Shown here: positions 1 through 64,000 of the stretch, in pieces
Numbering within the stretch: the stretch's first letter is position 1
Layout: each line of letters opens with the position of its first letter
NCBI GenBank assembly: GCA_013299045.1
Contig: JAAFJX010000015.1
Location: 1 to 64,000, forward strand
Direction of reading: 5' to 3'
DNA: 64,000 bases
From: Cytophagales bacterium
Lineage (GTDB): Bacteria > Bacteroidota > Bacteroidia > Cytophagales > Bernardetiaceae
The notes under the pieces: model-generated
The model's input: the letters and a program-made list of their open reading frames with translations, nothing else
What the model was told of the DNA's origin: nothing
The model's database searches: none
Position numbers and translations under genes: made by a program

Positions 1-52
1 AGCGGTAGTTTTACCCTCATGAGGTAGATAATTAAATAGCAAAACAAACAAC

Positions 53-114
53 AAAACAAGATACCCACATCAATCTCCCCCTAAAAAAAGATTTGTGTGG
101 GTAACTTGTTTTTT
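53..114 (+). terminator. Rho-independent-type terminator of an upstream gene
   Basis: The arms AACAAGATACCCACA and TGTGGGTAACTTGTT pair around a short A-rich loop and are followed by a T run at 108-114. It would end transcription entering from the left edge. In frame 1 the first bases read as a short C-terminus ending at the stop at 25-27, which may be the tail of that upstream gene; this part is weak. Confidence 0.65.
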
Positions 115-207
115 GTAGGTTTGTGCCGACTGATGCTTAAAACTGCTCTCCGACTCTTCAGATATTCTTCATTTTGTTTGGTATATATTCACCATAAATA
201 AAAAGTC

Positions 208-1656
208 ATGTTGAAAAACGCTTTTTTAATGTCTTGTTTGCTGCTTTTTTTACCTATGATTAGTCAGGTGAAAGCGCAAAATGATGCCCGCGACCTTAGT
301 GGTACTATCTCGGCACGCTATAAAGTGGGTGGGCAAAGTTTTTCGTATGCGTCTAAAAAGGCAGCTAAAACACCTAATACCTTGTATGTATCGCTTCGGA
401 AGCCTAATGAGGCTTTTGGTAGAACTGAGTTTATGCAAACTGTACTTAGATATACAGATGTAACAGACGCGGGAATGGTTATTATGCAGATGTTTTTGGC
501 GGAGCCAGATGGTGCTTTTAAATGGAAGATTGTACCAGATAACTATTTGAAGGCCACCTTTAATAGAAATAACGGCCATACCACTTACGAACTGGTGGGT
601 GAACGAATGATAGGCATGGATACAGAGGGCAAGGGCAATCGTGTAGATAAGCAAGAAACAACACTTGGCTATAAAGAAATGTTTAAATCTACGATTAAAC
701 ATTACATTAGAACTTTTAAGCAGAACTTCCCGACTGAGCTTCCTGACCCCTACACGTTTAGTGCAACAAGTGCAGAAACTGGCTCAGACTACGCAATTAA
801 GTCACAGCGCCGTGTTCACAATAATAAGCAATGTGAGTTAATCCTGCAAAAAGTGCAAGGTGGTACGATAACTTCAGAATACCAAACGGTTTATGAACCT
901 AAAGTAGATTTGGCAGAACCTCATTTGCTGAAAATTAAGGTACTTTTTAGCCAAGCTAATGGTTTTTTCTGGCTCATTGATAAAAATGAATATCTTGATG
1001 TAACTTTTGATTACATGAAAGGCAAAATGAGTACAAAAATAGTGGGAGTGAATCTTAGCAAATCGGCTGATAACAGTTTGCTTCAAGAGCAAGTATTTGA
1101 TGCAAGTAAAACGGACTTCAACGCGGCTGCAAAAATGGCGGTTCTGCGTTATGCACAAATATTCAAAAAGTTAATGAATAATCCTGCGCCTAACAGCGAT
1201 AAACTTTTGGGCGAATTTCATTACAAAAACGTTGATTATCAATATGAGATTATGCCAGGACTGGGCAGAGCTGGCCAATATAGCATTCTGTTCCGTACTA
1301 TGGAACTCAATGAGGACGAGGAGTATGAAATTAAACAGGTCTTCCAGACAAATCTTTTTTTGACCGAAGATGCTACCAAAATGAGCATACGTATCAATTA
1401 TGCCGAAGCCAACGGTTATGCTTGGAAGATATTTGCTTCTGATGCTTTCATTATCAACTGTAATAAAGGTAATTATAAAGTAGATTACAGTTTGAGCGGG
1501 ACAAAAATCATGTCAAAGATACCGAAATTAGAAGAGGAAAAAATGCGTAAATTGCTCAGGAGTGGCGAATACACGACAGTTGATTGGTTGCGCTTGGTGG
1601 CCGAACAGTTGATTGTGCAGTGCCAACCTCTTTTCAGAGAACCAGATACAGATTAG
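208..1656 (+). CDS. secreted three-module protein of unknown function
   Basis: I do not recognise this 482-residue protein. Residues 1-23 form a signal peptide ending VKA-Q, so the protein is exported. The rest is three similar modules with a period of about 150 residues. Each has a beta-rich part ending in an aromatic motif (GAFKWKI near 106, NGFFWLI near 255, NGYAWKI near 406), then a region of the type 'Y-x-V-x-G-x-K/R-M', then an amphipathic helix (about 155-174, 304-323 and 455-476). The repeat is divergent, so the duplication is old. There is no lipobox and no obvious T9SS sorting domain. It is transcribed alone, ahead of a T9SS-exported protease. Function unknown; an envelope or periplasmic location is inferred from the signal peptide. 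Confidence 0.85.
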   Translation: MLKNAFLMSCLLLFLPMISQVKAQNDARDLSGTISARYKVGGQSFSYASKKAAKTPNTLYVSLRKPNEAFGRTEFMQTVLRYTDVTDAGMVIMQMFLAEPDGAFKWKIVPDNYLKATFNRNNGHTTYELVGERMIGMDTEGKGNRVDKQETTLGYKEMFKSTIKHYIRTFKQNFPTELPDPYTFSATSAETGSDYAIKSQRRVHNNKQCELILQKVQGGTITSEYQTVYEPKVDLAEPHLLKIKVLFSQANGFFWLIDKNEYLDVTFDYMKGKMSTKIVGVNLSKSADNSLLQEQVFDASKTDFNAAAKMAVLRYAQIFKKLMNNPAPNSDKLLGEFHYKNVDYQYEIMPGLGRAGQYSILFRTMELNEDEEYEIKQVFQTNLFLTEDATKMSIRINYAEANGYAWKIFASDAFIINCNKGNYKVDYSLSGTKIMSKIPKLEEEKMRKLLRSGEYTTVDWLRLVAEQLIVQCQPLFREPDTD

Positions 1657-1784
1657 ACATCTAGTAGCCTACAAAAAGCACAACAAGTTTCAGCTATTAA
1701 TGGATAAGAATATCAATTTGGAGTTTGTGATAAGGTTTTTGTTAAGGCATTTGCTGGATATTGATGAAATATTTTAGGTTGCCT

Positions 1785-1818
1785 TTGGAGGATTTCTTTT
1801 GAAAAATCTATAAATTTG
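1785..1818 (+). promoter_or_regulatory. Bacteroidota-type promoter for the S8 peptidase
   Basis: A -33 TTG at 1785-1787 and a -7 TAAATTTG at 1811-1818 match the TTG/TAnnTTTG pattern with a 23-bp spacer. The leader to the ATG at 1912 would be about 90 nt. Confidence 0.5.
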
Positions 1819-1911
1819 TGCAGCGTAAGCTAACATTTTAGCGTACAAATGCTTTAGAACACACAAAAACGTATTAAATTATCATACATAATTTACAAAA
1901 AATAACTAGCC

Positions 1912-3585
1912 ATGAAAAAGCTGCTTCTTATTACCTTTTTGTCCTGTTTGGCGTTTAGCGCAGCAGCTCAAAAAAAAGTGCGACTTGTTCTTTTTAAAGA
2001 CAAGGTTGGTACGCCACACAGCATCAGTAACCCCAGTACGTTTTTGAGTGCTAAGGCCATTAAGCGTCGTGAAAACCAACGAATAGCTGTTACCGAAAAC
2101 GACCTGCCTGTCAGTCCTTTGTATGTAAGTGGCTTAGCTGCTTTGGGCATCAAGATACGTTATACTACACGCTGGTTTAATGGCGCTATCGTTTTTTGTG
2201 AAGACAACGCTCTTCCTCTGATTGAGGCTTTACCTTTTGTGAAGAGCACAAGGAACTTGGCTTTCAATGAAGTTACTGCTCCAGATAATCGTTTTCAGGG
2301 TGGTTTAGGTAGCAGTAATTTGGCTGCTGCGGACGATTACTTTGCTTTTTCTAGCAAAAAATCATACAACGTTTTACAAGTTAAAGATATTTATGGCGCT
2401 GGCGATGTTCAAAACAATATGATTGGCATACCTGAGATGCACAAAAAAGGCTACACAGGCAAAGGAATGACGGTTGCTTTGATGGACGGCGGCTATAACA
2501 ACGTGAATGTTTCTAAATGTTTTGATAACTTGAAAGTACTCGGAACATGGGACTTTGTGAATGACAAAAAAGAGGTCTATGCTGAAAATCCGCACGGCGC
2601 ACAAGTACTATCTGCTATGGCTGCTTATGCGCCTAATTTACTCGTTTCGCCCGCCTACGAGGCTTCTTACTATTTGTTTAAGACAGAAGACACAGCAGAT
2701 GAAGAACCAGCAGAGGAGCTTTATTGGACAGTAGCAGCAGAACGTGCCGATAGCCTTGGTGTGGACGTTATCAATTCGTCTTTGGGCTATTATAGTTTTG
2801 ATACTAAATCATTTGACTATGCCAAAGAGCAGATGGACGGTAAAACGACCTTCATATCGCGTGCGGCTGACATGGCAGTTGCTACTGGTATGGTAGTGGT
2901 GGTCAGTGCTGGTAATTCAGGACGAGGCGACTGGGGAATTATCAGTGCGCCAGCCGATGCCGTTAATGTTTTGGCGGTTGGGGCTGTCAATCGCTTAGAA
3001 GAGTATGCGCCCTTTAGTTCACGTGGCCCTACAGCCGATAAGCGCGTAAAGCCAGACATTTCAGTAATGGGTTCAGATGCTGCTGTTTGGAGTCATGATG
3101 ACAATGTACCAATTACTGGCAATGGAACTTCATTTGCTGCTCCTATCCTTTGCGGTATGGTAGTTGGTTTTTGGCAAGCTAATCCTTCATTGACAGCGCT
3201 GCAAGTGGTTCAAGCGATTCGGAAATCGGGTTCTATTTACAGTAAGCCCAATGAATTTATTGGTTATGGCATTCCTAACTTCGTCAGGGCGCAATGGGCT
3301 GCCGTAACAGGGATAGAGAATAGCCCACTGGCTGCTGAAGTAGCCCTTTTTCCTAATCCGCTAGACAACCAGCAACTGCGCCTTAACTTAGGTACACACG
3401 CTCAAAAAATGGCATGGAATCTTGATATTCAAGATGTTATGGGGCGTATTTTGTTATCACAAACGCTTGTGGCGGGTGAAGCTGAGCAAACCATAGAAGC
3501 CACGCAAAAACTCCCAGCGGGTATGTATCTGGTACGTTTAGTAGCTGATAATCAGCAGATAATTAAGCGCTTTGTAAAAAATTAG
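1912..3585 (+). CDS. subtilisin-like serine protease (S8) with T9SS C-terminal sorting domain
   Basis: This 557-residue exported protease has a signal peptide (1-20, ending AAAQ), a propeptide-like region (about 21-150) and a subtilase domain (about 160-460). The catalytic triad is visible: Asp192 in MDGGYN, His228 in NPHGAQ and Ser407 in GNGTSFAAP, with the oxyanion Asn335 in SAGNSG. Residues about 475-557 look like a type A Por-secretion sorting domain: LFPNP start, a GxxL/Q core, a 'LPAGMYLVRL' strand and a C-terminus ending IIKRFVKN. The family is secreted by the gliding-associated T9SS, and the domain is cleaved or used for surface attachment. The same window carries gldN. Its substrate cannot be told from sequence. 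Confidence 0.93.
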   Translation: MKKLLLITFLSCLAFSAAAQKKVRLVLFKDKVGTPHSISNPSTFLSAKAIKRRENQRIAVTENDLPVSPLYVSGLAALGIKIRYTTRWFNGAIVFCEDNALPLIEALPFVKSTRNLAFNEVTAPDNRFQGGLGSSNLAAADDYFAFSSKKSYNVLQVKDIYGAGDVQNNMIGIPEMHKKGYTGKGMTVALMDGGYNNVNVSKCFDNLKVLGTWDFVNDKKEVYAENPHGAQVLSAMAAYAPNLLVSPAYEASYYLFKTEDTADEEPAEELYWTVAAERADSLGVDVINSSLGYYSFDTKSFDYAKEQMDGKTTFISRAADMAVATGMVVVVSAGNSGRGDWGIISAPADAVNVLAVGAVNRLEEYAPFSSRGPTADKRVKPDISVMGSDAAVWSHDDNVPITGNGTSFAAPILCGMVVGFWQANPSLTALQVVQAIRKSGSIYSKPNEFIGYGIPNFVRAQWAAVTGIENSPLAAEVALFPNPLDNQQLRLNLGTHAQKMAWNLDIQDVMGRILLSQTLVAGEAEQTIEATQKLPAGMYLVRLVADNQQIIKRFVKN

Positions 3586-3606
3586 TTGGTCTAAAATAAA
3601 GCTCTG

Positions 3607-3684
3607 AAAAGACTGCTCTGCGTACAATCAAAAAATATGGCGGCTAAGTTTCGTATTAATTGAGGTAATTTGAGCAGTCTTTTT
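3607..3684 (+). terminator. long-loop terminator after the S8 peptidase
   Basis: AAAAGACTGCTC (3607-3618) and its exact complement GAGCAGTCTTTT (from 3672) frame about 53 nt and end in a T run. The long loop makes this weaker than a classical terminator. Confidence 0.45.
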
Positions 3685-3800
3685 GTCAAAGAGGCTTACT
3701 TCCTGATGGCTTTACATGGAATTAGTTTATTTTTGCTACTTGCTATCAGCGGTTTACGAACGTACTTTAGAAATAAATAACAAAAATAATTAGAAATCAT

Positions 3801-3831
3801 TTGGAGTATAAAAAAAGAACTCCTACTTTTG
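3801..3831 (+). promoter_or_regulatory. consensus promoter for the HU gene
   Basis: TTG at 3801-3803 and TACTTTTG at 3824-3831 are separated by 20 bp, an exact fit to the Bacteroidota consensus. Transcription should start a few bases after 3831, leaving a leader of about 50 nt before the GTG start at 3888. Confidence 0.75.
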
Positions 3832-3887
3832 CACCGCTAAAAGAATTGATTTATAGCAAGTTAATTACTAAAACATTTTAGAACAAA

Positions 3888-4193
3888 GTGACAAAGGCAG
3901 ATATTATTGCAAAGATTGCTCAGAAGACCAATATGGACAAAATGAGCGTTCAGATAGCCGTAGAGGCTTTTTTTGACGTAGTGAAAGAAAATATGGCCGA
4001 AGGCGAGAACATTTATGTTCGTGGTTTTGGTAGTTTTATCAACAAGCGTCGCGCTAAGAAAGTAGCCCGCAACATTTCTAAGAAAGTTTCAATGGAAATT
4101 CCTGAGCATTACGTGCCCAGCTTTAAACCATCGAAGTCTTTTGTAGAAACTGTTAAAAAAAGCGATAAAGTGCGCAATGGTGTTTCCGCCTAA
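3888..4193 (+). CDS. HU/IHF-family DNA-binding protein
   Basis: This 101-residue histone-like protein has the dimerising helices (residues 1-40), the beta-arm sequence VRGFGSFINKRRA that introduces the DNA-binding ribbon, and the FKPSKSF return strand. Such proteins bend DNA as dimers and compact the nucleoid. The start is GTG at 3888; no closer ATG keeps the conserved TKADIIAKIA N-terminus. It heads the run HU / TPR protein / bS22-like peptide / RNase G, an arrangement I associate with Bacteroidota. A hairpin follows it, so the downstream TPR gene may be transcribed partly separately. Whether it is HU- or IHF-like cannot be settled here. Confidence 0.93.
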   Translation: MTKADIIAKIAQKTNMDKMSVQIAVEAFFDVVKENMAEGENIYVRGFGSFINKRRAKKVARNISKKVSMEIPEHYVPSFKPSKSFVETVKKSDKVRNGVSA

Positions 4194-4239
4194 GTGCTTG
4201 CTTTTCTGCAAAATGCTTTGTTTAAAAGGCTAAAAAGAT

Positions 4240-4274
4240 ATACTACCGTATTACTCACCTAATGCGGTAGTATT
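4240..4274 (+). terminator. hairpin between HU and the TPR gene
   Basis: ATACTACCGTATT and AATGCGGTAGTAT form a 13-bp stem with one G-T pair and an 8-nt loop, followed by only TT. It lies 20 nt before the TPR start codon, so it may be a partial terminator or attenuator. Confidence 0.5.
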
Positions 4275-4294
4275 TAACACTTATAAATCTACCA

Positions 4295-5134
4295 ATGAAC
4301 AAAGTTCAAATAGCGGTTTTGGGTGTTGCCTTAGCTGCCATAGTTTTCTTGATGTGCTTGCCGCGTGTGGTTGTAGAAAATGACACGAACATCACTAAAA
4401 CTGAAGCACAGCAAGCCGGCAACAAAGCCGAAAGTACCAGCGCTTCACAAGCCAACGAGCATCATACGCCCGTTTCGGTAGAAGCACAGACGGCGATAAA
4501 TAGACTTCGCCAAAAGTTCTTTGACATAACGAACGCAAAAAGTAAAAAAGAGGTGCTTGATTCTCTAAGTCAGGTGTACCGTTCAGCCAATTTATATGAC
4601 AGTGCGGCACACTATTTATCACTTTTTGCTGAGCAAACCCAAAACACCCAAGACTATCTCAAAGCCGCAGACGGTTACTTTGAAGCCTTTGGTTTTGCGG
4701 TTAATCCAGAAAAAAATACTGCGCTCGCCGAAAATGCACGTACTCTCTATGAGAAAGTGTTGCAAGCCGAGCCTAAAAATTATAGTGCAAAAGTAAGATA
4801 CGCGCTCACCTTTACGGTTTCTCAGCAACCCATGAACGCTATCCGCTATTTGCGGGAAGTCCTTAATGATGACCCTGCTAATCAGGAAGCTCTGTTTCAG
4901 CTAGGTGTTCTATCCATACAATCTGGCCAATATGATAAGGCTGTAGAGCGCTTTAAAACCTTGCTCTCAAAGTATCCAAACGACCAAAATGCTCGCCTAA
5001 ATCTAGGAATAAGTTTGGCCAACTTGGGTAAAAAAGAACAAGCCTTAGTAGAGCTAGATGCTGTTTTAAAGTCAGCCTCCGACACCCTACTGAAGCTAGA
5101 AGCCAAACGACTCGCGGACGAACTTCGTCAGTAA
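4295..5134 (+). CDS. membrane-anchored TPR protein
   Basis: The 279-residue product has one N-terminal hydrophobic segment (about residues 5-23, a signal anchor without a clear cleavage site). A low-complexity Thr/Ala/Gln-rich stretch follows (30-65), then a helical region with tandem tetratricopeptide repeats from about 105 to 275. Repeat signatures include 'NQEALFQLGVLSIQSGQYDKA' type units and 'NARLNLGISLANLGKKEQA', cited here in part. TPRs mediate protein-protein contacts; the topology suggests a periplasmic domain tethered to the inner membrane. It lies between the HU gene and the bS22-like/RNase G genes. The partner is unknown. Confidence 0.85.
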   Translation: MNKVQIAVLGVALAAIVFLMCLPRVVVENDTNITKTEAQQAGNKAESTSASQANEHHTPVSVEAQTAINRLRQKFFDITNAKSKKEVLDSLSQVYRSANLYDSAAHYLSLFAEQTQNTQDYLKAADGYFEAFGFAVNPEKNTALAENARTLYEKVLQAEPKNYSAKVRYALTFTVSQQPMNAIRYLREVLNDDPANQEALFQLGVLSIQSGQYDKAVERFKTLLSKYPNDQNARLNLGISLANLGKKEQALVELDAVLKSASDTLLKLEAKRLADELRQ

Positions 5135-5255
5135 GATGCGTTATAGAATTACTTATGCCAGCAAAGTTTTGAGCCAAAACTCAATCCTTGCTTAAAATTA
5201 CCTTACAGGTTCAAAACCATAAAAATTATTTTCACCCTTCTAAACCCCTAAAGCT

Positions 5256-5345
5256 ATGCCTTGCGGAAAGAAAAGAAAGCGTCATAAAATAGCGACGCAC
5301 AAGCGCAAAAAGCGCCTCAGAAAGAACAGACACAAAAAGAAATAG
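5256..5345 (+). CDS. 29-aa basic ribosomal peptide, AURKAIP1/COX24-like (bS22-type)
   Basis: A 30-codon frame (ATG at 5256, TAG at 5343-5345) encodes MPCGKKRKRHKIATHKR followed by more Lys/Arg/His. Over half of the residues are Lys, Arg or His. This matches the short AURKAIP1/COX24-domain peptides annotated upstream of RNase G in Bacteroidota and resembles the mycobacterial 30S peptide bS22, so a small-subunit ribosomal role is likely. It is too short for normal gene callers. Two strong hairpins follow it directly. Family membership is from recalled pattern, not a search. Confidence 0.8.
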   Translation: MPCGKKRKRHKIATHKRKKRLRKNRHKKK

Positions 5346-5361
5346 ATTCTTATGGTGTTCG

Positions 5362-5447
5362 GCGCGCAGCAATCAGCTCAAAATTGCTGTGTGCGTTGTT
5401 ATAGCCAACGAGCGGCCATCGGTTTTCTAAACAAAAAATGGCCGCTC
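5362..5447 (+). other. two strong consecutive stem-loops between the bS22-like gene and rng
   Basis: Hairpin 1 pairs GCGCGCAGCAAT (5362-5373) with ATTGCTGTGTGC (5383-5394), 12 bp with two G-U pairs. Hairpin 2 pairs GAGCGGCCAT (5410-5419) with ATGGCCGCTC (5438-5447). Neither is followed by a T run. They could end the bS22-like transcript, or act as a structured leader of the RNase G message if it is read through. Confidence 0.6.
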
Positions 5448-5508
5448 TGCTAAACAACATAATTCCCTTTTAATAATAAAAAATCAGAGCAACCCTCACA
5501 ACTTGAAC

Positions 5509-5542
5509 CTCGCACGTGCGAGCCGTTCACTTTTTAGTTTTG
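5509..5542 (+). promoter_or_regulatory. probable rng promoter with 14-bp palindrome in the -33 region
   Basis: TAGTTTTG at 5535-5542 fits the -7 consensus. Where a -33 box should be lies the perfect palindrome CTCGCACGTGCGAG (5509-5522) instead of a well-spaced TTG. The palindrome could be an operator. The leader to the TTG start would be about 30 nt. Confidence 0.45.
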
Positions 5543-5578
5543 TTTTGAATAGTATTCACTTTAAAACTTCCAAATGCC

Positions 5579-7228
5579 TTGACAAGCGAACTTGTAATCA
5601 ATGCCTCGCCGAGTGGTGGTCGCATTGCACTCTTACAGAACAAAGGTCTTGTTGAGTTCCACTACGAAAATAACAGCGAAAATTTTTCGGTAGGCGATAT
5701 TTATTTAGGTACGGTTCGGCGCATTGTGCCGGGTCTTAATGCCGCCTTTATTGATATTGGTTACGAAAAAGACGCTTTCCTGCATTATTTAGATTTGGGG
5801 CCAAACGTAACAACGCTCATGAAATATACCAAGAGTGTTCGTGTTGCCAACAAAAAGCCACCACAGCTTAAACTGGGCAGCTATCCGCTGGACGAACCCA
5901 TAGACAAGCTCGGCAAGATGGCAGATGTCCTCAAAAACAATCAGCAGATACTTGTGCAAGTCGTCAAAGAGCCTATTTCTACCAAAGGCCCACGACTTTC
6001 GTGTCAGCTTTCCTTAGCAGGACGTTATCTTGTATTAGTGCCTTTTTCAAACGAGGTCAATATTTCTAGAAAAATTACAGACAAAAATGAAAGACGCAGG
6101 CTTCAGAAACTTCTGAACTCGCTCAAACCCGAAAATTTTGGTGTAATTGTTAGAACAATGGCCGAAGGCAAAGATGTAGCGGAACTAGATAGAGATCTCA
6201 GTTCTTTGATTGAAAAGTGGAATAAAGGTGCTGCCAAATTAGCTACCGCCAAGCCCAATGAAAAAATGATTGGCGAAATGACGCGGACTAGTTCTATGTT
6301 GCGCGATATGCTTAATGAAAGTTTTGACAGCATTGTGGTAGATGACAAAGAAATGTCTGAATCTATCAAAAGTTATATCCATGATATTGCGCCCGAAAAA
6401 GAAAAAATCGTGCGTTTTTATACTGGAAAAGCTAAAATATTTGAACAGTTTGGGATAGAAAAACAGCTCAAACTTTTATTTGGTAAGACAGTCAGCCTGC
6501 CTTCTGGTGGTTATCTCATCATAGAGCATACCGAAGCATTGCACGTCATCGATGTAAACAGTGGAAATAAATCCTCTTCGGAGTCGGACCAAGAGTCCAC
6601 AGCACTCAAGGTAAATCTCGAGGCTGCCGCTGAAGTTGCACGACAACTACGCCTACGCGACATGGGGGGTATAATTGTTGTTGATTTTATTGATATGCGT
6701 AAAATTGAGCATAAAAAGCAACTTTATACGCACATCAAAGATGAAATGTCTAGAGACCGTTCTAAGTTTACGGTACTTCCGCTCAGCAAGTTTGGGCTTA
6801 TGCAAATTACACGGCAGCGTGTACGGCCTGAGGTTAATATTGTAACTCTTGAAACCTGCCCTACTTGTAACGGAACAGGCAAAACAACGGCCTCTATTGG
6901 TATAGCAGACCTTATTGAAAGCCGCTTGGATTATTTGCTTACCAAGCAGAATGAAAAGGGCCTTGTTCTAACTGTTCACCCATACCTTTTTGCGTTCTTT
7001 ACTAAAGGGTTGTATTCTAAGCGTATGCAATGGTTTTTTAAATACGGCAAATGGATAAAATGTGTCGCGGATACTTCGCTTGCACTTTCCGAGTTCCGTA
7101 TTACGAACCAAGCAGGCCAAGATGTGGAAGTCAATTTCCATAGGAACAATGATACAACCAATGAGCAAGGCGAACAACAGTCCGATTTGCGTGGCCAAGA
7201 CCAAGACGGCCACGAGGACGAAGAGTAG
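5579..7228 (+). CDS. rng: ribonuclease E/G family endoribonuclease (RNase G)
   Basis: This 549-residue RNase G-type enzyme cleaves single-stranded RNA in mRNA turnover and rRNA maturation. It has an S1 RNA-binding domain (about 35-145), a DNase I-like catalytic region with metal-binding Asp325 (HVIDVNSG) and Asp369 (IVVDFIDMR), and the zinc-link motif CPTC at 427-430. The C-terminus ends in a short Gln/Asp/Glu-rich tail, not the long scaffold of RNase E. The start is TTG at 5579: an in-frame stop lies at 5546, and the nearby ATG at 5574 is out of frame. TSELVINAS also matches the family's N-terminus. A strong bidirectional terminator follows. Confidence 0.95.
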   Translation: MTSELVINASPSGGRIALLQNKGLVEFHYENNSENFSVGDIYLGTVRRIVPGLNAAFIDIGYEKDAFLHYLDLGPNVTTLMKYTKSVRVANKKPPQLKLGSYPLDEPIDKLGKMADVLKNNQQILVQVVKEPISTKGPRLSCQLSLAGRYLVLVPFSNEVNISRKITDKNERRRLQKLLNSLKPENFGVIVRTMAEGKDVAELDRDLSSLIEKWNKGAAKLATAKPNEKMIGEMTRTSSMLRDMLNESFDSIVVDDKEMSESIKSYIHDIAPEKEKIVRFYTGKAKIFEQFGIEKQLKLLFGKTVSLPSGGYLIIEHTEALHVIDVNSGNKSSSESDQESTALKVNLEAAAEVARQLRLRDMGGIIVVDFIDMRKIEHKKQLYTHIKDEMSRDRSKFTVLPLSKFGLMQITRQRVRPEVNIVTLETCPTCNGTGKTTASIGIADLIESRLDYLLTKQNEKGLVLTVHPYLFAFFTKGLYSKRMQWFFKYGKWIKCVADTSLALSEFRITNQAGQDVEVNFHRNNDTTNEQGEQQSDLRGQDQDGHEDEE

Positions 7229-7253
7229 CCTCTTTTAACACCTCTTTTAATGC

Positions 7254-7288
7254 AAAAAAGCCACCTTTTTATTGGGGTGGCTTTTTTT
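7254..7288. terminator. bidirectional terminator between rng and the peroxiredoxin gene
   Basis: AAAAAAGCCACC and GGTGGCTTTTTTT form a perfect stem with a 10-nt loop and a T run on both strands. It serves rng (plus) and the convergent peroxiredoxin gene (minus). Confidence 0.9.
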
Positions 7289-7313
7289 ATGCTTTCTAAA
7301 TGAGCAACAAGTT

Positions 7314-7889
7314 CTAGTTCTCGTCCCAGTTGGCCAAACAAATGCCACCATTTTTGTCCATGTGCGCAATCGCCTTGACCGTACGGAGCGTTTCGCCTAT
7401 ACCACGCCCAAGAGGAAAATCATTAATAGCGCAATGTTTAATTATACCTTTTTTATTAATAATAAATGTGCCACGCAAAGCAATAGGCGCGCCTTCAAAG
7501 CTAAACTCACCTTCTTCGTTATAAAAATATTCGCCACCCAACACTCCATAGTTATTAGAAATAGTCTTGGCCATATCCGCTACAAGAGGATACGTAATAC
7601 CCTCTATGCCGCCTTTATTGCGGGGCGTAGATAACCAAACACGGTGCGTCTCGTCGCTATCCGTTGAGCAGGCAACTATTGCACAGTCTATAGCCTCAAA
7701 CTCGGCTAATCTATCCTGAAAAGCAATTAATTCACTAGGACAAAGACCTGAAAAATCTTTTGGATAAAAGAAAAGCACTACATATTTCTTGTCTATGTAC
7801 TGCTCTAGACTAAAGTTTTTGACTATTTCATTACCATTAATGACGGCGGCAGCGCTAAACTGGGGCGCAGGTTTATTAACTAATGACAT
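7314..7889 (-). CDS. 2-Cys peroxiredoxin, AhpC/TSA family
   Basis: This 191-residue thiol peroxidase reduces H2O2 and organic peroxides. The peroxidatic cysteine lies in FYPKDFSGLCPSE (the family usually has DFTFVCPTE). The C-terminal resolving cysteine is in GGICLANWDEN, matching the typical 2-Cys VCPANW motif. No ahpF is adjacent, so reduction probably comes from a thioredoxin system. It is transcribed alone and converges on rng. A -7-like TAAATTTG lies about 100 bp upstream on the minus strand (7987-7994) without a clear -33 TTG. The 'SGL' variant at the active site is unusual but conservative. Confidence 0.93.
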   Translation of the reverse strand: MSLVNKPAPQFSAAAVINGNEIVKNFSLEQYIDKKYVVLFFYPKDFSGLCPSELIAFQDRLAEFEAIDCAIVACSTDSDETHRVWLSTPRNKGGIEGITYPLVADMAKTISNNYGVLGGEYFYNEEGEFSFEGAPIALRGTFIINKKGIIKHCAINDFPLGRGIGETLRTVKAIAHMDKNGGICLANWDEN

Positions 7890-8600
7890 CAGACTATCCT
7901 GTTTGAGTTAAATGATAAATAAAGCGTGTTGAACAATATGCTATTAAAAACCTATAATGCAAATAAAGGTTTTAATTCAGCCGCCACAAATTTAGGTATT
8001 CAGAGACAGTTTTTAAAGGTTTATAGGCAGTATTTTGTTATTTTTCTACAAAGCAGGTTTCTTGGTTAAGTCAGCTTTTATTTTTATTGATGTAATAAGT
8101 TTCAGGTGAAGCATAGTTTTGTTCTGAGAGTTGTTCTTTCTTACAGAATGTATAAAAATGGTTTTGAGGCTTGAATCGGTTGTTACAGCTAGTTTTTTGT
8201 GTAAAAAAATGTTCAGATGCGCTTCCTATACAACAATGAAAAATTATTAGAAAGCCTGTATTTTATATTGGTATAAGTCATTTAAATACAGACAATTAAA
8301 AGTGAATCTCTGACTTTATTTAGATTAAGTGCTTTTTATGTAATTTATTTTCAAATAAATAAATTATTATTAATTTAAACAATAATAGTATTTATAAAAA
8401 GATACCAAATGTAATAGGTGAAAAAAAGTAAAAAAAAGTAAAAAAAAATTTGGATAGAATCTTATTAATAGCTTGTTTTGTGTCGTAGAAAATAGGGAAT
8501 ATAATGGACTATTTCTCTGCGATTGTGAATAAATAGGTTGATATGCTGTTGTGAGTGAAAAAAGCTGTCCTACTAAGGGCAGTTTTTTTGATTACTGGGG
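7890..8600. other. 711-bp AT-rich intergenic region
   Basis: No coding frame longer than about 20 codons looks real. The right half (8330-8460) is very AT-rich, with A-tracts of the form GTAAAAAAAAG. The only recognisable elements are the -7-like TAAATTTG on the minus strand at 7987-7994 and the terminator at its right end. Confidence 0.6.
8558..8589 (-). terminator. terminator of the ThiF/MoeB-rhodanese gene
   Basis: On the minus strand an A run, CTGCCC, a short loop, GGACAG and a T6 run form a stem with one bulge, 12 nt downstream of the stop codon. Confidence 0.7.
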
Positions 8601-9674
8601 CTAAAGCAAATGTTCCCAGTTCTGGCAACCTCCTAAATCATAGACGTTTGTAAGCCCTAAATCTCTGAGTTTAATGGCTGCTTTTTGGCTTCGCAAACCA
8701 CTTTGACAGTAAAGTACGAGCTTATCATCTGCCGTATATGAGAATGGCAATACAGGTGCTGGGTCATGCTGCCAAGTACTCCAAGCCCAACAATATGCTT
8801 CTGGATAAATCTTGGTGCGTTCATGCGTTTCGCGTATATCTAAGACATAAATGCGCTGATTAGAGTTCTGCCAGCTAGCGAAGGTACTGTATGTAATTTT
8901 GATGTAAGAACAAGCTGCTTCTTCATTTAAGGCAGGATAAACCTTAGCGAAATCCCTACTCTTAAACTTAAAACAACGTTGTTGCCAAGTCAATGCGTTT
9001 ACGAAACATATTCTACCACTCAACACCCCCGCAAGGTTAAGAAGACACTTGATAGCTTCGGTGGCTTGCATAGTGCCTATTACGCCTGCAAATGAACCTA
9101 AAATGCCATTTTCAGCACATGAGGGCACTTCCTGTGCAGGGGGCATGATAGGATAAAGGTCGCGATAATGGGGACTGCCTTTGTAATTAAAAACAGACAA
9201 ACAGCCTTCAAATTGATTGACAGCCGCATAGACAAGAGGTTTGTTGTAATACAGGGCGACATCATTAAGAAAATATTTGTTTTGAATGCCGTCCGTGCAA
9301 TCCAGAATAAGGTCAAAATTCTGCGCAAGCGTCATATTGTGTGTATCAAAACGCTGAGCAATACCCAATACGTTTTTGTAAAAATGTAGTCTGTTGAGCT
9401 TATATGCCGCTACTTCTGCTTTGGGCTTACCTAAATCGTGAGGACTAAACAAGATTTGTCTTTGCAGGTTAGAGTCTGTTATAAGGTCGTGGTCTATCAA
9501 ACACAAATGCCCCACGCCAGCTGCTGCTAAATATTGTGCGGCGGGGCAGCCCAGCCCTCCTACGCCCACTATCAGCACTTTTGCTTTTTTAAGGTCAATT
9601 TGTGCTGTTTCTCCCATTTCAGGTAAGGTTATATGCCGCGCAAAGCGCTTTTTTTCTTCGCTACTTAACTCCAT
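8601..9674 (-). CDS. ThiF/MoeB/HesA-family E1-like adenylyltransferase with C-terminal rhodanese domain
   Basis: This 357-residue fusion protein has an E1-like domain (about 1-245) with the nucleotide loop GVGGLGCPAAQYLAAAGVG and a LIDHDLITDSNLQRQ segment carrying the Asp and Arg that bind ATP. A rhodanese domain follows (about 265-357) with the active-site loop YCQSGLRS. Such proteins adenylate the C-terminus of a ubiquitin-like sulphur carrier (MoaD, ThiS) and help its thiocarboxylation. The common zinc CxxC pairs are not evident. I place the start at ATG 9674 (MELSSEEKKRFARHI), not at the in-frame TTG six codons earlier, because it matches the family N-terminus. It is transcribed alone; no moa or thi genes are adjacent, so the carrier is unresolved. 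Confidence 0.9.
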   Translation of the reverse strand: MELSSEEKKRFARHITLPEMGETAQIDLKKAKVLIVGVGGLGCPAAQYLAAAGVGHLCLIDHDLITDSNLQRQILFSPHDLGKPKAEVAAYKLNRLHFYKNVLGIAQRFDTHNMTLAQNFDLILDCTDGIQNKYFLNDVALYYNKPLVYAAVNQFEGCLSVFNYKGSPHYRDLYPIMPPAQEVPSCAENGILGSFAGVIGTMQATEAIKCLLNLAGVLSGRICFVNALTWQQRCFKFKSRDFAKVYPALNEEAACSYIKITYSTFASWQNSNQRIYVLDIRETHERTKIYPEAYCWAWSTWQHDPAPVLPFSYTADDKLVLYCQSGLRSQKAAIKLRDLGLTNVYDLGGCQNWEHLL

Positions 9675-9869
9675 GAACAATACATTCAACAATGGTTAGA
9701 GGCAGCAAGTTACAAAACGGATTGCATTATTGTTGGTCATTTGAACGTTTAAAATGAATACGCTTGTTAGGTTGAGCAACTGGTTATGCTTTTTGCCCAT
9801 TGTAAAACAATTACTCAAAATTTGTGTTTTAAGGTGTAAAATATACCCCTAGATAGCTTTAGTGGACTT

Positions 9870-10319
9870 ATGCAACTGAATGTAGGCGACCCAGCACCAG
9901 ATTTTGAACTTTTTAATCATCTTGGACAAAAAACAAAGCTCTCGGCGCTGCGAGGTCAGAAGATAGCCCTGTATTTTTATCCCGAAGACGATTCTCCTAC
10001 CTGTAACATACAGGCTTGTAACCTGCGCGACAATCATGCAGAACTCCTCAAGGCTGGTTTTAAAGTGCTAGGTTTAAGTCCAGATAACCCAGAAAGCCAC
10101 CAACGGTTTATCAAGAAATTTGATTTGCCTTTTATGTTGCTTTCTGACCCAAACAAAGAGGTAATGACGCTATATGGCACCTGGGCAGAGAAAAAAATGT
10201 ATGGCCGAACGTATATTGGCGTGCATCGCAACACCTTTCTGATTGATGAGGCAGGAGTTATCTCAAAGATAATTCTCAAAGTGCGTTCCAAAGAACACCA
10301 TAAGCAGATACTGGCCTAG
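9870..10319 (+). CDS. bcp: BCP/PrxQ-type thioredoxin-dependent peroxiredoxin
   Basis: This 149-residue cytoplasmic peroxiredoxin reduces hydroperoxides using thioredoxin. The fold motif GDPAPDFELFNHLGQ opens the protein, and the active site YPEDDSPTCNIQACNLRD carries the peroxidatic Cys and, four residues later, the resolving Cys typical of the E. coli BCP class. SPTC replaces the usual TPGC. The conserved Arg lies near VHRNTFLIDEAG. It stands alone, divergent from the ThiF gene and convergent with a glycosyltransferase. The length is normal for the family. Confidence 0.94.
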   Translation: MQLNVGDPAPDFELFNHLGQKTKLSALRGQKIALYFYPEDDSPTCNIQACNLRDNHAELLKAGFKVLGLSPDNPESHQRFIKKFDLPFMLLSDPNKEVMTLYGTWAEKKMYGRTYIGVHRNTFLIDEAGVISKIILKVRSKEHHKQILA

Positions 10320-10403
10320 CTTCCCTAAAAAAGCAGACCCCACAAACACTTCAAAATTTACCGAACTTCAAAAAGAGTACAAACTTTTTTATGGGCGAGG
10401 CAC

Positions 10404-11276
10404 TCAGCGCATAGTCCCAAATTTCTGTTCTTTTTGATGAAAAATGAAATAGGGCGGAAAGTCATACAGTTGGCGCAAATGCTTTTCGCTTTTCAAGAAA
10501 CGCCTTAAAATAGGCCATTTTTCTACTTTCTGATAAAATTTGATGCGCTTTATGGTATGCTTTTGCTCTGAAGAAAGCGGTTCTTCTCTAAGCATTTGTT
10601 GGAGTTCTTCCATGTAGCGGTCATAGTGCTGCACACTCACACTCCCGCTCTGGCGTGCTCTAAAACAGCCTAAAGGAGCTCTGGATAAATAGAGTGGTTC
10701 ATAGCGAAAGAACCGCAACCAAAGTTCAAAGTCTGCCGCATAGCGCTTTCTTAGGTCTAAACTGCCACCAGCACGCTCCCACAAACTGCGTCGCCAAAAC
10801 ATGGATTCTTGCTGAAACCACCTGAAATCGCCCATATAGACCATGTACTTAGACCAACGTTTAAAAATATCTACCTGCACAATCCTTCCTTTTTCGTCTA
10901 TAAGTGAGGGTGTGCCCATGAGCCAGTTCACGTGTGGGTGCTCGCCAAATAGCTCTGCAACCGTATAAAAACACTGACGATGGTAGCGGTCGTCGGAGTT
11001 AATCCAAGCCATTACCTCGCCGCTAGTGTGTGTGAAACCCTTCTGCACGGCATGATACAAGCCATCGTCAGGGACACTCTCCCAGTATTTGAGGTACTTG
11101 CTATATTTTTTGATAATCTCTAAACTGCCGTCCGTACTACCACCGTCTATGATAACATACTCCAAATTCGGATAATTCTGCGACAGCACAGAGTCTATGG
11201 TTTCTTCAATAAAACCAACCTGGTTCAAGTTAGGTGTAACAATACTAATGCGTGGATAGTTGGTCATGGTTATCAT
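10404..11276 (-). CDS. family 2 glycosyltransferase
   Basis: This 290-residue GT-A enzyme begins with ISIVTPNLNQ, has the nucleotide-binding VIIDGGSTDGS (near 38-48) and the metal-binding WINSDDRY (near 92). It probably transfers sugars onto surface polysaccharide or lipid intermediates, and the C-terminal part lacks membrane segments. It is the last gene of an apparent operon: 12 nt separate it from the DUF4126 gene, which follows the MscS gene after 35 nt. A second ATG three codons in (11267) is an equally good start. Donor and acceptor are unknown. Confidence 0.9.
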   Translation of the reverse strand: MITMTNYPRISIVTPNLNQVGFIEETIDSVLSQNYPNLEYVIIDGGSTDGSLEIIKKYSKYLKYWESVPDDGLYHAVQKGFTHTSGEVMAWINSDDRYHRQCFYTVAELFGEHPHVNWLMGTPSLIDEKGRIVQVDIFKRWSKYMVYMGDFRWFQQESMFWRRSLWERAGGSLDLRKRYAADFELWLRFFRYEPLYLSRAPLGCFRARQSGSVSVQHYDRYMEELQQMLREEPLSSEQKHTIKRIKFYQKVEKWPILRRFLKSEKHLRQLYDFPPYFIFHQKEQKFGTMR

Positions 11277-11288
11277 AAAAAAACGGTT

Positions 11289-11885
11289 CTATCCTTTTAT
11301 TTTTTGTTTTGCTCGGCGCTTATTCCACAGTTTGGCAATGATGAGTAGCATAACTATCAATAAAACAAACGTGCAAACTCCCATAACAATAGGAAAATAA
11401 ATTGATAAGAGAGAGCCTGCCACTGCCAAAAATAGTTCAAAGGTAGCCCAAAGAGCATTTCCTAATCCCCCCGTACCGACGCTTGAGCTTGCGCGCACCA
11501 ACCCAGTACCTGTATGGGTTAGCAAAGCTGTGCCGCCGCCTGCTACTATCGCTGCTGCCCACTGTATGCCCTCGGGCAATTCATACAGACTGATAAAACA
11601 GACGGCCATGCCCATAAAGGCACATATAGGCGCGCCCATAGTATCCAAAAGATTATCTAGCCAAGGTAGGTAGTATGCGCCTACTTCAACCAAAGCGGCT
11701 ACGGTTAGCAAAATAACCGTAAGGGGTGAGCCTAGAAAGGCAAATTCGGTGCCACTGTAATCTAGCCAGCCAAACATCGCCATATAAGCCATAACCGTGG
11801 GCGGAATAAGCAGCCTAAAGCCGCAGCAAGCACTCATTGCAACACCCATAGCCATTACAAGCCCTAAATCCATTATACTATCCAT
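11289..11885 (-). CDS. DUF4126 integral membrane protein
   Basis: This 198-residue protein has about five to six hydrophobic helices, a conserved SACCGFRLLIPP start and a glycine-rich central loop (VAGGGTALLTHTGTGLVRASSS), features of the DUF4126 family. The function is not established. Because it sits between an MscS channel and a glycosyltransferase with tiny gaps, it is probably co-transcribed and acts in the inner membrane. A short Lys/Arg-rich tail (KRRAKQKIKG) suggests a cytoplasmic C-terminus. Confidence 0.85.
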   Translation of the reverse strand: MDSIMDLGLVMAMGVAMSACCGFRLLIPPTVMAYMAMFGWLDYSGTEFAFLGSPLTVILLTVAALVEVGAYYLPWLDNLLDTMGAPICAFMGMAVCFISLYELPEGIQWAAAIVAGGGTALLTHTGTGLVRASSSVGTGGLGNALWATFELFLAVAGSLLSIYFPIVMGVCTFVLLIVMLLIIAKLWNKRRAKQKIKG

Positions 11886-11920
11886 GTAAGCGATGGTTTT
11901 GTGGTTGATTGAGATGATTT

Positions 11921-12709
11921 TTAAGCTGCTTTTTTTATAGCAAGCTGCTCAAGTTCTGATTTAACCATTTCGGAAAAAGCAGGAAGCGCCAAAAAATAGT
12001 CTTTGGAAAGCACCCATACAGACAAGCATAATTTGACTTGATTATCAGCCAGTTCGCTCACAATAAGCTCAGCAGCAGGCGTTGTGCTGGTGTATTTGCT
12101 TTTAGCAATATTTTTGAGTAGGCTTGAGCGTAAATTTTCTAAATTGCAGTGGTAGGGCACAGTAAAAAGCACATCAACACGCCTTTGTTTTTGATGCGTA
12201 TGGTTCGTTACAGCCCCTACGATAAGCGATTCATTCGGCAAAATGATAATGCGATTGTCTGTTGTTTGCAGAAAGGTATTAAAAAAGCGCAACTCAATAA
12301 CAGTGCCGCTGTGTGTGGCCGTTGTAATAAAGTCCCCAACCTGAAAAGGCTTGAGAATAATAATAAGCGCTCCTGCCGCAAAGTTGGCAATGATTCCTCT
12401 AAAAGAAAGGCCAATAGCCAAGCTACAAGCACCAATAACAGCAGTAAACGAGGCAGTGTCCACACCCAAAACGGATAAAACCGTTACAAAAAGGACTACT
12501 TTGAGCAAAATAGCCAAACTCGTGCGCAAGAAGCTGCCCAGAGTCGCATCGCGTAAGCTGCGTTCAATAGCGCGCGAGGAAAAACGAATAATTAGCGTAA
12601 TCATCAACCAACCCAAAATCAAGGTCAGTAACCCATAAATGATATTTGGTAAGTGCGCAATGATGAATGTTTTTACCTCAAGCCATTGCTGCATGAATTG
12701 CTCTAACAT
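11921..12709 (-). CDS. small-conductance mechanosensitive channel (MscS family)
   Basis: At 262 residues this is the short, three-helix type of MscS channel, which opens under membrane tension to release solutes on osmotic downshock. Three membrane helices occupy about residues 18-120. The pore helix region reads SFRGIIANFAAGALIIILKPFQVGD, quoted only in part by family: GxxxANxxxG and the FxxGD exit are intact. A beta domain (about 125-175) and an alpha/beta cytoplasmic domain follow. It is first in the run MscS - DUF4126 - glycosyltransferase. Upstream on the minus strand the sequence TAACTTGC resembles a weak -7 box. Confidence 0.93.
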   Translation of the reverse strand: MLEQFMQQWLEVKTFIIAHLPNIIYGLLTLILGWLMITLIIRFSSRAIERSLRDATLGSFLRTSLAILLKVVLFVTVLSVLGVDTASFTAVIGACSLAIGLSFRGIIANFAAGALIIILKPFQVGDFITTATHSGTVIELRFFNTFLQTTDNRIIILPNESLIVGAVTNHTHQKQRRVDVLFTVPYHCNLENLRSSLLKNIAKSKYTSTTPAAELIVSELADNQVKLCLSVWVLSKDYFLALPAFSEMVKSELEQLAIKKAA

Positions 12710-12955
12710 AGCCCTAAAAGGTTTAGTTTAGAATAAGAAAGCAGCAAGTTAGAAAAGTGCGCAACATTTCCAAAACTTTGGCCATAGAATTTTGTGGCCC
12801 TTGTGGGTTTAAGACAAAACTCTGAGTCATTGGTCTAAGGCTCTTCTTTAAGCCCTCCAACACATTTGATTCTCACTATTTTCTAGTTGAATTCAATGAA
12901 CATAATTAAAGAATGGTCATTTATTTAATAAAAGTCATTCTTAGCAATTTTTTTC

Positions 12956-13399
12956 TTAGGCTGGCAACCACGTTTGGGTTCGGAAAAGGAAAGCAATATA
13001 GCCGCGCACTTTCAGGTTTTTGCCGTCTAGCCAAATTTTGCAGTCATAAACGGAACCTTTTTCAGGGTCAAGGATAGTGCCGTCTTTCCATTCACTTCCC
13101 ACTTTTTTAAGGCCTTCAATGATGACCATGCCGAGAACAGGTTTATCCTTTTTTGCGCCCTTACACTCGTCGCAAAGAGGGTTGGCCTCTTCATTTGGCT
13201 CGCGGAAAAGTTTGATGACTTTGCCATATATTTTGCCATTTTGCTCATAAATCTGCACCAATGAGCGCGGTTTGCCTGTTTCGTCATCAATAGTTTTCCA
13301 TGTACCAACTATAGTACCGCCAGAGTTTTTGTTTTGGGCAGATGCTGAAAAAGCAAGTATTGTAAAAAAGAGTGCAATAAAAAATTTAGTTTTGAACAT
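12956..13399 (-). CDS. secreted DUF2147-family protein
   Basis: The 147-residue product has a signal peptide (MFKTKFFIALFFTILAFSA, ending SAQ) and a DUF2147-like domain: 'GTWKTIDDETGKPRS' start, a KIYGKVIKLF strand, paired cysteines in NPLCDECKG, and a C-terminal LKVRGYIAFLFRTQTW strand. DUF2147 proteins are exported and of unknown role. I chose ATG 13399; the longer frame would put the signal peptide internally. Its start overlaps the end of the preceding lipoprotein gene by 14 bp, so the two are probably translationally coupled. Confidence 0.88.
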   Translation of the reverse strand: MFKTKFFIALFFTILAFSASAQNKNSGGTIVGTWKTIDDETGKPRSLVQIYEQNGKIYGKVIKLFREPNEEANPLCDECKGAKKDKPVLGMVIIEGLKKVGSEWKDGTILDPEKGSVYDCKIWLDGKNLKVRGYIAFLFRTQTWLPA

Positions 13400-13931
13400 T
13401 TGTTTCTTGTTTTTTGTCTGTAATGATAATTTTTTTGGTAGAGGAATCCCATACAAGGCGGCAGGTGCAAGTGCTGCGTTCTGCACCAGGTGCATAAAAC
13501 TGCTCCACTTTTACCCCATTTTGGTCTGGCATAAACATTTCGGTATCTAAAGAGCCTAAACCACCGCAAAAGGATTGGTCAAACTTTTTGTCCGCACCTA
13601 ATTCGGTGTTGATAGACTGACTAAGTACTTCTTGAACTGTTTTTTTATTGTCCAGTACAAAAATGTAGCCATCTTCCATATCTGCTTTGTCATGTGCGCT
13701 TTCGGCTCCGTTGCGTTGATAACGCACATACCAAAGTGTGTAATCGCTGTTGGGTAGGGCAGAGCTAGCCGAAGTTGTAACAACTTGCTTGGCAATTATC
13801 TTTTTATAGAAATCACTTTTAAAGAGTTCTGGTGGCAGCTTAATCACTTGTTTACTGACCGAAGATTTACAAGTGGCGGCTAATGCCAGTATGGTGGCCA
13901 ATAGAAGGGCAAAAGATAGGTTATAACGCAT
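13386..13931 (-). CDS. putative lipoprotein of unknown function
   Basis: This 181-residue protein starts with MRYNLSFALLLATILALAATC, a lipoprotein signal with the lipid-accepting Cys at position 21. I do not recognise the mature part; it is mixed alpha/beta with four further cysteines, including a C-terminal STCTCRLVW. Its 3' end overlaps the DUF2147 start by 14 bp. It follows a second lipoprotein gene with a similar MRY start, so these small envelope genes look like one expression unit. Confidence 0.8.
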   Translation of the reverse strand: MRYNLSFALLLATILALAATCKSSVSKQVIKLPPELFKSDFYKKIIAKQVVTTSASSALPNSDYTLWYVRYQRNGAESAHDKADMEDGYIFVLDNKKTVQEVLSQSINTELGADKKFDQSFCGGLGSLDTEMFMPDQNGVKVEQFYAPGAERSTCTCRLVWDSSTKKIIITDKKQETNVQN

Positions 13932-14056
13932 GATTAAGACGGGGTTTTAGGCTGAGGCATATAAATACCTACCCGTTGAATGTTTTTGGATTGAGTTGTG
14001 CCCAAATAAAAGGCAAAATATGCACGCAAACAAGTAAAAAGAACAAAAATTACAGA

Positions 14057-14584
14057 CTAACCACCAGTTTTTTCAAACTTTAGCGTTTTTATACCTTCTA
14101 CTTCAAAAACTGGACTATAAGCAGCTTCAATTTCTTTGTCTGAAGTTTTGGAAAGCGTAAGCAGCACATCGCCTTTTTTGAAATCATCTCTTTTGAAGGC
14201 ATCTTCCTCGCCATGGCGCTCAAAAACGAGTTCTGCCTTAGTAGGTGAAATTTGCTTTACTATAAATATCTGTCGACTCATAGTTTGATAGCCGTCTGCA
14301 TTGTATTCTGCCATAAGTTGGCCATTATCTTCAAAGAATTTTATCTCTATGCCAACACTAATGGGCATATCATCTGCGATAGTACCTAGGCTAACATTCG
14401 TAATGTATGAGCCAACCCAACCAGAGGCAGTTGTTTCGGGCGCTTTGCTGCTTACTTTGTTGCTATAAGTGTTAGTGCTTGAATCGGTACTGTTGGGCAT
14501 ACTGGCCCCAGCACACGCAACGATAAGGAGCATGGCAGCAGCCAGCGCCAAGACAAGGCTAAAAATATGGATAGAGTAACGCAC
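14057..14584 (-). CDS. putative lipoprotein of unknown function
   Basis: The 175-residue product has a lipoprotein signal (MRYSIHIFSLVLALAAAMLL, then IVAC with Cys near 24), a Ser/Thr-rich linker and a beta-rich C-terminal domain (about 55-175) I cannot assign. The pattern 'EIKFFEDNGQLMAEYNADG' followed by a KAELVFERHG strand suggests a small lipocalin-like or 'extracellular beta' fold, which is only an impression. It begins 36 nt after the stop of the TlpA-like gene, consistent with one operon. Confidence 0.78.
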   Translation of the reverse strand: MRYSIHIFSLVLALAAAMLLIVACAGASMPNSTDSSTNTYSNKVSSKAPETTASGWVGSYITNVSLGTIADDMPISVGIEIKFFEDNGQLMAEYNADGYQTMSRQIFIVKQISPTKAELVFERHGEEDAFKRDDFKKGDVLLTLSKTSDKEIEAAYSPVFEVEGIKTLKFEKTGG

Positions 14585-14620
14585 AGGATTAGAGGGGTTT
14601 ATTGATAAAAAAGTTGAAGT

Positions 14621-15736
14621 TTATTTTTCAATTTTGGGTAGCAGCGTTGCTATTTTTTGGCCTCTTAGCCCACCTTTTGCTACTATTTTGCCGTCGGGGT
14701 CAATAAAGTAACCAAACATAGGCCCATTCTGCATTTTTACCGCATAGGCGTTCATGCAGTTACTGAGGCTGTCTAGCTGGTCTTCTACGTGTGGCCAAAC
14801 ATTTTTTCCTGAATTAGCCACAAAAGCCTCATGGTCTTTATCCATACAGATACTGATAAACTCCACACCTTTTGGCTGATAAGCTGCATAAAGTGCTTGC
14901 AATTGCAGCATAGATTGTTGTATGTTCGGCATGGTGGAGCTCCAAAAGTCTAGAAAAACATACTTCCCTTTAAAGCTGCTCAAGCTCATTTCCTGGCCTT
15001 TTGAAGTCCTAAACTTGATGTCGGGAGCGGGCTGCCCCACCATGAGCAACTTAGCCAAATTCAGGTTTTTTATGTAGTTGCTGACATAAGCAGAGCGCGG
15101 ATAATATTTTTGCAGGTTCTCGCCTATGTCTTCCATGATGCTGAGGTCTTCCTCCGGAATTAACAAATTAGCGACGCTTAAACCAACAATAGACGAGCCA
15201 GCTTTTTCTAAAAAATCTTTGACTTTTTTACGACGAAAAGCACTGTGTTCTTCGGGTTTCATTTGTTGCATTTGCGCACCTACTGCTCCTTGCAGCGCAT
15301 CAAATTCTCTAAAAAGGTCATTGTCGCGGCAGCCTGCCACTTGAAAATAACTGTCCCTATTAATGGCCTCTGCACTGACGGTTACATCGCTTTTGTAGAG
15401 CCAAAAACCCTCTTGCTGGCGCTGATAAAAGTTTAATGCAAAAAAAGTGGGTTCGGTTACAGTAACCGTGAACTCAAAACTTCCCTTAGCACCGGGATAC
15501 TGCGCTGCTACAAGTTCTAAGTTACCTTGAGCGTCCATTTTATATAAATAAATACGTTCACCACCTCTTACGGCTGTGGTATTTCCACGTACAATAAGGG
15601 TACTGTCGGGTCTGTTAGGAACCACATAACCCTCATACTCTCCCGTATTGTCTGCCTCACTGCAAGAGGTGAGCCACCATACAATGCTCATGGAGAGCAA
15701 AAAATAATACGCGAAAGACAAACTCAACTTTTTCAT
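14621..15736 (-). CDS. TlpA-like thioredoxin-fold lipoprotein lacking the CxxC motif
   Basis: This 371-residue protein has a lipoprotein signal (Cys25 in WWLTSC), an N-terminal DUF4369-like beta domain (about 30-135), a helical linker and a C-terminal TlpA/AhpC-type thioredoxin domain (about 233-371, starting VGQPAPDIKFRT). Bacteroidota carry many such lipoproteins, normally as periplasmic disulphide reductases. Here the active-site position reads FWSSTMPN (264-271) instead of FWATWCPPC, so both catalytic cysteines are missing. The protein is therefore probably a binding or structural pseudo-oxidoreductase. It leads a run of four minus-strand envelope genes from a consensus promoter just upstream. 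Confidence 0.88.
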   Translation of the reverse strand: MKKLSLSFAYYFLLSMSIVWWLTSCSEADNTGEYEGYVVPNRPDSTLIVRGNTTAVRGGERIYLYKMDAQGNLELVAAQYPGAKGSFEFTVTVTEPTFFALNFYQRQQEGFWLYKSDVTVSAEAINRDSYFQVAGCRDNDLFREFDALQGAVGAQMQQMKPEEHSAFRRKKVKDFLEKAGSSIVGLSVANLLIPEEDLSIMEDIGENLQKYYPRSAYVSNYIKNLNLAKLLMVGQPAPDIKFRTSKGQEMSLSSFKGKYVFLDFWSSTMPNIQQSMLQLQALYAAYQPKGVEFISICMDKDHEAFVANSGKNVWPHVEDQLDSLSNCMNAYAVKMQNGPMFGYFIDPDGKIVAKGGLRGQKIATLLPKIEK

Positions 15737-15757
15737 GGCCTTTTAGAATTGTAGGCG

Positions 15758-15788
15758 CAAAATTAGGTGAAAGTACCTAAAAATACAA
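15758..15788 (-). promoter_or_regulatory. consensus promoter for the TlpA-like/lipoprotein operon
   Basis: On the minus strand TTG (15788-15786) and TAATTTTG (15765-15758) are separated by exactly 20 bp. The start codon at 15736 follows after a short leader. Confidence 0.75.
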
Positions 15789-15920
15789 GTGCTGTTTTCC
15801 TAAAAGCAGACTCTTTTACGCGCCAGAGATAGGTATAGGTTTCTACTACTTGGTAAGTACCACACCTTTTAACAGTTGTGCAAGAGGCTACGCGCCCCTT
15901 ACATCAAGGACGCATTATTG

Positions 15921-16098
15921 TTTTTATTCAATTTCTTGGGCGTTCCCGCTTCGCGGTCGTTCGTCTTTGGGCTTCGGCTCAGTTCTGCATCAAGGCAAAA
16001 AGTAGAGAAGTCTATCAAAGGCCATCAATATGTTCCCAAAATAGGTAAACTATTCTCCTTAAATTTAGCTTGCATCTATTGAATGTGCTTTTTAAAGG
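15921..16098 (-). repeat. degenerate intergenic repeat, copy 1 (inverted relative to copies 2 and 3)
   Basis: The reverse complement of about 15975-16098 matches 30971-31093 almost base for base, including ACATTCAATAGATGCAAGCT and GGGAACATATTGA. The part 15921-15977 matches 33218-33274 (shared AGCCCAAAGACGAACGACCG). It fills much of the 556-bp gap before hldD. It has no coding frame; it is probably a remnant of a mobile or palindromic intergenic element. Confidence 0.75.
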
Positions 16099-16240
16099 AA
16101 TATTATATAAATCTTTGATAATCAAGGTTATAAAACATGAGGCTCTGGTGGTTTTTTTATAATCAATCATTGACAAGGACTCGTCTGGTCAGAGCTATGC
16201 AAGTATTCTATTTTTTTTTACTCTAAACCGTAATTTTTCT

Positions 16241-16248
16241 TAAATTTG
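16241..16248 (+). promoter_or_regulatory. -7 element of hldD
   Basis: TAAATTTG fits TAnnTTTG exactly; no TTG sits at the right distance upstream. A GTG at 16248 lies inside this box and so cannot be the start codon, which places translation at ATG 16293. Confidence 0.5.
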
Positions 16249-16292
16249 TGCCTCACTTTTTTACGTTTTTAATAACAATATCTAATAAAAAA

Positions 16293-17261
16293 ATGATAGT
16301 CATAACAGGTGCCTACGGCTTTATAGGGAGTTGTTTTGTCAATACGGTGCTTAGCTCGGTGAGCAGTGCGCGGGTGGTAGCAGTAGATGATTTTTCTAAA
16401 ACTCAAAAGAAGGCTAATCTGGCGGGCAAAATCATTTATGGACGTGTGGAAAGGCTAGAATTAGAGGACTGGCTACAAAAACACGCTCATGACATTCAGT
16501 TTGTTTATCATTTGGGGGCTAGGACAGACACGACAGAGTTTGACCAAGCCATTTTTGATGAACTCAATCTCAACTATTCCAAAATGGTGTGGCGTATATG
16601 CGCTCGTTTAGGCATACCGCTTGTGTACGCTTCTTCTGCTGCCACTTATGGCAATGGCGAACACGGCTACAAAGATGACCACGCTCTTTCTAAGTTACTT
16701 AAACCGCTCAATCCTTACGGCGATTCTAAAAACGATTTTGACATTTGGGCGCTAGAGCAAAGCACTTCTCCGCCATTCTGGGCTGGTCTTAAATTCTTTA
16801 ATGTGTATGGCCCTAACGAGTACCATAAAGGACGAATGGCCTCAGTTGTTTTCCATACCTACAATCAAATCAAAGAAAAAGGCTCAATGAAGCTCTTTCG
16901 TTCGCACAATCCCAACTTTCAAGATGGTGAACAGCTCCGCGATTTTGTGTACGTCAAAGATGTTTGCGAAGTGCTTTTGTTTATGTACGCACGCCGTCCA
17001 GAGTCTGGTATCTACAATTTGGGTACTGGCAGAGCGCGTACCTTTTTGGATTTGGCTAAAAGCACCTTCAAAGCGATGAACGTGCCCCAAGAGATTGCTT
17101 TCGTAGATACGCCAGAGGATATTCGCGACAAGTATCAGTACTTTACAGAGGCAAGCATGAGCAAACTTATAGCGCAAGGCTACAAAAAGCCTTTCCGAAG
17201 CCTTGAAGAGGGCATTAAGGATTATGTTCAAAACTATTTGATTCCTAAAAAACATTTATAA
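16293..17261 (+). CDS. hldD: ADP-L-glycero-D-manno-heptose 6-epimerase
   Basis: This 322-residue extended SDR interconverts ADP-D- and ADP-L-glycero-D-manno-heptose for the LPS inner core. It opens with the NAD(P) loop TGAYGFIGSCF and contains YASSAATYGNGEHGY, the catalytic pair in NPYGDSKNDFD (Tyr-x-x-x-Lys form), the family signature FNVYGPNEYHKGRMASV, and RDFVYVKDVC near the end. Together these match HldD/RfaD better than other epimerases. I use ATG 16293 because the longer frame starts within the promoter. A TMTC-like membrane gene follows after 41 nt, suggesting a shared transcript. Confidence 0.92.
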   Translation: MIVITGAYGFIGSCFVNTVLSSVSSARVVAVDDFSKTQKKANLAGKIIYGRVERLELEDWLQKHAHDIQFVYHLGARTDTTEFDQAIFDELNLNYSKMVWRICARLGIPLVYASSAATYGNGEHGYKDDHALSKLLKPLNPYGDSKNDFDIWALEQSTSPPFWAGLKFFNVYGPNEYHKGRMASVVFHTYNQIKEKGSMKLFRSHNPNFQDGEQLRDFVYVKDVCEVLLFMYARRPESGIYNLGTGRARTFLDLAKSTFKAMNVPQEIAFVDTPEDIRDKYQYFTEASMSKLIAQGYKKPFRSLEEGIKDYVQNYLIPKKHL

Positions 17262-17302
17262 AACGTGCTTTTAGGGAGAGTAGTACCGTATCCAACAACC
17301 CC

Positions 17303-19309
17303 ATGCTGACAATTAACCCAAATGCCAAATCGGCATCAAAAAATAGCCCTGAAAAACCTGAATCAGAATGGCTTACACACCGCGTCGCTGCTATTGCTGT
17401 CTTTGTTATTGCTTTTGTGCTCTATACGAATACCCTACAGCATGGTTTCGTAATGGACGATACGGGCGTACTTGAGCAAAACGCATTTGTGCAAAAAGGC
17501 ATAGCAGGCATTCCTGATATTTTTATAAACAGAACATGGGAAGGCCACAAGCAGATAGATAAAACCGTTATGGATTTCCCTATCTATCGTCCGCTCTCTT
17601 TGGCTTTCTTTGCATTCGAGTATGAATTTTTTGGGCTAAAACCTTTTGGTTATCATTTGATGCAGGTGCTTTATTATGGTTTATTATGTGCCTTGCTCTA
17701 CCGCTTGTTTGCGGCATTTAAGCTACCAAATGGGCGCATAGTGGCTTTGGTGGCCGCTACGCTTTTTGCTGCACACCCCTTGCATACGGAGGTGGTGGCC
17801 AATATTAAGAGCCGAGACGAATTACTTTGTTTGCTATTTTGTGTGCTCTCCCTCTATACCTTACTCAAATCCTTCGAGGAGCAACGTGCTAGACCTTTAT
17901 TTTGGCGCAATGTCGGCTTCTTGGCCTATCTCTTGGCTTTATTTTGTAAGGAGTCCGCCCTTACAATGCTGGCCGTCATGCCGCTAACCTTGTATTTCTT
18001 TTGCAAGAATATCCAAATCAAACAAATAGTGCTGCCTTTTGTGGTGTATTGCACAGCAGCGGGTGTGGTCTTGCTGATACGTATGTGGGTGCTGACGGAC
18101 GCACAGAATGTGTATGAGTTTACCTACCTAGACAACCCTGTTTTGTTGGCAAAAAGCCACTCCGAAAGTATAGGAACGCGCCTCTGGGCATTGAGTGAGC
18201 ATCTGCGTTTGTTGGTTATACCTCAGCCCTTGGTGAGTAGTTATTATTTTGATGCTATCCCTATTGTTTCATTCACGCATTGGCGTAGCTTGTTAGCGGT
18301 GGCTTTGTACGGCGGTGTAGTAGTGGTAGCAATCATGGGCTTAATGTCTAAAAAGCCATTTTCTTACTGCGCCGCATTCTTTTTGTTGACGCTTTCCTTG
18401 TATTCTAACACTTTTTACACACTCAACAACTTGCTAGGTGAACGCTGGCTTTTTGTGCCTTCGGTAGCGTTTTGTCTGACTTTGGCGCTTGGTGGTGCTT
18501 TTTGGGCAGAAAAAAAGCGCAAGGCCGGTGCAGACTCTGTTGATGCAGGCTTTTACTACATCGTACCGGCATTGCTGCTCATGTTTTATATCCCGCAGAC
18601 TGTGGGCAGAAATGCAGACTGGAAAAGTGCCGAAACGCTTTTTACAAAAGATGCAGAAACAAGCCCCCGAAATTGCCTTTTGCAGCTAAATGCGGCCAAA
18701 ACCCAACTTGCCAAAGCGCAAAATGAAGGCCAGACTGATGCACTACCTGCCGCTATCATGTACTTTAAGCGGTGTTTGGCCATAGAGCCTTACATGACCG
18801 AAGCCCGATTTAAATTGGCTCAGGCTTATCTCATTAGCGGAAAACTAGATTCTGCCACTACAGAATTTGAAGCGCTCAAAAACAAAAAATACAAAAATGC
18901 ACCTAAAGAAGCTGCTCTTTTTTTAGCCTTTTGTTACAATAGACAAAACACACCCACACGAAGCAGTACACAAGCCATGAGCTTACTCAAAGCCATGCAG
19001 CCCGCTGATTGGGCTTTTGACCCCTTGCTTTATAACCAAGAAATGGGAGTGGCTGCACACGCACTCAAGGACTATGCAACAGCAGCAACAAGTTATGAAA
19101 AAGCCATAGCAGACCCCAGTGCAGACTCTGAAGATATGCAGTTTCTACTGACTAATTTAGGGCACTGCTACACCTCTCTTGACCTCACAAAGGCTTATAT
19201 TGCCTATAAAAAAGCACTGAAATATGCACCACAAGACGCTCTGCTACAATCCTATGTTAATCAGGCTGCTGTCAGATTGCAAAATGCGGCCAAACAGATA
19301 AAGAAATGA
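17303..19309 (+). CDS. polytopic membrane protein with C-terminal TPRs (TMTC-like)
   Basis: The 668-residue protein has about ten or more membrane helices (roughly residues 27-445) and a soluble TPR region (about 455-660). The first lumenal loop carries GFVMDDTGVLEQN, and later IYRPLSL and HPLHTEVVANIKSRDELL appear. These are hallmarks of the TMTC/PMT-type GT-C family, whose eukaryotic members O-mannosylate proteins. A bacterial role as a GT-C glycosyltransferase using lipid-linked sugar is inferred. It lies directly downstream of hldD, fitting envelope glycan work. The TPRs may present the acceptor. Confidence 0.85.
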   Translation: MLTINPNAKSASKNSPEKPESEWLTHRVAAIAVFVIAFVLYTNTLQHGFVMDDTGVLEQNAFVQKGIAGIPDIFINRTWEGHKQIDKTVMDFPIYRPLSLAFFAFEYEFFGLKPFGYHLMQVLYYGLLCALLYRLFAAFKLPNGRIVALVAATLFAAHPLHTEVVANIKSRDELLCLLFCVLSLYTLLKSFEEQRARPLFWRNVGFLAYLLALFCKESALTMLAVMPLTLYFFCKNIQIKQIVLPFVVYCTAAGVVLLIRMWVLTDAQNVYEFTYLDNPVLLAKSHSESIGTRLWALSEHLRLLVIPQPLVSSYYFDAIPIVSFTHWRSLLAVALYGGVVVVAIMGLMSKKPFSYCAAFFLLTLSLYSNTFYTLNNLLGERWLFVPSVAFCLTLALGGAFWAEKKRKAGADSVDAGFYYIVPALLLMFYIPQTVGRNADWKSAETLFTKDAETSPRNCLLQLNAAKTQLAKAQNEGQTDALPAAIMYFKRCLAIEPYMTEARFKLAQAYLISGKLDSATTEFEALKNKKYKNAPKEAALFLAFCYNRQNTPTRSSTQAMSLLKAMQPADWAFDPLLYNQEMGVAAHALKDYATAATSYEKAIADPSADSEDMQFLLTNLGHCYTSLDLTKAYIAYKKALKYAPQDALLQSYVNQAAVRLQNAAKQIKK

Positions 19310-19508
19310 TAAGCTCAATCGGGATAGCTAAAATTAATAAGTCAGCACAAAATTTTGAAAAATCCGTTTACTGTTCACAAAGAAAAAGCAACAGTATGTA
19401 AAATTTTTATTTTTTTTTGTAACAAGTATTTGATAAAAATGGTAAAAATAACTTACTTATAATTGTCAAACTACTGAAACAAGCCTTTGTGCACAAACTG
19501 TTACAATC

Positions 19509-19715
19509 ATGAGCGGACGAACCAAATTAAAAATTGAAGCCATACTTGAAAAATTTAGTCATGGCGATATTCTAGTAGAGCGACTTATAGAAACTAAGTT
19601 GTATGTGCGTGGCATACGCCGAGAGGTCTTCAAAGAAGACACCAAAGACGACCCTGCTATCTTGATGCGACTAGAACAAATAGAACGTGAGCTAGAAGCC
19701 GTTTTTTTTAAGTAA
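19509..19715 (+). CDS. small conserved-looking hypothetical protein (68 aa)
   Basis: I do not recognise this protein. It is charged and helical (MSGRTKLKIEAILEKF..., a C-terminal LMRLEQIERELEAVFF heptad-like helix), with no membrane segment or signal. Codon use looks like that of its neighbours and the start is ATG. It ends 18 bp before the convergent sdaAB gene. A real gene is likely from its composition; its function is unknown. Confidence 0.55.
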   Translation: MSGRTKLKIEAILEKFSHGDILVERLIETKLYVRGIRREVFKEDTKDDPAILMRLEQIERELEAVFFK

Positions 19716-19733
19716 AATGAAGCGTGTGGAATC

Positions 19734-20405
19734 TTACTCTGCCGCAATGTAAGTAACAGACTCTACCCAGGATAACTCTCGGAGATACTCCATACTGATT
19801 GCACGCGGAGCAGAGTCCACCTCAATAACCAAACAAGCGCGGTCGTTCTTTCCCTTTCTTGAAACCGTCATGGTGGCTATATTGCAGTCATCGTTAGAAA
19901 GTACGTTTGCAATGAATGAAATACTGCCTTTGCGGTCTTCCGCCATGACTATCAGCGTATGTAGTTGCCCAGAAAAACCCGCTTTGAAGCCATCTACCTC
20001 TTCAATTTCTATGATTCCGCCACCCTTGCTGATGCCCACCACTTCGCGGTTTATACCATCGCGCTTTAGTTGCAGGCGTATCGTGTTGGGGTGGTGTGTA
20101 GAAGCATTGCCTATGGATTTGAAGGTGTAATTCAAGCCTTGTTCTTTGGCATGGTCAAAGGCTGTTTTAATCCGCGTATCGTCTGGCGCAAAGTCTAGCA
20201 GACCCGCTATAATGGCGCGGTCGCTGCCGTGTCCTTCATAAGTGCGTGCAAATGAATTATAAAAAACAATTTCAGCACTTTCTGGGCTACCTCCCATAAT
20301 CTTAACTGCTGCTCGCGCAATGCGCACCACACCCGCTGTATGCGAGCTTGAAGGCCCAATCATGACGGGACCTATCATATCAAAAATACTGCTTCTCTCT
20401 GCCAT
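19734..20405 (-). CDS. sdaAB: L-serine dehydratase, beta subunit (iron-sulphur type)
   Basis: This 223-residue protein is the beta chain of the two-chain 4Fe-4S L-serine dehydratase, which deaminates serine to pyruvate and ammonia. It shows the signature FDMIGPVMIGPSSSHTAGVVRIA and the SKGGGIIEIEEVDG segment, then an ACT regulatory domain (about 148-220) that in this family senses serine. The alpha chain, which holds the iron-sulphur cysteines, is not in this window, so the two chains must be encoded apart. A consensus promoter and a structured leader of about 125 nt lie upstream. Confidence 0.93.
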   Translation of the reverse strand: MAERSSIFDMIGPVMIGPSSSHTAGVVRIARAAVKIMGGSPESAEIVFYNSFARTYEGHGSDRAIIAGLLDFAPDDTRIKTAFDHAKEQGLNYTFKSIGNASTHHPNTIRLQLKRDGINREVVGISKGGGIIEIEEVDGFKAGFSGQLHTLIVMAEDRKGSISFIANVLSNDDCNIATMTVSRKGKNDRACLVIEVDSAPRAISMEYLRELSWVESVTYIAAE

Positions 20406-20439
20406 TTTTGTTTTGTGTTTATCTCAAAGCAACAGGCAA

Positions 20440-20471
20440 ACCGAGTAAGTGCTTAAAAACACCCACTCGGT
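20440..20471 (-). other. hairpin in the sdaAB leader
   Basis: ACCGAGT (20440-20446) pairs with ACTCGGT (20465-20471), with an inner GTG/CAC helix. It lies between the promoter at 20533-20565 and the start codon at 20405, so it would be in the 5' leader. In the other direction no transcript needs ending here. Function unknown. Confidence 0.4.
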
Positions 20472-20532
20472 TACTGCTAATTGAGTTTTTTGTTTCTTGG
20501 TTGTCTGCTCCCAAAGTGCTTCAACGCAAGCA

Positions 20533-20565
20533 CAAAGATACAAAATTGTGCTACTTTACAAACAA
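20533..20565 (-). promoter_or_regulatory. promoter of sdaAB
   Basis: Minus strand: TTG (20565-20563), a 22-bp spacer and TATCTTTG (20540-20533). Confidence 0.65.
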
Positions 20566-20579
20566 AATAGGCACAAGTA

Positions 20580-21146
20580 CTAGATAACTGAAATATCAAA
20601 GTCTGCCTCGATGTCAGTTTCGCCGCCCGCATTGGTCATCTGGCCGTCTTTTACACCTGCTGCGCTTTTGTTTGGTTCATGGCGAAGGCTTACTCTGAAC
20701 TTGCCTTTACCAGCACGGATGGTTGATACGGTGTTGCGCTGACCAATAGGGTTGCCTTTAGCGTCTTTGTCTTCGTATTTGACGTTTACAAGCGCCCCCA
20801 CAGCCGAGTTAGTGAAGAAGAATTGATGCGCCTCGCCTTCCGCAATCACTTCAGGAGTAATGTCTTTGGCTGCTGCGCCAGACTCGTCCAAAACCTGTAA
20901 GGTAAGCTCATAATTTGCACCATCAGGCAATACAATGGCATCTTGCGTAGGGTTTGCACCTCCCACACCGTCTTTGTCAGCAAAGCTAAAGGTTTGTGCA
21001 ACGCCAGTAGTTTTTTCTTTGAATGTTAGTTTGAGGGTTGTAATAACCTCACCTTCAGAATGGTTATGGTCATCTTTTTTGCAAGAGCCAAATGTAAGAA
21101 GGGTAGCCAAGATAGCAAGGGGCAATAAAGATTGGGTTTTGAACAT
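20580..21146 (-). CDS. lipoprotein partner of the His-rich TonB receptor
   Basis: The 188-residue protein has a lipobox (LLTFGSC, Cys22) followed at once by a metal-binding-like KKDDHNHSEGE stretch and a beta-rich domain (about 32-185). Bacteroidota genomes place similar DxHxHxE/'EVITTLxLTF' lipoproteins beside TonB receptors; the family is sometimes labelled 'type 1 periplasmic-binding-fold'. It starts 44 nt after the receptor gene ends, on the same strand, so it belongs to that operon. A role in capturing a metal such as zinc or copper at the outer membrane is inferred from the His cluster and context. Confidence 0.82.
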   Translation of the reverse strand: MFKTQSLLPLAILATLLTFGSCKKDDHNHSEGEVITTLKLTFKEKTTGVAQTFSFADKDGVGGANPTQDAIVLPDGANYELTLQVLDESGAAAKDITPEVIAEGEAHQFFFTNSAVGALVNVKYEDKDAKGNPIGQRNTVSTIRAGKGKFRVSLRHEPNKSAAGVKDGQMTNAGGETDIEADFDISVI

Positions 21147-21190
21147 AAACTGAATTAATTTAGAAGTTAAACAAAGGAATTAAAAGAAAG

Positions 21191-23509
21191 CTAGAAAGGT
21201 ATTTTAAGGCGTAAGGATACGTTGCGGCCTGTCTCGTCTGCATAGTAACGCAAGCGGTTCATGTAGTCGCGGTAACGCATATTAAGAGCATTCTGGACAG
21301 AAAGCGCCAGTTTAAATTCTTGGTTCTTCAACCAAAAAAAACAACCTAACTCTGCCTCCCAAAGCATAAAAGCCTTTGGCGGTGGGCTGTAATCGCTGTT
21401 GGGAGGTACATCGCGCTGTGCTGCTACCCAAGTCTGACGGATTTCTACCTGTACCAAGCATATTTTTTTACCTTCGCGCTCTGCTTCATAAGCAAGGCCA
21501 TGCGTCAAGCGGTTGGGCATTATTCCTACCAGATATTGACTGTTTTTGTCCGTTACGCGCAGGTAAGAGGCTTGCACCTTATACTTCCACTCGCGATAGG
21601 GTACAGTAGCCTCCGCATCTACGCCACGCATGAACACGCTTGTTTGTGTATGTGCAAAGGCAGGAAAAGCCCCACGTATGGTCAAAATTGCAGGAAACTG
21701 TGGTTTTAAGTAAATGAAATCTGTTATTTTATTATAAAAAAAGGAGCTATGGAAGCTGAAGTACTTACCTTGAAAAGTATAATCCAAACTAAAATTATGA
21801 GCGCGTTCTGGTTTTAAGTTGATATCGCCTTTTTCATAGGCAGCAGAACCATGATGTACACCGTCGCTAAAAAGTTCATTCATACTAGGCGGCCGCCACG
21901 CGGAGGTATAAGAGGCAGCTATCTGCCCCCAAGTGCCCAAATGTCTTGTAAGTGAGGCATTAAAAGCAGGATTTTGATACAAAAATTCGTTTGAAAAGCT
22001 GCTATCGCGACGGCTCTGAAAAGTTTTGGCATAGCGCAAATCTCCACGCAACCCAAGTTCTAAAGCCCAATCATTTTTTTCATACCTCGTACTCGCAAAA
22101 ACAGCGCTGTTGTGCTGCACAAAATCGGGTACTATTGGCTGCCCTCCTGTATAAAAATTATACTGCAACCAAGCCTGCAAGCCTGTTTGCACAGTCCACG
22201 CCTTAGATTTCAACTTTGGCAAGAACACAAATTCTGCCAAGTTTGTAAACAAATCATAATCTACCGCCGGGCGATTGCCTCTGCTGCCGCGTGGCTTGTG
22301 TTTGTCATACTCTTGTCTTTTGTTGTACTGAAAAGCATAAACAACCTCTAAATTTCCTACCGGCATTGTTTTCTCATAGCGTAACTTCAACAAATGGTGC
22401 TGAACATCTTGCTTCGGATTATGAATCTTATAACTAAAACTAGCTGTATCAAGCGGTTGGCTTCGCTGGATGGCCTCATACAAATCCGTTAAGTTGCCGA
22501 TATGTGCGGCAGACAGAATCCCTATTTGCGTACTGAAAATGCTATAAAAAACGTCTAAAGCTGCTTTTTTGAAGGTTTTACGCAAAGCAAAAGCAGCGTT
22601 ATACTCTCTAGTGCCTGTATTGCCTAGTAGATAATCGGGCGTATGCAAGTTGCCCGAACGCCTAAAAGAGCCATGTGCGCGCCAGGCTAAGCCATTCACT
22701 TTCCCAGAATGTTTTTGCATTTGTAGGGTGGCGGTGTGCATACCCCCATTGCTAGCCGCACCAACATTGACAAAACCGCTCAAATGCTTGCTCAAAGGCA
22801 TAGGAGCAGGCTCAACTAATACGACTCCACCAATGGCATCAGAGCCATAACGCATGGCCATGGCACCTTTCAGAACAGTTAATTTCTGGGCAAAAGTAGG
22901 GTCTATTTCGGGAGCGTGTTCGCTGCCCCACTGCTGGGATTCGTGCCGAATGCCGTTGTTCAGAATCAAAACACGGTTGCTGTGAAGACCGTGTATGACA
23001 GGCTTTTGAATATTTGCACCCGTTTTCAAGCTACTTACGCCGCTTAGGCCAGAAATCATTTCTGCCAAAGATTGTCCGCTTTTTTTGTCTATTTCATAAC
23101 CACGCAACAACTCTGAACTCGCCGACATCAAAAACCGTTTGGAATAGCGCACTTCTACCTCTTCGAGTAGGTTAGCCGAATCTAATTCAAGCCTGTAAAC
23201 CAGAGGCGCTTCATAAGGAATGCGGACTTCAAAACGGCCTTGCTTGTAGCCCACCGCACTTACCAAAACAACGTAGTTTTGCTTACAGATATGATGATAA
23301 TGAAAAAAACCACTAGAGTCTGCCTGTATGCCAATCTGTAAATCAGGAATGTACAAGCCTGCAAAAGCGATGGGGCTACCCTCAGCATCTTGTACCTCAC
23401 CCTCAAAATGATGCTTGCAATGCTGGGCATTAACGCTAAAAAACGTTAAAAATGCGTATAGAAACCCTAAAGCGACTTTTATGCTTAGCTTGAACGGTTC
23501 TTGACGCAT
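21191..23509 (-). CDS. TonB-dependent outer-membrane receptor, probably for a metal ion
   Basis: This 772-residue receptor has a signal peptide (1-28), a carboxypeptidase-regulatory-like domain (about 30-115) rich in His and Cys (HCKHHFEGE, HYHHICK), a plug domain (about 120-235, with VIHGLHSNRVLILNNGIRHE and MRYGSDAIGGVV) and a 22-strand barrel ending in NVSLRLKIPF. The plug variant GIRHESQQWGSEHAPEID is typical of a Bacteroidota group I link to the zinc/copper receptors of the ZnuD kind. Energy comes from TonB-ExbBD. It heads an operon with a His-containing lipoprotein. Its promoter's -33 box lies in a perfect palindrome, so it is probably repressed when the substrate is plentiful. The metal assignment is inference. 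Confidence 0.9.
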   Translation of the reverse strand: MRQEPFKLSIKVALGFLYAFLTFFSVNAQHCKHHFEGEVQDAEGSPIAFAGLYIPDLQIGIQADSSGFFHYHHICKQNYVVLVSAVGYKQGRFEVRIPYEAPLVYRLELDSANLLEEVEVRYSKRFLMSASSELLRGYEIDKKSGQSLAEMISGLSGVSSLKTGANIQKPVIHGLHSNRVLILNNGIRHESQQWGSEHAPEIDPTFAQKLTVLKGAMAMRYGSDAIGGVVLVEPAPMPLSKHLSGFVNVGAASNGGMHTATLQMQKHSGKVNGLAWRAHGSFRRSGNLHTPDYLLGNTGTREYNAAFALRKTFKKAALDVFYSIFSTQIGILSAAHIGNLTDLYEAIQRSQPLDTASFSYKIHNPKQDVQHHLLKLRYEKTMPVGNLEVVYAFQYNKRQEYDKHKPRGSRGNRPAVDYDLFTNLAEFVFLPKLKSKAWTVQTGLQAWLQYNFYTGGQPIVPDFVQHNSAVFASTRYEKNDWALELGLRGDLRYAKTFQSRRDSSFSNEFLYQNPAFNASLTRHLGTWGQIAASYTSAWRPPSMNELFSDGVHHGSAAYEKGDINLKPERAHNFSLDYTFQGKYFSFHSSFFYNKITDFIYLKPQFPAILTIRGAFPAFAHTQTSVFMRGVDAEATVPYREWKYKVQASYLRVTDKNSQYLVGIMPNRLTHGLAYEAEREGKKICLVQVEIRQTWVAAQRDVPPNSDYSPPPKAFMLWEAELGCFFWLKNQEFKLALSVQNALNMRYRDYMNRLRYYADETGRNVSLRLKIPF

Positions 23510-23547
23510 GGCTTTAGTGAGGTGAAGGATTCATTTTCTTGATGACG

Positions 23548-23578
23548 CAAAGGTAAATGGCAAGATTTTTAAATGCAA
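23548..23578 (-). promoter_or_regulatory. promoter of the TonB receptor operon
   Basis: Minus strand: TTG (23578-23576), exactly 20 bp, then TACCTTTG (23555-23548). The TTG is inside the palindrome at 23571-23591. Confidence 0.8.
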
Positions 23579-23591
23579 CATTGTTGCATTT
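23571..23591. promoter_or_regulatory. perfect 21-bp palindromic operator (Fur/Zur-like)
   Basis: The half-site AAATGCAACA is followed by a central T and its exact reverse complement TGTTGCATTT. It covers the -33 box of the TonB receptor promoter and lies about 85 bp before the divergent ABC ATPase start. The 10-1-10 symmetry and AT-rich flanks suit a Fur-family repressor. Zur is my best guess from the neighbouring His-rich uptake genes, not a proven assignment. Confidence 0.75.
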
Positions 23592-23674
23592 TATTTTTCA
23601 GCATCACGCATAAATGTTTTGAAGACATATCTTTCAAAAAAAACAACGATATTTGCGGCAATACAAAAGCAAGT

Positions 23675-24343
23675 ATGATAGAAGCAACTGAAATATGTAA
23701 AAGTTATGGCGCACTCAGAATTTTGAGCGAGGTCAGCTTGAGTGTCCAACAAAGTGAGTTTTTGTGCATTACAGGCAGTTCTGGTGCTGGCAAAAGCACT
23801 TTGTTACATATTTTAGCTACTTTAGACACCGCAGACAAAGGCTCAGTGTATCTTGATGGAGTCAATACAAAGACCCTCAAAGGAAATCGTCTGGCTAAGT
23901 TCCGTAATCAGCGCTTGGGCATGGTCTTTCAGGCACATAACCTCCTCCCGGAGTTTACAGCACTAGAAAATATTTGTATGCCAGCTCTTTTAGGAGGTTT
24001 GAGCAAAACAGAAGCTGAAAAAAAAGCGCGTGAATTGATGCAGATTCTAGACGTGTGGGAGCGTGCTTCGCATAAACCATCTGAGCTATCTGGCGGCGAA
24101 CAACAACGTATTTCGGTGGGGCGCGCACTCATCAATTCCCCAAAAATTGTCTTTGCAGATGAGCCAAGTGGTAATTTGGACGAGCAGAACGCTAAGGAAT
24201 TACATGACTTGTTCTTTCTGCTGCGCGAAAAATTTGGACAAACCTTCGTGGTTGTTACGCACAATCCTCTTTTAGCAAAACGAGCAGACCGTGTTTTTGA
24301 AATTAAGAAAAACACAAGGCCGGTCTTGAAAGAAACCGAATAA
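23675..24343 (+). CDS. LolD-like ABC transporter ATP-binding protein
   Basis: This 222-residue ATPase has Walker A GSSGAGKST, Q-loop (MVFQAHNLLPEFTALEN), signature LSGGEQQRISVGRAL and Walker B IVFADEPSGNLD. It is closest to the LolD/MacB class, which drives lipoprotein release or other extrusion by a separate permease. No permease gene is adjacent, so its partner lies elsewhere. I chose ATG 23675 (MIEATEICKSYG); the longer frame would start inside the palindrome. It diverges from the TonB receptor across the operator, so it could share regulation, but I see only a near-consensus -7 (GATATTTG). It ends 1 bp from a convergent gene. Confidence 0.9.
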   Translation: MIEATEICKSYGALRILSEVSLSVQQSEFLCITGSSGAGKSTLLHILATLDTADKGSVYLDGVNTKTLKGNRLAKFRNQRLGMVFQAHNLLPEFTALENICMPALLGGLSKTEAEKKARELMQILDVWERASHKPSELSGGEQQRISVGRALINSPKIVFADEPSGNLDEQNAKELHDLFFLLREKFGQTFVVVTHNPLLAKRADRVFEIKKNTRPVLKETE

Positions 24344-24344
24344 C

Positions 24345-25421
24345 TTAACGCTTTTGTAAAAAACGCAACCAACGTTCAGGAACTTCGCCTTTGAGCGCCT
24401 CTTGGTAGTCATGCGCCGAACAAGGCAGCAGTTTGGCCGGTCTGTAGAGTGTTTGAGGAAGCTCTATCCACCAAACAGGCGCAGATTTATTTTTGTAAAA
24501 GACCAACATATTCTGGCCAAATTCATGAACAGGGACGTAATATTTTAAACAATTTTCTGCCGAAGCCTGCTGACGATGATAAAAGCCTTCTGCAAAATAC
24601 CAAATCATGGTGGCGCAAAGTTCTGCTTGTTGCCACGTCATGGTCTGCTGTAAACCATACAAGCCCATAGACTGCATCTGCTCGCTATTACCTGCATACC
24701 AAGCCAAACGAACAGCCTCTTCAGGATTCAAACCAAAGATAGACTGATAAGCCCTTTTGTTACTCGGTATTTTTATGGTGTCTAGCTCAAATATTGCAGC
24801 CTGTGCCGTGCGTACAATCGGTTCAAGATGCGCACCCAAATCGCGCATGCGGCCTATGCTCAGCGTATCGTAACCCAAACGAAGCAGGTAAGACAAAGCA
24901 GCCCGCTCGGATTCGTACTCTTTGTAGCCCAGCACTGAAAGATGCTCTATGTTGCTAAAGTGCTGTTCTTTGAGCCACAAGAGAGTAGGCGAAGTGTAGG
25001 TAGCGCCCAAATCCCATTCCACTGTAGGTAGTACCATCAGAACATTAAGCGCTTTCTGGAACTGATAATGTGCTGCCAAATGCGCACAAGCCGCAGTGGT
25101 TTGTGCAGCAAGCACCAAAGGCACAATCCCTTTGGTAAGTAGAGCCGCACAAAGCTCAGAGAGCTTCTCTCTGTGTTTGGCTGGCCATTCGCCCAAATCT
25201 ATAATGCGTTGATTGGCAGAGCCTTTTTTATGCGAATAAAGTTTTTGTCTAAATGTCAATGCCGATTTTGGGCTGTCAAGCAGGGTAATGACAGCAAGGT
25301 CTGCTTGTTCTAATGGAATCTTTGCTTGCTTTTGTAGCATTTCTAGCCAGTTGCCGCGCCCTGGTACGTCTTTAAAAGCCTGCCAGTTAATGGGTTCTAT
25401 TAAATCAAGAACAGAAGTCAT
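24345..25421 (-). CDS. degenerate formimidoylglutamase/arginase-fold protein
   Basis: The 358-residue protein has the overall shape of the Bacteroidota formimidoylglutamase-like ureohydrolase family. The C-terminal part is clear: FELDTIKIPSNKR, then GLNPEEAVRLAWYAG, MGLYGL and MIWYFAEGFYHRQQ. Enzymes of this fold need two manganese ions held by GGxH, DAHxD and DxDxxDP motifs. Here the middle region reads VLPTVEWDLG and YKEYES with no DAHxD, and only one acidic pair remains in FELDTI. It is probably catalytically inactive and may bind a partner or ligand. It converges on the LolD-like gene with a 1-bp gap. No hut genes are nearby. Confidence 0.75.
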   Translation of the reverse strand: MTSVLDLIEPINWQAFKDVPGRGNWLEMLQKQAKIPLEQADLAVITLLDSPKSALTFRQKLYSHKKGSANQRIIDLGEWPAKHREKLSELCAALLTKGIVPLVLAAQTTAACAHLAAHYQFQKALNVLMVLPTVEWDLGATYTSPTLLWLKEQHFSNIEHLSVLGYKEYESERAALSYLLRLGYDTLSIGRMRDLGAHLEPIVRTAQAAIFELDTIKIPSNKRAYQSIFGLNPEEAVRLAWYAGNSEQMQSMGLYGLQQTMTWQQAELCATMIWYFAEGFYHRQQASAENCLKYYVPVHEFGQNMLVFYKNKSAPVWWIELPQTLYRPAKLLPCSAHDYQEALKGEVPERWLRFLQKR

Positions 25422-25723
25422 CTATTATCTGTGTGTGTATGCTATGAAACTATTTGGAAACAAAAAAATATATATTTTATTTAAGAAACAACGAGGTTGA
25501 TGTTATTTCTAAATCATAAAGCTATCTCTTTTTGGCCGCATTCAGGCAATATGCGCACAAGATTCTGCCTTACAAGTAGTTACTTTTCTTTCACTCGCTT
25601 CCGAGAACCAAACAAGTAGTGAGCATAGGCCAGAGTCTGTTGCTTAGACTAAACCTTGCGAACAGGTTATAAGATTCAAAAACGACTAACTTTTATTGAC
25701 TACCTCCTTGAATTTACCTTGCA
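25422..25723. other. 302-bp intergenic region without recognised features
   Basis: It is AT-rich. I see no coding frame, strong hairpin or consensus promoter. Confidence 0.5.
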
Positions 25724-26881
25724 TCAAACCAATAGTTTTGCAAGTAGCTCCAGTCTTTGGGCTGCTAGGTCTAGGGTTTCTTCTCTTTTGGCAAAGCAAA
25801 AGCGTATCACCTTTTCATCTGTACCATCTGAATAAAAGGCCGATACAGGAATAACCGCTACGCCATAATCGCGGGTAAGGCGTTCGGCAAAGGCCACATC
25901 TGGCTCGTCGGACAGGTGCCCGTAATAGGCCAGTTGGAAGTAAGTACCAGCTGACGGTTTAAACTGAAAAGGTGTTTGATGTAAGGACTTCAAGAAATAG
26001 TCGCGCTTTTGCTGATAAAAGTCAGGCAGAATTTCATAATGTGCAGGATTTTCTAAATATTTGGCAATGGCCACTTGGAAGGGCGTACTGGTAGAAAAGG
26101 TTACAAATTGATGTACTTTTCGGAACTCTCCGCTCAGGGCTTTTGGGGCAAGACAATAACCCACTTTCCAGCCTGTGGCGTGGAAGGTTTTGCCAAAAGA
26201 AAAAACAACAAAACTACGCTCCCGGAGTTCAGGGTAGCGCAAAACGCTCTCATGCCGCACATTGTCAAATATCAGATGTTCATACACCTCGTCGCTGATA
26301 ACAGTTAAATTATTCTGCTGTACCAGAGCGCTCAATGCAAGCATATCATTTCTGCTCCAAACTGTTCCACATGGATTATGAGGTGTGTTGAGGATGATGG
26401 CTTTTGTTCGTGGGCTAATGAGGCGTTTCACTTCATCCCAATCCACTTTGTAGTGAGGGTATTTGAGAGCAATACGCTTGACCACTCCGCCACAGAGTGC
26501 AATCACTGGTGCATAACTATCGTAGGCCGGCTCAAAAATGATAATCTCGTCGCCCATGCGCACAAGTGCACTGATGGCACAAAAAAGGGCTTCCGTACCA
26601 CCAGAAGTAATGGTAATCTCCGTTTCTGGGCTGTAGTTCACTTGATAGCTAGCAGCCACTTTTTGGCTAATTTGTTCACGAAGAGGCAAAAGCCCAATGA
26701 AAGGAGCATATTGATTTTGCCCATTTTGCATGGCTTCTGTTACAAGCGCCAGCAGCTTAGGGTCGCAAGGAAAATCTGGGAAGCCCTGCGAAAGATTAAC
26801 AGCTTGGTGCTGCGCAGCCAGAGCAGACATTTTTGCAAAGATACTTGTGCCTACGTGCGGCAGTTTTGATTGAATTGCCAT
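25724..26881 (-). CDS. class I/II PLP-dependent aminotransferase (methionine aminotransferase type)
   Basis: This 385-residue aminotransferase has the PLP-binding lysine in FSFGKTFHATGWKVGY, the conserved NTPHNPCGTVW and the terminal-domain Arg in VIRFCFAKR. Its N-terminus (SQGFPDFPCDPKLL) fits the YbdL/KAT subgroup, which transaminates methionine, kynurenine and aromatic amino acids. It starts 23 nt downstream of the methylmalonyl-CoA mutase stop on the same strand. Co-transcription is likely; a shared role in methionine or propionate carbon recovery is possible but not shown. Confidence 0.92.
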   Translation of the reverse strand: MAIQSKLPHVGTSIFAKMSALAAQHQAVNLSQGFPDFPCDPKLLALVTEAMQNGQNQYAPFIGLLPLREQISQKVAASYQVNYSPETEITITSGGTEALFCAISALVRMGDEIIIFEPAYDSYAPVIALCGGVVKRIALKYPHYKVDWDEVKRLISPRTKAIILNTPHNPCGTVWSRNDMLALSALVQQNNLTVISDEVYEHLIFDNVRHESVLRYPELRERSFVVFSFGKTFHATGWKVGYCLAPKALSGEFRKVHQFVTFSTSTPFQVAIAKYLENPAHYEILPDFYQQKRDYFLKSLHQTPFQFKPSAGTYFQLAYYGHLSDEPDVAFAERLTRDYGVAVIPVSAFYSDGTDEKVIRFCFAKREETLDLAAQRLELLAKLLV

Positions 26882-26904
26882 ACAAAAATGGGGTGAGGGG
26901 TGGT

Positions 26905-29049
26905 CTAATCTAACATTTTTTGAAGCAAGTTAATAGCAGCTTGTGGAATAACCGTGCCTGGCCCAAAAATAGCTGTTACGCCACATTCATACAAAAATTT
27001 ATAATCCTTTGGTGGAATAACTCCACCCGCCACCACCAGAATATCAGGACGACCAATGCGTTTAAGCTCAGTAATCAGTTGTGGCATAAGGGTTTTGTGC
27101 CCAGCTGCCAGCGAAGAAACGCCTACAATATGTACGTCGTTTTCGGCAGCCTGCCGCGCTACTTCTTCTGGTGTTTGGAATAGTGGCCCAATGTCTACAT
27201 CAAAACCCAAGTCTGCAAAACTGGTGGCTACTACTTTAGCACCTCTGTCGTGGCCATCTTGCCCCATTTTAGCCACCATAATACGAGGACGACGGCCTTC
27301 CGCTTTTGCAAAAGTATCCGAAAGGTTTTTAGCCTGTTTGAACAAGTCGTTATGACCACTTTCGCCTGCATAAATACCCGAAACAGCACGTGTGGTAGCT
27401 TGGTAGCGCCCAAAAACCGATTCCATAGCCATAGAAATTTCGCCTAGCGAAGCCCTTGCACGAGCAGCCACAACAGCTAAGGCTAAAAGGTTGCCCTCGC
27501 CCGTTTTTGCTGCATTGGTGATGGCATCAAGCGCTTCTTGGACGGCCTTTGCGTCGCGTTTTGTACAAAGTTCCATGAGGCGATTAATCTGGGCATTGCG
27601 TACCTGTGCGTTATCCACATCTAGCAGCTCTAGCTCGTTGGGCTGGCTTTCTACTTTGTATTTATTTACGCCCACGATGGTATCTTTTCCACTGTCTATA
27701 CGGGCTTGTTTGCGAGCGGCGGCCTCTTCTATACGAAGTTTTGGCAAACCAGCCTCAATGGCTTTAGACATTCCGCCATAGCTTTCCACCTCCTGAATCA
27801 AGGCCCATGCCCGTTCTACAAGGCTATTGGTGAGGTACTCTAAATAATAAGAACCTCCAAAGGGGTCTATGCCCTTGCAAATATCAGTCTGTTTTTGGAT
27901 AAAAAGCTGGGTATCACGGGCAATTTTGGCCGAAAAGTCGGTAGGTAAGGCTATGGCCTCGTCCAGCGAGTTGGTGTGCAAGGATTGTGTGTGCCCCAAC
28001 ACAGCAGCCATAGCCTCTAAACAAGTACGGCCTACGTTATTGAAGGGGTCTTGTTCGGTTAATGACCAGCCCGACGTTTGGCAATGCGTCCGCAAAACCA
28101 TAGACTTGGCGTTTTTGGGCTTAAACTCATGTATAATTTTTGCCCACAGCAACCTGCCAGCGCGCATTTTGGCTATTTCCATAAAAAAATTCATGCCTAC
28201 CGCCCAAAAAAAAGAAAGACGGGGTGCAAAATCGTCTATATTCAAGCCTGCCTTTATGCCTGTGCGCACGTACTCAAGACCGTCGGCAAGGGTGTAAGCC
28301 AACTCGAGGTCGTTGGTAGCTCCAGCCTCTTGCATATGGTAGCCGCTGATGCTAATGGAGTTGAATTTGGGCATATTTTCGGCGGTGTACTTGAAAATAT
28401 CGGCCACAATCCGCATACTCTGCTCGGGTGGGTAAATGTAGGTGTTCCGAACCATAAACTCCTTAAGAATGTCGTTTTGGATAGTTCCGCTCAATAAATG
28501 AGGAGGAACGCCCTGCTCTTCTGCCGCCACGATATAAAAGGCCAAAATGGGAATAACAGCGCCATTCATGGTCATAGACACGGACATTTTATCTAGCGGA
28601 ATACCGTCAAAGAGAATTTTCATGTCCTCTACCGAATCAATCGCAACACCAGCTTTGCCTACATCGCCTACTACGCGAGGGTGGTCAGAATCATAGCCAC
28701 GATGCGTAGCGAGGTCAAAAGCCACAGAAAGGCCCTTTTGGCCAGCAGCCAAATTTCTTCTATAAAAAGCATTGGAAGCCTCCGCTGTACTAAAACCTGC
28801 ATATTGCCGAATCGTCCAGGGGTTCTGAACGTACATGGTGCTGTAAGGGCCACGCAAGAAAGGCGCTATGCCTGCGGAATAGACCATTTCTTTGAGAAAA
28901 CGGCGGTCTTGAGAGCCATAAAACGCATTTACCTCTATGGCTTCGGGCGTGTGCCACTTAGGGAACTGCTGACTGAGTGCGGCCTTTTGGCGCTTTTGAA
29001 GGACAGCGTCCCGTAAATCTGCAAAGTTTTTTTGGTTAAAATAGGCCAT
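26905..29049 (-). CDS. scpA: methylmalonyl-CoA mutase, large (catalytic) subunit
   Basis: This 714-residue B12 enzyme interconverts methylmalonyl-CoA and succinyl-CoA. The N-terminal TIM-barrel domain carries [20 protein letters not shown] and the CoA-binding [15 protein letters not shown]. The C-terminal B12 domain has the base-off histidine motif QDGHDRG with the GG loop [12 protein letters not shown] 29049 is chosen: the promoter lies at 29090-29120, so a TTG at 29079 would be almost at the transcript start. Many Bacteroidota pair this subunit with an adjacent small subunit (mutA), which is absent here; the protein may work as a homodimer or with a partner elsewhere. Confidence 0.96.
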
Positions 29050-29089
29050 AGCATAGCTAACTTTCTGAATACAATCCAAACGATATTCG

Positions 29090-29120
29090 CAAAGATAAAA
29101 TAACAGGGCTTATTCTCCAA
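29090..29120 (-). promoter_or_regulatory. consensus promoter of methylmalonyl-CoA mutase
   Basis: Minus strand: TTG (29120-29118), 20 bp, TATCTTTG (29097-29090). Confidence 0.75.
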
Positions 29121-29195
29121 CAGACAAAGCCGGCAGCCCATGAATTTTAATTTTTAATTTTTGAACAGAAAAACAATTACTAGCTTAGAGCGTAT

Positions 29196-29203
29196 TACCT
29201 TTG
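29196..29203 (+). promoter_or_regulatory. -7 element of the SDR gene
   Basis: TACCTTTG matches TAnnTTTG, 22 bp before the ATG at 29226. No TTG lies at the usual -33 distance. Confidence 0.5.
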
Positions 29204-29225
29204 TGCGTCTTTTTTATGAAAAAAT

Positions 29226-29981
29226 ATGGCTAAAATCGTCCTTATTTCAGGAGCAACTTCAGGTATTGGTGCAGCTACTGCCCAGCATTTGGCCAAGCAA
29301 GGCTATCATTTAATCCTTTGTGGGCGGCGAGCCGAGCGTTTGGCGGAGGCAGCTCAAACGCTTGGGCAGCTAACCTCAGTGCATACGCTTTGCTTTGATA
29401 TAACCTTGCAAAATGCTGTTTTTAAGGCTATTGAAAGCCTGCCTCTCGCATGGAAGCGCATTGATGTTTTGCTCAATAATGCCGGCAATGCGCACGGCCT
29501 GGGTGCGGTGCAAGACGGCCAGTTGGCAGATTGGGACAATATGATAGACCTTAATGTGAAAGGGCTTATTTATCTCACGAAGGCTGTTTTGCCACTAATG
29601 TTGGCGCAAAATAGCGGGCATATCATTAATATAGGTTCTGTGGCAGGCATACAGATTTATCCTAATGGCAACGTGTATTGTGCTTCAAAGGCCGCCGTTC
29701 ATGCTTTTACACAAGGCTTGCGTATGGATTTATACACAAAAAACATCAAGGTTAGTGAGATAAAGCCTGGCTTGGTAGAAACAGAATTTTCGTTGGTACG
29801 CTTCAAGGGTGATAAGGAACGCGCCCAGAAGGTTTATGAAGGCTACGAACCGCTACAAGCGCAAGATTTAGCTGAACTCATTGCTTATATGCTGGCCGCA
29901 CCACCTCATGTTAATTTGGCAGATGTTTTAATATTACCAACCAAGCAGGCAGCCTCTGGTATGGTACACAAAACCCAATAA
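29226..29981 (+). CDS. classical short-chain dehydrogenase/reductase (YdfG/SerDH-like)
   Basis: This 251-residue NADP-type SDR shows the cofactor loop SGATSGIGAATAQ, Arg33-Arg34 after CG that favours NADP(H), the NNAGNAHG motif, catalytic Ser in NIGSVAGIQ and the pair in YCASKAAV (Tyr-x-x-x-Lys). The subgroup with 'HGLGAVQDG' and 'PGLVETEFS' reduces hydroxy acids such as 3-hydroxypropionate or oxidises L-allo-threonine/serine. The exact substrate is unknown. A glycosyltransferase begins 12 nt downstream, so the two probably share a message. Confidence 0.92.
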   Translation: MAKIVLISGATSGIGAATAQHLAKQGYHLILCGRRAERLAEAAQTLGQLTSVHTLCFDITLQNAVFKAIESLPLAWKRIDVLLNNAGNAHGLGAVQDGQLADWDNMIDLNVKGLIYLTKAVLPLMLAQNSGHIINIGSVAGIQIYPNGNVYCASKAAVHAFTQGLRMDLYTKNIKVSEIKPGLVETEFSLVRFKGDKERAQKVYEGYEPLQAQDLAELIAYMLAAPPHVNLADVLILPTKQAASGMVHKTQ

Positions 29982-29993
29982 AGGACAAAAGTT

Positions 29994-30887
29994 ATGCAGC
30001 AATCTCCTTTTTTTTCGGTTATTGTGCCTACCTATAACCGTGCAGAAAAACTCAAAAACACTATTTTGAGCATTTTGGCGCAAGATTTTACAAACTTTGA
30101 GCTGCTCATAGTGGACGATGGCAGCACAGACCATACCGCAGCTACCGTTCAAGTGCTTGTTGCGCAAGACTCACGCATTATTTATTTGCCAAAAAAAAAC
30201 GAGGAGCGCTCTTTAGCACGCAATTATGGACTCAGTAAGGCTCAGGGGCAGTTTACTGTTTTTTTTGATTCGGACGACTTCATGCACCCTAATCATTTGA
30301 GCACTTTTAGAGCGGCCATTGCCCAAAACCCTGAAACGCGCTTTTTCACCACAAAATTTCAGATGGACGACGGTAAGCGCGTACAAGCCTCGCATATCGC
30401 GCATTGGCCAGCCGCCCACTATAGCTGGGAGAAGCTGCTAGAGGGCAACTGGTACGGAACTTTGCTCTGTATCAAGCGAGAAGGCAAACCACTTGTGCCA
30501 TTTGCAAAAGAGTTTAACATCTGTGAAGACTGGATTTTTAATTTGCAAAATTTGCAAGAATCCAACATTTTCGTCATTGATGCAGTTACGATAACAGTTA
30601 AGGACGATGGAGAACGTTCTATGGCGCAGCATCAAAAAGTGATAGAGGCCAAGCTACGCGCCGTGAATTATGTAGAAAAAATGCTGAAATTAAGCCCTAA
30701 GCAAGTAGACACACTTAGACTAAATGCCTACAAACTTTGCTTGGTTCATGCCTATTTGCTCGGCGACCGTTCTCAGGCCTTTTCATTTTGGCACAAGATT
30801 CGTCATTTGAGCGGCCTTAGTCTCTCTTTGGGTGTACTCTGGCTCAAGATACTAGTAGGTAAGCGCCTGATTAGCAAGCTGCAATAG
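29994..30887 (+). CDS. family 2 glycosyltransferase
   Basis: The 297-residue GT-A protein opens with FSVIVPTYNRAEKL, has LLIVDDGSTDHT for nucleotide-sugar binding and FFDSDDF as the metal motif near residue 88. ICEDWIFN near 175 probably holds the catalytic base region (E-D). The C-terminal region is helical and basic, without membrane segments. It likely acts on surface polysaccharide or lipid. It is the second gene after the SDR. A 670-bp repeat-bearing gap follows. Confidence 0.9.
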   Translation: MQQSPFFSVIVPTYNRAEKLKNTILSILAQDFTNFELLIVDDGSTDHTAATVQVLVAQDSRIIYLPKKNEERSLARNYGLSKAQGQFTVFFDSDDFMHPNHLSTFRAAIAQNPETRFFTTKFQMDDGKRVQASHIAHWPAAHYSWEKLLEGNWYGTLLCIKREGKPLVPFAKEFNICEDWIFNLQNLQESNIFVIDAVTITVKDDGERSMAQHQKVIEAKLRAVNYVEKMLKLSPKQVDTLRLNAYKLCLVHAYLLGDRSQAFSFWHKIRHLSGLSLSLGVLWLKILVGKRLISKLQ

Positions 30888-30970
30888 ACAAAGGGATAAA
30901 TGATTTTTGGATATATGGGACAAAATCTTGTGCTCTATGCGAGGCTTCCTCTTTAAAAGTATGTAGTCGT

Positions 30971-31093
30971 CCCTTAAAAAGTACATTCAATAGATGCAAG
31001 CTAAATTTAAGGAGAATGGTTCACCAATTTTGGGAACATATTGACGGCCTTTGATAGACTTCGCTTCTCTACTTTTTGCCTTGATGCAGAACT
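30971..31093 (+). repeat. degenerate intergenic repeat, copy 2, segment a
   Basis: This 123-bp stretch matches the reverse complement of 15975-16098 with few differences and one short insertion (CGCTT). Confidence 0.8.
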
Positions 31094-31197
31094 AAAGCGC
31101 GAACTGAAAGTTCCGACCGTAGGGCATAGCAAAAAAATCAAGCCTCACAAAAGGCCAATTTAGATGAAAAATAACTTTTTTCATCTAAAACAGTGAA

Positions 31198-31411
31198 TGG
31201 CTTTTTCTTTGATTGAGTGCTTTCATAAAACATGATTGCACAGAAAATCTCACCCTCTGACAATTGAGCCATTCGCTTTTGTCTGATGCGAGGCAGTGCA
31301 GGCCGTAAGAAGCCCTTGAGGTTTTACCAGTTATCTGACAAAATAGGCTAAAAAGTAAGATATTTTAAACATGAAAATATTGGTTAATTTACTGATAACA
31401 AAAAGTTTTAG
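31198..31411 (+). repeat. degenerate intergenic repeat, copy 2, segments c and b
   Basis: 31198-31233 matches 32898-32933 (shared GGCTTTTTCTTTGATTG). 31284-31411 matches 33304-33430 (shared GTAAGAAGCCCTTGAG and several shorter blocks). The two sets lie as direct repeats on either side of hflX. Confidence 0.7.
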
Positions 31412-31511
31412 TTATACATTCAGTAACGACTATTTATTTACTTTACCCGAACCTTAATTTGGTGTAAAACTGGTTTTTGATTCAGAAAACTCAAAATCTG
31501 TAAGGGGCCGA

Positions 31512-31541
31512 TTGCTTTTGCGCTAAAAATGAGCATCTTTG
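31512..31541 (+). promoter_or_regulatory. promoter of hflX
   Basis: TTG at 31512-31514, a 19-bp spacer and CATCTTTG at 31534-31541 (one mismatch to TAnnTTTG), 19 nt before the ATG. Confidence 0.6.
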
Positions 31542-31560
31542 CACACTAAAAATTAACTCT

Positions 31561-32808
31561 ATGCTTTCTACATTAGCCGATGAGGCCGAAAAAGCTGTTT
31601 TGGTGGGTATAACAAGCCAAAAACAAGCTGCGCATAAAACCACGGAGTATCTGGACGAATTGGCTTTTTTGGCTGAAACCTTAGGCGTACAAACGATTAA
31701 ACGTTTTACTCAGAATTTAGACAGACCAGACCGTCAGACCTTTATCAAAAGCGGGAAGTTATTGGAAATCGTAGATTTTTTGAGACAAAGCGAAGCTAAT
31801 TTACTCATTTTTGATGATGAGCTAAGCGCTACTCATCTCCGCAATATAGAGCGCACTCTCAAAAATGAAAAACTTGATAAAGTGCAGCTCTTGGACAGAA
31901 GTTCCTTGATTCTTGAAATTTTTAGGTTTAGAGCCCAAACCGCACAGGCGCACACGCAGGTAGATTTGGCACGTTACCAATATATGCTTCCTCGGCTTAC
32001 CCGTATGTGGACGCACCTTTCGCGCCAGCGTGGTGGTATAGGCATGAAAGGCGCTGGAGAGAAGGAAATAGAAACAGACCGTCGTATTATTAAGGACAAA
32101 ATTTCCTTTCTCAAAGAAAAACTAAAAAAAATAGAGCAACAAGCCAATACACGCCGCAAAAGCAGGAGCGGAGTGGTGCGGGTGGCGCTTGTAGGCTACA
32201 CCAACGTAGGCAAATCTACGCTGATGCGCTTGCTCACAAAGGCAGACGTTTTTGCAGAAAACAAACTCTTTGCAACGGTAGATTCCACTGTGCGCAAACT
32301 GAATTGGAGCAGTGTACCCTTTTTGCTTTCAGATACGGTAGGTTTTATTAGGAAGCTACCCACCACCTTGGTAGAGAGCTTTAAGTCCACATTAGCCGAA
32401 ATTGTGGAGGCAGATGTTCTGCTCCACGTTATTGATGTATCGCACCAAGGTTTTGAAGAGCAAATTGCGGTAGTGAACCAGACCTTGCAAGACATAAAAG
32501 CCTCTGATAAGCCAATGATTTATGTTTTTAACAAGATTGACCAGTATCTGAACAAGCCCTTGGTAGCGGATAAGTACTTGATTTTTCCGCCAACGCTGGA
32601 GGAGCTTATGCAATCTTATTTGGGTAAGGAAAATTCTGAAAACCGAGCTTCTGTATTTGTTTCCGCATTTCAGAAATTGAATATTGATGAGCTGAAACAG
32701 GTTTTATGGCAAGAAATTCAAAAGAAGCACCTAACTATTTATCCTAACTATTTGCCCAGAGAATTAGATTTGGCCTCGTCGCAATGGGCAAGCAAAGATG
32801 AAGAGTGA
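31561..32808 (+). CDS. hflX: GTPase HflX
   Basis: This 415-residue ribosome-associated GTPase splits stalled or heat-damaged 70S ribosomes. The N-terminal HflX domain (about 25-195) contains LDRPDRQTFIKSGKL, LLDRSSLILEIF and the glycine-rich GGIGMKGAGEKEIETDRR. The G domain has G1 GYTNVGKSTLM, G3 DTVGFIRKLP and G4 NKID. It lacks nothing essential. It is transcribed alone from its own promoter and is flanked by direct copies of a degenerate repeat, so it sits in a locally unstable or once-mobile neighbourhood. Confidence 0.96.
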   Translation: MLSTLADEAEKAVLVGITSQKQAAHKTTEYLDELAFLAETLGVQTIKRFTQNLDRPDRQTFIKSGKLLEIVDFLRQSEANLLIFDDELSATHLRNIERTLKNEKLDKVQLLDRSSLILEIFRFRAQTAQAHTQVDLARYQYMLPRLTRMWTHLSRQRGGIGMKGAGEKEIETDRRIIKDKISFLKEKLKKIEQQANTRRKSRSGVVRVALVGYTNVGKSTLMRLLTKADVFAENKLFATVDSTVRKLNWSSVPFLLSDTVGFIRKLPTTLVESFKSTLAEIVEADVLLHVIDVSHQGFEEQIAVVNQTLQDIKASDKPMIYVFNKIDQYLNKPLVADKYLIFPPTLEELMQSYLGKENSENRASVFVSAFQKLNIDELKQVLWQEIQKKHLTIYPNYLPRELDLASSQWASKDEE

Positions 32809-32897
32809 ATTGAGCGACTAAAAAGTCGGCATAAGCACAAGCACATCAATTGATTGATGTGGTTTATCTGCTTTAGGAACACCCTCCTGATTTTGGG

Positions 32898-33430
32898 TGG
32901 CTTTTTCTTTGATTGGGCGTTTTTATAAAACAGGCTCTTAATTAACCTCTCTGAGAGATGTAAGTTTTAGAAAGCGAATAATTGTACTTTTCTAAGATAG
33001 AGGCTTTACTTTTAAAGTACGGCCAACTACGGCTATGATACGGCTATCATACGGCTATCATACGGCTATGCTATAGCTGAGGCAAAATAGGATAAAAGCA
33101 ATTTTTAGGCATCAAGCGGGTTTGCTACTTTATTCTTTTTTTTGTTATTGAGTACGTCTATTGGCCAGTATTTGCGTTAGGGAGGCGGCGGGTTTAGTGC
33201 GTAGCACCGAAGCGAAGCGAAGCCCAAAGACGAACGACCGCGAAGCAGGAACGCCCCAATAGAATTGTATAAAAAGAAGAAATATTGAAAAGACTAGATG
33301 TAAGAGATGAGGGGTGGCAGGCTGTAAGAAGCCCTTGAGATTTTGCCAGTTATTGGATAAAATAAGCTAAAAACTAAGCTATTTTAAAGATGAAATACTT
33401 ATTTAATTTGCTGATAATAAATATTTTAGA
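32898..33430 (+). repeat. degenerate intergenic repeat, copy 3
   Basis: Segments 32898-32933 and 33304-33430 match copy 2; 33218-33274 matches the reverse complement of 15921-15977. Unrelated sequence, including the tandem repeat, separates them, so the element is broken up here. Confidence 0.7.
33029..33072 (+). repeat. 11-bp tandem repeat, nearly four units
   Basis: Units ACGGCTATGAT (33029), ACGGCTATCAT (33040), ACGGCTATCAT (33051) and ACGGCTATG (33062) follow without spacers. It is a possible variable-number locus. Confidence 0.85.
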
Positions 33431-33484
33431 CATATCTTTAGGGACTACTAAATAAAAGGATAAAGCTGGCAAAAAGCTACAACT

Positions 33485-34171
33485 TCACAGAAAGACCTCA
33501 CGCAAAACAGTAAGGGATTTGATTTGCCCAAAATCAGGGATATTTTGCGCATAAAAGTTGAGTAACAAACTCAGCAAAACTGGTCTTACAGAACGCGGCA
33601 TAGGCTTGACGCTGTCGTAACGGCTGTTCAGTAAATGCGATAAATATTGGCTGCTTTCTGACGAGAGTTCTTCCACGACACCGCTTTGTTCCAAAAGGAC
33701 GGCCTCTTCGGAAACACCAAAACCTAAAAAAACAGAGAGTTCTAATAAAAAAGACAAATGGAACACCTCAAAGTTCCCGTCTTCGGCGCTATTGAGCCAG
33801 GAAAAACTTTCGTTCAAAAATGCAAATAAAGGCACATTCTCTTCCTCTTCTTTGAGGCACTTGAGCAAAACTTCAAGCAAAAACATAGATAAGGCGCGTT
33901 TGTGGGCGTTCATTTGTATCGCATGAAAAGGCTTGAGGACTTGACTCTCATTGATGCGGCCAAAAGTGAACTTTTCTTGCCAAAAGGTAACCAACTCTAG
34001 CAAATAAAGTGGCTGATAAATAGCAGATTTGGGTATTTTACCTTTCCTTGCTTTGCCCTTATCCACCATGAAAGACTTGATACCCTGGGCTTCAGTATAA
34101 ATTTTAACGATAAGGCCATTATCTCCGTACTTAAATTGGCTCAGAACGAGACCTTTCGTGTGGATTATCAT
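33485..34171 (-). CDS. recO: DNA repair protein RecO
   Basis: This 228-residue recombination mediator helps load RecA onto SSB-coated gaps. The N-terminal OB domain (about 1-80) begins TKGLVLSQFKYGDNGLIVKIYTE, and a helical domain follows. The zinc-binding cysteines of some RecO proteins are absent, as in many Bacteroidota versions. It starts 20 nt after the end of argS on the same strand, so it is probably read from the argS promoter. Confidence 0.92.
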   Translation of the reverse strand: MIIHTKGLVLSQFKYGDNGLIVKIYTEAQGIKSFMVDKGKARKGKIPKSAIYQPLYLLELVTFWQEKFTFGRINESQVLKPFHAIQMNAHKRALSMFLLEVLLKCLKEEEENVPLFAFLNESFSWLNSAEDGNFEVFHLSFLLELSVFLGFGVSEEAVLLEQSGVVEELSSESSQYLSHLLNSRYDSVKPMPRSVRPVLLSLLLNFYAQNIPDFGQIKSLTVLREVFL

Positions 34172-34191
34172 GCCAATTGTTGTGGGTTAAA

Positions 34192-36012
34192 TTACATACG
34201 CTCTGGTGCTTCTATGCCCAAAAGCATGAGGCCGTGTTGCAAGATTTGCCCTACTTTTGCCGAAATAGCTATGCGGAATGCACATTTAGCTCTGTTTGGT
34301 TCTGCAAAGATGGATAATTCTGCATAAAAGCGCCCATAGAGCCGCGCCAAATCATAAATGTAATTAGCAATCAGCGCGGGCGAATAACTCTCTGCCGCTT
34401 CTGTTACTAAGTTTGGATAAAGCATCATGCCGCTCAAAAGCTCCAGCTCTAAAGGCTCTATGCTATTAAGTGTTTTGAAGTCCGTACGATATTGAATGTC
34501 TAATTGCTTGGCTTTGCGCAGAATAGCACATATTTTGGCGTGGGTATATTGCAAATAAACGCCTGTATTTCCTTGAAAATCAATAGATTCTTCAGGGTTG
34601 AATATCATTTTCTTTTTGGGGTCTACTTTCAGTAAATAGTACTTGAGCGCGCCCAGAGCCAACTGCGCATAAAGTTTTTCTTGCTGTGCGTCATCAAAAT
34701 CTTCAATCTTACCAAGTTCTGCAGTTCTTTGAGCGGCTACCTGTTTCATTTCTGCTACCAAATCGTCTGCATCTACCACAGTTCCCTCACGAGATTTCAT
34801 TCTGCCAGATGGCAACTCTATCATGCCATAAGAAAGATGAAAAAGACCCTCAGCGTATGGGCGACCCAGCTTTTTAAGAATCTGGAACAAAACCTGAAAG
34901 TGATAATCCTGTTCGTTACCCACCACATAAACTGATTTTTCCATGCCATACTCTTTGTATTTAAGGTCGGCAGTGCCCAAATCTTGCGTGATATAAACCG
35001 AAGTGCCATCAGCGCGCAACAATAATTTCTGGTCTAGCCCCTCTTCGGTGAGGTCTATCCATACTGAACCGTCTTCTTTCTGGAAGAAATGCTGACTTTC
35101 TAATCCTTTTTTAACGACCTCTTTTCCCGACAAATAGGTTTCTGATTCATAATAAAATCTATCAAAGTTTACGCCTATTGTTTGATATGTTTTCTCAAAA
35201 CCAGCATAGACCCATGCGTTCATGCGCTTCCATAAGTGCATGACTTCCGGCACAGCATTTTCCCAATCTTGGAGCATTTTTTTGGCTTCAAGCAGGATAG
35301 GGGCGTTTTTAGCAGCCATTTCTTGTGCCTTCTCTTCGCTCAAATCTGTATTTTTGCTTCTCAGGTCTGCTACCAACTCTTTTACTTGGGCTTTAAAGGT
35401 TTGGTCGTACTTCACATAATAATCGCCTACCAAGTGGTCGCCTTTTATGCCAGAGCTTTCGGGAGTTTCGCCGTGCCCAAATAGCTGGTAGGCAAGCATG
35501 GATTTGCAAATGTGTATGCCACGGTCATTGACCACATTGGATTTAATAACGTCATAACCAGCAGCTTCAAGCATATTGGCAGCCGCAAAACCCAAAAAGT
35601 TTGTGCGCAAATGCCCCAAATGCAAAGGCTTATTGGTATTAGGCGAAGAGTATTCCACCATGACCTTTCTGTGCTGCTTTGGTGCTTGTCCAAAATGCTC
35701 ATTATCAATAATTTCGGAAAAGGCTTGTAGCCAAACCTCCACTTTAAAACTCAAATTTAAAAACCCTTGAACGACGTTATAAGACGCTAAATATTCAGTA
35801 TTTTCATGCAAAAATTGCCCAATACCTTGCGCTATTTGGTCTGGTTTTAGGCGAAGGGCTTTTGTATAAGGAAAAACAACAAAGGTGTGTGTACCTTCAA
35901 ATTCTTTTCTGGTGTTTTGAAAACTGATGCTATTTAGCTCACAATCAAAGTTATATATTTTTTTGAGAGCCAATACTATATCGGCTTGGAGTTGTTTGAT
36001 AATATTTTCCAT
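34192..36012 (-). CDS. argS: arginyl-tRNA synthetase
   Basis: The 606-residue class I enzyme charges tRNA-Arg. It has the N-terminal Add1 domain (about 1-85), the HIGH motif as HLGH in NKPLHLGHLRTNFLG, the KMSK region as GRMKSREGTVVDADD, and a DALR anticodon-binding domain at the C-terminus ending GLMLLGIEAPERM. Length and motifs are standard. A promoter with near-consensus spacing lies 50 bp upstream, and recO follows closely. Confidence 0.97.
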   Translation of the reverse strand: MENIIKQLQADIVLALKKIYNFDCELNSISFQNTRKEFEGTHTFVVFPYTKALRLKPDQIAQGIGQFLHENTEYLASYNVVQGFLNLSFKVEVWLQAFSEIIDNEHFGQAPKQHRKVMVEYSSPNTNKPLHLGHLRTNFLGFAAANMLEAAGYDVIKSNVVNDRGIHICKSMLAYQLFGHGETPESSGIKGDHLVGDYYVKYDQTFKAQVKELVADLRSKNTDLSEEKAQEMAAKNAPILLEAKKMLQDWENAVPEVMHLWKRMNAWVYAGFEKTYQTIGVNFDRFYYESETYLSGKEVVKKGLESQHFFQKEDGSVWIDLTEEGLDQKLLLRADGTSVYITQDLGTADLKYKEYGMEKSVYVVGNEQDYHFQVLFQILKKLGRPYAEGLFHLSYGMIELPSGRMKSREGTVVDADDLVAEMKQVAAQRTAELGKIEDFDDAQQEKLYAQLALGALKYYLLKVDPKKKMIFNPEESIDFQGNTGVYLQYTHAKICAILRKAKQLDIQYRTDFKTLNSIEPLELELLSGMMLYPNLVTEAAESYSPALIANYIYDLARLYGRFYAELSIFAEPNRAKCAFRIAISAKVGQILQHGLMLLGIEAPERM

Positions 36013-36060
36013 GTACTAAAATGCAACAAATAAAACAGGCTAAAAGGATTTTATGAGGGA

Positions 36061-36093
36061 CAAATCTAAGTAAAAATCTTTAAACGAATGCAA
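36061..36093 (-). promoter_or_regulatory. promoter of argS
   Basis: Minus strand: TTG (36093-36091), 22 bp, TAGATTTG (36068-36061). Confidence 0.6.
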
Positions 36094-36116
36094 AAAAGGT
36101 CATTTTATGCGCTGCT

Positions 36117-36950
36117 TTATATCAAATGTAGCCTATGTTTAACGTAGGAAGACACCAGCAAGAGCATTTTGCGAGAGTTGGGCACACGCACACGTGCTTC
36201 AAGCAAAGAGTCAGCTGGCATATTTTTAATCTTATTGAAGAGCTTAATGTAATATTTATAAGCCAGATAAACTCCCAGACGCGCTTCACGTGGTAGCCCA
36301 AGTATGCCTTTGTAAGCCTCCTCAAAATCTTTGGCAATATCAGCTTCAATTAGTCTTTTACTTTGCGCATCAAAGCGCTCATAGTAAACACCAGGAAAAT
36401 AAACGCGCCCTCTCTCTTCAAAATCGCTGGCCATATCGCGCAGAAAATTTACTTTTTGGAAAGCTGCTCCTAGCTTTTGTGCTGGCGCTTTAAGGTGTTG
36501 ATATTCAGATTCATTGCCTTTGCAAAAGACTTTCAAACACATTAAGCCTACCACTTCTGCCGAACCATAAATATAGGTGTCATAGCTTTCGTTTTTATAG
36601 CTTTGTTTATACAAATCCATTTCCATACTGTCCAAAAAGGCATCAATAAGCGTTCTATCTATTTGGTACTCGTTAACAACTAACTGAAAGGCATGAAGAA
36701 TTGGGTTCGTACTAATCTTATTTTCTATTGCCTTATAAGTCAGTACACGAAACTCGTCTAAAAGCGTTTTTTTGTCATAACCATGAAAAGTATCTACAAT
36801 CTCATCAGCACAACGCACATACCCATAAATACCATAAATAGGTAAATGCAAACGGACATCTAGTGTTTGAATACCTAAAGTAAAAGAAGTACTGTAGCGC
36901 TTGGTTATCAGCTTGCTACATTCTAAAGACACTTTATTAAAGAGCTCCAT
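36117..36950 (-). CDS. crtB: phytoene/squalene synthase family protein, probably phytoene synthase
   Basis: This 277-residue head-to-head prenyl synthase has both aspartate-rich motifs: DEIVD in VRCADEIVDTF (near 53-57) and DMASDFEERGRVYFP (near 170-180). It also shows the FxKxxNFLRD segment. It would condense two GGPP into phytoene, the first step to the carotenoids common in this group; squalene synthesis is the alternative. It is a single gene here. The CrtI-like protein at 49-50.7 kb is not adjacent. The upstream gap carries an operator-like palindrome about 110 bp away, but the associated promoter faces the other way. Confidence 0.9.
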   Translation of the reverse strand: MELFNKVSLECSKLITKRYSTSFTLGIQTLDVRLHLPIYGIYGYVRCADEIVDTFHGYDKKTLLDEFRVLTYKAIENKISTNPILHAFQLVVNEYQIDRTLIDAFLDSMEMDLYKQSYKNESYDTYIYGSAEVVGLMCLKVFCKGNESEYQHLKAPAQKLGAAFQKVNFLRDMASDFEERGRVYFPGVYYERFDAQSKRLIEADIAKDFEEAYKGILGLPREARLGVYLAYKYYIKLFNKIKNMPADSLLEARVRVPNSRKMLLLVSSYVKHRLHLI

Positions 36951-37058
36951 GATGTATGTTTTGGGTTTAATGAGAAAAGCAATCTTTTATAAATCATAAA
37001 CAATGTTACAGCACAAAACCACCTAAACAGTATTTTGTTTAGCTAACAAAAAAAAAGG

Positions 37059-37073
37059 TGCAACAAAGTTGCA
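37059..37073. promoter_or_regulatory. second TGCAAC-N3-GTTGCA operator-like palindrome
   Basis: TGCAAC, AAA, GTTGCA form a perfect 6-3-6 dyad. Its arms equal the core arms of the palindrome at 23571-23591. As there, a -33 TTG (37069-37071) lies in the right-hand arm. Confidence 0.65.
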
Positions 37074-37100
37074 GATATAACAAAAACAGCCGTACCTTTG
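37069..37100 (+). promoter_or_regulatory. orphan promoter overlapping the second operator
   Basis: TTG at 37069-37071, 21 bp, TACCTTTG at 37093-37100. The same -7 octamer is used at the TonB receptor. The next plus-strand gene starts more than 430 bp downstream, so the transcript has a very long leader or is a small RNA. Confidence 0.65.
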
Positions 37101-37533
37101 TAGAATAACAATAACAGATAAGTCTATTAAGTTGATTGATATAGAGAACAGCAAGTACTCTATTCTATGCCGAGTTTCCAAGTAAAACAGCCAAAATTTG
37201 ATGTTTTACTTAACCGAAAAAAAGCATGGCTTTGTCTATGATTATACCTAATCTATCGTTATTTGGTTTTTGGCATTAGGATTAAACGAAAACATATATT
37301 TACTTTGTAGCTAAGAAAAGTACAAAAAATATATGATTATCGCTTGCTAAAAGCATTTGAACTTGTAATAGTTCAATTTGTTAATATTTTCAAAAGCGTT
37401 TGGGTTCTCATAAAAAAGGCATAGAAATTGAATACTCTGTAGTATAGTGCATCGTGCCAACTTTAGTTAGAAAATACGGATAGCCACAAACAAAACTCTT
37501 TCAAATTAATCAAAATCAACCAACGCGCTCGTC

Positions 37534-38127
37534 ATGGACACGCCCAATCAGAATCCTGAACCTTTGAATCCTCAGCTACCCGCAGACGATAAGTTGAAGA
37601 AGGAAGAGTCCTTGGGTAGCGCAACAAATGCTACTGAAACTATGTCAAATGCAATGGAAATAGACCGCAAACAACAGATTATGAGTATTTTACAGCGCCA
37701 GAGCATCATTTTGGGAGCTTTTGGAGGCTTTGCTGCTGCCATACTTGGCGCAATCATTTGGGCAGAAACTGCCATCATTTTGGACGACCACAAGTACGCT
37801 TACATGGCCGTTCTGGTAGGTCTTTTGGTAGGTTTCTCTATAAGACTACTTGGAAAGGGCGTAGAAAAGCGCTTTGGCTGGATAGGTTTCAGCATCGTGC
37901 TTTTGGGCTGTTTGCTCGGTAACCTTTTTAGCGTAGTGGCTTATGTCGTAGAGCATTTTGACATCAGTTACTGGGAAACAATTATGATTTTTGATTTTTC
38001 TTTTTTGATACATCTTCTAGAAGACCGTTTTACCTACCCAGATTTATTTTTCTATGCCACAGCACTGTTCGTGGGTTACAAAATTTCTTTTCGCGAGTTA
38101 CCTACACAACATAATATGTATGTTTAG
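37534..38127 (+). CDS. polytopic membrane protein of unknown function
   Basis: This 197-residue protein has a hydrophilic N-terminus (1-50, rich in Pro, Asn, Glu) and four hydrophobic helices (about 55-80, 87-108, 118-140 and 165-185). The GAIIWAETAI and VGLLVGFSIRLLGKG stretches recur in uncharacterised Bacteroidota membrane proteins. No catalytic motif is visible. It is the first gene downstream of the orphan promoter at 37069-37100, but whether that promoter drives it is uncertain. Function unknown. Confidence 0.8.
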   Translation: MDTPNQNPEPLNPQLPADDKLKKEESLGSATNATETMSNAMEIDRKQQIMSILQRQSIILGAFGGFAAAILGAIIWAETAIILDDHKYAYMAVLVGLLVGFSIRLLGKGVEKRFGWIGFSIVLLGCLLGNLFSVVAYVVEHFDISYWETIMIFDFSFLIHLLEDRFTYPDLFFYATALFVGYKISFRELPTQHNMYV

Positions 38128-38635
38128 GTTTGTAAAAGACTAATATCTAGCGTTTTTTTGAAATCTTAACAGCGTTCTATTATCCATGACTTGGGTTTAA
38201 AACAAAAGAAGGTTTTTCTTAGGCTGGCCTCATACCAAAAGAAAATGATAAGCAAAGCAACTTTTTCAATTTCTTTGATGCCCAAATAACAAAAGAGTTG
38301 GCTGTGTGAACACCGAAAGCTATAGAAAGCCGATGCGGATAGTAATCATGGCAGGCAGCCAAAACATTAGGGACTGGCTAAATAGCGTGGTATTATTTAA
38401 AGAATTGGTATAAAAATCTAGATTTGTGTCTTAGTCTGGCTAAGATTTTGAGGCTCATTGTTTAGGCGTGATAAATGTGGCACAAAAAATAATCATAATT
38501 TTTTTGTACCTCTGCAAAATTTTTAGCAATTTGCGCTGTTATTTGAGTGTATTGTGCGTAATCAAAAGCACTACTCATCAAAAAAAGGATAAAATAACCC
38601 AACGGACGTTTATCACAATAAAAATGATGCAAACA
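38128..38635. other. 508-bp gap without recognised features
   Basis: I see no gene. The reading frame of the next gene extends back to 38468, but that extension lacks a plausible N-terminus. TACCTCTG at about 38507 is a one-mismatch -7 candidate. Confidence 0.45.
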
Positions 38636-39817
38636 ATGAAAAATACTTTTTGGACACTACTTGCCATACTTTTGGTGAGCTGCTTTGCTTTTGAGGCACA
38701 CGCCCAAAAGGTTAGAGGTGGCGGTATTGGTACTGCTGGCGCAGACGGAGTAAACCAAGCCAAAGGTGGCTATAAATACTGGTATAAACGGAATGTTATC
38801 CGTCGCGCACCGCACAATCACCGCTGGATATGGTCAAAAAGACGTGAATATTGGACAGTAGGTTTGAACGTTAGCGGCATGAACTATTTTGGTGATATCG
38901 TCCCGCGTCCAGATTTTACCAGCACAGATATACGTTTTACGAGACCATACATTAGTGCTTTTGTTACCAAGCGCTTCAGACCGCAACTCACCTGGCGTTT
39001 TATGATTGGCTGGGGGCGTGCGGCTGGTGCAGATAGTACTTCCGCAGACCCTAAGAACACCCATGACACATTCCGTTATATCAGGAATGCCTCTTTCCGT
39101 AATGATGTAGTGGAGTTTACAAACTCTATTAACATTGATTTGGCGAGCGAAACACGTTTGAACAAAGAATATTATAAACGCCCTACTGGTATTATTCCTT
39201 ATGTAACTTTGGGTATTGGCGTATTTTACCACAACCCTAAAACCAAAACGCCTACACAGTTTGGTGGAGACTGGGTTTCTTTACAACCAATTGGTACGGA
39301 AGGGCAAGGCAGGACTCGCGAAGTAACAATGGATACAGTTGTCAAAACGATTAACTACGGTGACAAGTATTCACGTTGGCAGGTTTGCTTCCCGCTCGGC
39401 ATTGGCTTCCGTAAAAAACTCAGCCCTAAATGGGATTTGGCATTTGAAATCAACTACCGTTTTATGCTTACCGACTACTTTGATGACGTAAGCCGCAAAT
39501 ACGTAGACCCAGGCGTATTCGGCGACGATGAACTTGGCAGAGCTTTGCATGACCGCTCACGCGAAAATGGTCGTGCAGACCGTTTGGCTGCAATGCTTGA
39601 CGAAGGCTCACTCGCCTATTGGGGTGCTAAAAACTCTGAAACTTTTACGGGTGTTGATGGTAAAACATATACTACTTTCATTGGCTTTGGCAATGAAAAC
39701 AATGTGGACAATATCCGTGGCAATAGCCGCGACCGCGACGTATATCTTGTATCGGGCTTCCATCTTTCTTACATTCTAGCACCCGAAAGCGTAGTTTGTC
39801 CGCTTCGTTTTAGATAG
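38636..39817 (+). CDS. outer-membrane beta-barrel protein, DUF6089/PorG-like
   Basis: The 393-residue product has a signal peptide (MKNTFWTLLAILLVSCFAFEAHAQ, quoted by its ends: MKNTFW...AHAQ) and a beta-rich body with aromatic alternation. The motif WTVGLNVSGMNYFGDI followed by RPYISAFVTKRFRPQLTWRF resembles DUF6089 proteins, a group that includes the T9SS accessory protein PorG. It ends in a Phe/Arg strand-like FHLSYILAPESVVCPLRFR. I place the start at ATG 38636; ATGs at 38624 and 38627 are also possible. A clean terminator follows. A T9SS role is suggested only by family resemblance. Confidence 0.75.
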   Translation: MKNTFWTLLAILLVSCFAFEAHAQKVRGGGIGTAGADGVNQAKGGYKYWYKRNVIRRAPHNHRWIWSKRREYWTVGLNVSGMNYFGDIVPRPDFTSTDIRFTRPYISAFVTKRFRPQLTWRFMIGWGRAAGADSTSADPKNTHDTFRYIRNASFRNDVVEFTNSINIDLASETRLNKEYYKRPTGIIPYVTLGIGVFYHNPKTKTPTQFGGDWVSLQPIGTEGQGRTREVTMDTVVKTINYGDKYSRWQVCFPLGIGFRKKLSPKWDLAFEINYRFMLTDYFDDVSRKYVDPGVFGDDELGRALHDRSRENGRADRLAAMLDEGSLAYWGAKNSETFTGVDGKTYTTFIGFGNENNVDNIRGNSRDRDVYLVSGFHLSYILAPESVVCPLRFR

Positions 39818-39848
39818 AACCTTCTTTTTTGACAGTTACAATACGTAC

Positions 39849-39886
39849 AAAAACTGCTTAGCGATAGTAAACCTAAGCAGTTTTTT
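39849..39886 (+). terminator. terminator after the DUF6089-like gene
   Basis: AAAAACTGCTTA and TAAGCAGTTTTTT form a stem with a 13-nt loop and a T6 tail. Confidence 0.88.
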
Positions 39887-40030
39887 GTGCGCAAGAACAC
39901 CGCTGAACTGGCTTTCCTTGTTGTTTTTTTTGTAAAATACAACACTCTGTCAAATACTTCGTTTAACTCTTTGGGAGTAGCTTGTTTTATCTAGAGCTAT
40001 CAAATGCAATAAGGCAATTTAATTGAACTA

Positions 40031-40063
40031 TTGAAATGAATAGCCACGCGCTATATTGCTTTG
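40031..40063 (+). promoter_or_regulatory. promoter of the DUF4189-like gene
   Basis: TTG at 40031-40033, 22 bp, TTGCTTTG at 40056-40063 (one mismatch). It shows that the TTG at 40061 is not a start codon. Confidence 0.4.
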
Positions 40064-40093
40064 CAAACTTCTATTTATCCGGTTAAAAAACTC

Positions 40094-40477
40094 ATGACCA
40101 ATATGTTACGCTTTATCACTCCGTTTGTATTATCTGTCTTGCTTTGTGGCTGTTTTACAATGGCCAAGGCACAGAGCGCTGTTTCTGCTTGTAGAGAGAC
40201 TGGCATTTTTGCCGTCTGCTACGGTGAGAGCGATGTCAATGAGTGTTCAAAAAATCGTTCTTTAGACAGGGGGGCTCTAAAACCTTCCGTTATTATGTAC
40301 ATGAGCGGTAAAGGCTATGGTTGTTTGGCCGTTGGCCGCGATAAAGACGGAAAGCCAGTCTTTGGTGTTTGTGCGGGCGAGACCAATCGCGAAATTGCTA
40401 ATCAGCGCGCCATGCAGATTTGTAAAGACAATGGTGGTACATATCCGTATATTGCAGAGTCTTGGACTGATTTCTAA
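40094..40477 (+). CDS. small secreted protein, DUF4189-like
   Basis: This 127-residue protein has a signal peptide (about 1-24, ending FTMAKA-Q) and a mature domain with six cysteines. GYGCLAVGRDKDGKPVFG followed by EIANQRAMQICKDNGG resembles the DUF4189 pattern, where a strand pair is followed by 'A...A...C...GG'. DUF4189 proteins are small exported proteins of unknown role. The start is ATG 40094 (40103 is an alternative). A flavoprotein gene begins 14 nt later, so they are probably co-transcribed. Confidence 0.72.
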   Translation: MTNMLRFITPFVLSVLLCGCFTMAKAQSAVSACRETGIFAVCYGESDVNECSKNRSLDRGALKPSVIMYMSGKGYGCLAVGRDKDGKPVFGVCAGETNREIANQRAMQICKDNGGTYPYIAESWTDF

Positions 40478-40491
40478 AAAACGTCCTTTTC

Positions 40492-41703
40492 ATGCAAACT
40501 GTAGTGATAGGTGGTGGAGCAGCAGGCTTCTTTGCGGCTATTCAGGCTGCTAAGATACAGGGCAACAATGTTTTGATTTTAGAAAAAAGCCCTAATTTGC
40601 TTACCAAAGTGCGGATTTCGGGTGGTGGGCGTTGCAATGTAACCCATGCCTGTTTTCAAACGAATGAACTGGCTAAACATTATCCGCGTGGCGAAAAGGC
40701 ACTCCGCAAAATATTTGAGCGTTTTTCGCCGACTGAAACAATTGCGTGGTTCAAACAACGCGGTGTTGCTCTGAAAACAGAAGCTGATGGACGAATGTTT
40801 CCTACGACCGATAACTCTGAAACCATAGCGAATTGTTTGATTGATGCAGCCGATAGCCTGAAAGTGGTCATAAAAACCAGAGCGGAAGTACTGCGTATTG
40901 AGCCTCAAAAAAATTATTTTGACTTAGAAGTTAAAGGTATTGGCCAAATAAAGACGCACAAATTGATTGTTGCAGCGGGTGGTAGCCCTAAATTAGCAGG
41001 TTTTGATTGGCTAAAACGACTTGGCCATCAAATCATTGAGCCTGTCCCGTCTTTGTTTACATTTAATGTTCCTTCTCACCCTTTGGCAGACTTAATGGGC
41101 TTGAGTGTACCTCACGCACAGGTACGCATAGCAGGACAAAAATTATTAGAAAAAGGGCCTTTACTTATTACACACTGGGGTTTTAGCGGGCCTGCTGTGC
41201 TGCGTATATCGGCCTGGGGTGCTCGTATTTTGCATGGGCTGAACTATACTTTTCAGGTAAGTATTGCTTGGTTAGGCACTGGCCGCGAGGAAGAGGTGGG
41301 TGCTATCTTACAGAATTTTCGCACCATGCACCCGCAAAAATTTGTATGTACCCAAAGCCCTAGTTACCAACTACCTAAACGACTCTGGGAGAATCTCTGT
41401 AAGCGAGGTGGTATTGAAGAAAATAGAAAGTGGGTAGAGTTGAGCAAGCAGCAAGTCAATAAGTTACAAAGCCTTCTGACCAATGATGTATTTGAAGTAA
41501 GTGGTAAGACGACCTTCAAAGAAGAATTTGTTACGGCGGGTGGTGTGGCTCTTAGTGATGTCAATTTTGATACGATGCAGTCGCGCCACGTGCCTAATTT
41601 GTACTTTGCAGGTGAGATTTTAGATATAGACGGGATTACGGGCGGCTTTAATTTTCAAGCGGCTTGGAGTACAGCTTATGTTGCAGGGCTTCTTGGAGAG
41701 TAA
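40492..41703 (+). CDS. HI0933/BaiN-family FAD-dependent oxidoreductase
   Basis: This 403-residue flavoprotein has the dinucleotide-binding motif VIGGGAAGFFAAI at the N-terminus, the family signature ISGGGRCNVTH, a middle insertion with HWGFSGPAVL, and the C-terminal FAGEILDIDGITGGFNFQ that closes over FAD. The family (HI0933, YhiN, BaiN) covers poorly characterised NAD(P)/FAD enzymes; one gut member reduces bile-acid C=C bonds. The substrate here is unknown. It is the second gene after the DUF4189-like protein and ends at a bidirectional terminator. Confidence 0.92.
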   Translation: MQTVVIGGGAAGFFAAIQAAKIQGNNVLILEKSPNLLTKVRISGGGRCNVTHACFQTNELAKHYPRGEKALRKIFERFSPTETIAWFKQRGVALKTEADGRMFPTTDNSETIANCLIDAADSLKVVIKTRAEVLRIEPQKNYFDLEVKGIGQIKTHKLIVAAGGSPKLAGFDWLKRLGHQIIEPVPSLFTFNVPSHPLADLMGLSVPHAQVRIAGQKLLEKGPLLITHWGFSGPAVLRISAWGARILHGLNYTFQVSIAWLGTGREEEVGAILQNFRTMHPQKFVCTQSPSYQLPKRLWENLCKRGGIEENRKWVELSKQQVNKLQSLLTNDVFEVSGKTTFKEEFVTAGGVALSDVNFDTMQSRHVPNLYFAGEILDIDGITGGFNFQAAWSTAYVAGLLGE

Positions 41704-41725
41704 TTCTGATTGGTGAGAAAGAGGC

Positions 41726-41769
41726 CACAAAAACGCACACAAACCTCAGAGTTCCTGTGCGTTTTTGTG
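41726..41769. terminator. bidirectional terminator between convergent genes
   Basis: CACAAAAACGCAC and GTGCGTTTTTGTG form a perfect 13-bp stem with an 18-nt loop between the flavoprotein and WG-repeat stops. Confidence 0.82.
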
Positions 41770-41778
41770 ATTTTAGTT

Positions 41779-44700
41779 CTACAAACCTATCTTCTGCCCG
41801 TTCAGGTTCAAGTATTGCACCTTGCCACCAGACTCTAAGCGAATAATAGTGCCTTCATAAAGATATTTGCGCACGTCGTATTCAGCTGGTATTATGATAG
41901 TGCCGTTTGTGGTAGCATAACCAAATGTGCCTTGCGCCCGCACTTGGATTGTGCGAGTTCCAAAACCGGCCATGCCCTCATATTCAGCGGGGCTTTCCAA
42001 TGAGCCATTTTCGTCCAGCATATACCATTTGCCTTCATGTGTGCGCTTCCAACCCACATCTTTGAAAGCTTCGCCATATTTTTTATTGACTACGAGCTTA
42101 TCTTTGCCATTTTCGGCAATGTATTCCATCATTTTAGGTTTCGTAAAGTTGAGTTTGGTCTCATCTAGTTTGCCTTTTGACTCGGCGTTTTCCACTTTTC
42201 GGGTCAGTTCCCAAATCTCGCCAGCTTTGGCAAAAGCAATGCCATTCATGAAGTTCGTAATGCTGTCATAGCGTGCTTTGTAGAGCGGCTTTCCGTCTTT
42301 GCGGAAATGACAAAAGCCGTCGTGGGCTTGGGCTGCAATTTTGCCCTCTACAAAACCTGCACTGACCCGCACCTTACTATCTTGCATTTGTCCTATAATT
42401 TTTGTTTGTGCATCAAAGATAAGGCCGCCATCTCCAACAGCCGCACCCTCACCAAAATCGCTGCTATTTTGGTAGCGGGCTTTGATGACAAGCGCTCCGC
42501 TTCTGTCCACATAACTCCACTGCTTGCTGGTTTTGCCGAGCTTCACACGCCCATAGCCACCCGCGAATGGCTGTGCTTGCGCAAACTGATGTGTAATTTT
42601 TAAGTTACCTTGCAAGTCCAGATAGCCCCAAAGTTGCCTGGAAACATCATCGTCTGCCGAAAGTGCAGGCGCAAGCCCCTCTGAGAATAGTCCCAGCGCT
42701 CTGTAAGCAAACTTTTTGCCCACTATCTTACCTTCGTTGTTCAAAAAACAACAAAGCATAGTACCTTTCACCTCTTTTTGTGCTACGCAAAGGCCGTTAG
42801 CGTCAAAGGGCTGTATTTGCGAACATTCCGCAGGATATGCCCATGCTCCTTGCTTGTTGATGAGACCCCAGAAACCATTGTCTTGGACGGGTGCAGTGTT
42901 TTTAGAGAAAATTCCAGCATTTTGAAAGCGTGGATTAATGAGCATTTTGCCTGTTTTGTCAATAAAACCCCACTTGCCGTTTTGTTGGACAGCAGCCATG
43001 CCTTCGGCAAATTGTAGCGCGCTGTCGTAGCTAGCTGCAATTTTTGTTTGAGTGCCATCAGTGTAGCCCCATTTGCCATTGGTTTTGAAAGGAATCAATC
43101 CTTCGGCCAGCATTCCGGCGTTGTCGGCCACTAGGGCAGTCAAAACCTCACCCTTGTCATTGAAATAAATAAACTTGCTTTGGTTTTTGAATAATTCAAA
43201 AAGTGCTTGCCCATTTTTATAGAGATACTTCAGTTTGTCATATTCCAACGGGAGAATGACTTTATTCTGAGCCGAAACTACGCCCCATTTGTTATTTTTA
43301 CGCACAACTACGAGCGTATCGTTGTAGGGACTCATGCCCGTAAACTCGTAGTCAAAAGGCACAACAGTTTCACCCTTTAGATTGATGCCGCCGTGTTTGC
43401 TACCTTCCTGAACTGCCGCCACCCCTTTACTATTCTGTGCAACAAATATTTCTTCAAAATGTTCAATTCGAGTATATTTTGGGGTTAAGACGCTCTGCCC
43501 TTTACTGTTAATGTAGCCATAGAGTCCGTCTTTCTGTACTTTAAAAATAGCTTTGCTGTTTTGATAATTTTGCAAGAAATCGCCTTCTATGCTCTCATAG
43601 ACAGTCGGCACAATTTCTTTGCCGGTATGGTCAATAAAGCCAATTTTGCCATTTTTAATCACTTCCGCAAAGCCATACTGGGCTGCATAAACGTTTTCAA
43701 AGTTGGTGATTTGCTCATAAACTGGTTCCACAATAATTTTCCCAGTAGTATTGGCATAGCCAATCTGCTTAAAATTCGGGCGTTTGAGCGGGTCGTTAGG
43801 GTCAGTGAACTTGCCTAAGCCTATCCAGAATACGCCATTTTGAACACTTCCGATATCGTCTGCATTGATTTGAGGAGGCAACACGACCTGGCCTTTTTCA
43901 TTGATAAGACCGCATTGAGGCCCTAATTTAATTTTGGCGAAGCCATTATTGAAATCACCTATTTGATTGTAATTGAACTCCAATATGGTTTGATTAGTAG
44001 GACTCACAATGCCCCAACGCTGGTTTTTGCGCGCCCGAACCAAGCCTTTATGCACTAAGCTCAACCGCTCGTACAGACAGGGAATGCTCAAAACGCCCTC
44101 TTTACTCACTAAGCCTGATTTTCCGCCCTGTATTGCTATGGCATAACCACTAACAAGGGGGCTTAGTGCATCATAGCTGGCCGACACAATGAGTTTGCCC
44201 TCTGTGTTGATGTAGCCATATTTTCCTGCTATTTTAACCTTAGAGAAGCCGTTTTGGAAAGTACCCGCGCTGTCAAAAGTAGCAGGAATAACGAGCTGCC
44301 CCTGTCCGTCTAGGAAGCCTACTTTTCTGTTGCGTAAGCGAACCAAGAGTCTGGTTTCAACAAACTCACCGATGGAGTCAGCCTCGGCCCCACCAAAAAG
44401 TTCGGTCATTTTGCCGTCACGGCTCACAATAGCGTTATAGAGGCTGTCTTTCATAACACGTGCCACACCCGAAAAACGAAAATCGCCAATTTCAATATAG
44501 CTGACGTTTGAACTAAACACCACTTTGCCGTTCACGTGGTCAATAACCGCCGCGCCAATGATGCGCCCGCTCTGGTCGTATTTTCGGCCAAGCGTGAGTT
44601 GGACGTAAGGGTCAAGGCGAATATCATCGTACTGGTCGCCCAGAACAGCCTTGCGTGTGGGGGTAATGAGCAACCATTTTTTGCGGTTATTTTGCCACCA

Positions 44701-46062
44701 ACGAAGACCATTGCCACGCTCAACAACACTGTAAGTAAAGCTGACGCGGTCAGACAAATCTTCAGGGTCAAAGGGTAATTCGGTAAAGTGGTTGTAGTTT
44801 TCTTCACGCAGTTTTTTATCCTTTAGCAGCCATATCACGGATACAGCATTGCCTTTGTAAGCAAGCGCTATATGGTCGTACTCCGACTTAGCATCTAGGT
44901 TGTAACCTACTGATGGATAGAGTTCTAGCAAGTCGTAGTCAGGGGTTATGCTTACTCTGCCCTCGGCATTAATTAAGCCCTCTAAATTGTTTTTGCGTGC
45001 TTTTGTAAAAATACCCTCTTCCGGAAAATCGTAAATTAAATCATACTCAAAAGATGTTTGAACAAGGTCTTTGAGCTTAATAACTCCCCATTTGTCATCT
45101 TTTTTGGCTGAAAACAAGCGCTGTCCTATTGCATGAATGTTTTGATAATTGTAAGCCAATACCTCGCGCCCTTGTTCATCTAACAAGCCAAAAAATTTAT
45201 CTTTTTTGGCTTTGACAAACCAAGCACCAGCCGCCGCCACGTTTTCTATAGGCTGAAAAAGCGTAAATTCAAAGGGCGTAACAATTCGGTTAGGATTCAA
45301 AGAGAAAAGCGCCCACTTATCGGTGTTGTTCTTAACAGCTAAAAAAACGCTAGAAAGAAAATAAAAGTCTTTAACAGGCTCATTGATAACTATTTTGCCT
45401 TCAAAATCCATGAGTTTGTAGCTGCCTGCCTGTCCAAAAAAGATATAACCATTGGACATGGTTTGCGTTTCGGCAAAATTTTGAGCTAGAACCTTGCCTT
45501 GTGCGTCATAGATGATTTTTTCTTTGCCTTTTTGTCCCAAGATAAGATTGCTGCGGTTTGGCAGAAAATTATCTAAATGAGAGAGGCTATCCAAGGTAGG
45601 CTGCACCACAATCTGGCCTTTTGTGCTCGCAAAGCCACATTTACCATTTTGTCTGAATCCGATTAAGTTTTTGTTGAGCGGAATTATATCGTCCAAAATA
45701 GCCTCATACACTTTGTTCTGGCCACAAACCAAACCATATTTTTGTCCGTCTGTAAATTGAACAATGAGCGTGTCCAAGCTTTCTATCTTCGGAAATTTTG
45801 TTGGCAGAATTTCTTGGCCATTGATGCTATAAAGGCCATAAAGCGTGCCATTCCGAGTCAGGATATAGCGGTTATGCGATAGCGCGCCCACTTGGTCAAA
45901 CTGAGGAGGCACAAGAATCTTTCCTGCGGCATTCATAACGCCTTGTTTGTTGCCGCTCTTGATGGGTAGTATTTTGAACTCCTCTTGTGAATAAGCATTA
46001 TCTGCGAGCATAAATAGTCCAAATGCGAAGCCTATTAGCTTTTGGGATATAGAACGAAACAT
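41779..46062 (-). CDS. giant secreted WG-repeat protein (1427 aa)
   Basis: Residues 1-26 form a signal peptide (MFRSISQKLIGFAFG..., ending AYSQ). Almost all of the rest is tandem WG-type repeats of about 45-60 residues, with units such as KWGFIDKTGK, FWGLINKQGA, LWGYLDLQGN, RWGIVSPTNQ, KYGYINTEGK and KIGFIDHTGK, each followed by an I/V-x-P-x-Y/F-D strand. I count at least twenty. WG repeats form beta-structures thought to bind partners; they are often exported in Bacteroidota. No enzyme domain or sorting signal is visible. ATG 46062 is chosen because it alone gives a proper signal peptide. It diverges from the triple-TIR gene across 487 bp. Confidence 0.93.
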   Translation of the reverse strand: MFRSISQKLIGFAFGLFMLADNAYSQEEFKILPIKSGNKQGVMNAAGKILVPPQFDQVGALSHNRYILTRNGTLYGLYSINGQEILPTKFPKIESLDTLIVQFTDGQKYGLVCGQNKVYEAILDDIIPLNKNLIGFRQNGKCGFASTKGQIVVQPTLDSLSHLDNFLPNRSNLILGQKGKEKIIYDAQGKVLAQNFAETQTMSNGYIFFGQAGSYKLMDFEGKIVINEPVKDFYFLSSVFLAVKNNTDKWALFSLNPNRIVTPFEFTLFQPIENVAAAGAWFVKAKKDKFFGLLDEQGREVLAYNYQNIHAIGQRLFSAKKDDKWGVIKLKDLVQTSFEYDLIYDFPEEGIFTKARKNNLEGLINAEGRVSITPDYDLLELYPSVGYNLDAKSEYDHIALAYKGNAVSVIWLLKDKKLREENYNHFTELPFDPEDLSDRVSFTYSVVERGNGLRWWQNNRKKWLLITPTRKAVLGDQYDDIRLDPYVQLTLGRKYDQSGRIIGAAVIDHVNGKVVFSSNVSYIEIGDFRFSGVARVMKDSLYNAIVSRDGKMTELFGGAEADSIGEFVETRLLVRLRNRKVGFLDGQGQLVIPATFDSAGTFQNGFSKVKIAGKYGYINTEGKLIVSASYDALSPLVSGYAIAIQGGKSGLVSKEGVLSIPCLYERLSLVHKGLVRARKNQRWGIVSPTNQTILEFNYNQIGDFNNGFAKIKLGPQCGLINEKGQVVLPPQINADDIGSVQNGVFWIGLGKFTDPNDPLKRPNFKQIGYANTTGKIIVEPVYEQITNFENVYAAQYGFAEVIKNGKIGFIDHTGKEIVPTVYESIEGDFLQNYQNSKAIFKVQKDGLYGYINSKGQSVLTPKYTRIEHFEEIFVAQNSKGVAAVQEGSKHGGINLKGETVVPFDYEFTGMSPYNDTLVVVRKNNKWGVVSAQNKVILPLEYDKLKYLYKNGQALFELFKNQSKFIYFNDKGEVLTALVADNAGMLAEGLIPFKTNGKWGYTDGTQTKIAASYDSALQFAEGMAAVQQNGKWGFIDKTGKMLINPRFQNAGIFSKNTAPVQDNGFWGLINKQGAWAYPAECSQIQPFDANGLCVAQKEVKGTMLCCFLNNEGKIVGKKFAYRALGLFSEGLAPALSADDDVSRQLWGYLDLQGNLKITHQFAQAQPFAGGYGRVKLGKTSKQWSYVDRSGALVIKARYQNSSDFGEGAAVGDGGLIFDAQTKIIGQMQDSKVRVSAGFVEGKIAAQAHDGFCHFRKDGKPLYKARYDSITNFMNGIAFAKAGEIWELTRKVENAESKGKLDETKLNFTKPKMMEYIAENGKDKLVVNKKYGEAFKDVGWKRTHEGKWYMLDENGSLESPAEYEGMAGFGTRTIQVRAQGTFGYATTNGTIIIPAEYDVRKYLYEGTIIRLESGGKVQYLNLNGQKIGL

Positions 46063-46549
46063 AGCTTTTTGTTTTTTTGGGGATAAAAGCATCTTATAGA
46101 ATTTATGTTTTCTTATAGACAGATGCCCAAAGGTGCAAAAAAGTAACCAGAGTCTTTTAAAAGAGGCAAAAAAAATATGAGGCACAGAATATTTTACTGA
46201 GCAACAGTATCCTTTATATTCTGTATCCTGATTGGGTATCTTACCAATTTTGGGCTTCAGATTATTATGTCAAAAAAGCGAAATGGATTTTATAGAGTGT
46301 ACTTGCCCTATACAAGTACTCAAAAATCAGCTAAATGATACTCATGGATTCCGTTTGAATCTTGCTGTATTACTTTTTTAGGTAATTGCTCAATAACCCC
46401 CAAAAATAGTTTTTGACTCTTAAACCTCAATAATTTTAATCTTTTGTTTTGTAAAACCGCCAAAAGAGATGTTATTTGCTCTTCAAATATAACCAGAACT
46501 ATATGCGCATTTGTTTTACCAGTTTTGGCAAATGCTGCTTTTTTACACA
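46063..46549. other. 487-bp divergent intergenic region between the WG-repeat and triple-TIR genes
   Basis: No consensus promoter stands out. On the minus strand CACCTTTG (46135-46128) is a one-mismatch -7 about 70 bp before the WG gene. A 76-codon minus-strand frame (46320-46550) exists but is not well supported. Sequence left of 46320 holds nothing recognised. Confidence 0.5.
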
Positions 46550-49186
46550 ATGCTTATAAAGGACGTTTTCATATCGTATGGCAGACGCGAAAGTTTAGGT
46601 TTTGCTTCCAAACTTTACCAAAAACTGGTAGCAGATGGTTACAGCGCCTGGTTTGACCAAGTTAATATTCCGGCTGGGGACGACTACCAAAAGCGCATTG
46701 ACAATGGCATTGAAAGCGCCCATATTTTTTTGTTCGTCATTGCACCGCGCTCCGTAGAGTCTGTTAATTGTGCCAAAGAGGTAGAACTAGCCATTCAATT
46801 GGGTAAGCGTATTATTCCTATTTTGCATATTCAGCCCGAATCTTCTTCTTGGGCAAAAATGCGTGAGGAAGCGCGTAAAGCTATCCGTAAACGCGACTGG
46901 GTAAGTATGCGTGAGCAGCTAGGCAGCCTAGATGACCTGCGTGCTTGGGCTGATGCGCAAGAATGGGCGAACTTGCAAGATAATTACTTGCTCAAACAGT
47001 GGCAGTATTTCACTGGTTTCCCTTCTTTAGATTCTTTTGAGTCTGCTTTCATAGAGTTGAAAAGCCTCATTGAAAAAAATAAGGATTATACAAGCTATCA
47101 TACACACTTGCTTTTGCAAGCCCTTTATTGGCAAAGCCAGAATTATTCTACACGACTCTTTTTGACTGGACAGGAGCGCCAAAAAGCTGTGGAGTGGTTA
47201 AAAACTGAGTTTAGAGCGCCTGAGCAAGCCCCCTGCGAACCAACTGCCCTGATGGCAGATTTTATTTGTGAAAGTACACAAAATGCAAATAATCAGCAGG
47301 CTGATGTTTACTTTTGCCATGCAGACAACGAACACCTTGTACTGCCCATCAAAAATTATTTGCATCGTTTGGCTTATACGACATGGGACTATACCTCTGA
47401 CCTAGTACCTGGCATAAATATTGACCTGGGAATCAAAAAAGGTATCGCGAATGCTGATAATTTCATCTTTCTAATGACTGAAAGTACGCTCAGTTCAGCC
47501 TCTAATCTCAAAGAACTGGAGTATGCCGTGGCGCTTGGCAAAAGGGTTGTTCCGCTGCTTCTGAATAACCTTGCAGAAACAGACTCCCCAGAAATTATCA
47601 AGCGTTTGCGACCGATTAACTTCAAGAGTTATGCTGCAAACCGAGATTTGGCCGATAGCGAAGCTTTAAAAGACTTACTGCGTGCGCCTATGAGCGAGCT
47701 TATTAGGCAAATAGAGCACGACAAAGCCCATGTGCAAGCCTATACGCTCTATCTCTGCCATGCTTTACGATGGGAGCAGCAAAACAAAGCATTAAGTATG
47801 CTTTTACGGGGTTATGCCTTACAGCAAGCCATTAGCTGGCGCGACTTGGCCCTCAAAAAGGCTCATCAGCAGCCAACAGACCTGCACAAGACATTTTTAG
47901 CCGCTTGCGAACAGCACAAAGACGAGGTAGGGACAGATGTTTTTTTGAGTCATTTGCACGCCGACAATGAATTTGCTCAAAAGTTTAGCGCCGAGTTACA
48001 AATGTTGGGGCATACGGTTTGGCAAGACCGTCCTTATCTGCCCAAAGATGCAGAAATGGCGCAAAGCGAAGTGTTGAAAGGCATAGATAATGCGCTTAAT
48101 TTTTGCGTGATATGCAGCCAGGATACTTCCCAAAGTGCGCAGATTTTGGCTGAAATTGAACACGCCATGAAAGTAGGCAAAAAGTGTTTTGTAGGCATTA
48201 TTGGCAGTGCAGAAGTGCAAAAGCCAGCCGTTCTGGCTGAGGCTACGCATATTGATTTCAGACAAAAGACCTTGCACGAAGGTACTGCCGAACTACTCGC
48301 TAGCCTTAGAGAGGTGGACAAGCACCATTTGCAGTTACATCAGCGTTGGCAGCTAAAAGCGCAGGAGTGGGAAAAAGCCCTCGCAAAAAAGCAACTTTTA
48401 TTGCAACAGAAGGAGACCATTAAAGAGGCCATTAGGCTCAAAACAACAGAGTTTTTGCTCCCTGATGCGCAGTGTATTATGGCTAGGGAGTGGTATGAAG
48501 AGGCTATTGCGCAACAAAAGATACCTATACCTACTGCACTGCAAATAAGCTACATAACAGCTAGTGAAAAAGAGGTTAATCACAAAAGAGAACAGCGATT
48601 CAAACGCGCTAAGCGAAATCAAATATTCTCTATGGCGGTTAGTATTGCTTTGGTTATGTCTATCATTTTTGGTGCATGGGCTATTATTAACCGAATGAAA
48701 GTAGAAAATTTGCGACAAAAGACCATAGAGGCAGCCGAACTCGCCCAAAAGCAAGCAGAAGAGGCCAAAAAGAAGGAAGTTGAAGCCACAGACGCATTGG
48801 CGCGCTTAGAGCTAACGATGCGTAAAATTAAAAACCTGAATCAAAAACTTGAGGAAGTAGAAGCCGAAGAAGTTGTAAGAACTCAGCTAGACAATATGCA
48901 AAATAGAACCTCGGACGCACAACTCAAGCAACTTCAACAAGAGCAAAAGTTAAGCAAGCAAAGGTATGACAACTTGCAGGTGGAGTATGCCAAAGCACTG
49001 CAAGACTATGAAAAAGTTATGGCTAATCTGGTTGTTTATAATGAGCAGCTAGACCAACTCATTGTGGGACTTGAAAGCGATGGTTTCTTTGACAAAAAGC
49101 GTAAAAGCGATAAAATTAGCTCTGAAAAAGCTAAAATTATGTTGAAAGACCTGCAAGCAAAATTTGAAAAATTAGAAAAGAGATAG
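46550..49186 (+). CDS. membrane-anchored protein with three tandem TIR modules and C-terminal coiled coil
   Basis: This 878-residue protein has three TIR-like domains: about 5-105 (KDVFISYGRRES start, Glu77 in NCAKEVELA), 251-339 (ADVYFCHADNEH start, Glu322 in NLKELEYA) and 461-571 (TDVFLSHLHADNE start, Glu535 in ILAEIEHA). The acidic residue used by NAD-cleaving TIRs is kept in all three. After each comes a helical linker of one type: 'ALxWxxQNK...LLxGxxLxxA' and a PT(A/D)LxxxFIxAS end. This linker is known from TIR-WD40 and STAND-like bacterial proteins. A basic stretch (KREQRFKRAKR), one membrane helix (about 691-713) and a coiled coil (718-878) finish it; the positive-inside rule puts the TIRs in the cytoplasm. 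ATG 46550 is preferred over 46511. Role inferred: TIR-based signalling or defence. Confidence 0.88.
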   Translation: MLIKDVFISYGRRESLGFASKLYQKLVADGYSAWFDQVNIPAGDDYQKRIDNGIESAHIFLFVIAPRSVESVNCAKEVELAIQLGKRIIPILHIQPESSSWAKMREEARKAIRKRDWVSMREQLGSLDDLRAWADAQEWANLQDNYLLKQWQYFTGFPSLDSFESAFIELKSLIEKNKDYTSYHTHLLLQALYWQSQNYSTRLFLTGQERQKAVEWLKTEFRAPEQAPCEPTALMADFICESTQNANNQQADVYFCHADNEHLVLPIKNYLHRLAYTTWDYTSDLVPGINIDLGIKKGIANADNFIFLMTESTLSSASNLKELEYAVALGKRVVPLLLNNLAETDSPEIIKRLRPINFKSYAANRDLADSEALKDLLRAPMSELIRQIEHDKAHVQAYTLYLCHALRWEQQNKALSMLLRGYALQQAISWRDLALKKAHQQPTDLHKTFLAACEQHKDEVGTDVFLSHLHADNEFAQKFSAELQMLGHTVWQDRPYLPKDAEMAQSEVLKGIDNALNFCVICSQDTSQSAQILAEIEHAMKVGKKCFVGIIGSAEVQKPAVLAEATHIDFRQKTLHEGTAELLASLREVDKHHLQLHQRWQLKAQEWEKALAKKQLLLQQKETIKEAIRLKTTEFLLPDAQCIMAREWYEEAIAQQKIPIPTALQISYITASEKEVNHKREQRFKRAKRNQIFSMAVSIALVMSIIFGAWAIINRMKVENLRQKTIEAAELAQKQAEEAKKKEVEATDALARLELTMRKIKNLNQKLEEVEAEEVVRTQLDNMQNRTSDAQLKQLQQEQKLSKQRYDNLQVEYAKALQDYEKVMANLVVYNEQLDQLIVGLESDGFFDKKRKSDKISSEKAKIMLKDLQAKFEKLEKR

Positions 49187-49225
49187 CAAAACGTTCCGAG
49201 CGCTTTTCTTTGCTGTTACATTAAA

Positions 49226-50701
49226 TCAAGCAAAAAAATCTGATTTTATTTTTTGAAAGGCAATAAGCCCTGACAGCGCCACGCCTGGTATGCCTTGTCC
49301 GGGATAGGTACTATCTCCACAAATATAAGCTCCTTCGCCGTCTAGTCTTGCATCTTTCATTTGCCAAGTTTTTATGCGCATTTGTTGCGGATAGCCCCCC
49401 ACAGCGCCGTATGCGCGCTGCGTCCAGTGTGCCCATGAACTGGGGCCAGAGGAATGCAAATACCGTGTGGCTGAGCGCTCAATCAAACCATTCTCCTCAA
49501 GTGCTTCAAGGATAGCCTCTTCCAGTATATCCTTATTCAAAGCGGTATGCTCTTCAGGCTTGTGTATGTGCGTACTGACCGAAGCCACACGATGATTCGG
49601 TAAACGACAGCGGCTTGTATCCTGTGGGTGGTTTAGGCTCAAGAAGATGCTTTCGCTCCCAATAATCGGCAAAGGTTTGGCCAAATGAATCTGATGATGT
49701 ATGCTGTCGTAAGTTCTAAACTCCTCAAAACCAATACCAAGCTGAAAAGCACTCACTAGCTGGCTTGAAGGCATCAAATAACTCGGTAGTAGCTTGGTTC
49801 TTTTCGTTGTGTACTGAAGAAGTGGTATGGTATTATTGAGAGGAATACCGCTCAGCAACAAGCGTGAACGATAAGTGATGCCTTTGTCAGTTTGTACGAT
49901 GTAAAAATTATCCTTTTTCTGAACCTGTACCACCTTCTGTTTCAAAGCTAAACTACTACCTTTAGTTTTGAGAAAATCCACTAGGGGCTGAACCAAGTTG
50001 ATAAGGCCCCCTTTGACATAAAAATTTTTTTGTAGTGTATAGCAAAGTGCTGTGCAGCCAAAAAGACCATTTACTTCTTGGCAGGTGTTCTGTGCCGTGA
50101 TGAGAAGTTGCTGGTCAATAAATTTTATAAAATCAGGGTTACGGTGTAAGTCAAAGCGTTTGAGCAAATGCCATGTGCTTTGAAAAAGATAAGGCAAAAG
50201 GCTTGCTTGTTCTAAAGAGATGTTCTTTGCGCAAGCCCAAACATCTTTGAAACTCGAGGGCGGGAAGTGCAGTTGTTTGAGAGAAGTCTGCCATACTTTT
50301 TGGCTAACTTGGTGCGCAAAACGCCAAAATTTTGCCTGATTGGGGTGCGGAAAATGCTTTTCTACTTCCTTAATCCATGCCTCTAGCTGAGCGTAGCGAT
50401 TAATTACCCGTCCCTTAAAATGCACCTGCATCGGCAGCTCGAGAGGCCATGCGTCTAGGCTGATGCCTATTTTTTGAAGCAAATAAGCCAGAGCCATACC
50501 TTTATCTAGCCCTACAAGCGTAGTAGCCCCACTTTCAAAAACATAACCCTTACGTGGATAGGCACTCGTACAACCACCCGGAAGAAAATTTTGTTCAAGA
50601 ATACCTACTTTTAAGTTCAGGTCGGCAGCCAATAAGCAACTTGCTGTTAGGCTACCCATACCGCTACCAATGACGACTACATCAAACGTTTCTATACTCA
50701 T
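49226..50701 (-). CDS. CrtI/CrtISO-like FAD-dependent carotenoid desaturase/isomerase or retinol saturase relative
   Basis: The 491-residue flavoprotein begins with the FAD loop DVVVIGSGMGSLTASCLLA and has the PGGCTSAYPRKGYVFESGATT region near 45-65, typical of CrtISO, CrtD and all-trans-retinol 13,14-reductase relatives. The C-terminal CGDSTYPGQGIPGVALSG closes the FAD site. It may desaturate or isomerise carotenoids, matching the phytoene synthase in the window, but the substrate is unproven. ATG 50701 is chosen; earlier starts would overlap the preceding fcl gene. It is the last gene of the EAD-like / fcl / flavoprotein operon, with a 28-nt gap. Confidence 0.87.
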   Translation of the reverse strand: MSIETFDVVVIGSGMGSLTASCLLAADLNLKVGILEQNFLPGGCTSAYPRKGYVFESGATTLVGLDKGMALAYLLQKIGISLDAWPLELPMQVHFKGRVINRYAQLEAWIKEVEKHFPHPNQAKFWRFAHQVSQKVWQTSLKQLHFPPSSFKDVWACAKNISLEQASLLPYLFQSTWHLLKRFDLHRNPDFIKFIDQQLLITAQNTCQEVNGLFGCTALCYTLQKNFYVKGGLINLVQPLVDFLKTKGSSLALKQKVVQVQKKDNFYIVQTDKGITYRSRLLLSGIPLNNTIPLLQYTTKRTKLLPSYLMPSSQLVSAFQLGIGFEEFRTYDSIHHQIHLAKPLPIIGSESIFLSLNHPQDTSRCRLPNHRVASVSTHIHKPEEHTALNKDILEEAILEALEENGLIERSATRYLHSSGPSSWAHWTQRAYGAVGGYPQQMRIKTWQMKDARLDGEGAYICGDSTYPGQGIPGVALSGLIAFQKIKSDFFA

Positions 50702-50729
50702 CTCAAACGTTGTATTGCGTTGGCCGCGT

Positions 50730-51800
50730 TCATGGCCGCAAGCCCAAACCAGCCAGATATTCCTGATATGTTTTACTGATACCTTCACGCAAAGAGGTGC
50801 GTGCCGTCCAACCTAAAGCATTTAATCTGGAAACATCAAGCAGTTTTCTCGGTGTGCCGTCGGGTTTGTCTGTATTAAAAAGAAGGTCTCCATCAAAGCC
50901 TACTATCTCTTTAATCATCAAAGCTAAATCTTTAATAGAAAGCTCTTTACCAGTGCCAATATTAACAAATTGCAGGTCGTTATAATTTTTCATCAAAAAC
51001 ACACAGGCTTCGGCCAAATCGTCTGCATAAAGAAACTCGCGAAGCGGCGTGCCTGTTCCCCAAACGGTAACACTGCTGCGTCCATGCTGCTTTAAGATGC
51101 CGTAGTTAGCCAAAAGTGCGTTTAAATCTGTTTCGTTGTCTTGTTTATGCGTTGCTGCCTGAATAGGATGTTTGGCCAAATCTTTAGCAATAGCTTCTGT
51201 ATCGTTATTCTGTAAGGCTTTGGCCAAAAAACACTTGCGAATAAGCGCGGGCAGTACGTGCGAATTGTGTAGGTCGTAGTTATCATGAGTGCCATACAAA
51301 TTCGTGGGCATGACTGAAATAAAGTTGCGCTGATATTGTAGCCTATAAGATTCACAAAGTTTTATACCCGCAATTTTGGCAATAGCATAAGGCTCGTTGG
51401 TGGCCTCTAGCAAACCTGTAAGTAAATAATCTTCCTTGAGCGGCTGTGGTGCCATTTTTGGGTAAATGCACGAAGACCCCAAGAACAAGAGTTTACTGGT
51501 ATTGTTGGCATGAGCTGCATGAATGACGTTTATTTCAATCAGAAGATTTTGGTAGATAAAGTCGGCACGCTGCGTGTTGTTAGCCCATATACCACCTACT
51601 TTGGCAGCCGCCAAAAAGACAAATTGGGGCTTTTCGTATTCAAAAAAAGCATTGACATCAGCTTGGTTCAGCAAGTTGAGTTGTTTTGAGCTTGGCGTAA
51701 GCAAGTTATGATAGCCTAGTGCTTTGAGCTGCCGCACGATGGCGGAGCCTACCATACCATTTGCTCCTGCTACATATATTTTGTCTGAAAATTTCATCAA
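50730..51800 (-). CDS. fcl: GDP-L-fucose synthase
   Basis: This 356-residue SDR epimerase-reductase converts GDP-4-keto-6-deoxymannose to GDP-L-fucose for surface glycans. It shows the NADP loop VAGANGMVGSAIVRQL, the SSCIYPKMAPQPLKEDYLLTG block (cited by family as SSCIYP...), catalytic Tyr and Lys in YAIAKIAGIKLCE, and the NLYGTHDNYD segment. The N-terminus starts KIYVAGANG, normal for the family. An insert of about 30 residues with EAIAKDLAKHP (near 195-225) is larger than in E. coli Fcl. The gmd gene is not adjacent. It starts 7 nt after the EAD-like gene stop. Confidence 0.93.
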   Translation of the reverse strand: MMKFSDKIYVAGANGMVGSAIVRQLKALGYHNLLTPSSKQLNLLNQADVNAFFEYEKPQFVFLAAAKVGGIWANNTQRADFIYQNLLIEINVIHAAHANNTSKLLFLGSSCIYPKMAPQPLKEDYLLTGLLEATNEPYAIAKIAGIKLCESYRLQYQRNFISVMPTNLYGTHDNYDLHNSHVLPALIRKCFLAKALQNNDTEAIAKDLAKHPIQAATHKQDNETDLNALLANYGILKQHGRSSVTVWGTGTPLREFLYADDLAEACVFLMKNYNDLQFVNIGTGKELSIKDLALMIKEIVGFDGDLLFNTDKPDGTPRKLLDVSRLNALGWTARTSLREGISKTYQEYLAGLGLRP

Positions 51801-51807
51801 ATGGACT

Positions 51808-52293
51808 TTATTTTTTGAGTGCTTTTAACTCTTCCTGATACTCTGCAATCCAAGCCTCAAACTCTGCAATTTGTTCATCGTAGCGTTCTTCGGCCACAGC
51901 ATTCTCTTCTACAAGTTTGCGCTGTTCTTTGAGCTTCTCGAGAAGCTGCTGTAAGTGAGTGAGTTCACTTTCAATAAAAACAATACGTTTGTAAATGTCT
52001 TGCTTAAATTCTTGCCCTTTTGAGTCGCTAGGCGGCAACTCTGCTACTTTAGCCACTATGTAGTTAAGCGCCCCACGCACCCTTGCGCGTTCATTTTCGG
52101 CATCGTGTACCTCTATGCTTTGCATAGTACGGGCTTCAATGAGTTCATTGAGTCGTGCCTGCTGAGTCAGCGCTACTTGGTAAAGGCTCAGGTCGCGGTC
52201 GCGCAGAAAACGCACCAACATGGCCACTGCTTCCGCAAGGCGATTCGTAGCAATACATTCCTCTACATCAACGATAAAGGCTTTGTGGTTCAT
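51808..52293 (-). CDS. small protein with an EAD11-like effector-associated domain and coiled coil
   Basis: The 161-residue protein has no signal or membrane segment. Residues about 1-85 read as an effector-associated domain (EAD11-type) pattern: a helix with IATNRLAEAVAMLVRFL, then DLSLYQVALTQQARLNEL, then a basic-acidic turn and ERARVRGALNYIVAKVAEL. This matches the 'I-x-x-G/N-x-x-x-E-A-...-L-L-x-x-R-x-N-x-L...R-x-x-x-A-L-L' plan of these adaptor domains, which link sensors to effectors in NTPase-based conflict systems. A coiled coil follows (about 95-161). No effector or NTPase is fused or adjacent. It leads the operon with fcl and a flavoprotein. ATG 52293 is chosen; the longer frame crosses the -7 box. 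Assignment is from recalled pattern. Confidence 0.62.
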   Translation of the reverse strand: MNHKAFIVDVEECIATNRLAEAVAMLVRFLRDRDLSLYQVALTQQARLNELIEARTMQSIEVHDAENERARVRGALNYIVAKVAELPPSDSKGQEFKQDIYKRIVFIESELTHLQQLLEKLKEQRKLVEENAVAEERYDEQIAEFEAWIAEYQEELKALKK

Positions 52294-52349
52294 TCTAACT
52301 ATTGGGCTAAAACACGCAAAAGAAAAGCAAAGGCGCACAATTTGAGGCG

Positions 52350-52357
52350 CAAAGTTA
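52350..52357 (-). promoter_or_regulatory. -7 element of the EAD-like/fcl/flavoprotein operon
   Basis: TAACTTTG on the minus strand matches TAnnTTTG, about 57 bp before the ATG at 52293. TTGs lie 14 and 25 bp further up, neither at the ideal 20. Confidence 0.5.
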
Positions 52358-52832
52358 TAGAATTTAATGCTCAAAACCGTATCAAGCTCATAAAATCTAT
52401 AAACTCTACAGTAAAATATTGGGTATCGTTTAAAACAAGTATTTTTGATAGCTTCTTGGCAACATAACATGGCCAATATTTATCTTGCTCTTTTCCGTTA
52501 CGAACGTCATTTGCTTGTCATTGGGCATAAGAAAAAAACACACCACTAAACAAAAAATTCAAACAAGATGATAATTTTGTTATCAGTTGGTGAGTTTATA
52601 GAAAAAAAATCATAGGCCAAAGTTTATCCTACGCATGGTGTCGGCAGATTTAACATTTTATTAACATTTTTTGTAGCAATAACATTCCATATTTGCAAAA
52701 AGGAGCAGTTATAGCTTCTATGCAGTTTTTATCAACGTGGCTAGTTGAGATTTTAGCCAAAATGAGGTTATAAAGCTCATAATTTTTACAATAATTGGTT
52801 TGATTTTAATTGGGGTTTAATGCAAGAATACC

Positions 52833-52861
52833 TTGTCTTACGAAAAGATAAGGTATTTTTG
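52833..52861 (+). promoter_or_regulatory. promoter of the polytopic membrane protein gene
   Basis: TTG at 52833-52835, 18 bp, TATTTTTG at 52854-52861. The TTG could be mistaken for the start codon of the open frame; the real start is therefore ATG 52893. Confidence 0.6.
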
Positions 52862-52892
52862 CATTTACAACGGATTACTTAGCCTTCTGAAT

Positions 52893-54944
52893 ATGGATTT
52901 ATTGGGTATATACTCTGCTTTTGCAATTTTTACATGGAATATGTACACCATCAGGCGTGTGGTTTTGCATAAGCGTCTACCTGTGTCCTTGTTGCTTTGC
53001 GTGGTGGGGGCTTGGTTTTGGTTATTACCCGTTTTGGTAGCAGGGCTGTTTGGCCTGCTGACGCTCACCGTTGTTTTTTCAGGCTTCATAGGGATAAATT
53101 TTTTATCCATTTTATTGTGCGATAATTACTTCCGAAGGAAAAAACATTTGCTATTGGTGCGCGAAACAGTTGTAACAGGCAGCACAGATAAAGTACAAAC
53201 CAGGAGTATCCACCTGCTCTCCGTGCTTGGTATGTTGGTACTGCTTCCATCTGCTTACGTCTTTACGAAGCATCTCTATGTCATCAGTACGGCAGTAACA
53301 GAACCCAATAGCATAATTTTTTGCTGGGACACGCTCATTTATCATTATCCGGCACTGGTTGAGTTTTACCAACAAGAAACTCTTTGGACTTTTAGAAATC
53401 CCTTTCAGAGTTACTACTACGGTTATGAGTTGATTGGCTTCTTGACAAGCGTTTTGAGCAAACAAACATGGAGTCTTTTGGTGCTTAATCAGTATGCAGT
53501 TTTCTTTTTAATAGTCAGTATTATTGTTTTGGCCAATAGAATTTATATTTTTTCAGACGAAAATAAAATCCATTTCGGAAAAAATATATTTACCTTTTGT
53601 ATTCTTTCTGCCTTTTTTATTTGTTTTCAATCTAAAATAAATGCTTTTGGAAAAAACGATATTTTTCAAACTGCCACTCTTCTAGGAACGTTGGCTTTTC
53701 TTCTAGAATTTTTTAAAAAATTATCGCCTATACGTTTATCTTCCTCAAAAATAATTTTACTTTTAGGAAGTGCTGCATCTTTTAGTTTAAGTTTACTAAC
53801 AAAGCCAACCAGTATTGCTTATTTGCCATATTTTAATTGTTTAATTTTATACGCATTATTTTTCTCCGTCAAAAGTCAGCTCAAAAATACAGTAAAAATT
53901 TTCTGCTTATTCAATTTAATTGTATTTTCTCTTGGCGGTATTTTTGTTTATAGAAATTTAATTCAATTTCATGCACTAAATGATAGTTATTGGAATGCTG
54001 CATTTGATAGAAGTATCGTGTTTAATGTTTTAAACACAAAAATATTCTATCCACAAATAGAAACAATTTTATTTTTGTTATGTGTAGTTTTTATGTTTTT
54101 AGCAATTTTTATTAATATGCTTAAAAGTAAAAATTTTTGGAGTCGTTTCGAAACCTACGCACCTATTAGTTTTTGTTTTTGTACATTTTTAGTTTTTATC
54201 ATGACACCTTATACACTTCATGGCACGTCAGTAGAAAATTCAAAATGGCAGATACGTTTAGGAATGCCATTTTTTATTAGCTCTTTTTGGTTTTTATCTT
54301 TTTTTTATATAGAAATATTAACTTTTTTAAAGAAATTCATAAGTTATCGTATTCGTATTTTAAATGTAACTGCATTTAAGTATAGAGTTACGCAAAGTAT
54401 TAGAAACTTTATTGTTATGAGTTTAATTATTTTACTTGTTATTGCACCAGTCATACACAGAGTTTTACCTAATAATAAATTGAACGGATATGAAGTAGAA
54501 GAGCAAATGGATAAAAAAGTAAACAAAAAATCTATTCAAATTTATCAATACTTCAATGATTTGAATGCGGAATCAAAAATTTATGCTATAAATGCTCCAC
54601 CAGCCATTTTTTATGGAAAAAACTGGCAACATAAAGTTTTTTTTGACCACGACAAACTTCTAGAAACAGAAGACAGTTGCCGATTAAAACGTATTTTGAA
54701 TGAATTTAAACCTAATTTTATAGTCTTATCGGTAGACTTTACACGCCAAAAGTCCGCAAACGAACGTGTGCAGGCGCTCTTAAAAACATATCAACCCTCG
54801 AATGCAAAAATAACTTTGCAAGCAAGCGACAGCCTCTACCAACTTTACAAGGTGGTTTACAGCAACAAAAAGGTTGATGATAAAATGGGCAGATGCTGTG
54901 GGACAAAAAGCCCTTTACAAATGTATAAGCGTACTTGTCGCTAG
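52893..54944 (+). CDS. polytopic membrane protein, possibly GT-C-type glycosyltransferase
   Basis: This 683-residue protein has about 11-13 membrane helices and a soluble C-terminal domain (about 545-683). The first large loop (residues ~135-190) contains acidic and aromatic residues (IFCWDTLIYHYPALVEFYQQ, cited by its ends IFCWDT...YQQ), as in GT-C enzymes, where an Asp binds the lipid-sugar. No family signature is decisive. The first third has ordinary codon use; from about 53.55 to 54.75 kb it becomes much richer in A/T (many TTT, ATT, AAA codons), unlike its neighbours, which suggests foreign origin or recombination. The start is set by the promoter at 52833-52861. Confidence 0.8.
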   Translation: MDLLGIYSAFAIFTWNMYTIRRVVLHKRLPVSLLLCVVGAWFWLLPVLVAGLFGLLTLTVVFSGFIGINFLSILLCDNYFRRKKHLLLVRETVVTGSTDKVQTRSIHLLSVLGMLVLLPSAYVFTKHLYVISTAVTEPNSIIFCWDTLIYHYPALVEFYQQETLWTFRNPFQSYYYGYELIGFLTSVLSKQTWSLLVLNQYAVFFLIVSIIVLANRIYIFSDENKIHFGKNIFTFCILSAFFICFQSKINAFGKNDIFQTATLLGTLAFLLEFFKKLSPIRLSSSKIILLLGSAASFSLSLLTKPTSIAYLPYFNCLILYALFFSVKSQLKNTVKIFCLFNLIVFSLGGIFVYRNLIQFHALNDSYWNAAFDRSIVFNVLNTKIFYPQIETILFLLCVVFMFLAIFINMLKSKNFWSRFETYAPISFCFCTFLVFIMTPYTLHGTSVENSKWQIRLGMPFFISSFWFLSFFYIEILTFLKKFISYRIRILNVTAFKYRVTQSIRNFIVMSLIILLVIAPVIHRVLPNNKLNGYEVEEQMDKKVNKKSIQIYQYFNDLNAESKIYAINAPPAIFYGKNWQHKVFFDHDKLLETEDSCRLKRILNEFKPNFIVLSVDFTRQKSANERVQALLKTYQPSNAKITLQASDSLYQLYKVVYSNKKVDDKMGRCCGTKSPLQMYKRTCR

Positions 54945-54975
54945 CCGAACTTATGCCAAGTACTTATTGATAGAT

Positions 54976-56250
54976 TTAAGCCACAAAAAGTGGCCTTCCT
55001 GCCATCCACTCGTTAATCTCTTGGCGAATTGCTTTTAGTTTGGCTTGGTCTGTGGGTGCTTTGATGACCTCATCTATGTAAGCAGCTATGCGCTCCATAT
55101 CTGTTTCTACAAGACCGCGTGTGGTAATAGCAGCCGTGCCCAATCTGATACCAGAAGTAACAAAAGGCGATTTATCGTCGAAAGGCACCATGTTTTTATT
55201 GGCAGTTATATCAGCTTCTACGAGGGCTGCTTCGGCCACTTTGCCAGTTACGCCTTTATTCCTTAGGTCAATAAGCATTAAATGGTTATCTGTACCATTA
55301 GACACCACCTGAAAGTCCCTGTTAGTCAGCGCTTTTGATAAGGCTTGTGCGTTATGAGATACCTGTTTGATGTAGCGTGTATATTGCTCCGAAAGCGCTT
55401 CACCGAAGGCCACTGCTTTAGCCGCAATGACGTGCTCTAGAGGGCCACCCTGCGTACCCGGAAACACCGCACCGTCCAGAATGGCCGACATCATCTTTAA
55501 GTCGCCTTTAGGAGTGCGTTGCCCAAGCGTATTTTCAAAGTCCTTGCCCATGAAGATAAGCCCGCCACGCGGCCCACGCAACGTTTTATGGGTGGTTGTA
55601 GTTATGATGTGGCAATGCGGAACAGGATTTTCTAACAAGCCCTTGGCAATAAGGCCTGCGGGGTGAGAGATATCGGCCAAAAGCAGTGCTCCAACAGCAT
55701 CAGCTATTTGACGAAGGCGTTTATAGTCCCAGTCGCGGCTATAAGCTGACGCGCCACAAATAATCAATTTGGGTTTCGCTTGATGTGCTTTTTCTTCTAC
55801 TTTGTTCCAGTCAATAAGCCCTGTTTCGCGCTCTACTCCGTAGAAAGACGGTTTATAGAGCTTACCCGAAAAATTAACAGGTGAGCCGTGTGTTAAATGC
55901 CCGCCATGCGAAAGGTCAAAACCTAAGATAGAATCACCTGGGTTCAAGATACCAAGCATAACGGCAGCATTGGCTTGAGCGCCCGAATGCGGTTGTACGT
56001 TAGCCCATTCGGCCCCAAAAAGTTTTTTGATGCGCTCTATGGCCAAATTTTCTACTTCGTCCACCACCTGACAACCACCATAGTAGCGCTTACCGGGCAA
56101 TCCCTCTGCATATTTATTGGTCAGGACGCTGCCCATGGCTTGCATAACTTGTTCTGATACAAAGTTCTCTGATGCAATGAGTTCAAGGCCATGTTCTTGG
56201 CGTGTTTTTTCTTGGGCAATTAGGCTAAATATTTTATCGTCGCGAAGCAT
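54976..56250 (-). CDS. glyA: serine hydroxymethyltransferase
   Basis: This 424-residue PLP enzyme converts serine and tetrahydrofolate to glycine and methylene-THF, the main source of one-carbon units. The PLP lysine is in [14 protein letters not shown], and [23 protein letters not shown] and the folate-binding region are intact. ATG 56250 is chosen because the -7 box is at 56290-56297, so a start at 56292 would lie in the promoter. It converges with the membrane protein gene, 31 bp apart. Length and motifs are standard. Confidence 0.97.
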
Positions 56251-56289
56251 GATGAATAGAGCGCTTTTGGGTGGAAGATTTTTATACTG

Positions 56290-56297
56290 CAAAAGTA
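56290..56297 (-). promoter_or_regulatory. -7 element of glyA
   Basis: TACTTTTG on the minus strand, about 40 bp before the ATG. No well-placed -33 TTG was seen. Confidence 0.5.
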
Positions 56298-56447
56298 AAC
56301 ACTAATTTTTATGTTCAGCATATTTTTAGAAAAAGCGCTTAATAAAATAAAGTAGAGTTGGATGGCAGCCTGTTGCGATGTGTCATTTATTCATTAAAAG
56401 ACAACGAAAATTCATAAAAATACGTAGAAATAGTCAATTCTATTCGT

Positions 56448-56455
56448 TAATTTTG
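56448..56455 (+). promoter_or_regulatory. -7 element of the DksA/TraR-like gene
   Basis: TAATTTTG matches the consensus about 105 bp before the ATG at 56559; the -33 TTG is missing. Confidence 0.4.
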
Positions 56456-56558
56456 CGCACTCAAAAGTGCGTTGTGGCTCTAAATCACAGCGTTTGCGTT
56501 TTTCGTTTTTTTTTGAGTGCTGAACTATTCTTTGTTTTACCCAACGAGTTATTGCATA

Positions 56559-56924
56559 ATGAAGACAAATTTGAGGTACAGTCAAGACGATTTGAAAGAA
56601 TTTGAAGAGATTATCGTCGAGAAATTACAAAAGTCTCGCGACGATTTAGCCAACCTAAAAGGTTCTATTGCGCGTTTAGAAGGTGAGGGAGGCAAAACTG
56701 CGGGCAATATTGACGATGGCTCCGAAGCACAAGAGAAAGAGCATCTTAACCAGTTGGCAGCCAGGCTACAAAAGTACATCATGGACTTAGAGAAAGCCCA
56801 CTTTAGAATCAAAAATGGCACTTATGGTATTTGTTTAGATACAGGTACGCTTATTTCTAAGGAAAGACTAAGAATAGTCCCTCATACACAACAGACTGTA
56901 GAAGCTAAAAAACGAAAACTATAA
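56559..56924 (+). CDS. DksA/TraR-family protein with a lost zinc finger
   Basis: This 121-residue protein has the DksA-type coiled coil (about 1-80) and the C-terminal domain GTYGICLDTGTLISKERLRIVPHTQQ. The family's C4 zinc finger normally reads CxxCGxxI...CxxC; here only the first cysteine remains, as in most Bacteroidota homologues. Such proteins enter the RNA polymerase secondary channel and, with ppGpp, tune stringent transcription. ATG 56559 (MKTNLRYSQDDLKEFE) is the natural start. A terminator follows directly. Whether it acts like DksA or another secondary-channel factor is open. Confidence 0.9.
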   Translation: MKTNLRYSQDDLKEFEEIIVEKLQKSRDDLANLKGSIARLEGEGGKTAGNIDDGSEAQEKEHLNQLAARLQKYIMDLEKAHFRIKNGTYGICLDTGTLISKERLRIVPHTQQTVEAKKRKL

Positions 56925-56947
56925 TAACTGATTTTTGAATAAGACCC

Positions 56948-56986
56948 AAATGCTCTATGAATGTTTACCATTTATAGAGCATTTTT
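56948..56986 (+). terminator. terminator after the DksA/TraR-like gene
   Basis: AAATGCTCTAT and ATAGAGCATTTTT form an 11-bp stem with a T tail. Confidence 0.88.
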
Positions 56987-57259
56987 GCTTTTGGTGCATT
57001 GACTGCTAGAAAATGCCGTTTATGGGCTTTTGAGAGGTTTTTTGTAGAGTATCTTAAACCGATTAAGATTAAAACGATTACAAGCCATACTTCGCCGCCT
57101 ATGGCTCGCGCCCTAATACGAAGAAACTGCTCACAATAAAAAATATAAGAGATAGCATGAACTCAGCGAAAATACTTCTCCTCTGAAAACAAGAGGGCGA
57201 GTATATAGCAAAATCAGGCTATTGAATAATTTTTTTTGTGCTTTTGCGCAGACTTTCCT

Positions 57260-57290
57260 TTGTCAGTACCAAGCCTTTTGCTTAACTTTG
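57260..57290 (+). promoter_or_regulatory. consensus promoter of the receptor-linked membrane protein
   Basis: TTG at 57260-57262, exactly 20 bp, TAACTTTG at 57283-57290. Confidence 0.7.
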
Positions 57291-57314
57291 TGTCTGGTTA
57301 TTCTCTTTCGAAAT

Positions 57315-57875
57315 TTGCTCAAGGTACTCATTGCCATATCGCTTGCTGCATTGATACTCGTCCAAAACCTGTCTTACTGGCTGGTTTTCAGCGTGGCTAG
57401 GGAGCGCGTGCGTATGCAAGTGAAGGCCTCTTTGCCAAAAGTTCCTCTTAGAGAATGCCAGTATCTGGTATTCCCCAGCCATGAGGCCTTTGATGCTGCC
57501 AACCAACTCTTAAGCTGGGAACATAGCCGAGAATTTACGTGGGAAGGCAAACTCTATGACGTGCGGTATCAAGAAATCCGCAATGGTTTATTACACATTT
57601 ATTGCGTCCAAGACCACAAGGAGGAGCACTTGCTTTCAGTATTTAAACTTGTTCCAACTTTGGAAAAGCAAACTGCCCCTATACAACAGCAAACTCAATT
57701 ATTGCTCTTGAGCATACCTAAATTATTTTTTGCCTCTGATTTTCTGCTTTTGCTATCGAGTTACTTCAAGAGTTTTTTTAATTTTTTATGGTATAAACTC
57801 TGCCCCAAGCTCGGTTTTTATCAGCTCATTCTTTGTAATCCGTATTCTGAAGTATGGATTCCGCCACCGCGCTAA
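57315..57875 (+). CDS. small membrane protein encoded just upstream of a TonB receptor
   Basis: The reading frame is open from 57222, but the promoter at 57260-57290 lies inside that extension, so I set the start at the next in-frame TTG, 57315. The 186-residue product has an N-terminal membrane helix (about 3-20), a soluble middle with EFTWEGKLYDVRYQEIRNG and IYCVQDHKEE, and a hydrophobic patch near 125-155. The 'E-x-x-x-x-G-K-x-Y-D-V...D-x-x-E' plan recurs in uncharacterised proteins encoded next to Bacteroidota TonB receptors. It precedes a haem-type receptor gene by 255 bp. Function unknown; accessory to uptake is inferred from position. Confidence 0.68.
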   Translation: MLKVLIAISLAALILVQNLSYWLVFSVARERVRMQVKASLPKVPLRECQYLVFPSHEAFDAANQLLSWEHSREFTWEGKLYDVRYQEIRNGLLHIYCVQDHKEEHLLSVFKLVPTLEKQTAPIQQQTQLLLLSIPKLFFASDFLLLLSSYFKSFFNFLWYKLCPKLGFYQLILCNPYSEVWIPPPR

Positions 57876-58130
57876 AGCACCCAGCTACCATATAGGACGC
57901 TTTTATAGCTTTTCTATATACGAAAATGCCAAAGTACCCTCCCAAAACCTCTTTAGAATCAAACACTTGCATTTAAGTTAGTGTATTCTGATTGATAAAA
58001 TAAGGCATGAGGGCTTGTGGGGGTACTTTTCTCAGAATTTGATATCACAGTAGTAGGTGTATCTTTAAAATTTTAGCAACTCGCGGGGCAGCCTTTTGGG
58101 CTGTCCTCGCATAGCCATAACTTCAAAAAA

Positions 58131-60596
58131 ATGAATCGTTTATTCCTGATATTGGCATCATTGATTTTGATGCCCCTTGCTTTGTGGGCGCAAAGCAGCA
58201 GCGTTCTTCTCAAAGACGCAACCAATCAAGAGCCTGTGAGCAGCGTGTATGTACTAGATGCAGCAGGCCGTGTCCTAACCATGAGCAACGAGCGTGGAAT
58301 CGTTGATTTGAGCCAGATAGATGCGTCTTTGAATATTGTTTTTTCGCATTCTAGCTTTTTTTCGGAGCGTATGACCGTTTCAGAAGCCATTGCGAAGCAA
58401 AAGATTGATATGACTGAAAAACTGTTTGAGCAAGAGGAGATTGTTGTTACGGCCAGCAAAACAGCGCTCAAGCGTGCCGAAACCCCTAACCAAGTGATGA
58501 CCGTAACGGCCAAATCTATTGCCTTTACTGACCCACAAACATCGGCAGACCTACTGGGGCGCTCTGGCGAAATCTATATTCAAAAAAGCCAAATGGGTGG
58601 TGGCAGCCCTATGATTAGGGGCTTTAATGCCAATGCTGTATTGATTGTAGTGGACGGCGTGCGTATGAACAATGCCATTTTCCGTGGCGGTAACTTACAG
58701 AATGTCATTCAGCTAGATGCCAACAGCATGGAGCAGGCCGAGGTGATTTTTGGGCCAGGCTCGGTTATTTATGGCAGCGATGCACTCGGTGGTGTTATGA
58801 ACTTCCAAACCCGCAAAGCACAGTTTGCAACAGACAAGAAAGTAGTCTTCTCTGCTCAAGCGCTCACACGTTATGCCTCTGCTAATAGCGAACACACTGG
58901 CCACGCACATTGGAACTTAGGTACAAAACGCTTGGCTTGGTCTAGTTCTTTTACATTGAGCGACTTCGCTGATATGCAAATGGGTAAGCAGAATGCGGAT
59001 ACGCTCGGCATAAGGCGTTGGTATGTGGAGCGGCAGGGCGACAAGGACGTAAAGGTGATGAATGATAAGCCCTATTTGGCCATTGGCTCTGGTTATAACC
59101 AAATCAACACAGTGCAAAAATTGAGCTTTAAAATATCCGAAAAAGCGGTTTTAAACTACAGCTTCCATTACACCAACTCTTCGAATATTCCGCGCTATGA
59201 CCGTCTCATTCAAGATAACCGACTTACCCAAAAAGACCCTGCTAAAATAACCCCTTCGCAAGGAGAATGGTATTATGGCCCTCAAACTTGGCGTATGCAC
59301 CAGGTGGGTTTGCATTTGAGCAATGCCAACAAGGTTTATGACCAAATGCGCTTGAGTGTAGCAAGCCAAAAAATGATTGAAAGCCGCCACACACGCGGTT
59401 TCAATAGTGCTAATAGAACCGACCGCGTAGAAACAGTAAATGTTTTGAATATTAACTTGGATTTGAATAAAAAACTGAGCGAAAAATCGGACTTGTTTTA
59501 TGGTGCAGAGCTAGTTATGAACGACGTAGCCTCAAAAGCCGAGCGTGTTAATGTCAAAGATGGCAAAGTTTCTGGAGCTTCTACACGCTATCCTAGTGGT
59601 GGCAGCACGCAAGACTTTTTTGCGGCCTACGTGCAGTACAAAAACAACCTGACGGAAAAACTCACCCTTACAGCGGGCTTGCGTTATAGCCACTACTGGT
59701 TGAATGCGCAGTTTACAGACACTACTTTCTACAAGTTCCCTTACAAAGAGGCTAATCTGAATGCGGGTGCTATCAATGGCAGCATGGGAGCTACCTTCCG
59801 CCCTACCGAGAATACACAAATCAACGCCAACTTCGCATCGGGCTTCCGTGCACCCAACGTGGACGACATAGGCAAGGTATTTGACTCCAATGCGTCGCTG
59901 GCCAAAGTGGTTGTGCCTAATCCAAACCTAAAGCCCGAATATACCTATAACTTTGAGTTGGGCTTTACGCAAAAAATTGCTGACAGGGTAACTGTTGGTG
60001 CTACAGGCTACTACACCCTGCTGCAACAAAAAGTTGTTCTGCGCCCAGGCCAGTTCAATGGCAAAGATTCTATTCTCTACGACAACAAAATGAGCAGTGT
60101 AGAAACTTTCACAAACGACGGCAAAGGTTATGTTGCTGGCCTACACGCCGAAGTGCTGGCTGATGTTACCAAGTTTTTGGCTATCCGCACCACGCTCACT
60201 TATACCACCTCAGCAGACCAGTCCGTCAAGGATAAGACCTTACAACTGCAAGCCACGCCGCCCATTTTCGGTTCAACTTCTTTGATGCTGAAAATGAAAA
60301 AACTAAGAGCAGAACTTTGGGCGCAGTACCAAGGACAGAGTGTGCCTTTCAACGAAATGTCCGCAGAGGTGGCAGATAAATCTTTCCTCTATTCAGGTGA
60401 TACTAGCCCAGCCACGCTCTCACAGCGTATTCCTGCTTGGTGGACAGCCAATCTGCGCCTGTCTTATCAGTTTAACAAAAACGTGCAACTGAACATAGCG
60501 GGCGAAAATTTGCTAGACCGTTTCTATTTGCCTTATGGCAGTGGTATGCCATCTATGGGACGAAACTTCATTCTGAGCTTGCGTGCCAGCATTTAG
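58131..60596 (+). CDS. TonB-dependent receptor, haem/haemoglobin-receptor type
   Basis: The 821-residue outer-membrane receptor has a signal peptide (1-20, ending LWAQ), a short degenerate carboxypeptidase-like domain (about 21-95), a TonB box region (EEIVVTASK), a plug (about 105-230) and a barrel ending NFILSLRASI. The plug motif KSQMGGGSPMIRGFNANAVL with VDGVRMNNAIFRGGN is the signature of the haemoglobin/transferrin/lactoferrin receptor group, so haem uptake is likely. A small membrane gene precedes it and a hairpin follows it. The ligand is not proven. Confidence 0.92.
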   Translation: MNRLFLILASLILMPLALWAQSSSVLLKDATNQEPVSSVYVLDAAGRVLTMSNERGIVDLSQIDASLNIVFSHSSFFSERMTVSEAIAKQKIDMTEKLFEQEEIVVTASKTALKRAETPNQVMTVTAKSIAFTDPQTSADLLGRSGEIYIQKSQMGGGSPMIRGFNANAVLIVVDGVRMNNAIFRGGNLQNVIQLDANSMEQAEVIFGPGSVIYGSDALGGVMNFQTRKAQFATDKKVVFSAQALTRYASANSEHTGHAHWNLGTKRLAWSSSFTLSDFADMQMGKQNADTLGIRRWYVERQGDKDVKVMNDKPYLAIGSGYNQINTVQKLSFKISEKAVLNYSFHYTNSSNIPRYDRLIQDNRLTQKDPAKITPSQGEWYYGPQTWRMHQVGLHLSNANKVYDQMRLSVASQKMIESRHTRGFNSANRTDRVETVNVLNINLDLNKKLSEKSDLFYGAELVMNDVASKAERVNVKDGKVSGASTRYPSGGSTQDFFAAYVQYKNNLTEKLTLTAGLRYSHYWLNAQFTDTTFYKFPYKEANLNAGAINGSMGATFRPTENTQINANFASGFRAPNVDDIGKVFDSNASLAKVVVPNPNLKPEYTYNFELGFTQKIADRVTVGATGYYTLLQQKVVLRPGQFNGKDSILYDNKMSSVETFTNDGKGYVAGLHAEVLADVTKFLAIRTTLTYTTSADQSVKDKTLQLQATPPIFGSTSLMLKMKKLRAELWAQYQGQSVPFNEMSAEVADKSFLYSGDTSPATLSQRIPAWWTANLRLSYQFNKNVQLNIAGENLLDRFYLPYGSGMPSMGRNFILSLRASI

Positions 60597-60658
60597 CATA
60601 AAGCAATGGGCGTGAATGCCATAAGACCAAGCATCTGCCCAAAGTTTTTTCTTTTCTT

Positions 60659-60700
60659 AATTAGCAGGATTAAAATTTAATTTTTTTAGTCCTGCTAATT
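60659..60700 (+). terminator. putative terminator after the haem-type receptor
   Basis: AATTAGCAGGA pairs with TCCTGCTAATT around an AT-rich loop; the T tail is poor (CTCTTTC). Confidence 0.55.
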
Positions 60701-60850
60701 CTCTTTCAGGCAGGCTGCATACAGTGTTTTTGTGTATGGCAAGGTGTAGAAAGTTCTTAAAGGACGTAGCGGCGTGGCTCTTCATATAGGCAGATTTGAG
60801 CATATCAATAATAAATTTGAGTCAAATCTATTTTATATTCGTTTTTCTGC

Positions 60851-60858
60851 TAACTTTG
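60851..60858 (+). promoter_or_regulatory. -7 element of guaB
   Basis: TAACTTTG, 33 bp before the ATG at 60892; no -33 TTG at the right distance. Confidence 0.5.
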
Positions 60859-60870
60859 CACCGCAAATAA

Positions 60871-62364
<1,494 letters not shown>

Positions 62365-62560
62365 TTATCTAAAAATGAGCGTTTAAATTGAAATCTTGAA
62401 TAAAGGTAAAAAAAAATAGCCGCGAAAGGGTTACCTTCCCTATGTGCTCTGGCATTATTCAGCAAACAAAACAATTTGATGGCTTTGCATAAAATAATTG
62501 TTTAGTAAAACAATTTTCAACGCTTTTAATCGTATTTTAACCAGAAAACTGACTGAAACC

Positions 62561-63448
62561 ATGAAAATTCATCTTTTAATAGTATCTTTGTTTGCCGCTC
62601 TTTTGATTGCGCAAACTGCTCAGGCTCAGGAATTTGCAGAATTTTCTAATGATGGCTATAACCACCAATCTGTACGCCCTATACATGAGTCGCACATTAT
62701 GTACAAAAAGACGCTCTGGTACAGAATGTCTTTGAAAGAAAAGCAAAATAAGCCTTTGTTTGCCAAGAATAACGAATTACCGCGTTTGGTTATCGAAGCA
62801 GCTAAGTTGGGCATTATACGCCCTTACGAAAACGATTCACTTCGCACACGTAAAAGCAATGAAAAATTCCTTGAGGCGCTCAAAATTCCTACCAGCGAGC
62901 CTACACTAAGCGAAGACGAAATCGCGATGGGCTTTGGCGGTGAAGAAGGCGGCGGTGGCGGTGGCGAAGATTTCGGCACAGACGGTGGCTGGGGTGAAGG
63001 TGGTTCTTCTACACCCGTTGTGAACGAATACTTCATGACCGATTTTTATATCATGGAAATCCGCGAAGATATGCTTTTTGACAAAAAACGCTCACGCATG
63101 ATTCACGACATTCAGGCTATTACGCTCATTCTTCCTGCTGAAAAAGACGTATCAGGCAAAGGTATAGAAATGCCTATTGCTTCTTTTAGCTACAAAGAGC
63201 TTTGCGCAAACCTTTTCCGTGATAATCCTAACGCTATATGGTATAGCGACGCTAACCAACGCAGCCATTTGAACCTTGAAAAAGCATTTGATTTGCGCTT
63301 GTTTGCGGCTAGAATCTCTAAATTTGCTAACGGCGACGACCGCTCAATCGGCGACATGGCCGAAGGTGGCGAATTGGGCGCACTCGTGGACAGCCAACGC
63401 TACGAGCATTGGTTGGTAGAATATGAAAGCAATCTTTGGGAGAACTAG
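62561..63448 (+). CDS. gldN: gliding motility / type IX secretion protein GldN
   Basis: This 295-residue periplasmic component of the T9SS core binds the GldK ring at the outer membrane and is needed for secretion and gliding. It has a signal peptide (MKIHLLIVSLFAALLIAQT, ending AQAQ), the N-terminal SVRPIHESHIMYKKTLWYRM block and the C-terminal KEKLFDKKRSRMI-type region with FAARISKFAN. ATG 62561 is chosen for its signal peptide. A Gly-rich insert (about residues 124-150) splits the domain, which I do not recall in typical GldN. The usual neighbours gldK, gldL and gldM are not upstream (guaB is), so the operon is broken or this is a GldN/GldO paralogue. Confidence 0.88.
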   Translation: MKIHLLIVSLFAALLIAQTAQAQEFAEFSNDGYNHQSVRPIHESHIMYKKTLWYRMSLKEKQNKPLFAKNNELPRLVIEAAKLGIIRPYENDSLRTRKSNEKFLEALKIPTSEPTLSEDEIAMGFGGEEGGGGGGEDFGTDGGWGEGGSSTPVVNEYFMTDFYIMEIREDMLFDKKRSRMIHDIQAITLILPAEKDVSGKGIEMPIASFSYKELCANLFRDNPNAIWYSDANQRSHLNLEKAFDLRLFAARISKFANGDDRSIGDMAEGGELGALVDSQRYEHWLVEYESNLWEN

Positions 63449-63474
63449 GTCTATCTAATGCCTTTTGTATATGT

Positions 63475-63515
63475 AAAACTAGGCTGCCTGCGTGAGCAAG
63501 TGGCCTAGTTTTTTT
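63475..63515 (+). terminator. terminator of gldN
   Basis: AAAACTAGGC and GCCTAGTTTTTTT form a perfect 10-bp stem with an 18-nt loop and a T7 tail. Confidence 0.9.
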
Positions 63516-63533
63516 AACTTTGGCCTGAAGCGT

Positions 63534-64000
63534 ATGCTACACTCACAAAAAGCGGATAGACTAGTTGCATTGGACTTTTGGCGCACACTAGCCATTTTTT
63601 TGGTGCTTTGTAGACATTACGGCGGCTTTCCTTTTTTGGAACAAGCGGGTTGGGTAGGAGTAGATATTTTTTTTGTTTTGAGCGGTTTTTTGGTAGCGGA
63701 TATGCTTCGCAGAGAATGGCAAAGAACGAATAGAATAAATGCTATACGTTTTATATGGAGGCGCAGTTTAAAAATTTTACCGTCTTTCGCATTGCTCTTG
63801 TTGCTAACAGCCTGCTTGCAGCCCTTTGTTCAATCGCCTTTTTTAGATTTTCGTTTACGTAATTTTTTGGCTGAAATTACATTTCTACAAGGTTACATTG
63901 GCCGAATTTGGAATCATACATGGTCTTTGGCTATAGAGGAGCATTTTTACTTGATATTTCTCGCCCTGAGCCTCTTTCTAAAATATTGGGGGTCAAGAAT
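63534..64000 (+). CDS. acyltransferase family 3 membrane protein, partial at the right edge
   Basis: The frame is open from ATG 63534 to the window end (155 residues shown). It opens RLVALDFWRTLAIFLVLCRHYGGFP, giving the R...D/F/WR and RHYG motif of acyltransferase-3 proteins, in which His is the likely catalytic residue. GVDIFFVLSGFLVADML and WSLAIEEHFYLIF follow. These multi-helix proteins O-acetylate surface sugars or lipids using cytoplasmic acyl-CoA. A strong terminator sits just before it, so it is read separately from gldN. The 3' end lies outside the window. Confidence 0.92.
   Translation, partial: MLHSQKADRLVALDFWRTLAIFLVLCRHYGGFPFLEQAGWVGVDIFFVLSGFLVADMLRREWQRTNRINAIRFIWRRSLKILPSFALLLLLTACLQPFVQSPFLDFRLRNFLAEITFLQGYIGRIWNHTWSLAIEEHFYLIFLALSLFLKYWGSR

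Follow-up and report, generated by a model that had tools for sequence, protein, structure and literature searches.

Membrane-anchored triple-TIR proteins of Cytophagales with a putative catalytic, pseudocatalytic and catalytic TIR order

TIR enzymes are switched on by side-by-side assembly, and when the assembling chains are identical, the role of each neighbor is obscured. A gene in the 64,000-nucleotide stretch of Cytophagales DNA analyzed here (the window) encodes three TIR domains in one chain, which raises the questions of what such a fused set might do and which of its members are likely to be enzymes. The gene is one unbroken frame of 878 codons, from an ATG at 46550 to a stop codon at 49184–49186, and in its product, three TIR-linker units precede a membrane helix and a coil-like tail. 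An ortholog (L001) from a MAG (RDZD01000030, 'Cytophagales bacterium'), which begins at the same Met and shows 61% identity over residues 1–877, supports the start. The features of the locus are the following.

46550–49186, plus strand: triple-TIR, single-pass membrane protein, 878 aa (open frame; full-length ortholog)
46562–46912, plus strand: TIR1, residues 5–121 (TIR_2 match; complete Ser9/Asp36/Ser71/Glu77 set)
46778–46780, plus strand: codon of Glu77, equivalent of the catalytic Glu of SARM1 and Cat1 (profile alignment to SARM1; 53/53 relatives)
47066–47290, plus strand: helical linker 1, residues 173–247 (alignments A1 and A3)
47300–47644, plus strand: TIR2, putative pseudo-TIR, residues 251–365 (TIR_2 match; structural model; full set in 0/53)
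47513–47515, plus strand: codon of Glu322, replaced by Ser in the ortholog (alignment, column counts)
47645–47923, plus strand: helical linker 2, residues 366–458 (alignments A1 and A3)
47939–48289, plus strand: TIR3, residues 464–580 (TIR_2 match; Ser467/Asp493/Ser529/Glu535 kept)
48152–48154, plus strand: codon of Glu535 (53/53 relatives)
48290–48568, plus strand: helical linker 3, residues 581–673 (alignments A1 and A3)
48626–48691, plus strand: membrane helix with a basic N-terminal flank, about residues 693–714, hydrophobic segment 695–713 (hydropathy, K/R count)
48692–49183, plus strand: helical, coil-like tail, probably periplasmic, residues 715–878 (low-confidence helix model)

Scored in three separate pieces, the window protein exceeds the curated cut-off of Pfam TIR_2 (28 bits) in each of them, with 78.2 bits for TIR1, 53.2 for TIR2 and 56.0 for TIR3, so that the three tandem TIRs claimed in the preliminary description are all present. 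The helical linkers can be aligned with one another and across the family, as expected if a shared linker type follows every TIR, and the only hydrophobic segment of the protein corresponds to the single membrane helix postulated in the same description. The coiled coil stands in part: the tail of approximately 165 residues, for which the Pfam scan gave no match above the cut-off, is modelled as a long helix, with low confidence, in a full-length prediction (two-row alignment; pLDDT 45; set aside), but its heptad signal is modest (3-4 hydrophobic pattern, 37% vs 22%).

The window protein represents an apparently undescribed family of membrane-anchored triple-TIR proteins. No description of this family was found in the openly licensed literature on bacterial three- or tandem-TIR proteins; an earlier report in subscription papers is possible. 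The 53 non-redundant relatives come from Cytophagales and one cyanobacterial plasmid; nearly all share the three units and their order, and a membrane segment follows unit 3 in all of them. The expectation that this TIR/linker pair normally occurs once per protein thus does not hold here, three being the rule. In the window genome (99.8% complete), all nine TIR_2 matches fall within three ORFs, three in each. The family profile (A1) has matches in 19 of the 291 genomes of the order, from 9 of 115 genera, with at most seven matches per genome, and in a phylum-wide draw of 395 genomes, shallow because two candidates were scored per genome, only the window genome was matched. Plasmid-borne copies are found in Bernardetia and in the cyanobacterium Kovacikia minuta. 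The Kovacikia protein (L042, 7992–11141) combines the triple TIR with a CHASE2 domain and further membrane helices and is the only member found outside Bacteroidota, the genome surveys having covered the order and the phylum.

Separate HMMs built for units 1, 2 and 3 to place the unit order give U1-U2-U3 for the window protein (347, 239 and 218 bits, respectively), followed by the membrane helix. In a few relatives, the first unit scores higher as U3; the tree still groups the first units of the 32 sampled proteins. In the maximum-likelihood tree of 98 units, the first units form one clade (100/97), as do the second units (94/89) and, with the exception of the long-branched L064, the third units. 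The cyanobacterial member belongs within the same triplication, and the single-TIR relative L044 is the sister to the first units. Given these position-specific clades, a single early triplication, with the three positions diverging separately since, appears most likely.

The distribution of active-site residues distinguishes the three positions. In Cat1, an NADase TIR of solved structure, the active site comprises S7, H8, N9, N10, D33, S68 and E74 of one TIR and is also lined by K121 and Y122 of the neighboring TIR (PMC12162218). A Ser/Asp/Ser/Glu set was transferred from the Cat1 residues via profile alignment, in which unit 1 of the family is aligned with SARM1 and unit 2 with Cat1; the alignment of TIR1 with the SARM1/AbTir type passes through the catalytic Glu and Asp. 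The complete set is present in TIR1 of 52 and in TIR3 of 49 of the 53 relatives but in TIR2 of none. In the window protein, TIR1 and TIR3 carry SDSE and TIR2 carries CYSE, with Ser316 and Glu322 retained, Tyr281 in the Asp position and Cys256 in place of the first Ser. The preliminary description had all three TIRs keeping the acidic residue of NAD-cleaving TIRs. For the helix C Glu of the window protein, this is correct (E77, E322 and E535), and the same residue is present in 53, 48 and 53 of the 53 relatives, respectively; TIR2 is the exception, with five relatives lacking the Glu, a Ser in its place in the ortholog, and no Asp in the window protein. The BB loop, on which assembly depends in other TIRs, is different in TIR2 and has drifted far in TIR3 of the window protein, where Arg470, Phe492, Tyr531 and Cys532, residues typical of most relatives, are also missing.

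TIR2 is nevertheless predicted to retain the TIR fold. Its AlphaFold2 model (pLDDT 77.5) matches solved TIRs with a Foldseek probability of 1.00 and with VIA Z up to 17.9 at 1.7–2.1 Å, the nearest solved structure being the SPARTA TIR-APAZ (Z 17.9); the structure check proposed for this doubtful domain thus came out in favor of a TIR. With the fold predicted to be kept and the set incomplete, the constant inner module reads enzyme-like, dead and enzyme-like, in fixed order. The earlier guess that some of the TIRs are structural fits TIR2, which is of the non-catalytic type family-wide, whereas TIR1, and probably TIR3, are likely NAD+-cleaving TIRs.

Among solved structures, the best matches of the unit profiles are SARM1 and AbTir for unit 1, Cat1 and Toll-like receptors for unit 2, and SPARTA for unit 3. 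The unit 2 profile is closer to the TIRs of animal Toll-like receptors and MyD88 than the profiles of the other two units are. The window protein shares with SARM1 and AbTir the alignable catalytic residues of TIR1 but lacks ARM and SAM domains, is membrane-anchored and has three TIRs. Similarly, the Ser/Asp/Ser/Glu of TIR1 and TIR3 is common with Cat1, a CARF-TIR protein of type III CRISPR systems, but the window protein is anchored in the membrane and has no CARF domain, and no CRISPR genes were found among the neighbors examined. SPARTA TIR-APAZ resembles TIR2 in fold and unit 3 in profile; the window protein was rejected as a SPARTA member, having no APAZ domain and no short Argonaute among the neighboring frames of the window. 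Likeness to Thoeris ThsB/ThcB4 is limited to the TIR domain, and membership was likewise rejected (ThcB4, 44.4 bits vs a cut-off of 220; no ThsA-type neighbor in the window), as was membership in the retron TIR group (27.4 bits vs 600, for the TIR part only, and no fused reverse transcriptase). A Tolypothrix plasmid protein (L044; WP_264267989.1), an example of bacterial single-TIR proteins with WD40, has the same TIR, linker type and hydrophobic segment, followed by a WD40 repeat domain, and differs in having one TIR instead of three and no pseudo-TIR. The earlier link of the TIR/linker pair to STAND-like proteins was not recovered, as no STAND domain was found in the window protein.

The part beyond the membrane helix differs between relatives, with outer domains that include WD40, WD40 with hemopexin repeats, WG repeats with FGE-sulfatase, DM9, LRR and CHASE2; some relatives additionally contain many hydrophobic segments. 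In the window protein and several paralogs, this part consists of coils alone. Such coil-only tails are conserved between orthologs but show no significant similarity among paralogs, so that no shared ligand can be argued. More Lys and Arg residues precede than follow the membrane segment in 51 of the 53 relatives, the window protein having 6 in the preceding 15 residues and 4 in the following 15, in agreement with the charge pattern described previously. From this asymmetry, a weak predictor of topology, the TIRs are predicted to be cytosolic and the tail outside. The receptor-like layout proposed at the outset is strengthened by the presence of CHASE2, LRR, DM9, FGE/WG and WD40 domains beyond the membrane helix in relatives. 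CHASE2 is described as an extracellular receptor domain for small molecules (PMC8195603).

The likeness to Toll-like receptors, with TIRs predicted to face the cytosol, a single membrane helix and a putative outer sensor, is one of plan only, not of membership. In Toll-like receptors, the LRR is N-terminal and the single TIR C-terminal; the window protein is reversed, has three TIRs with TIR1 and TIR3 of the enzyme type, and lacks LRR. The relative nearest to the Toll-like receptor plan, although reversed, is L080 (305–3346), in which the triple TIR is followed by a membrane helix, a coil, a WG-like region and leucine-rich repeats. In another relative, L074 (2364–4418), the outer part ends in a DM9 repeat, and WG repeats are the outer domains of L031 and L089. 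If the predicted topology is true, bacteria also possess TIR receptors in the membrane that respond to the cell exterior; by contrast, in the bacterial TIR systems of the literature cited here, signals are sensed inside the cell.

In TIR NADases, the active site is built from two adjacent TIRs and activity requires assembly (PMC12847820, PMC9402430, PMC12162218). It appears somewhat likely that the window protein is a single-pass sensor/effector in which assembly enables the cytosolic TIR triplet to cleave NAD+. The presumed NADase activity, activation by clustering and biological purpose of the family could then be combined as follows. The three TIR-linker units would reside in the cytosol, the helix would cross the inner membrane, and the C-terminal coil would lie in the periplasm, where an envelope signal or partner would change the oligomeric state; the membrane tail would thus control the clustering of whole chains. 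The pseudo-TIR2 would serve as a built-in neighbor, the fused triplet presenting pre-ordered neighbors. Because an adjacent TIR completes the active site, a single triplet-bearing chain could already contain some of the assembly, and clustering of a small number of chains would then suffice, with either NAD+ loss or a small NAD+-derived signal as the output. The chances are about even that these proteins constitute a transmembrane receptor family that parallels the Toll-like receptor plan in bacteria, with a covalent catalytic, pseudo and catalytic TIR triplet and interchangeable outer recognition domains (LRR, DM9, CHASE2, WD40, FGE/WG) and, jointly, that the triplet builds into one chain a piece of the TIR assembly for which other systems need separate chains. 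In this family, the neighbors are fused in a fixed order, two apparently of the enzyme type and one dead, and this arrangement is kept in members from across Cytophagales and in the cyanobacterial one; with fused, diverged TIRs, the role of each position in activation becomes testable by mutation.

The neighborhoods give no functional clue. In the window, the neighbors are a WG-repeat-like protein, an amine-oxidase/desaturase-type enzyme, assigned in the neighbor scan, and a GDP-fucose-synthase-like enzyme, the first and the last being named by eye from the sequence. The WG-repeat-like protein (41779–46185, minus strand; 1468 aa), with an apparent signal peptide, is encoded divergently to the TIR gene and is absent beside the ortholog gene. 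Among 118 neighbors of 24 loci, scanned with padloc and Pfam, no recurrent defense gene was found; the one strong methylase match fits the DNA methylase that neighbors the copy on the cyanobacterial plasmid. Since these neighbors are mostly housekeeping genes, the survey of homologs suggested in the preliminary description lends no support to a defense-island setting. An association with mobile elements was also considered and rejected; two copies are on plasmids, and no relative was found in the phage and viral contigs searched.

A role in defense or cell death may still be proposed. The protein could be a stand-alone anti-phage abortive-infection effector, in which infection is sensed by the coil or by a trigger in the cytosol, and the TIRs then deplete NAD+ and kill the cell. 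Several characterized bacterial TIR NADases are anti-phage effectors (PMC12847820, PMC9402430), the two plasmid copies have transposases, an AbiEii-type gene or a DNA methylase in their vicinity, and the combination of several copies with exchanged outer parts is reminiscent of an arms race. Nevertheless, with the chromosomal copies residing among housekeeping genes, phage relatives missing from the contigs searched and the PADLOC matches of the window protein confined to the TIR domain, this scenario seems rather unlikely. Comparably doubtful is a housekeeping receptor for envelope stress or development, with the TIRs making a low-level NAD+-derived messenger and not acting as killers. The housekeeping contexts, the chromosomal orthologs, the several copies per genome and the use of CHASE2 as the outer domain in the cyanobacterium are all compatible with such a receptor, but no receiver for the messenger was identified, and non-toxic bacterial TIR signaling receptors are not established in the literature examined.

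A non-enzymatic scaffold, in which the TIRs merely recruit proteins, as in Toll-like receptor/MyD88 signaling, and the Glu and Asp are structural leftovers, is improbable. The unit 2 profile does match the TIRs of Toll-like receptors and MyD88, and TIR2 and TIR3 of the window protein evolve fast, with several family-typical residues lost from TIR3. However, the retention of the full set in TIR1 and TIR3 alongside its loss from TIR2 in these same proteins suggests that catalysis is under selection, and the window genome has no other TIR_2 protein available as a TIR adaptor.

In the window lineage, TIR1 appears to be the most constrained TIR, with 85% identity to the ortholog compared with 53% for TIR2 and 57% for TIR3; the tail is 46% identical, and silent sites are saturated in the dN/dS comparison of the two genes. 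These values, together with the long stems of the second and third units of this lineage in the tree and the Glu lost from TIR2 of the ortholog, could indicate a decaying paralog, in which TIR2 and TIR3 are functionally unconstrained in this genus and only TIR1 and the anchor matter, but this is the least probable of the alternatives given that both species keep an uninterrupted frame of 878 codons, TIR3 of the window protein retains Ser/Asp/Ser/Glu, and linker 3 and the membrane helix are 68% and 82% identical, respectively. Under the preferred sensor/effector reading, TIR1 alone may be active in the window protein, considering the drift of the TIR3 BB loop and the lower identity of TIR2 and TIR3.

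Two further loci depart from the usual form of the family. A copy at G534:C259:42490–44109 is broken by an in-frame TAA. In a relative from the same taxonomic order, one frame of 2656 aa (L102, 3359–11326, in G457:C4; TIR_2 matches at G457:C4:220002–225872) has nine TIR_2 domains, together with two linker-only units, ahead of the membrane helix and the C-terminal part.
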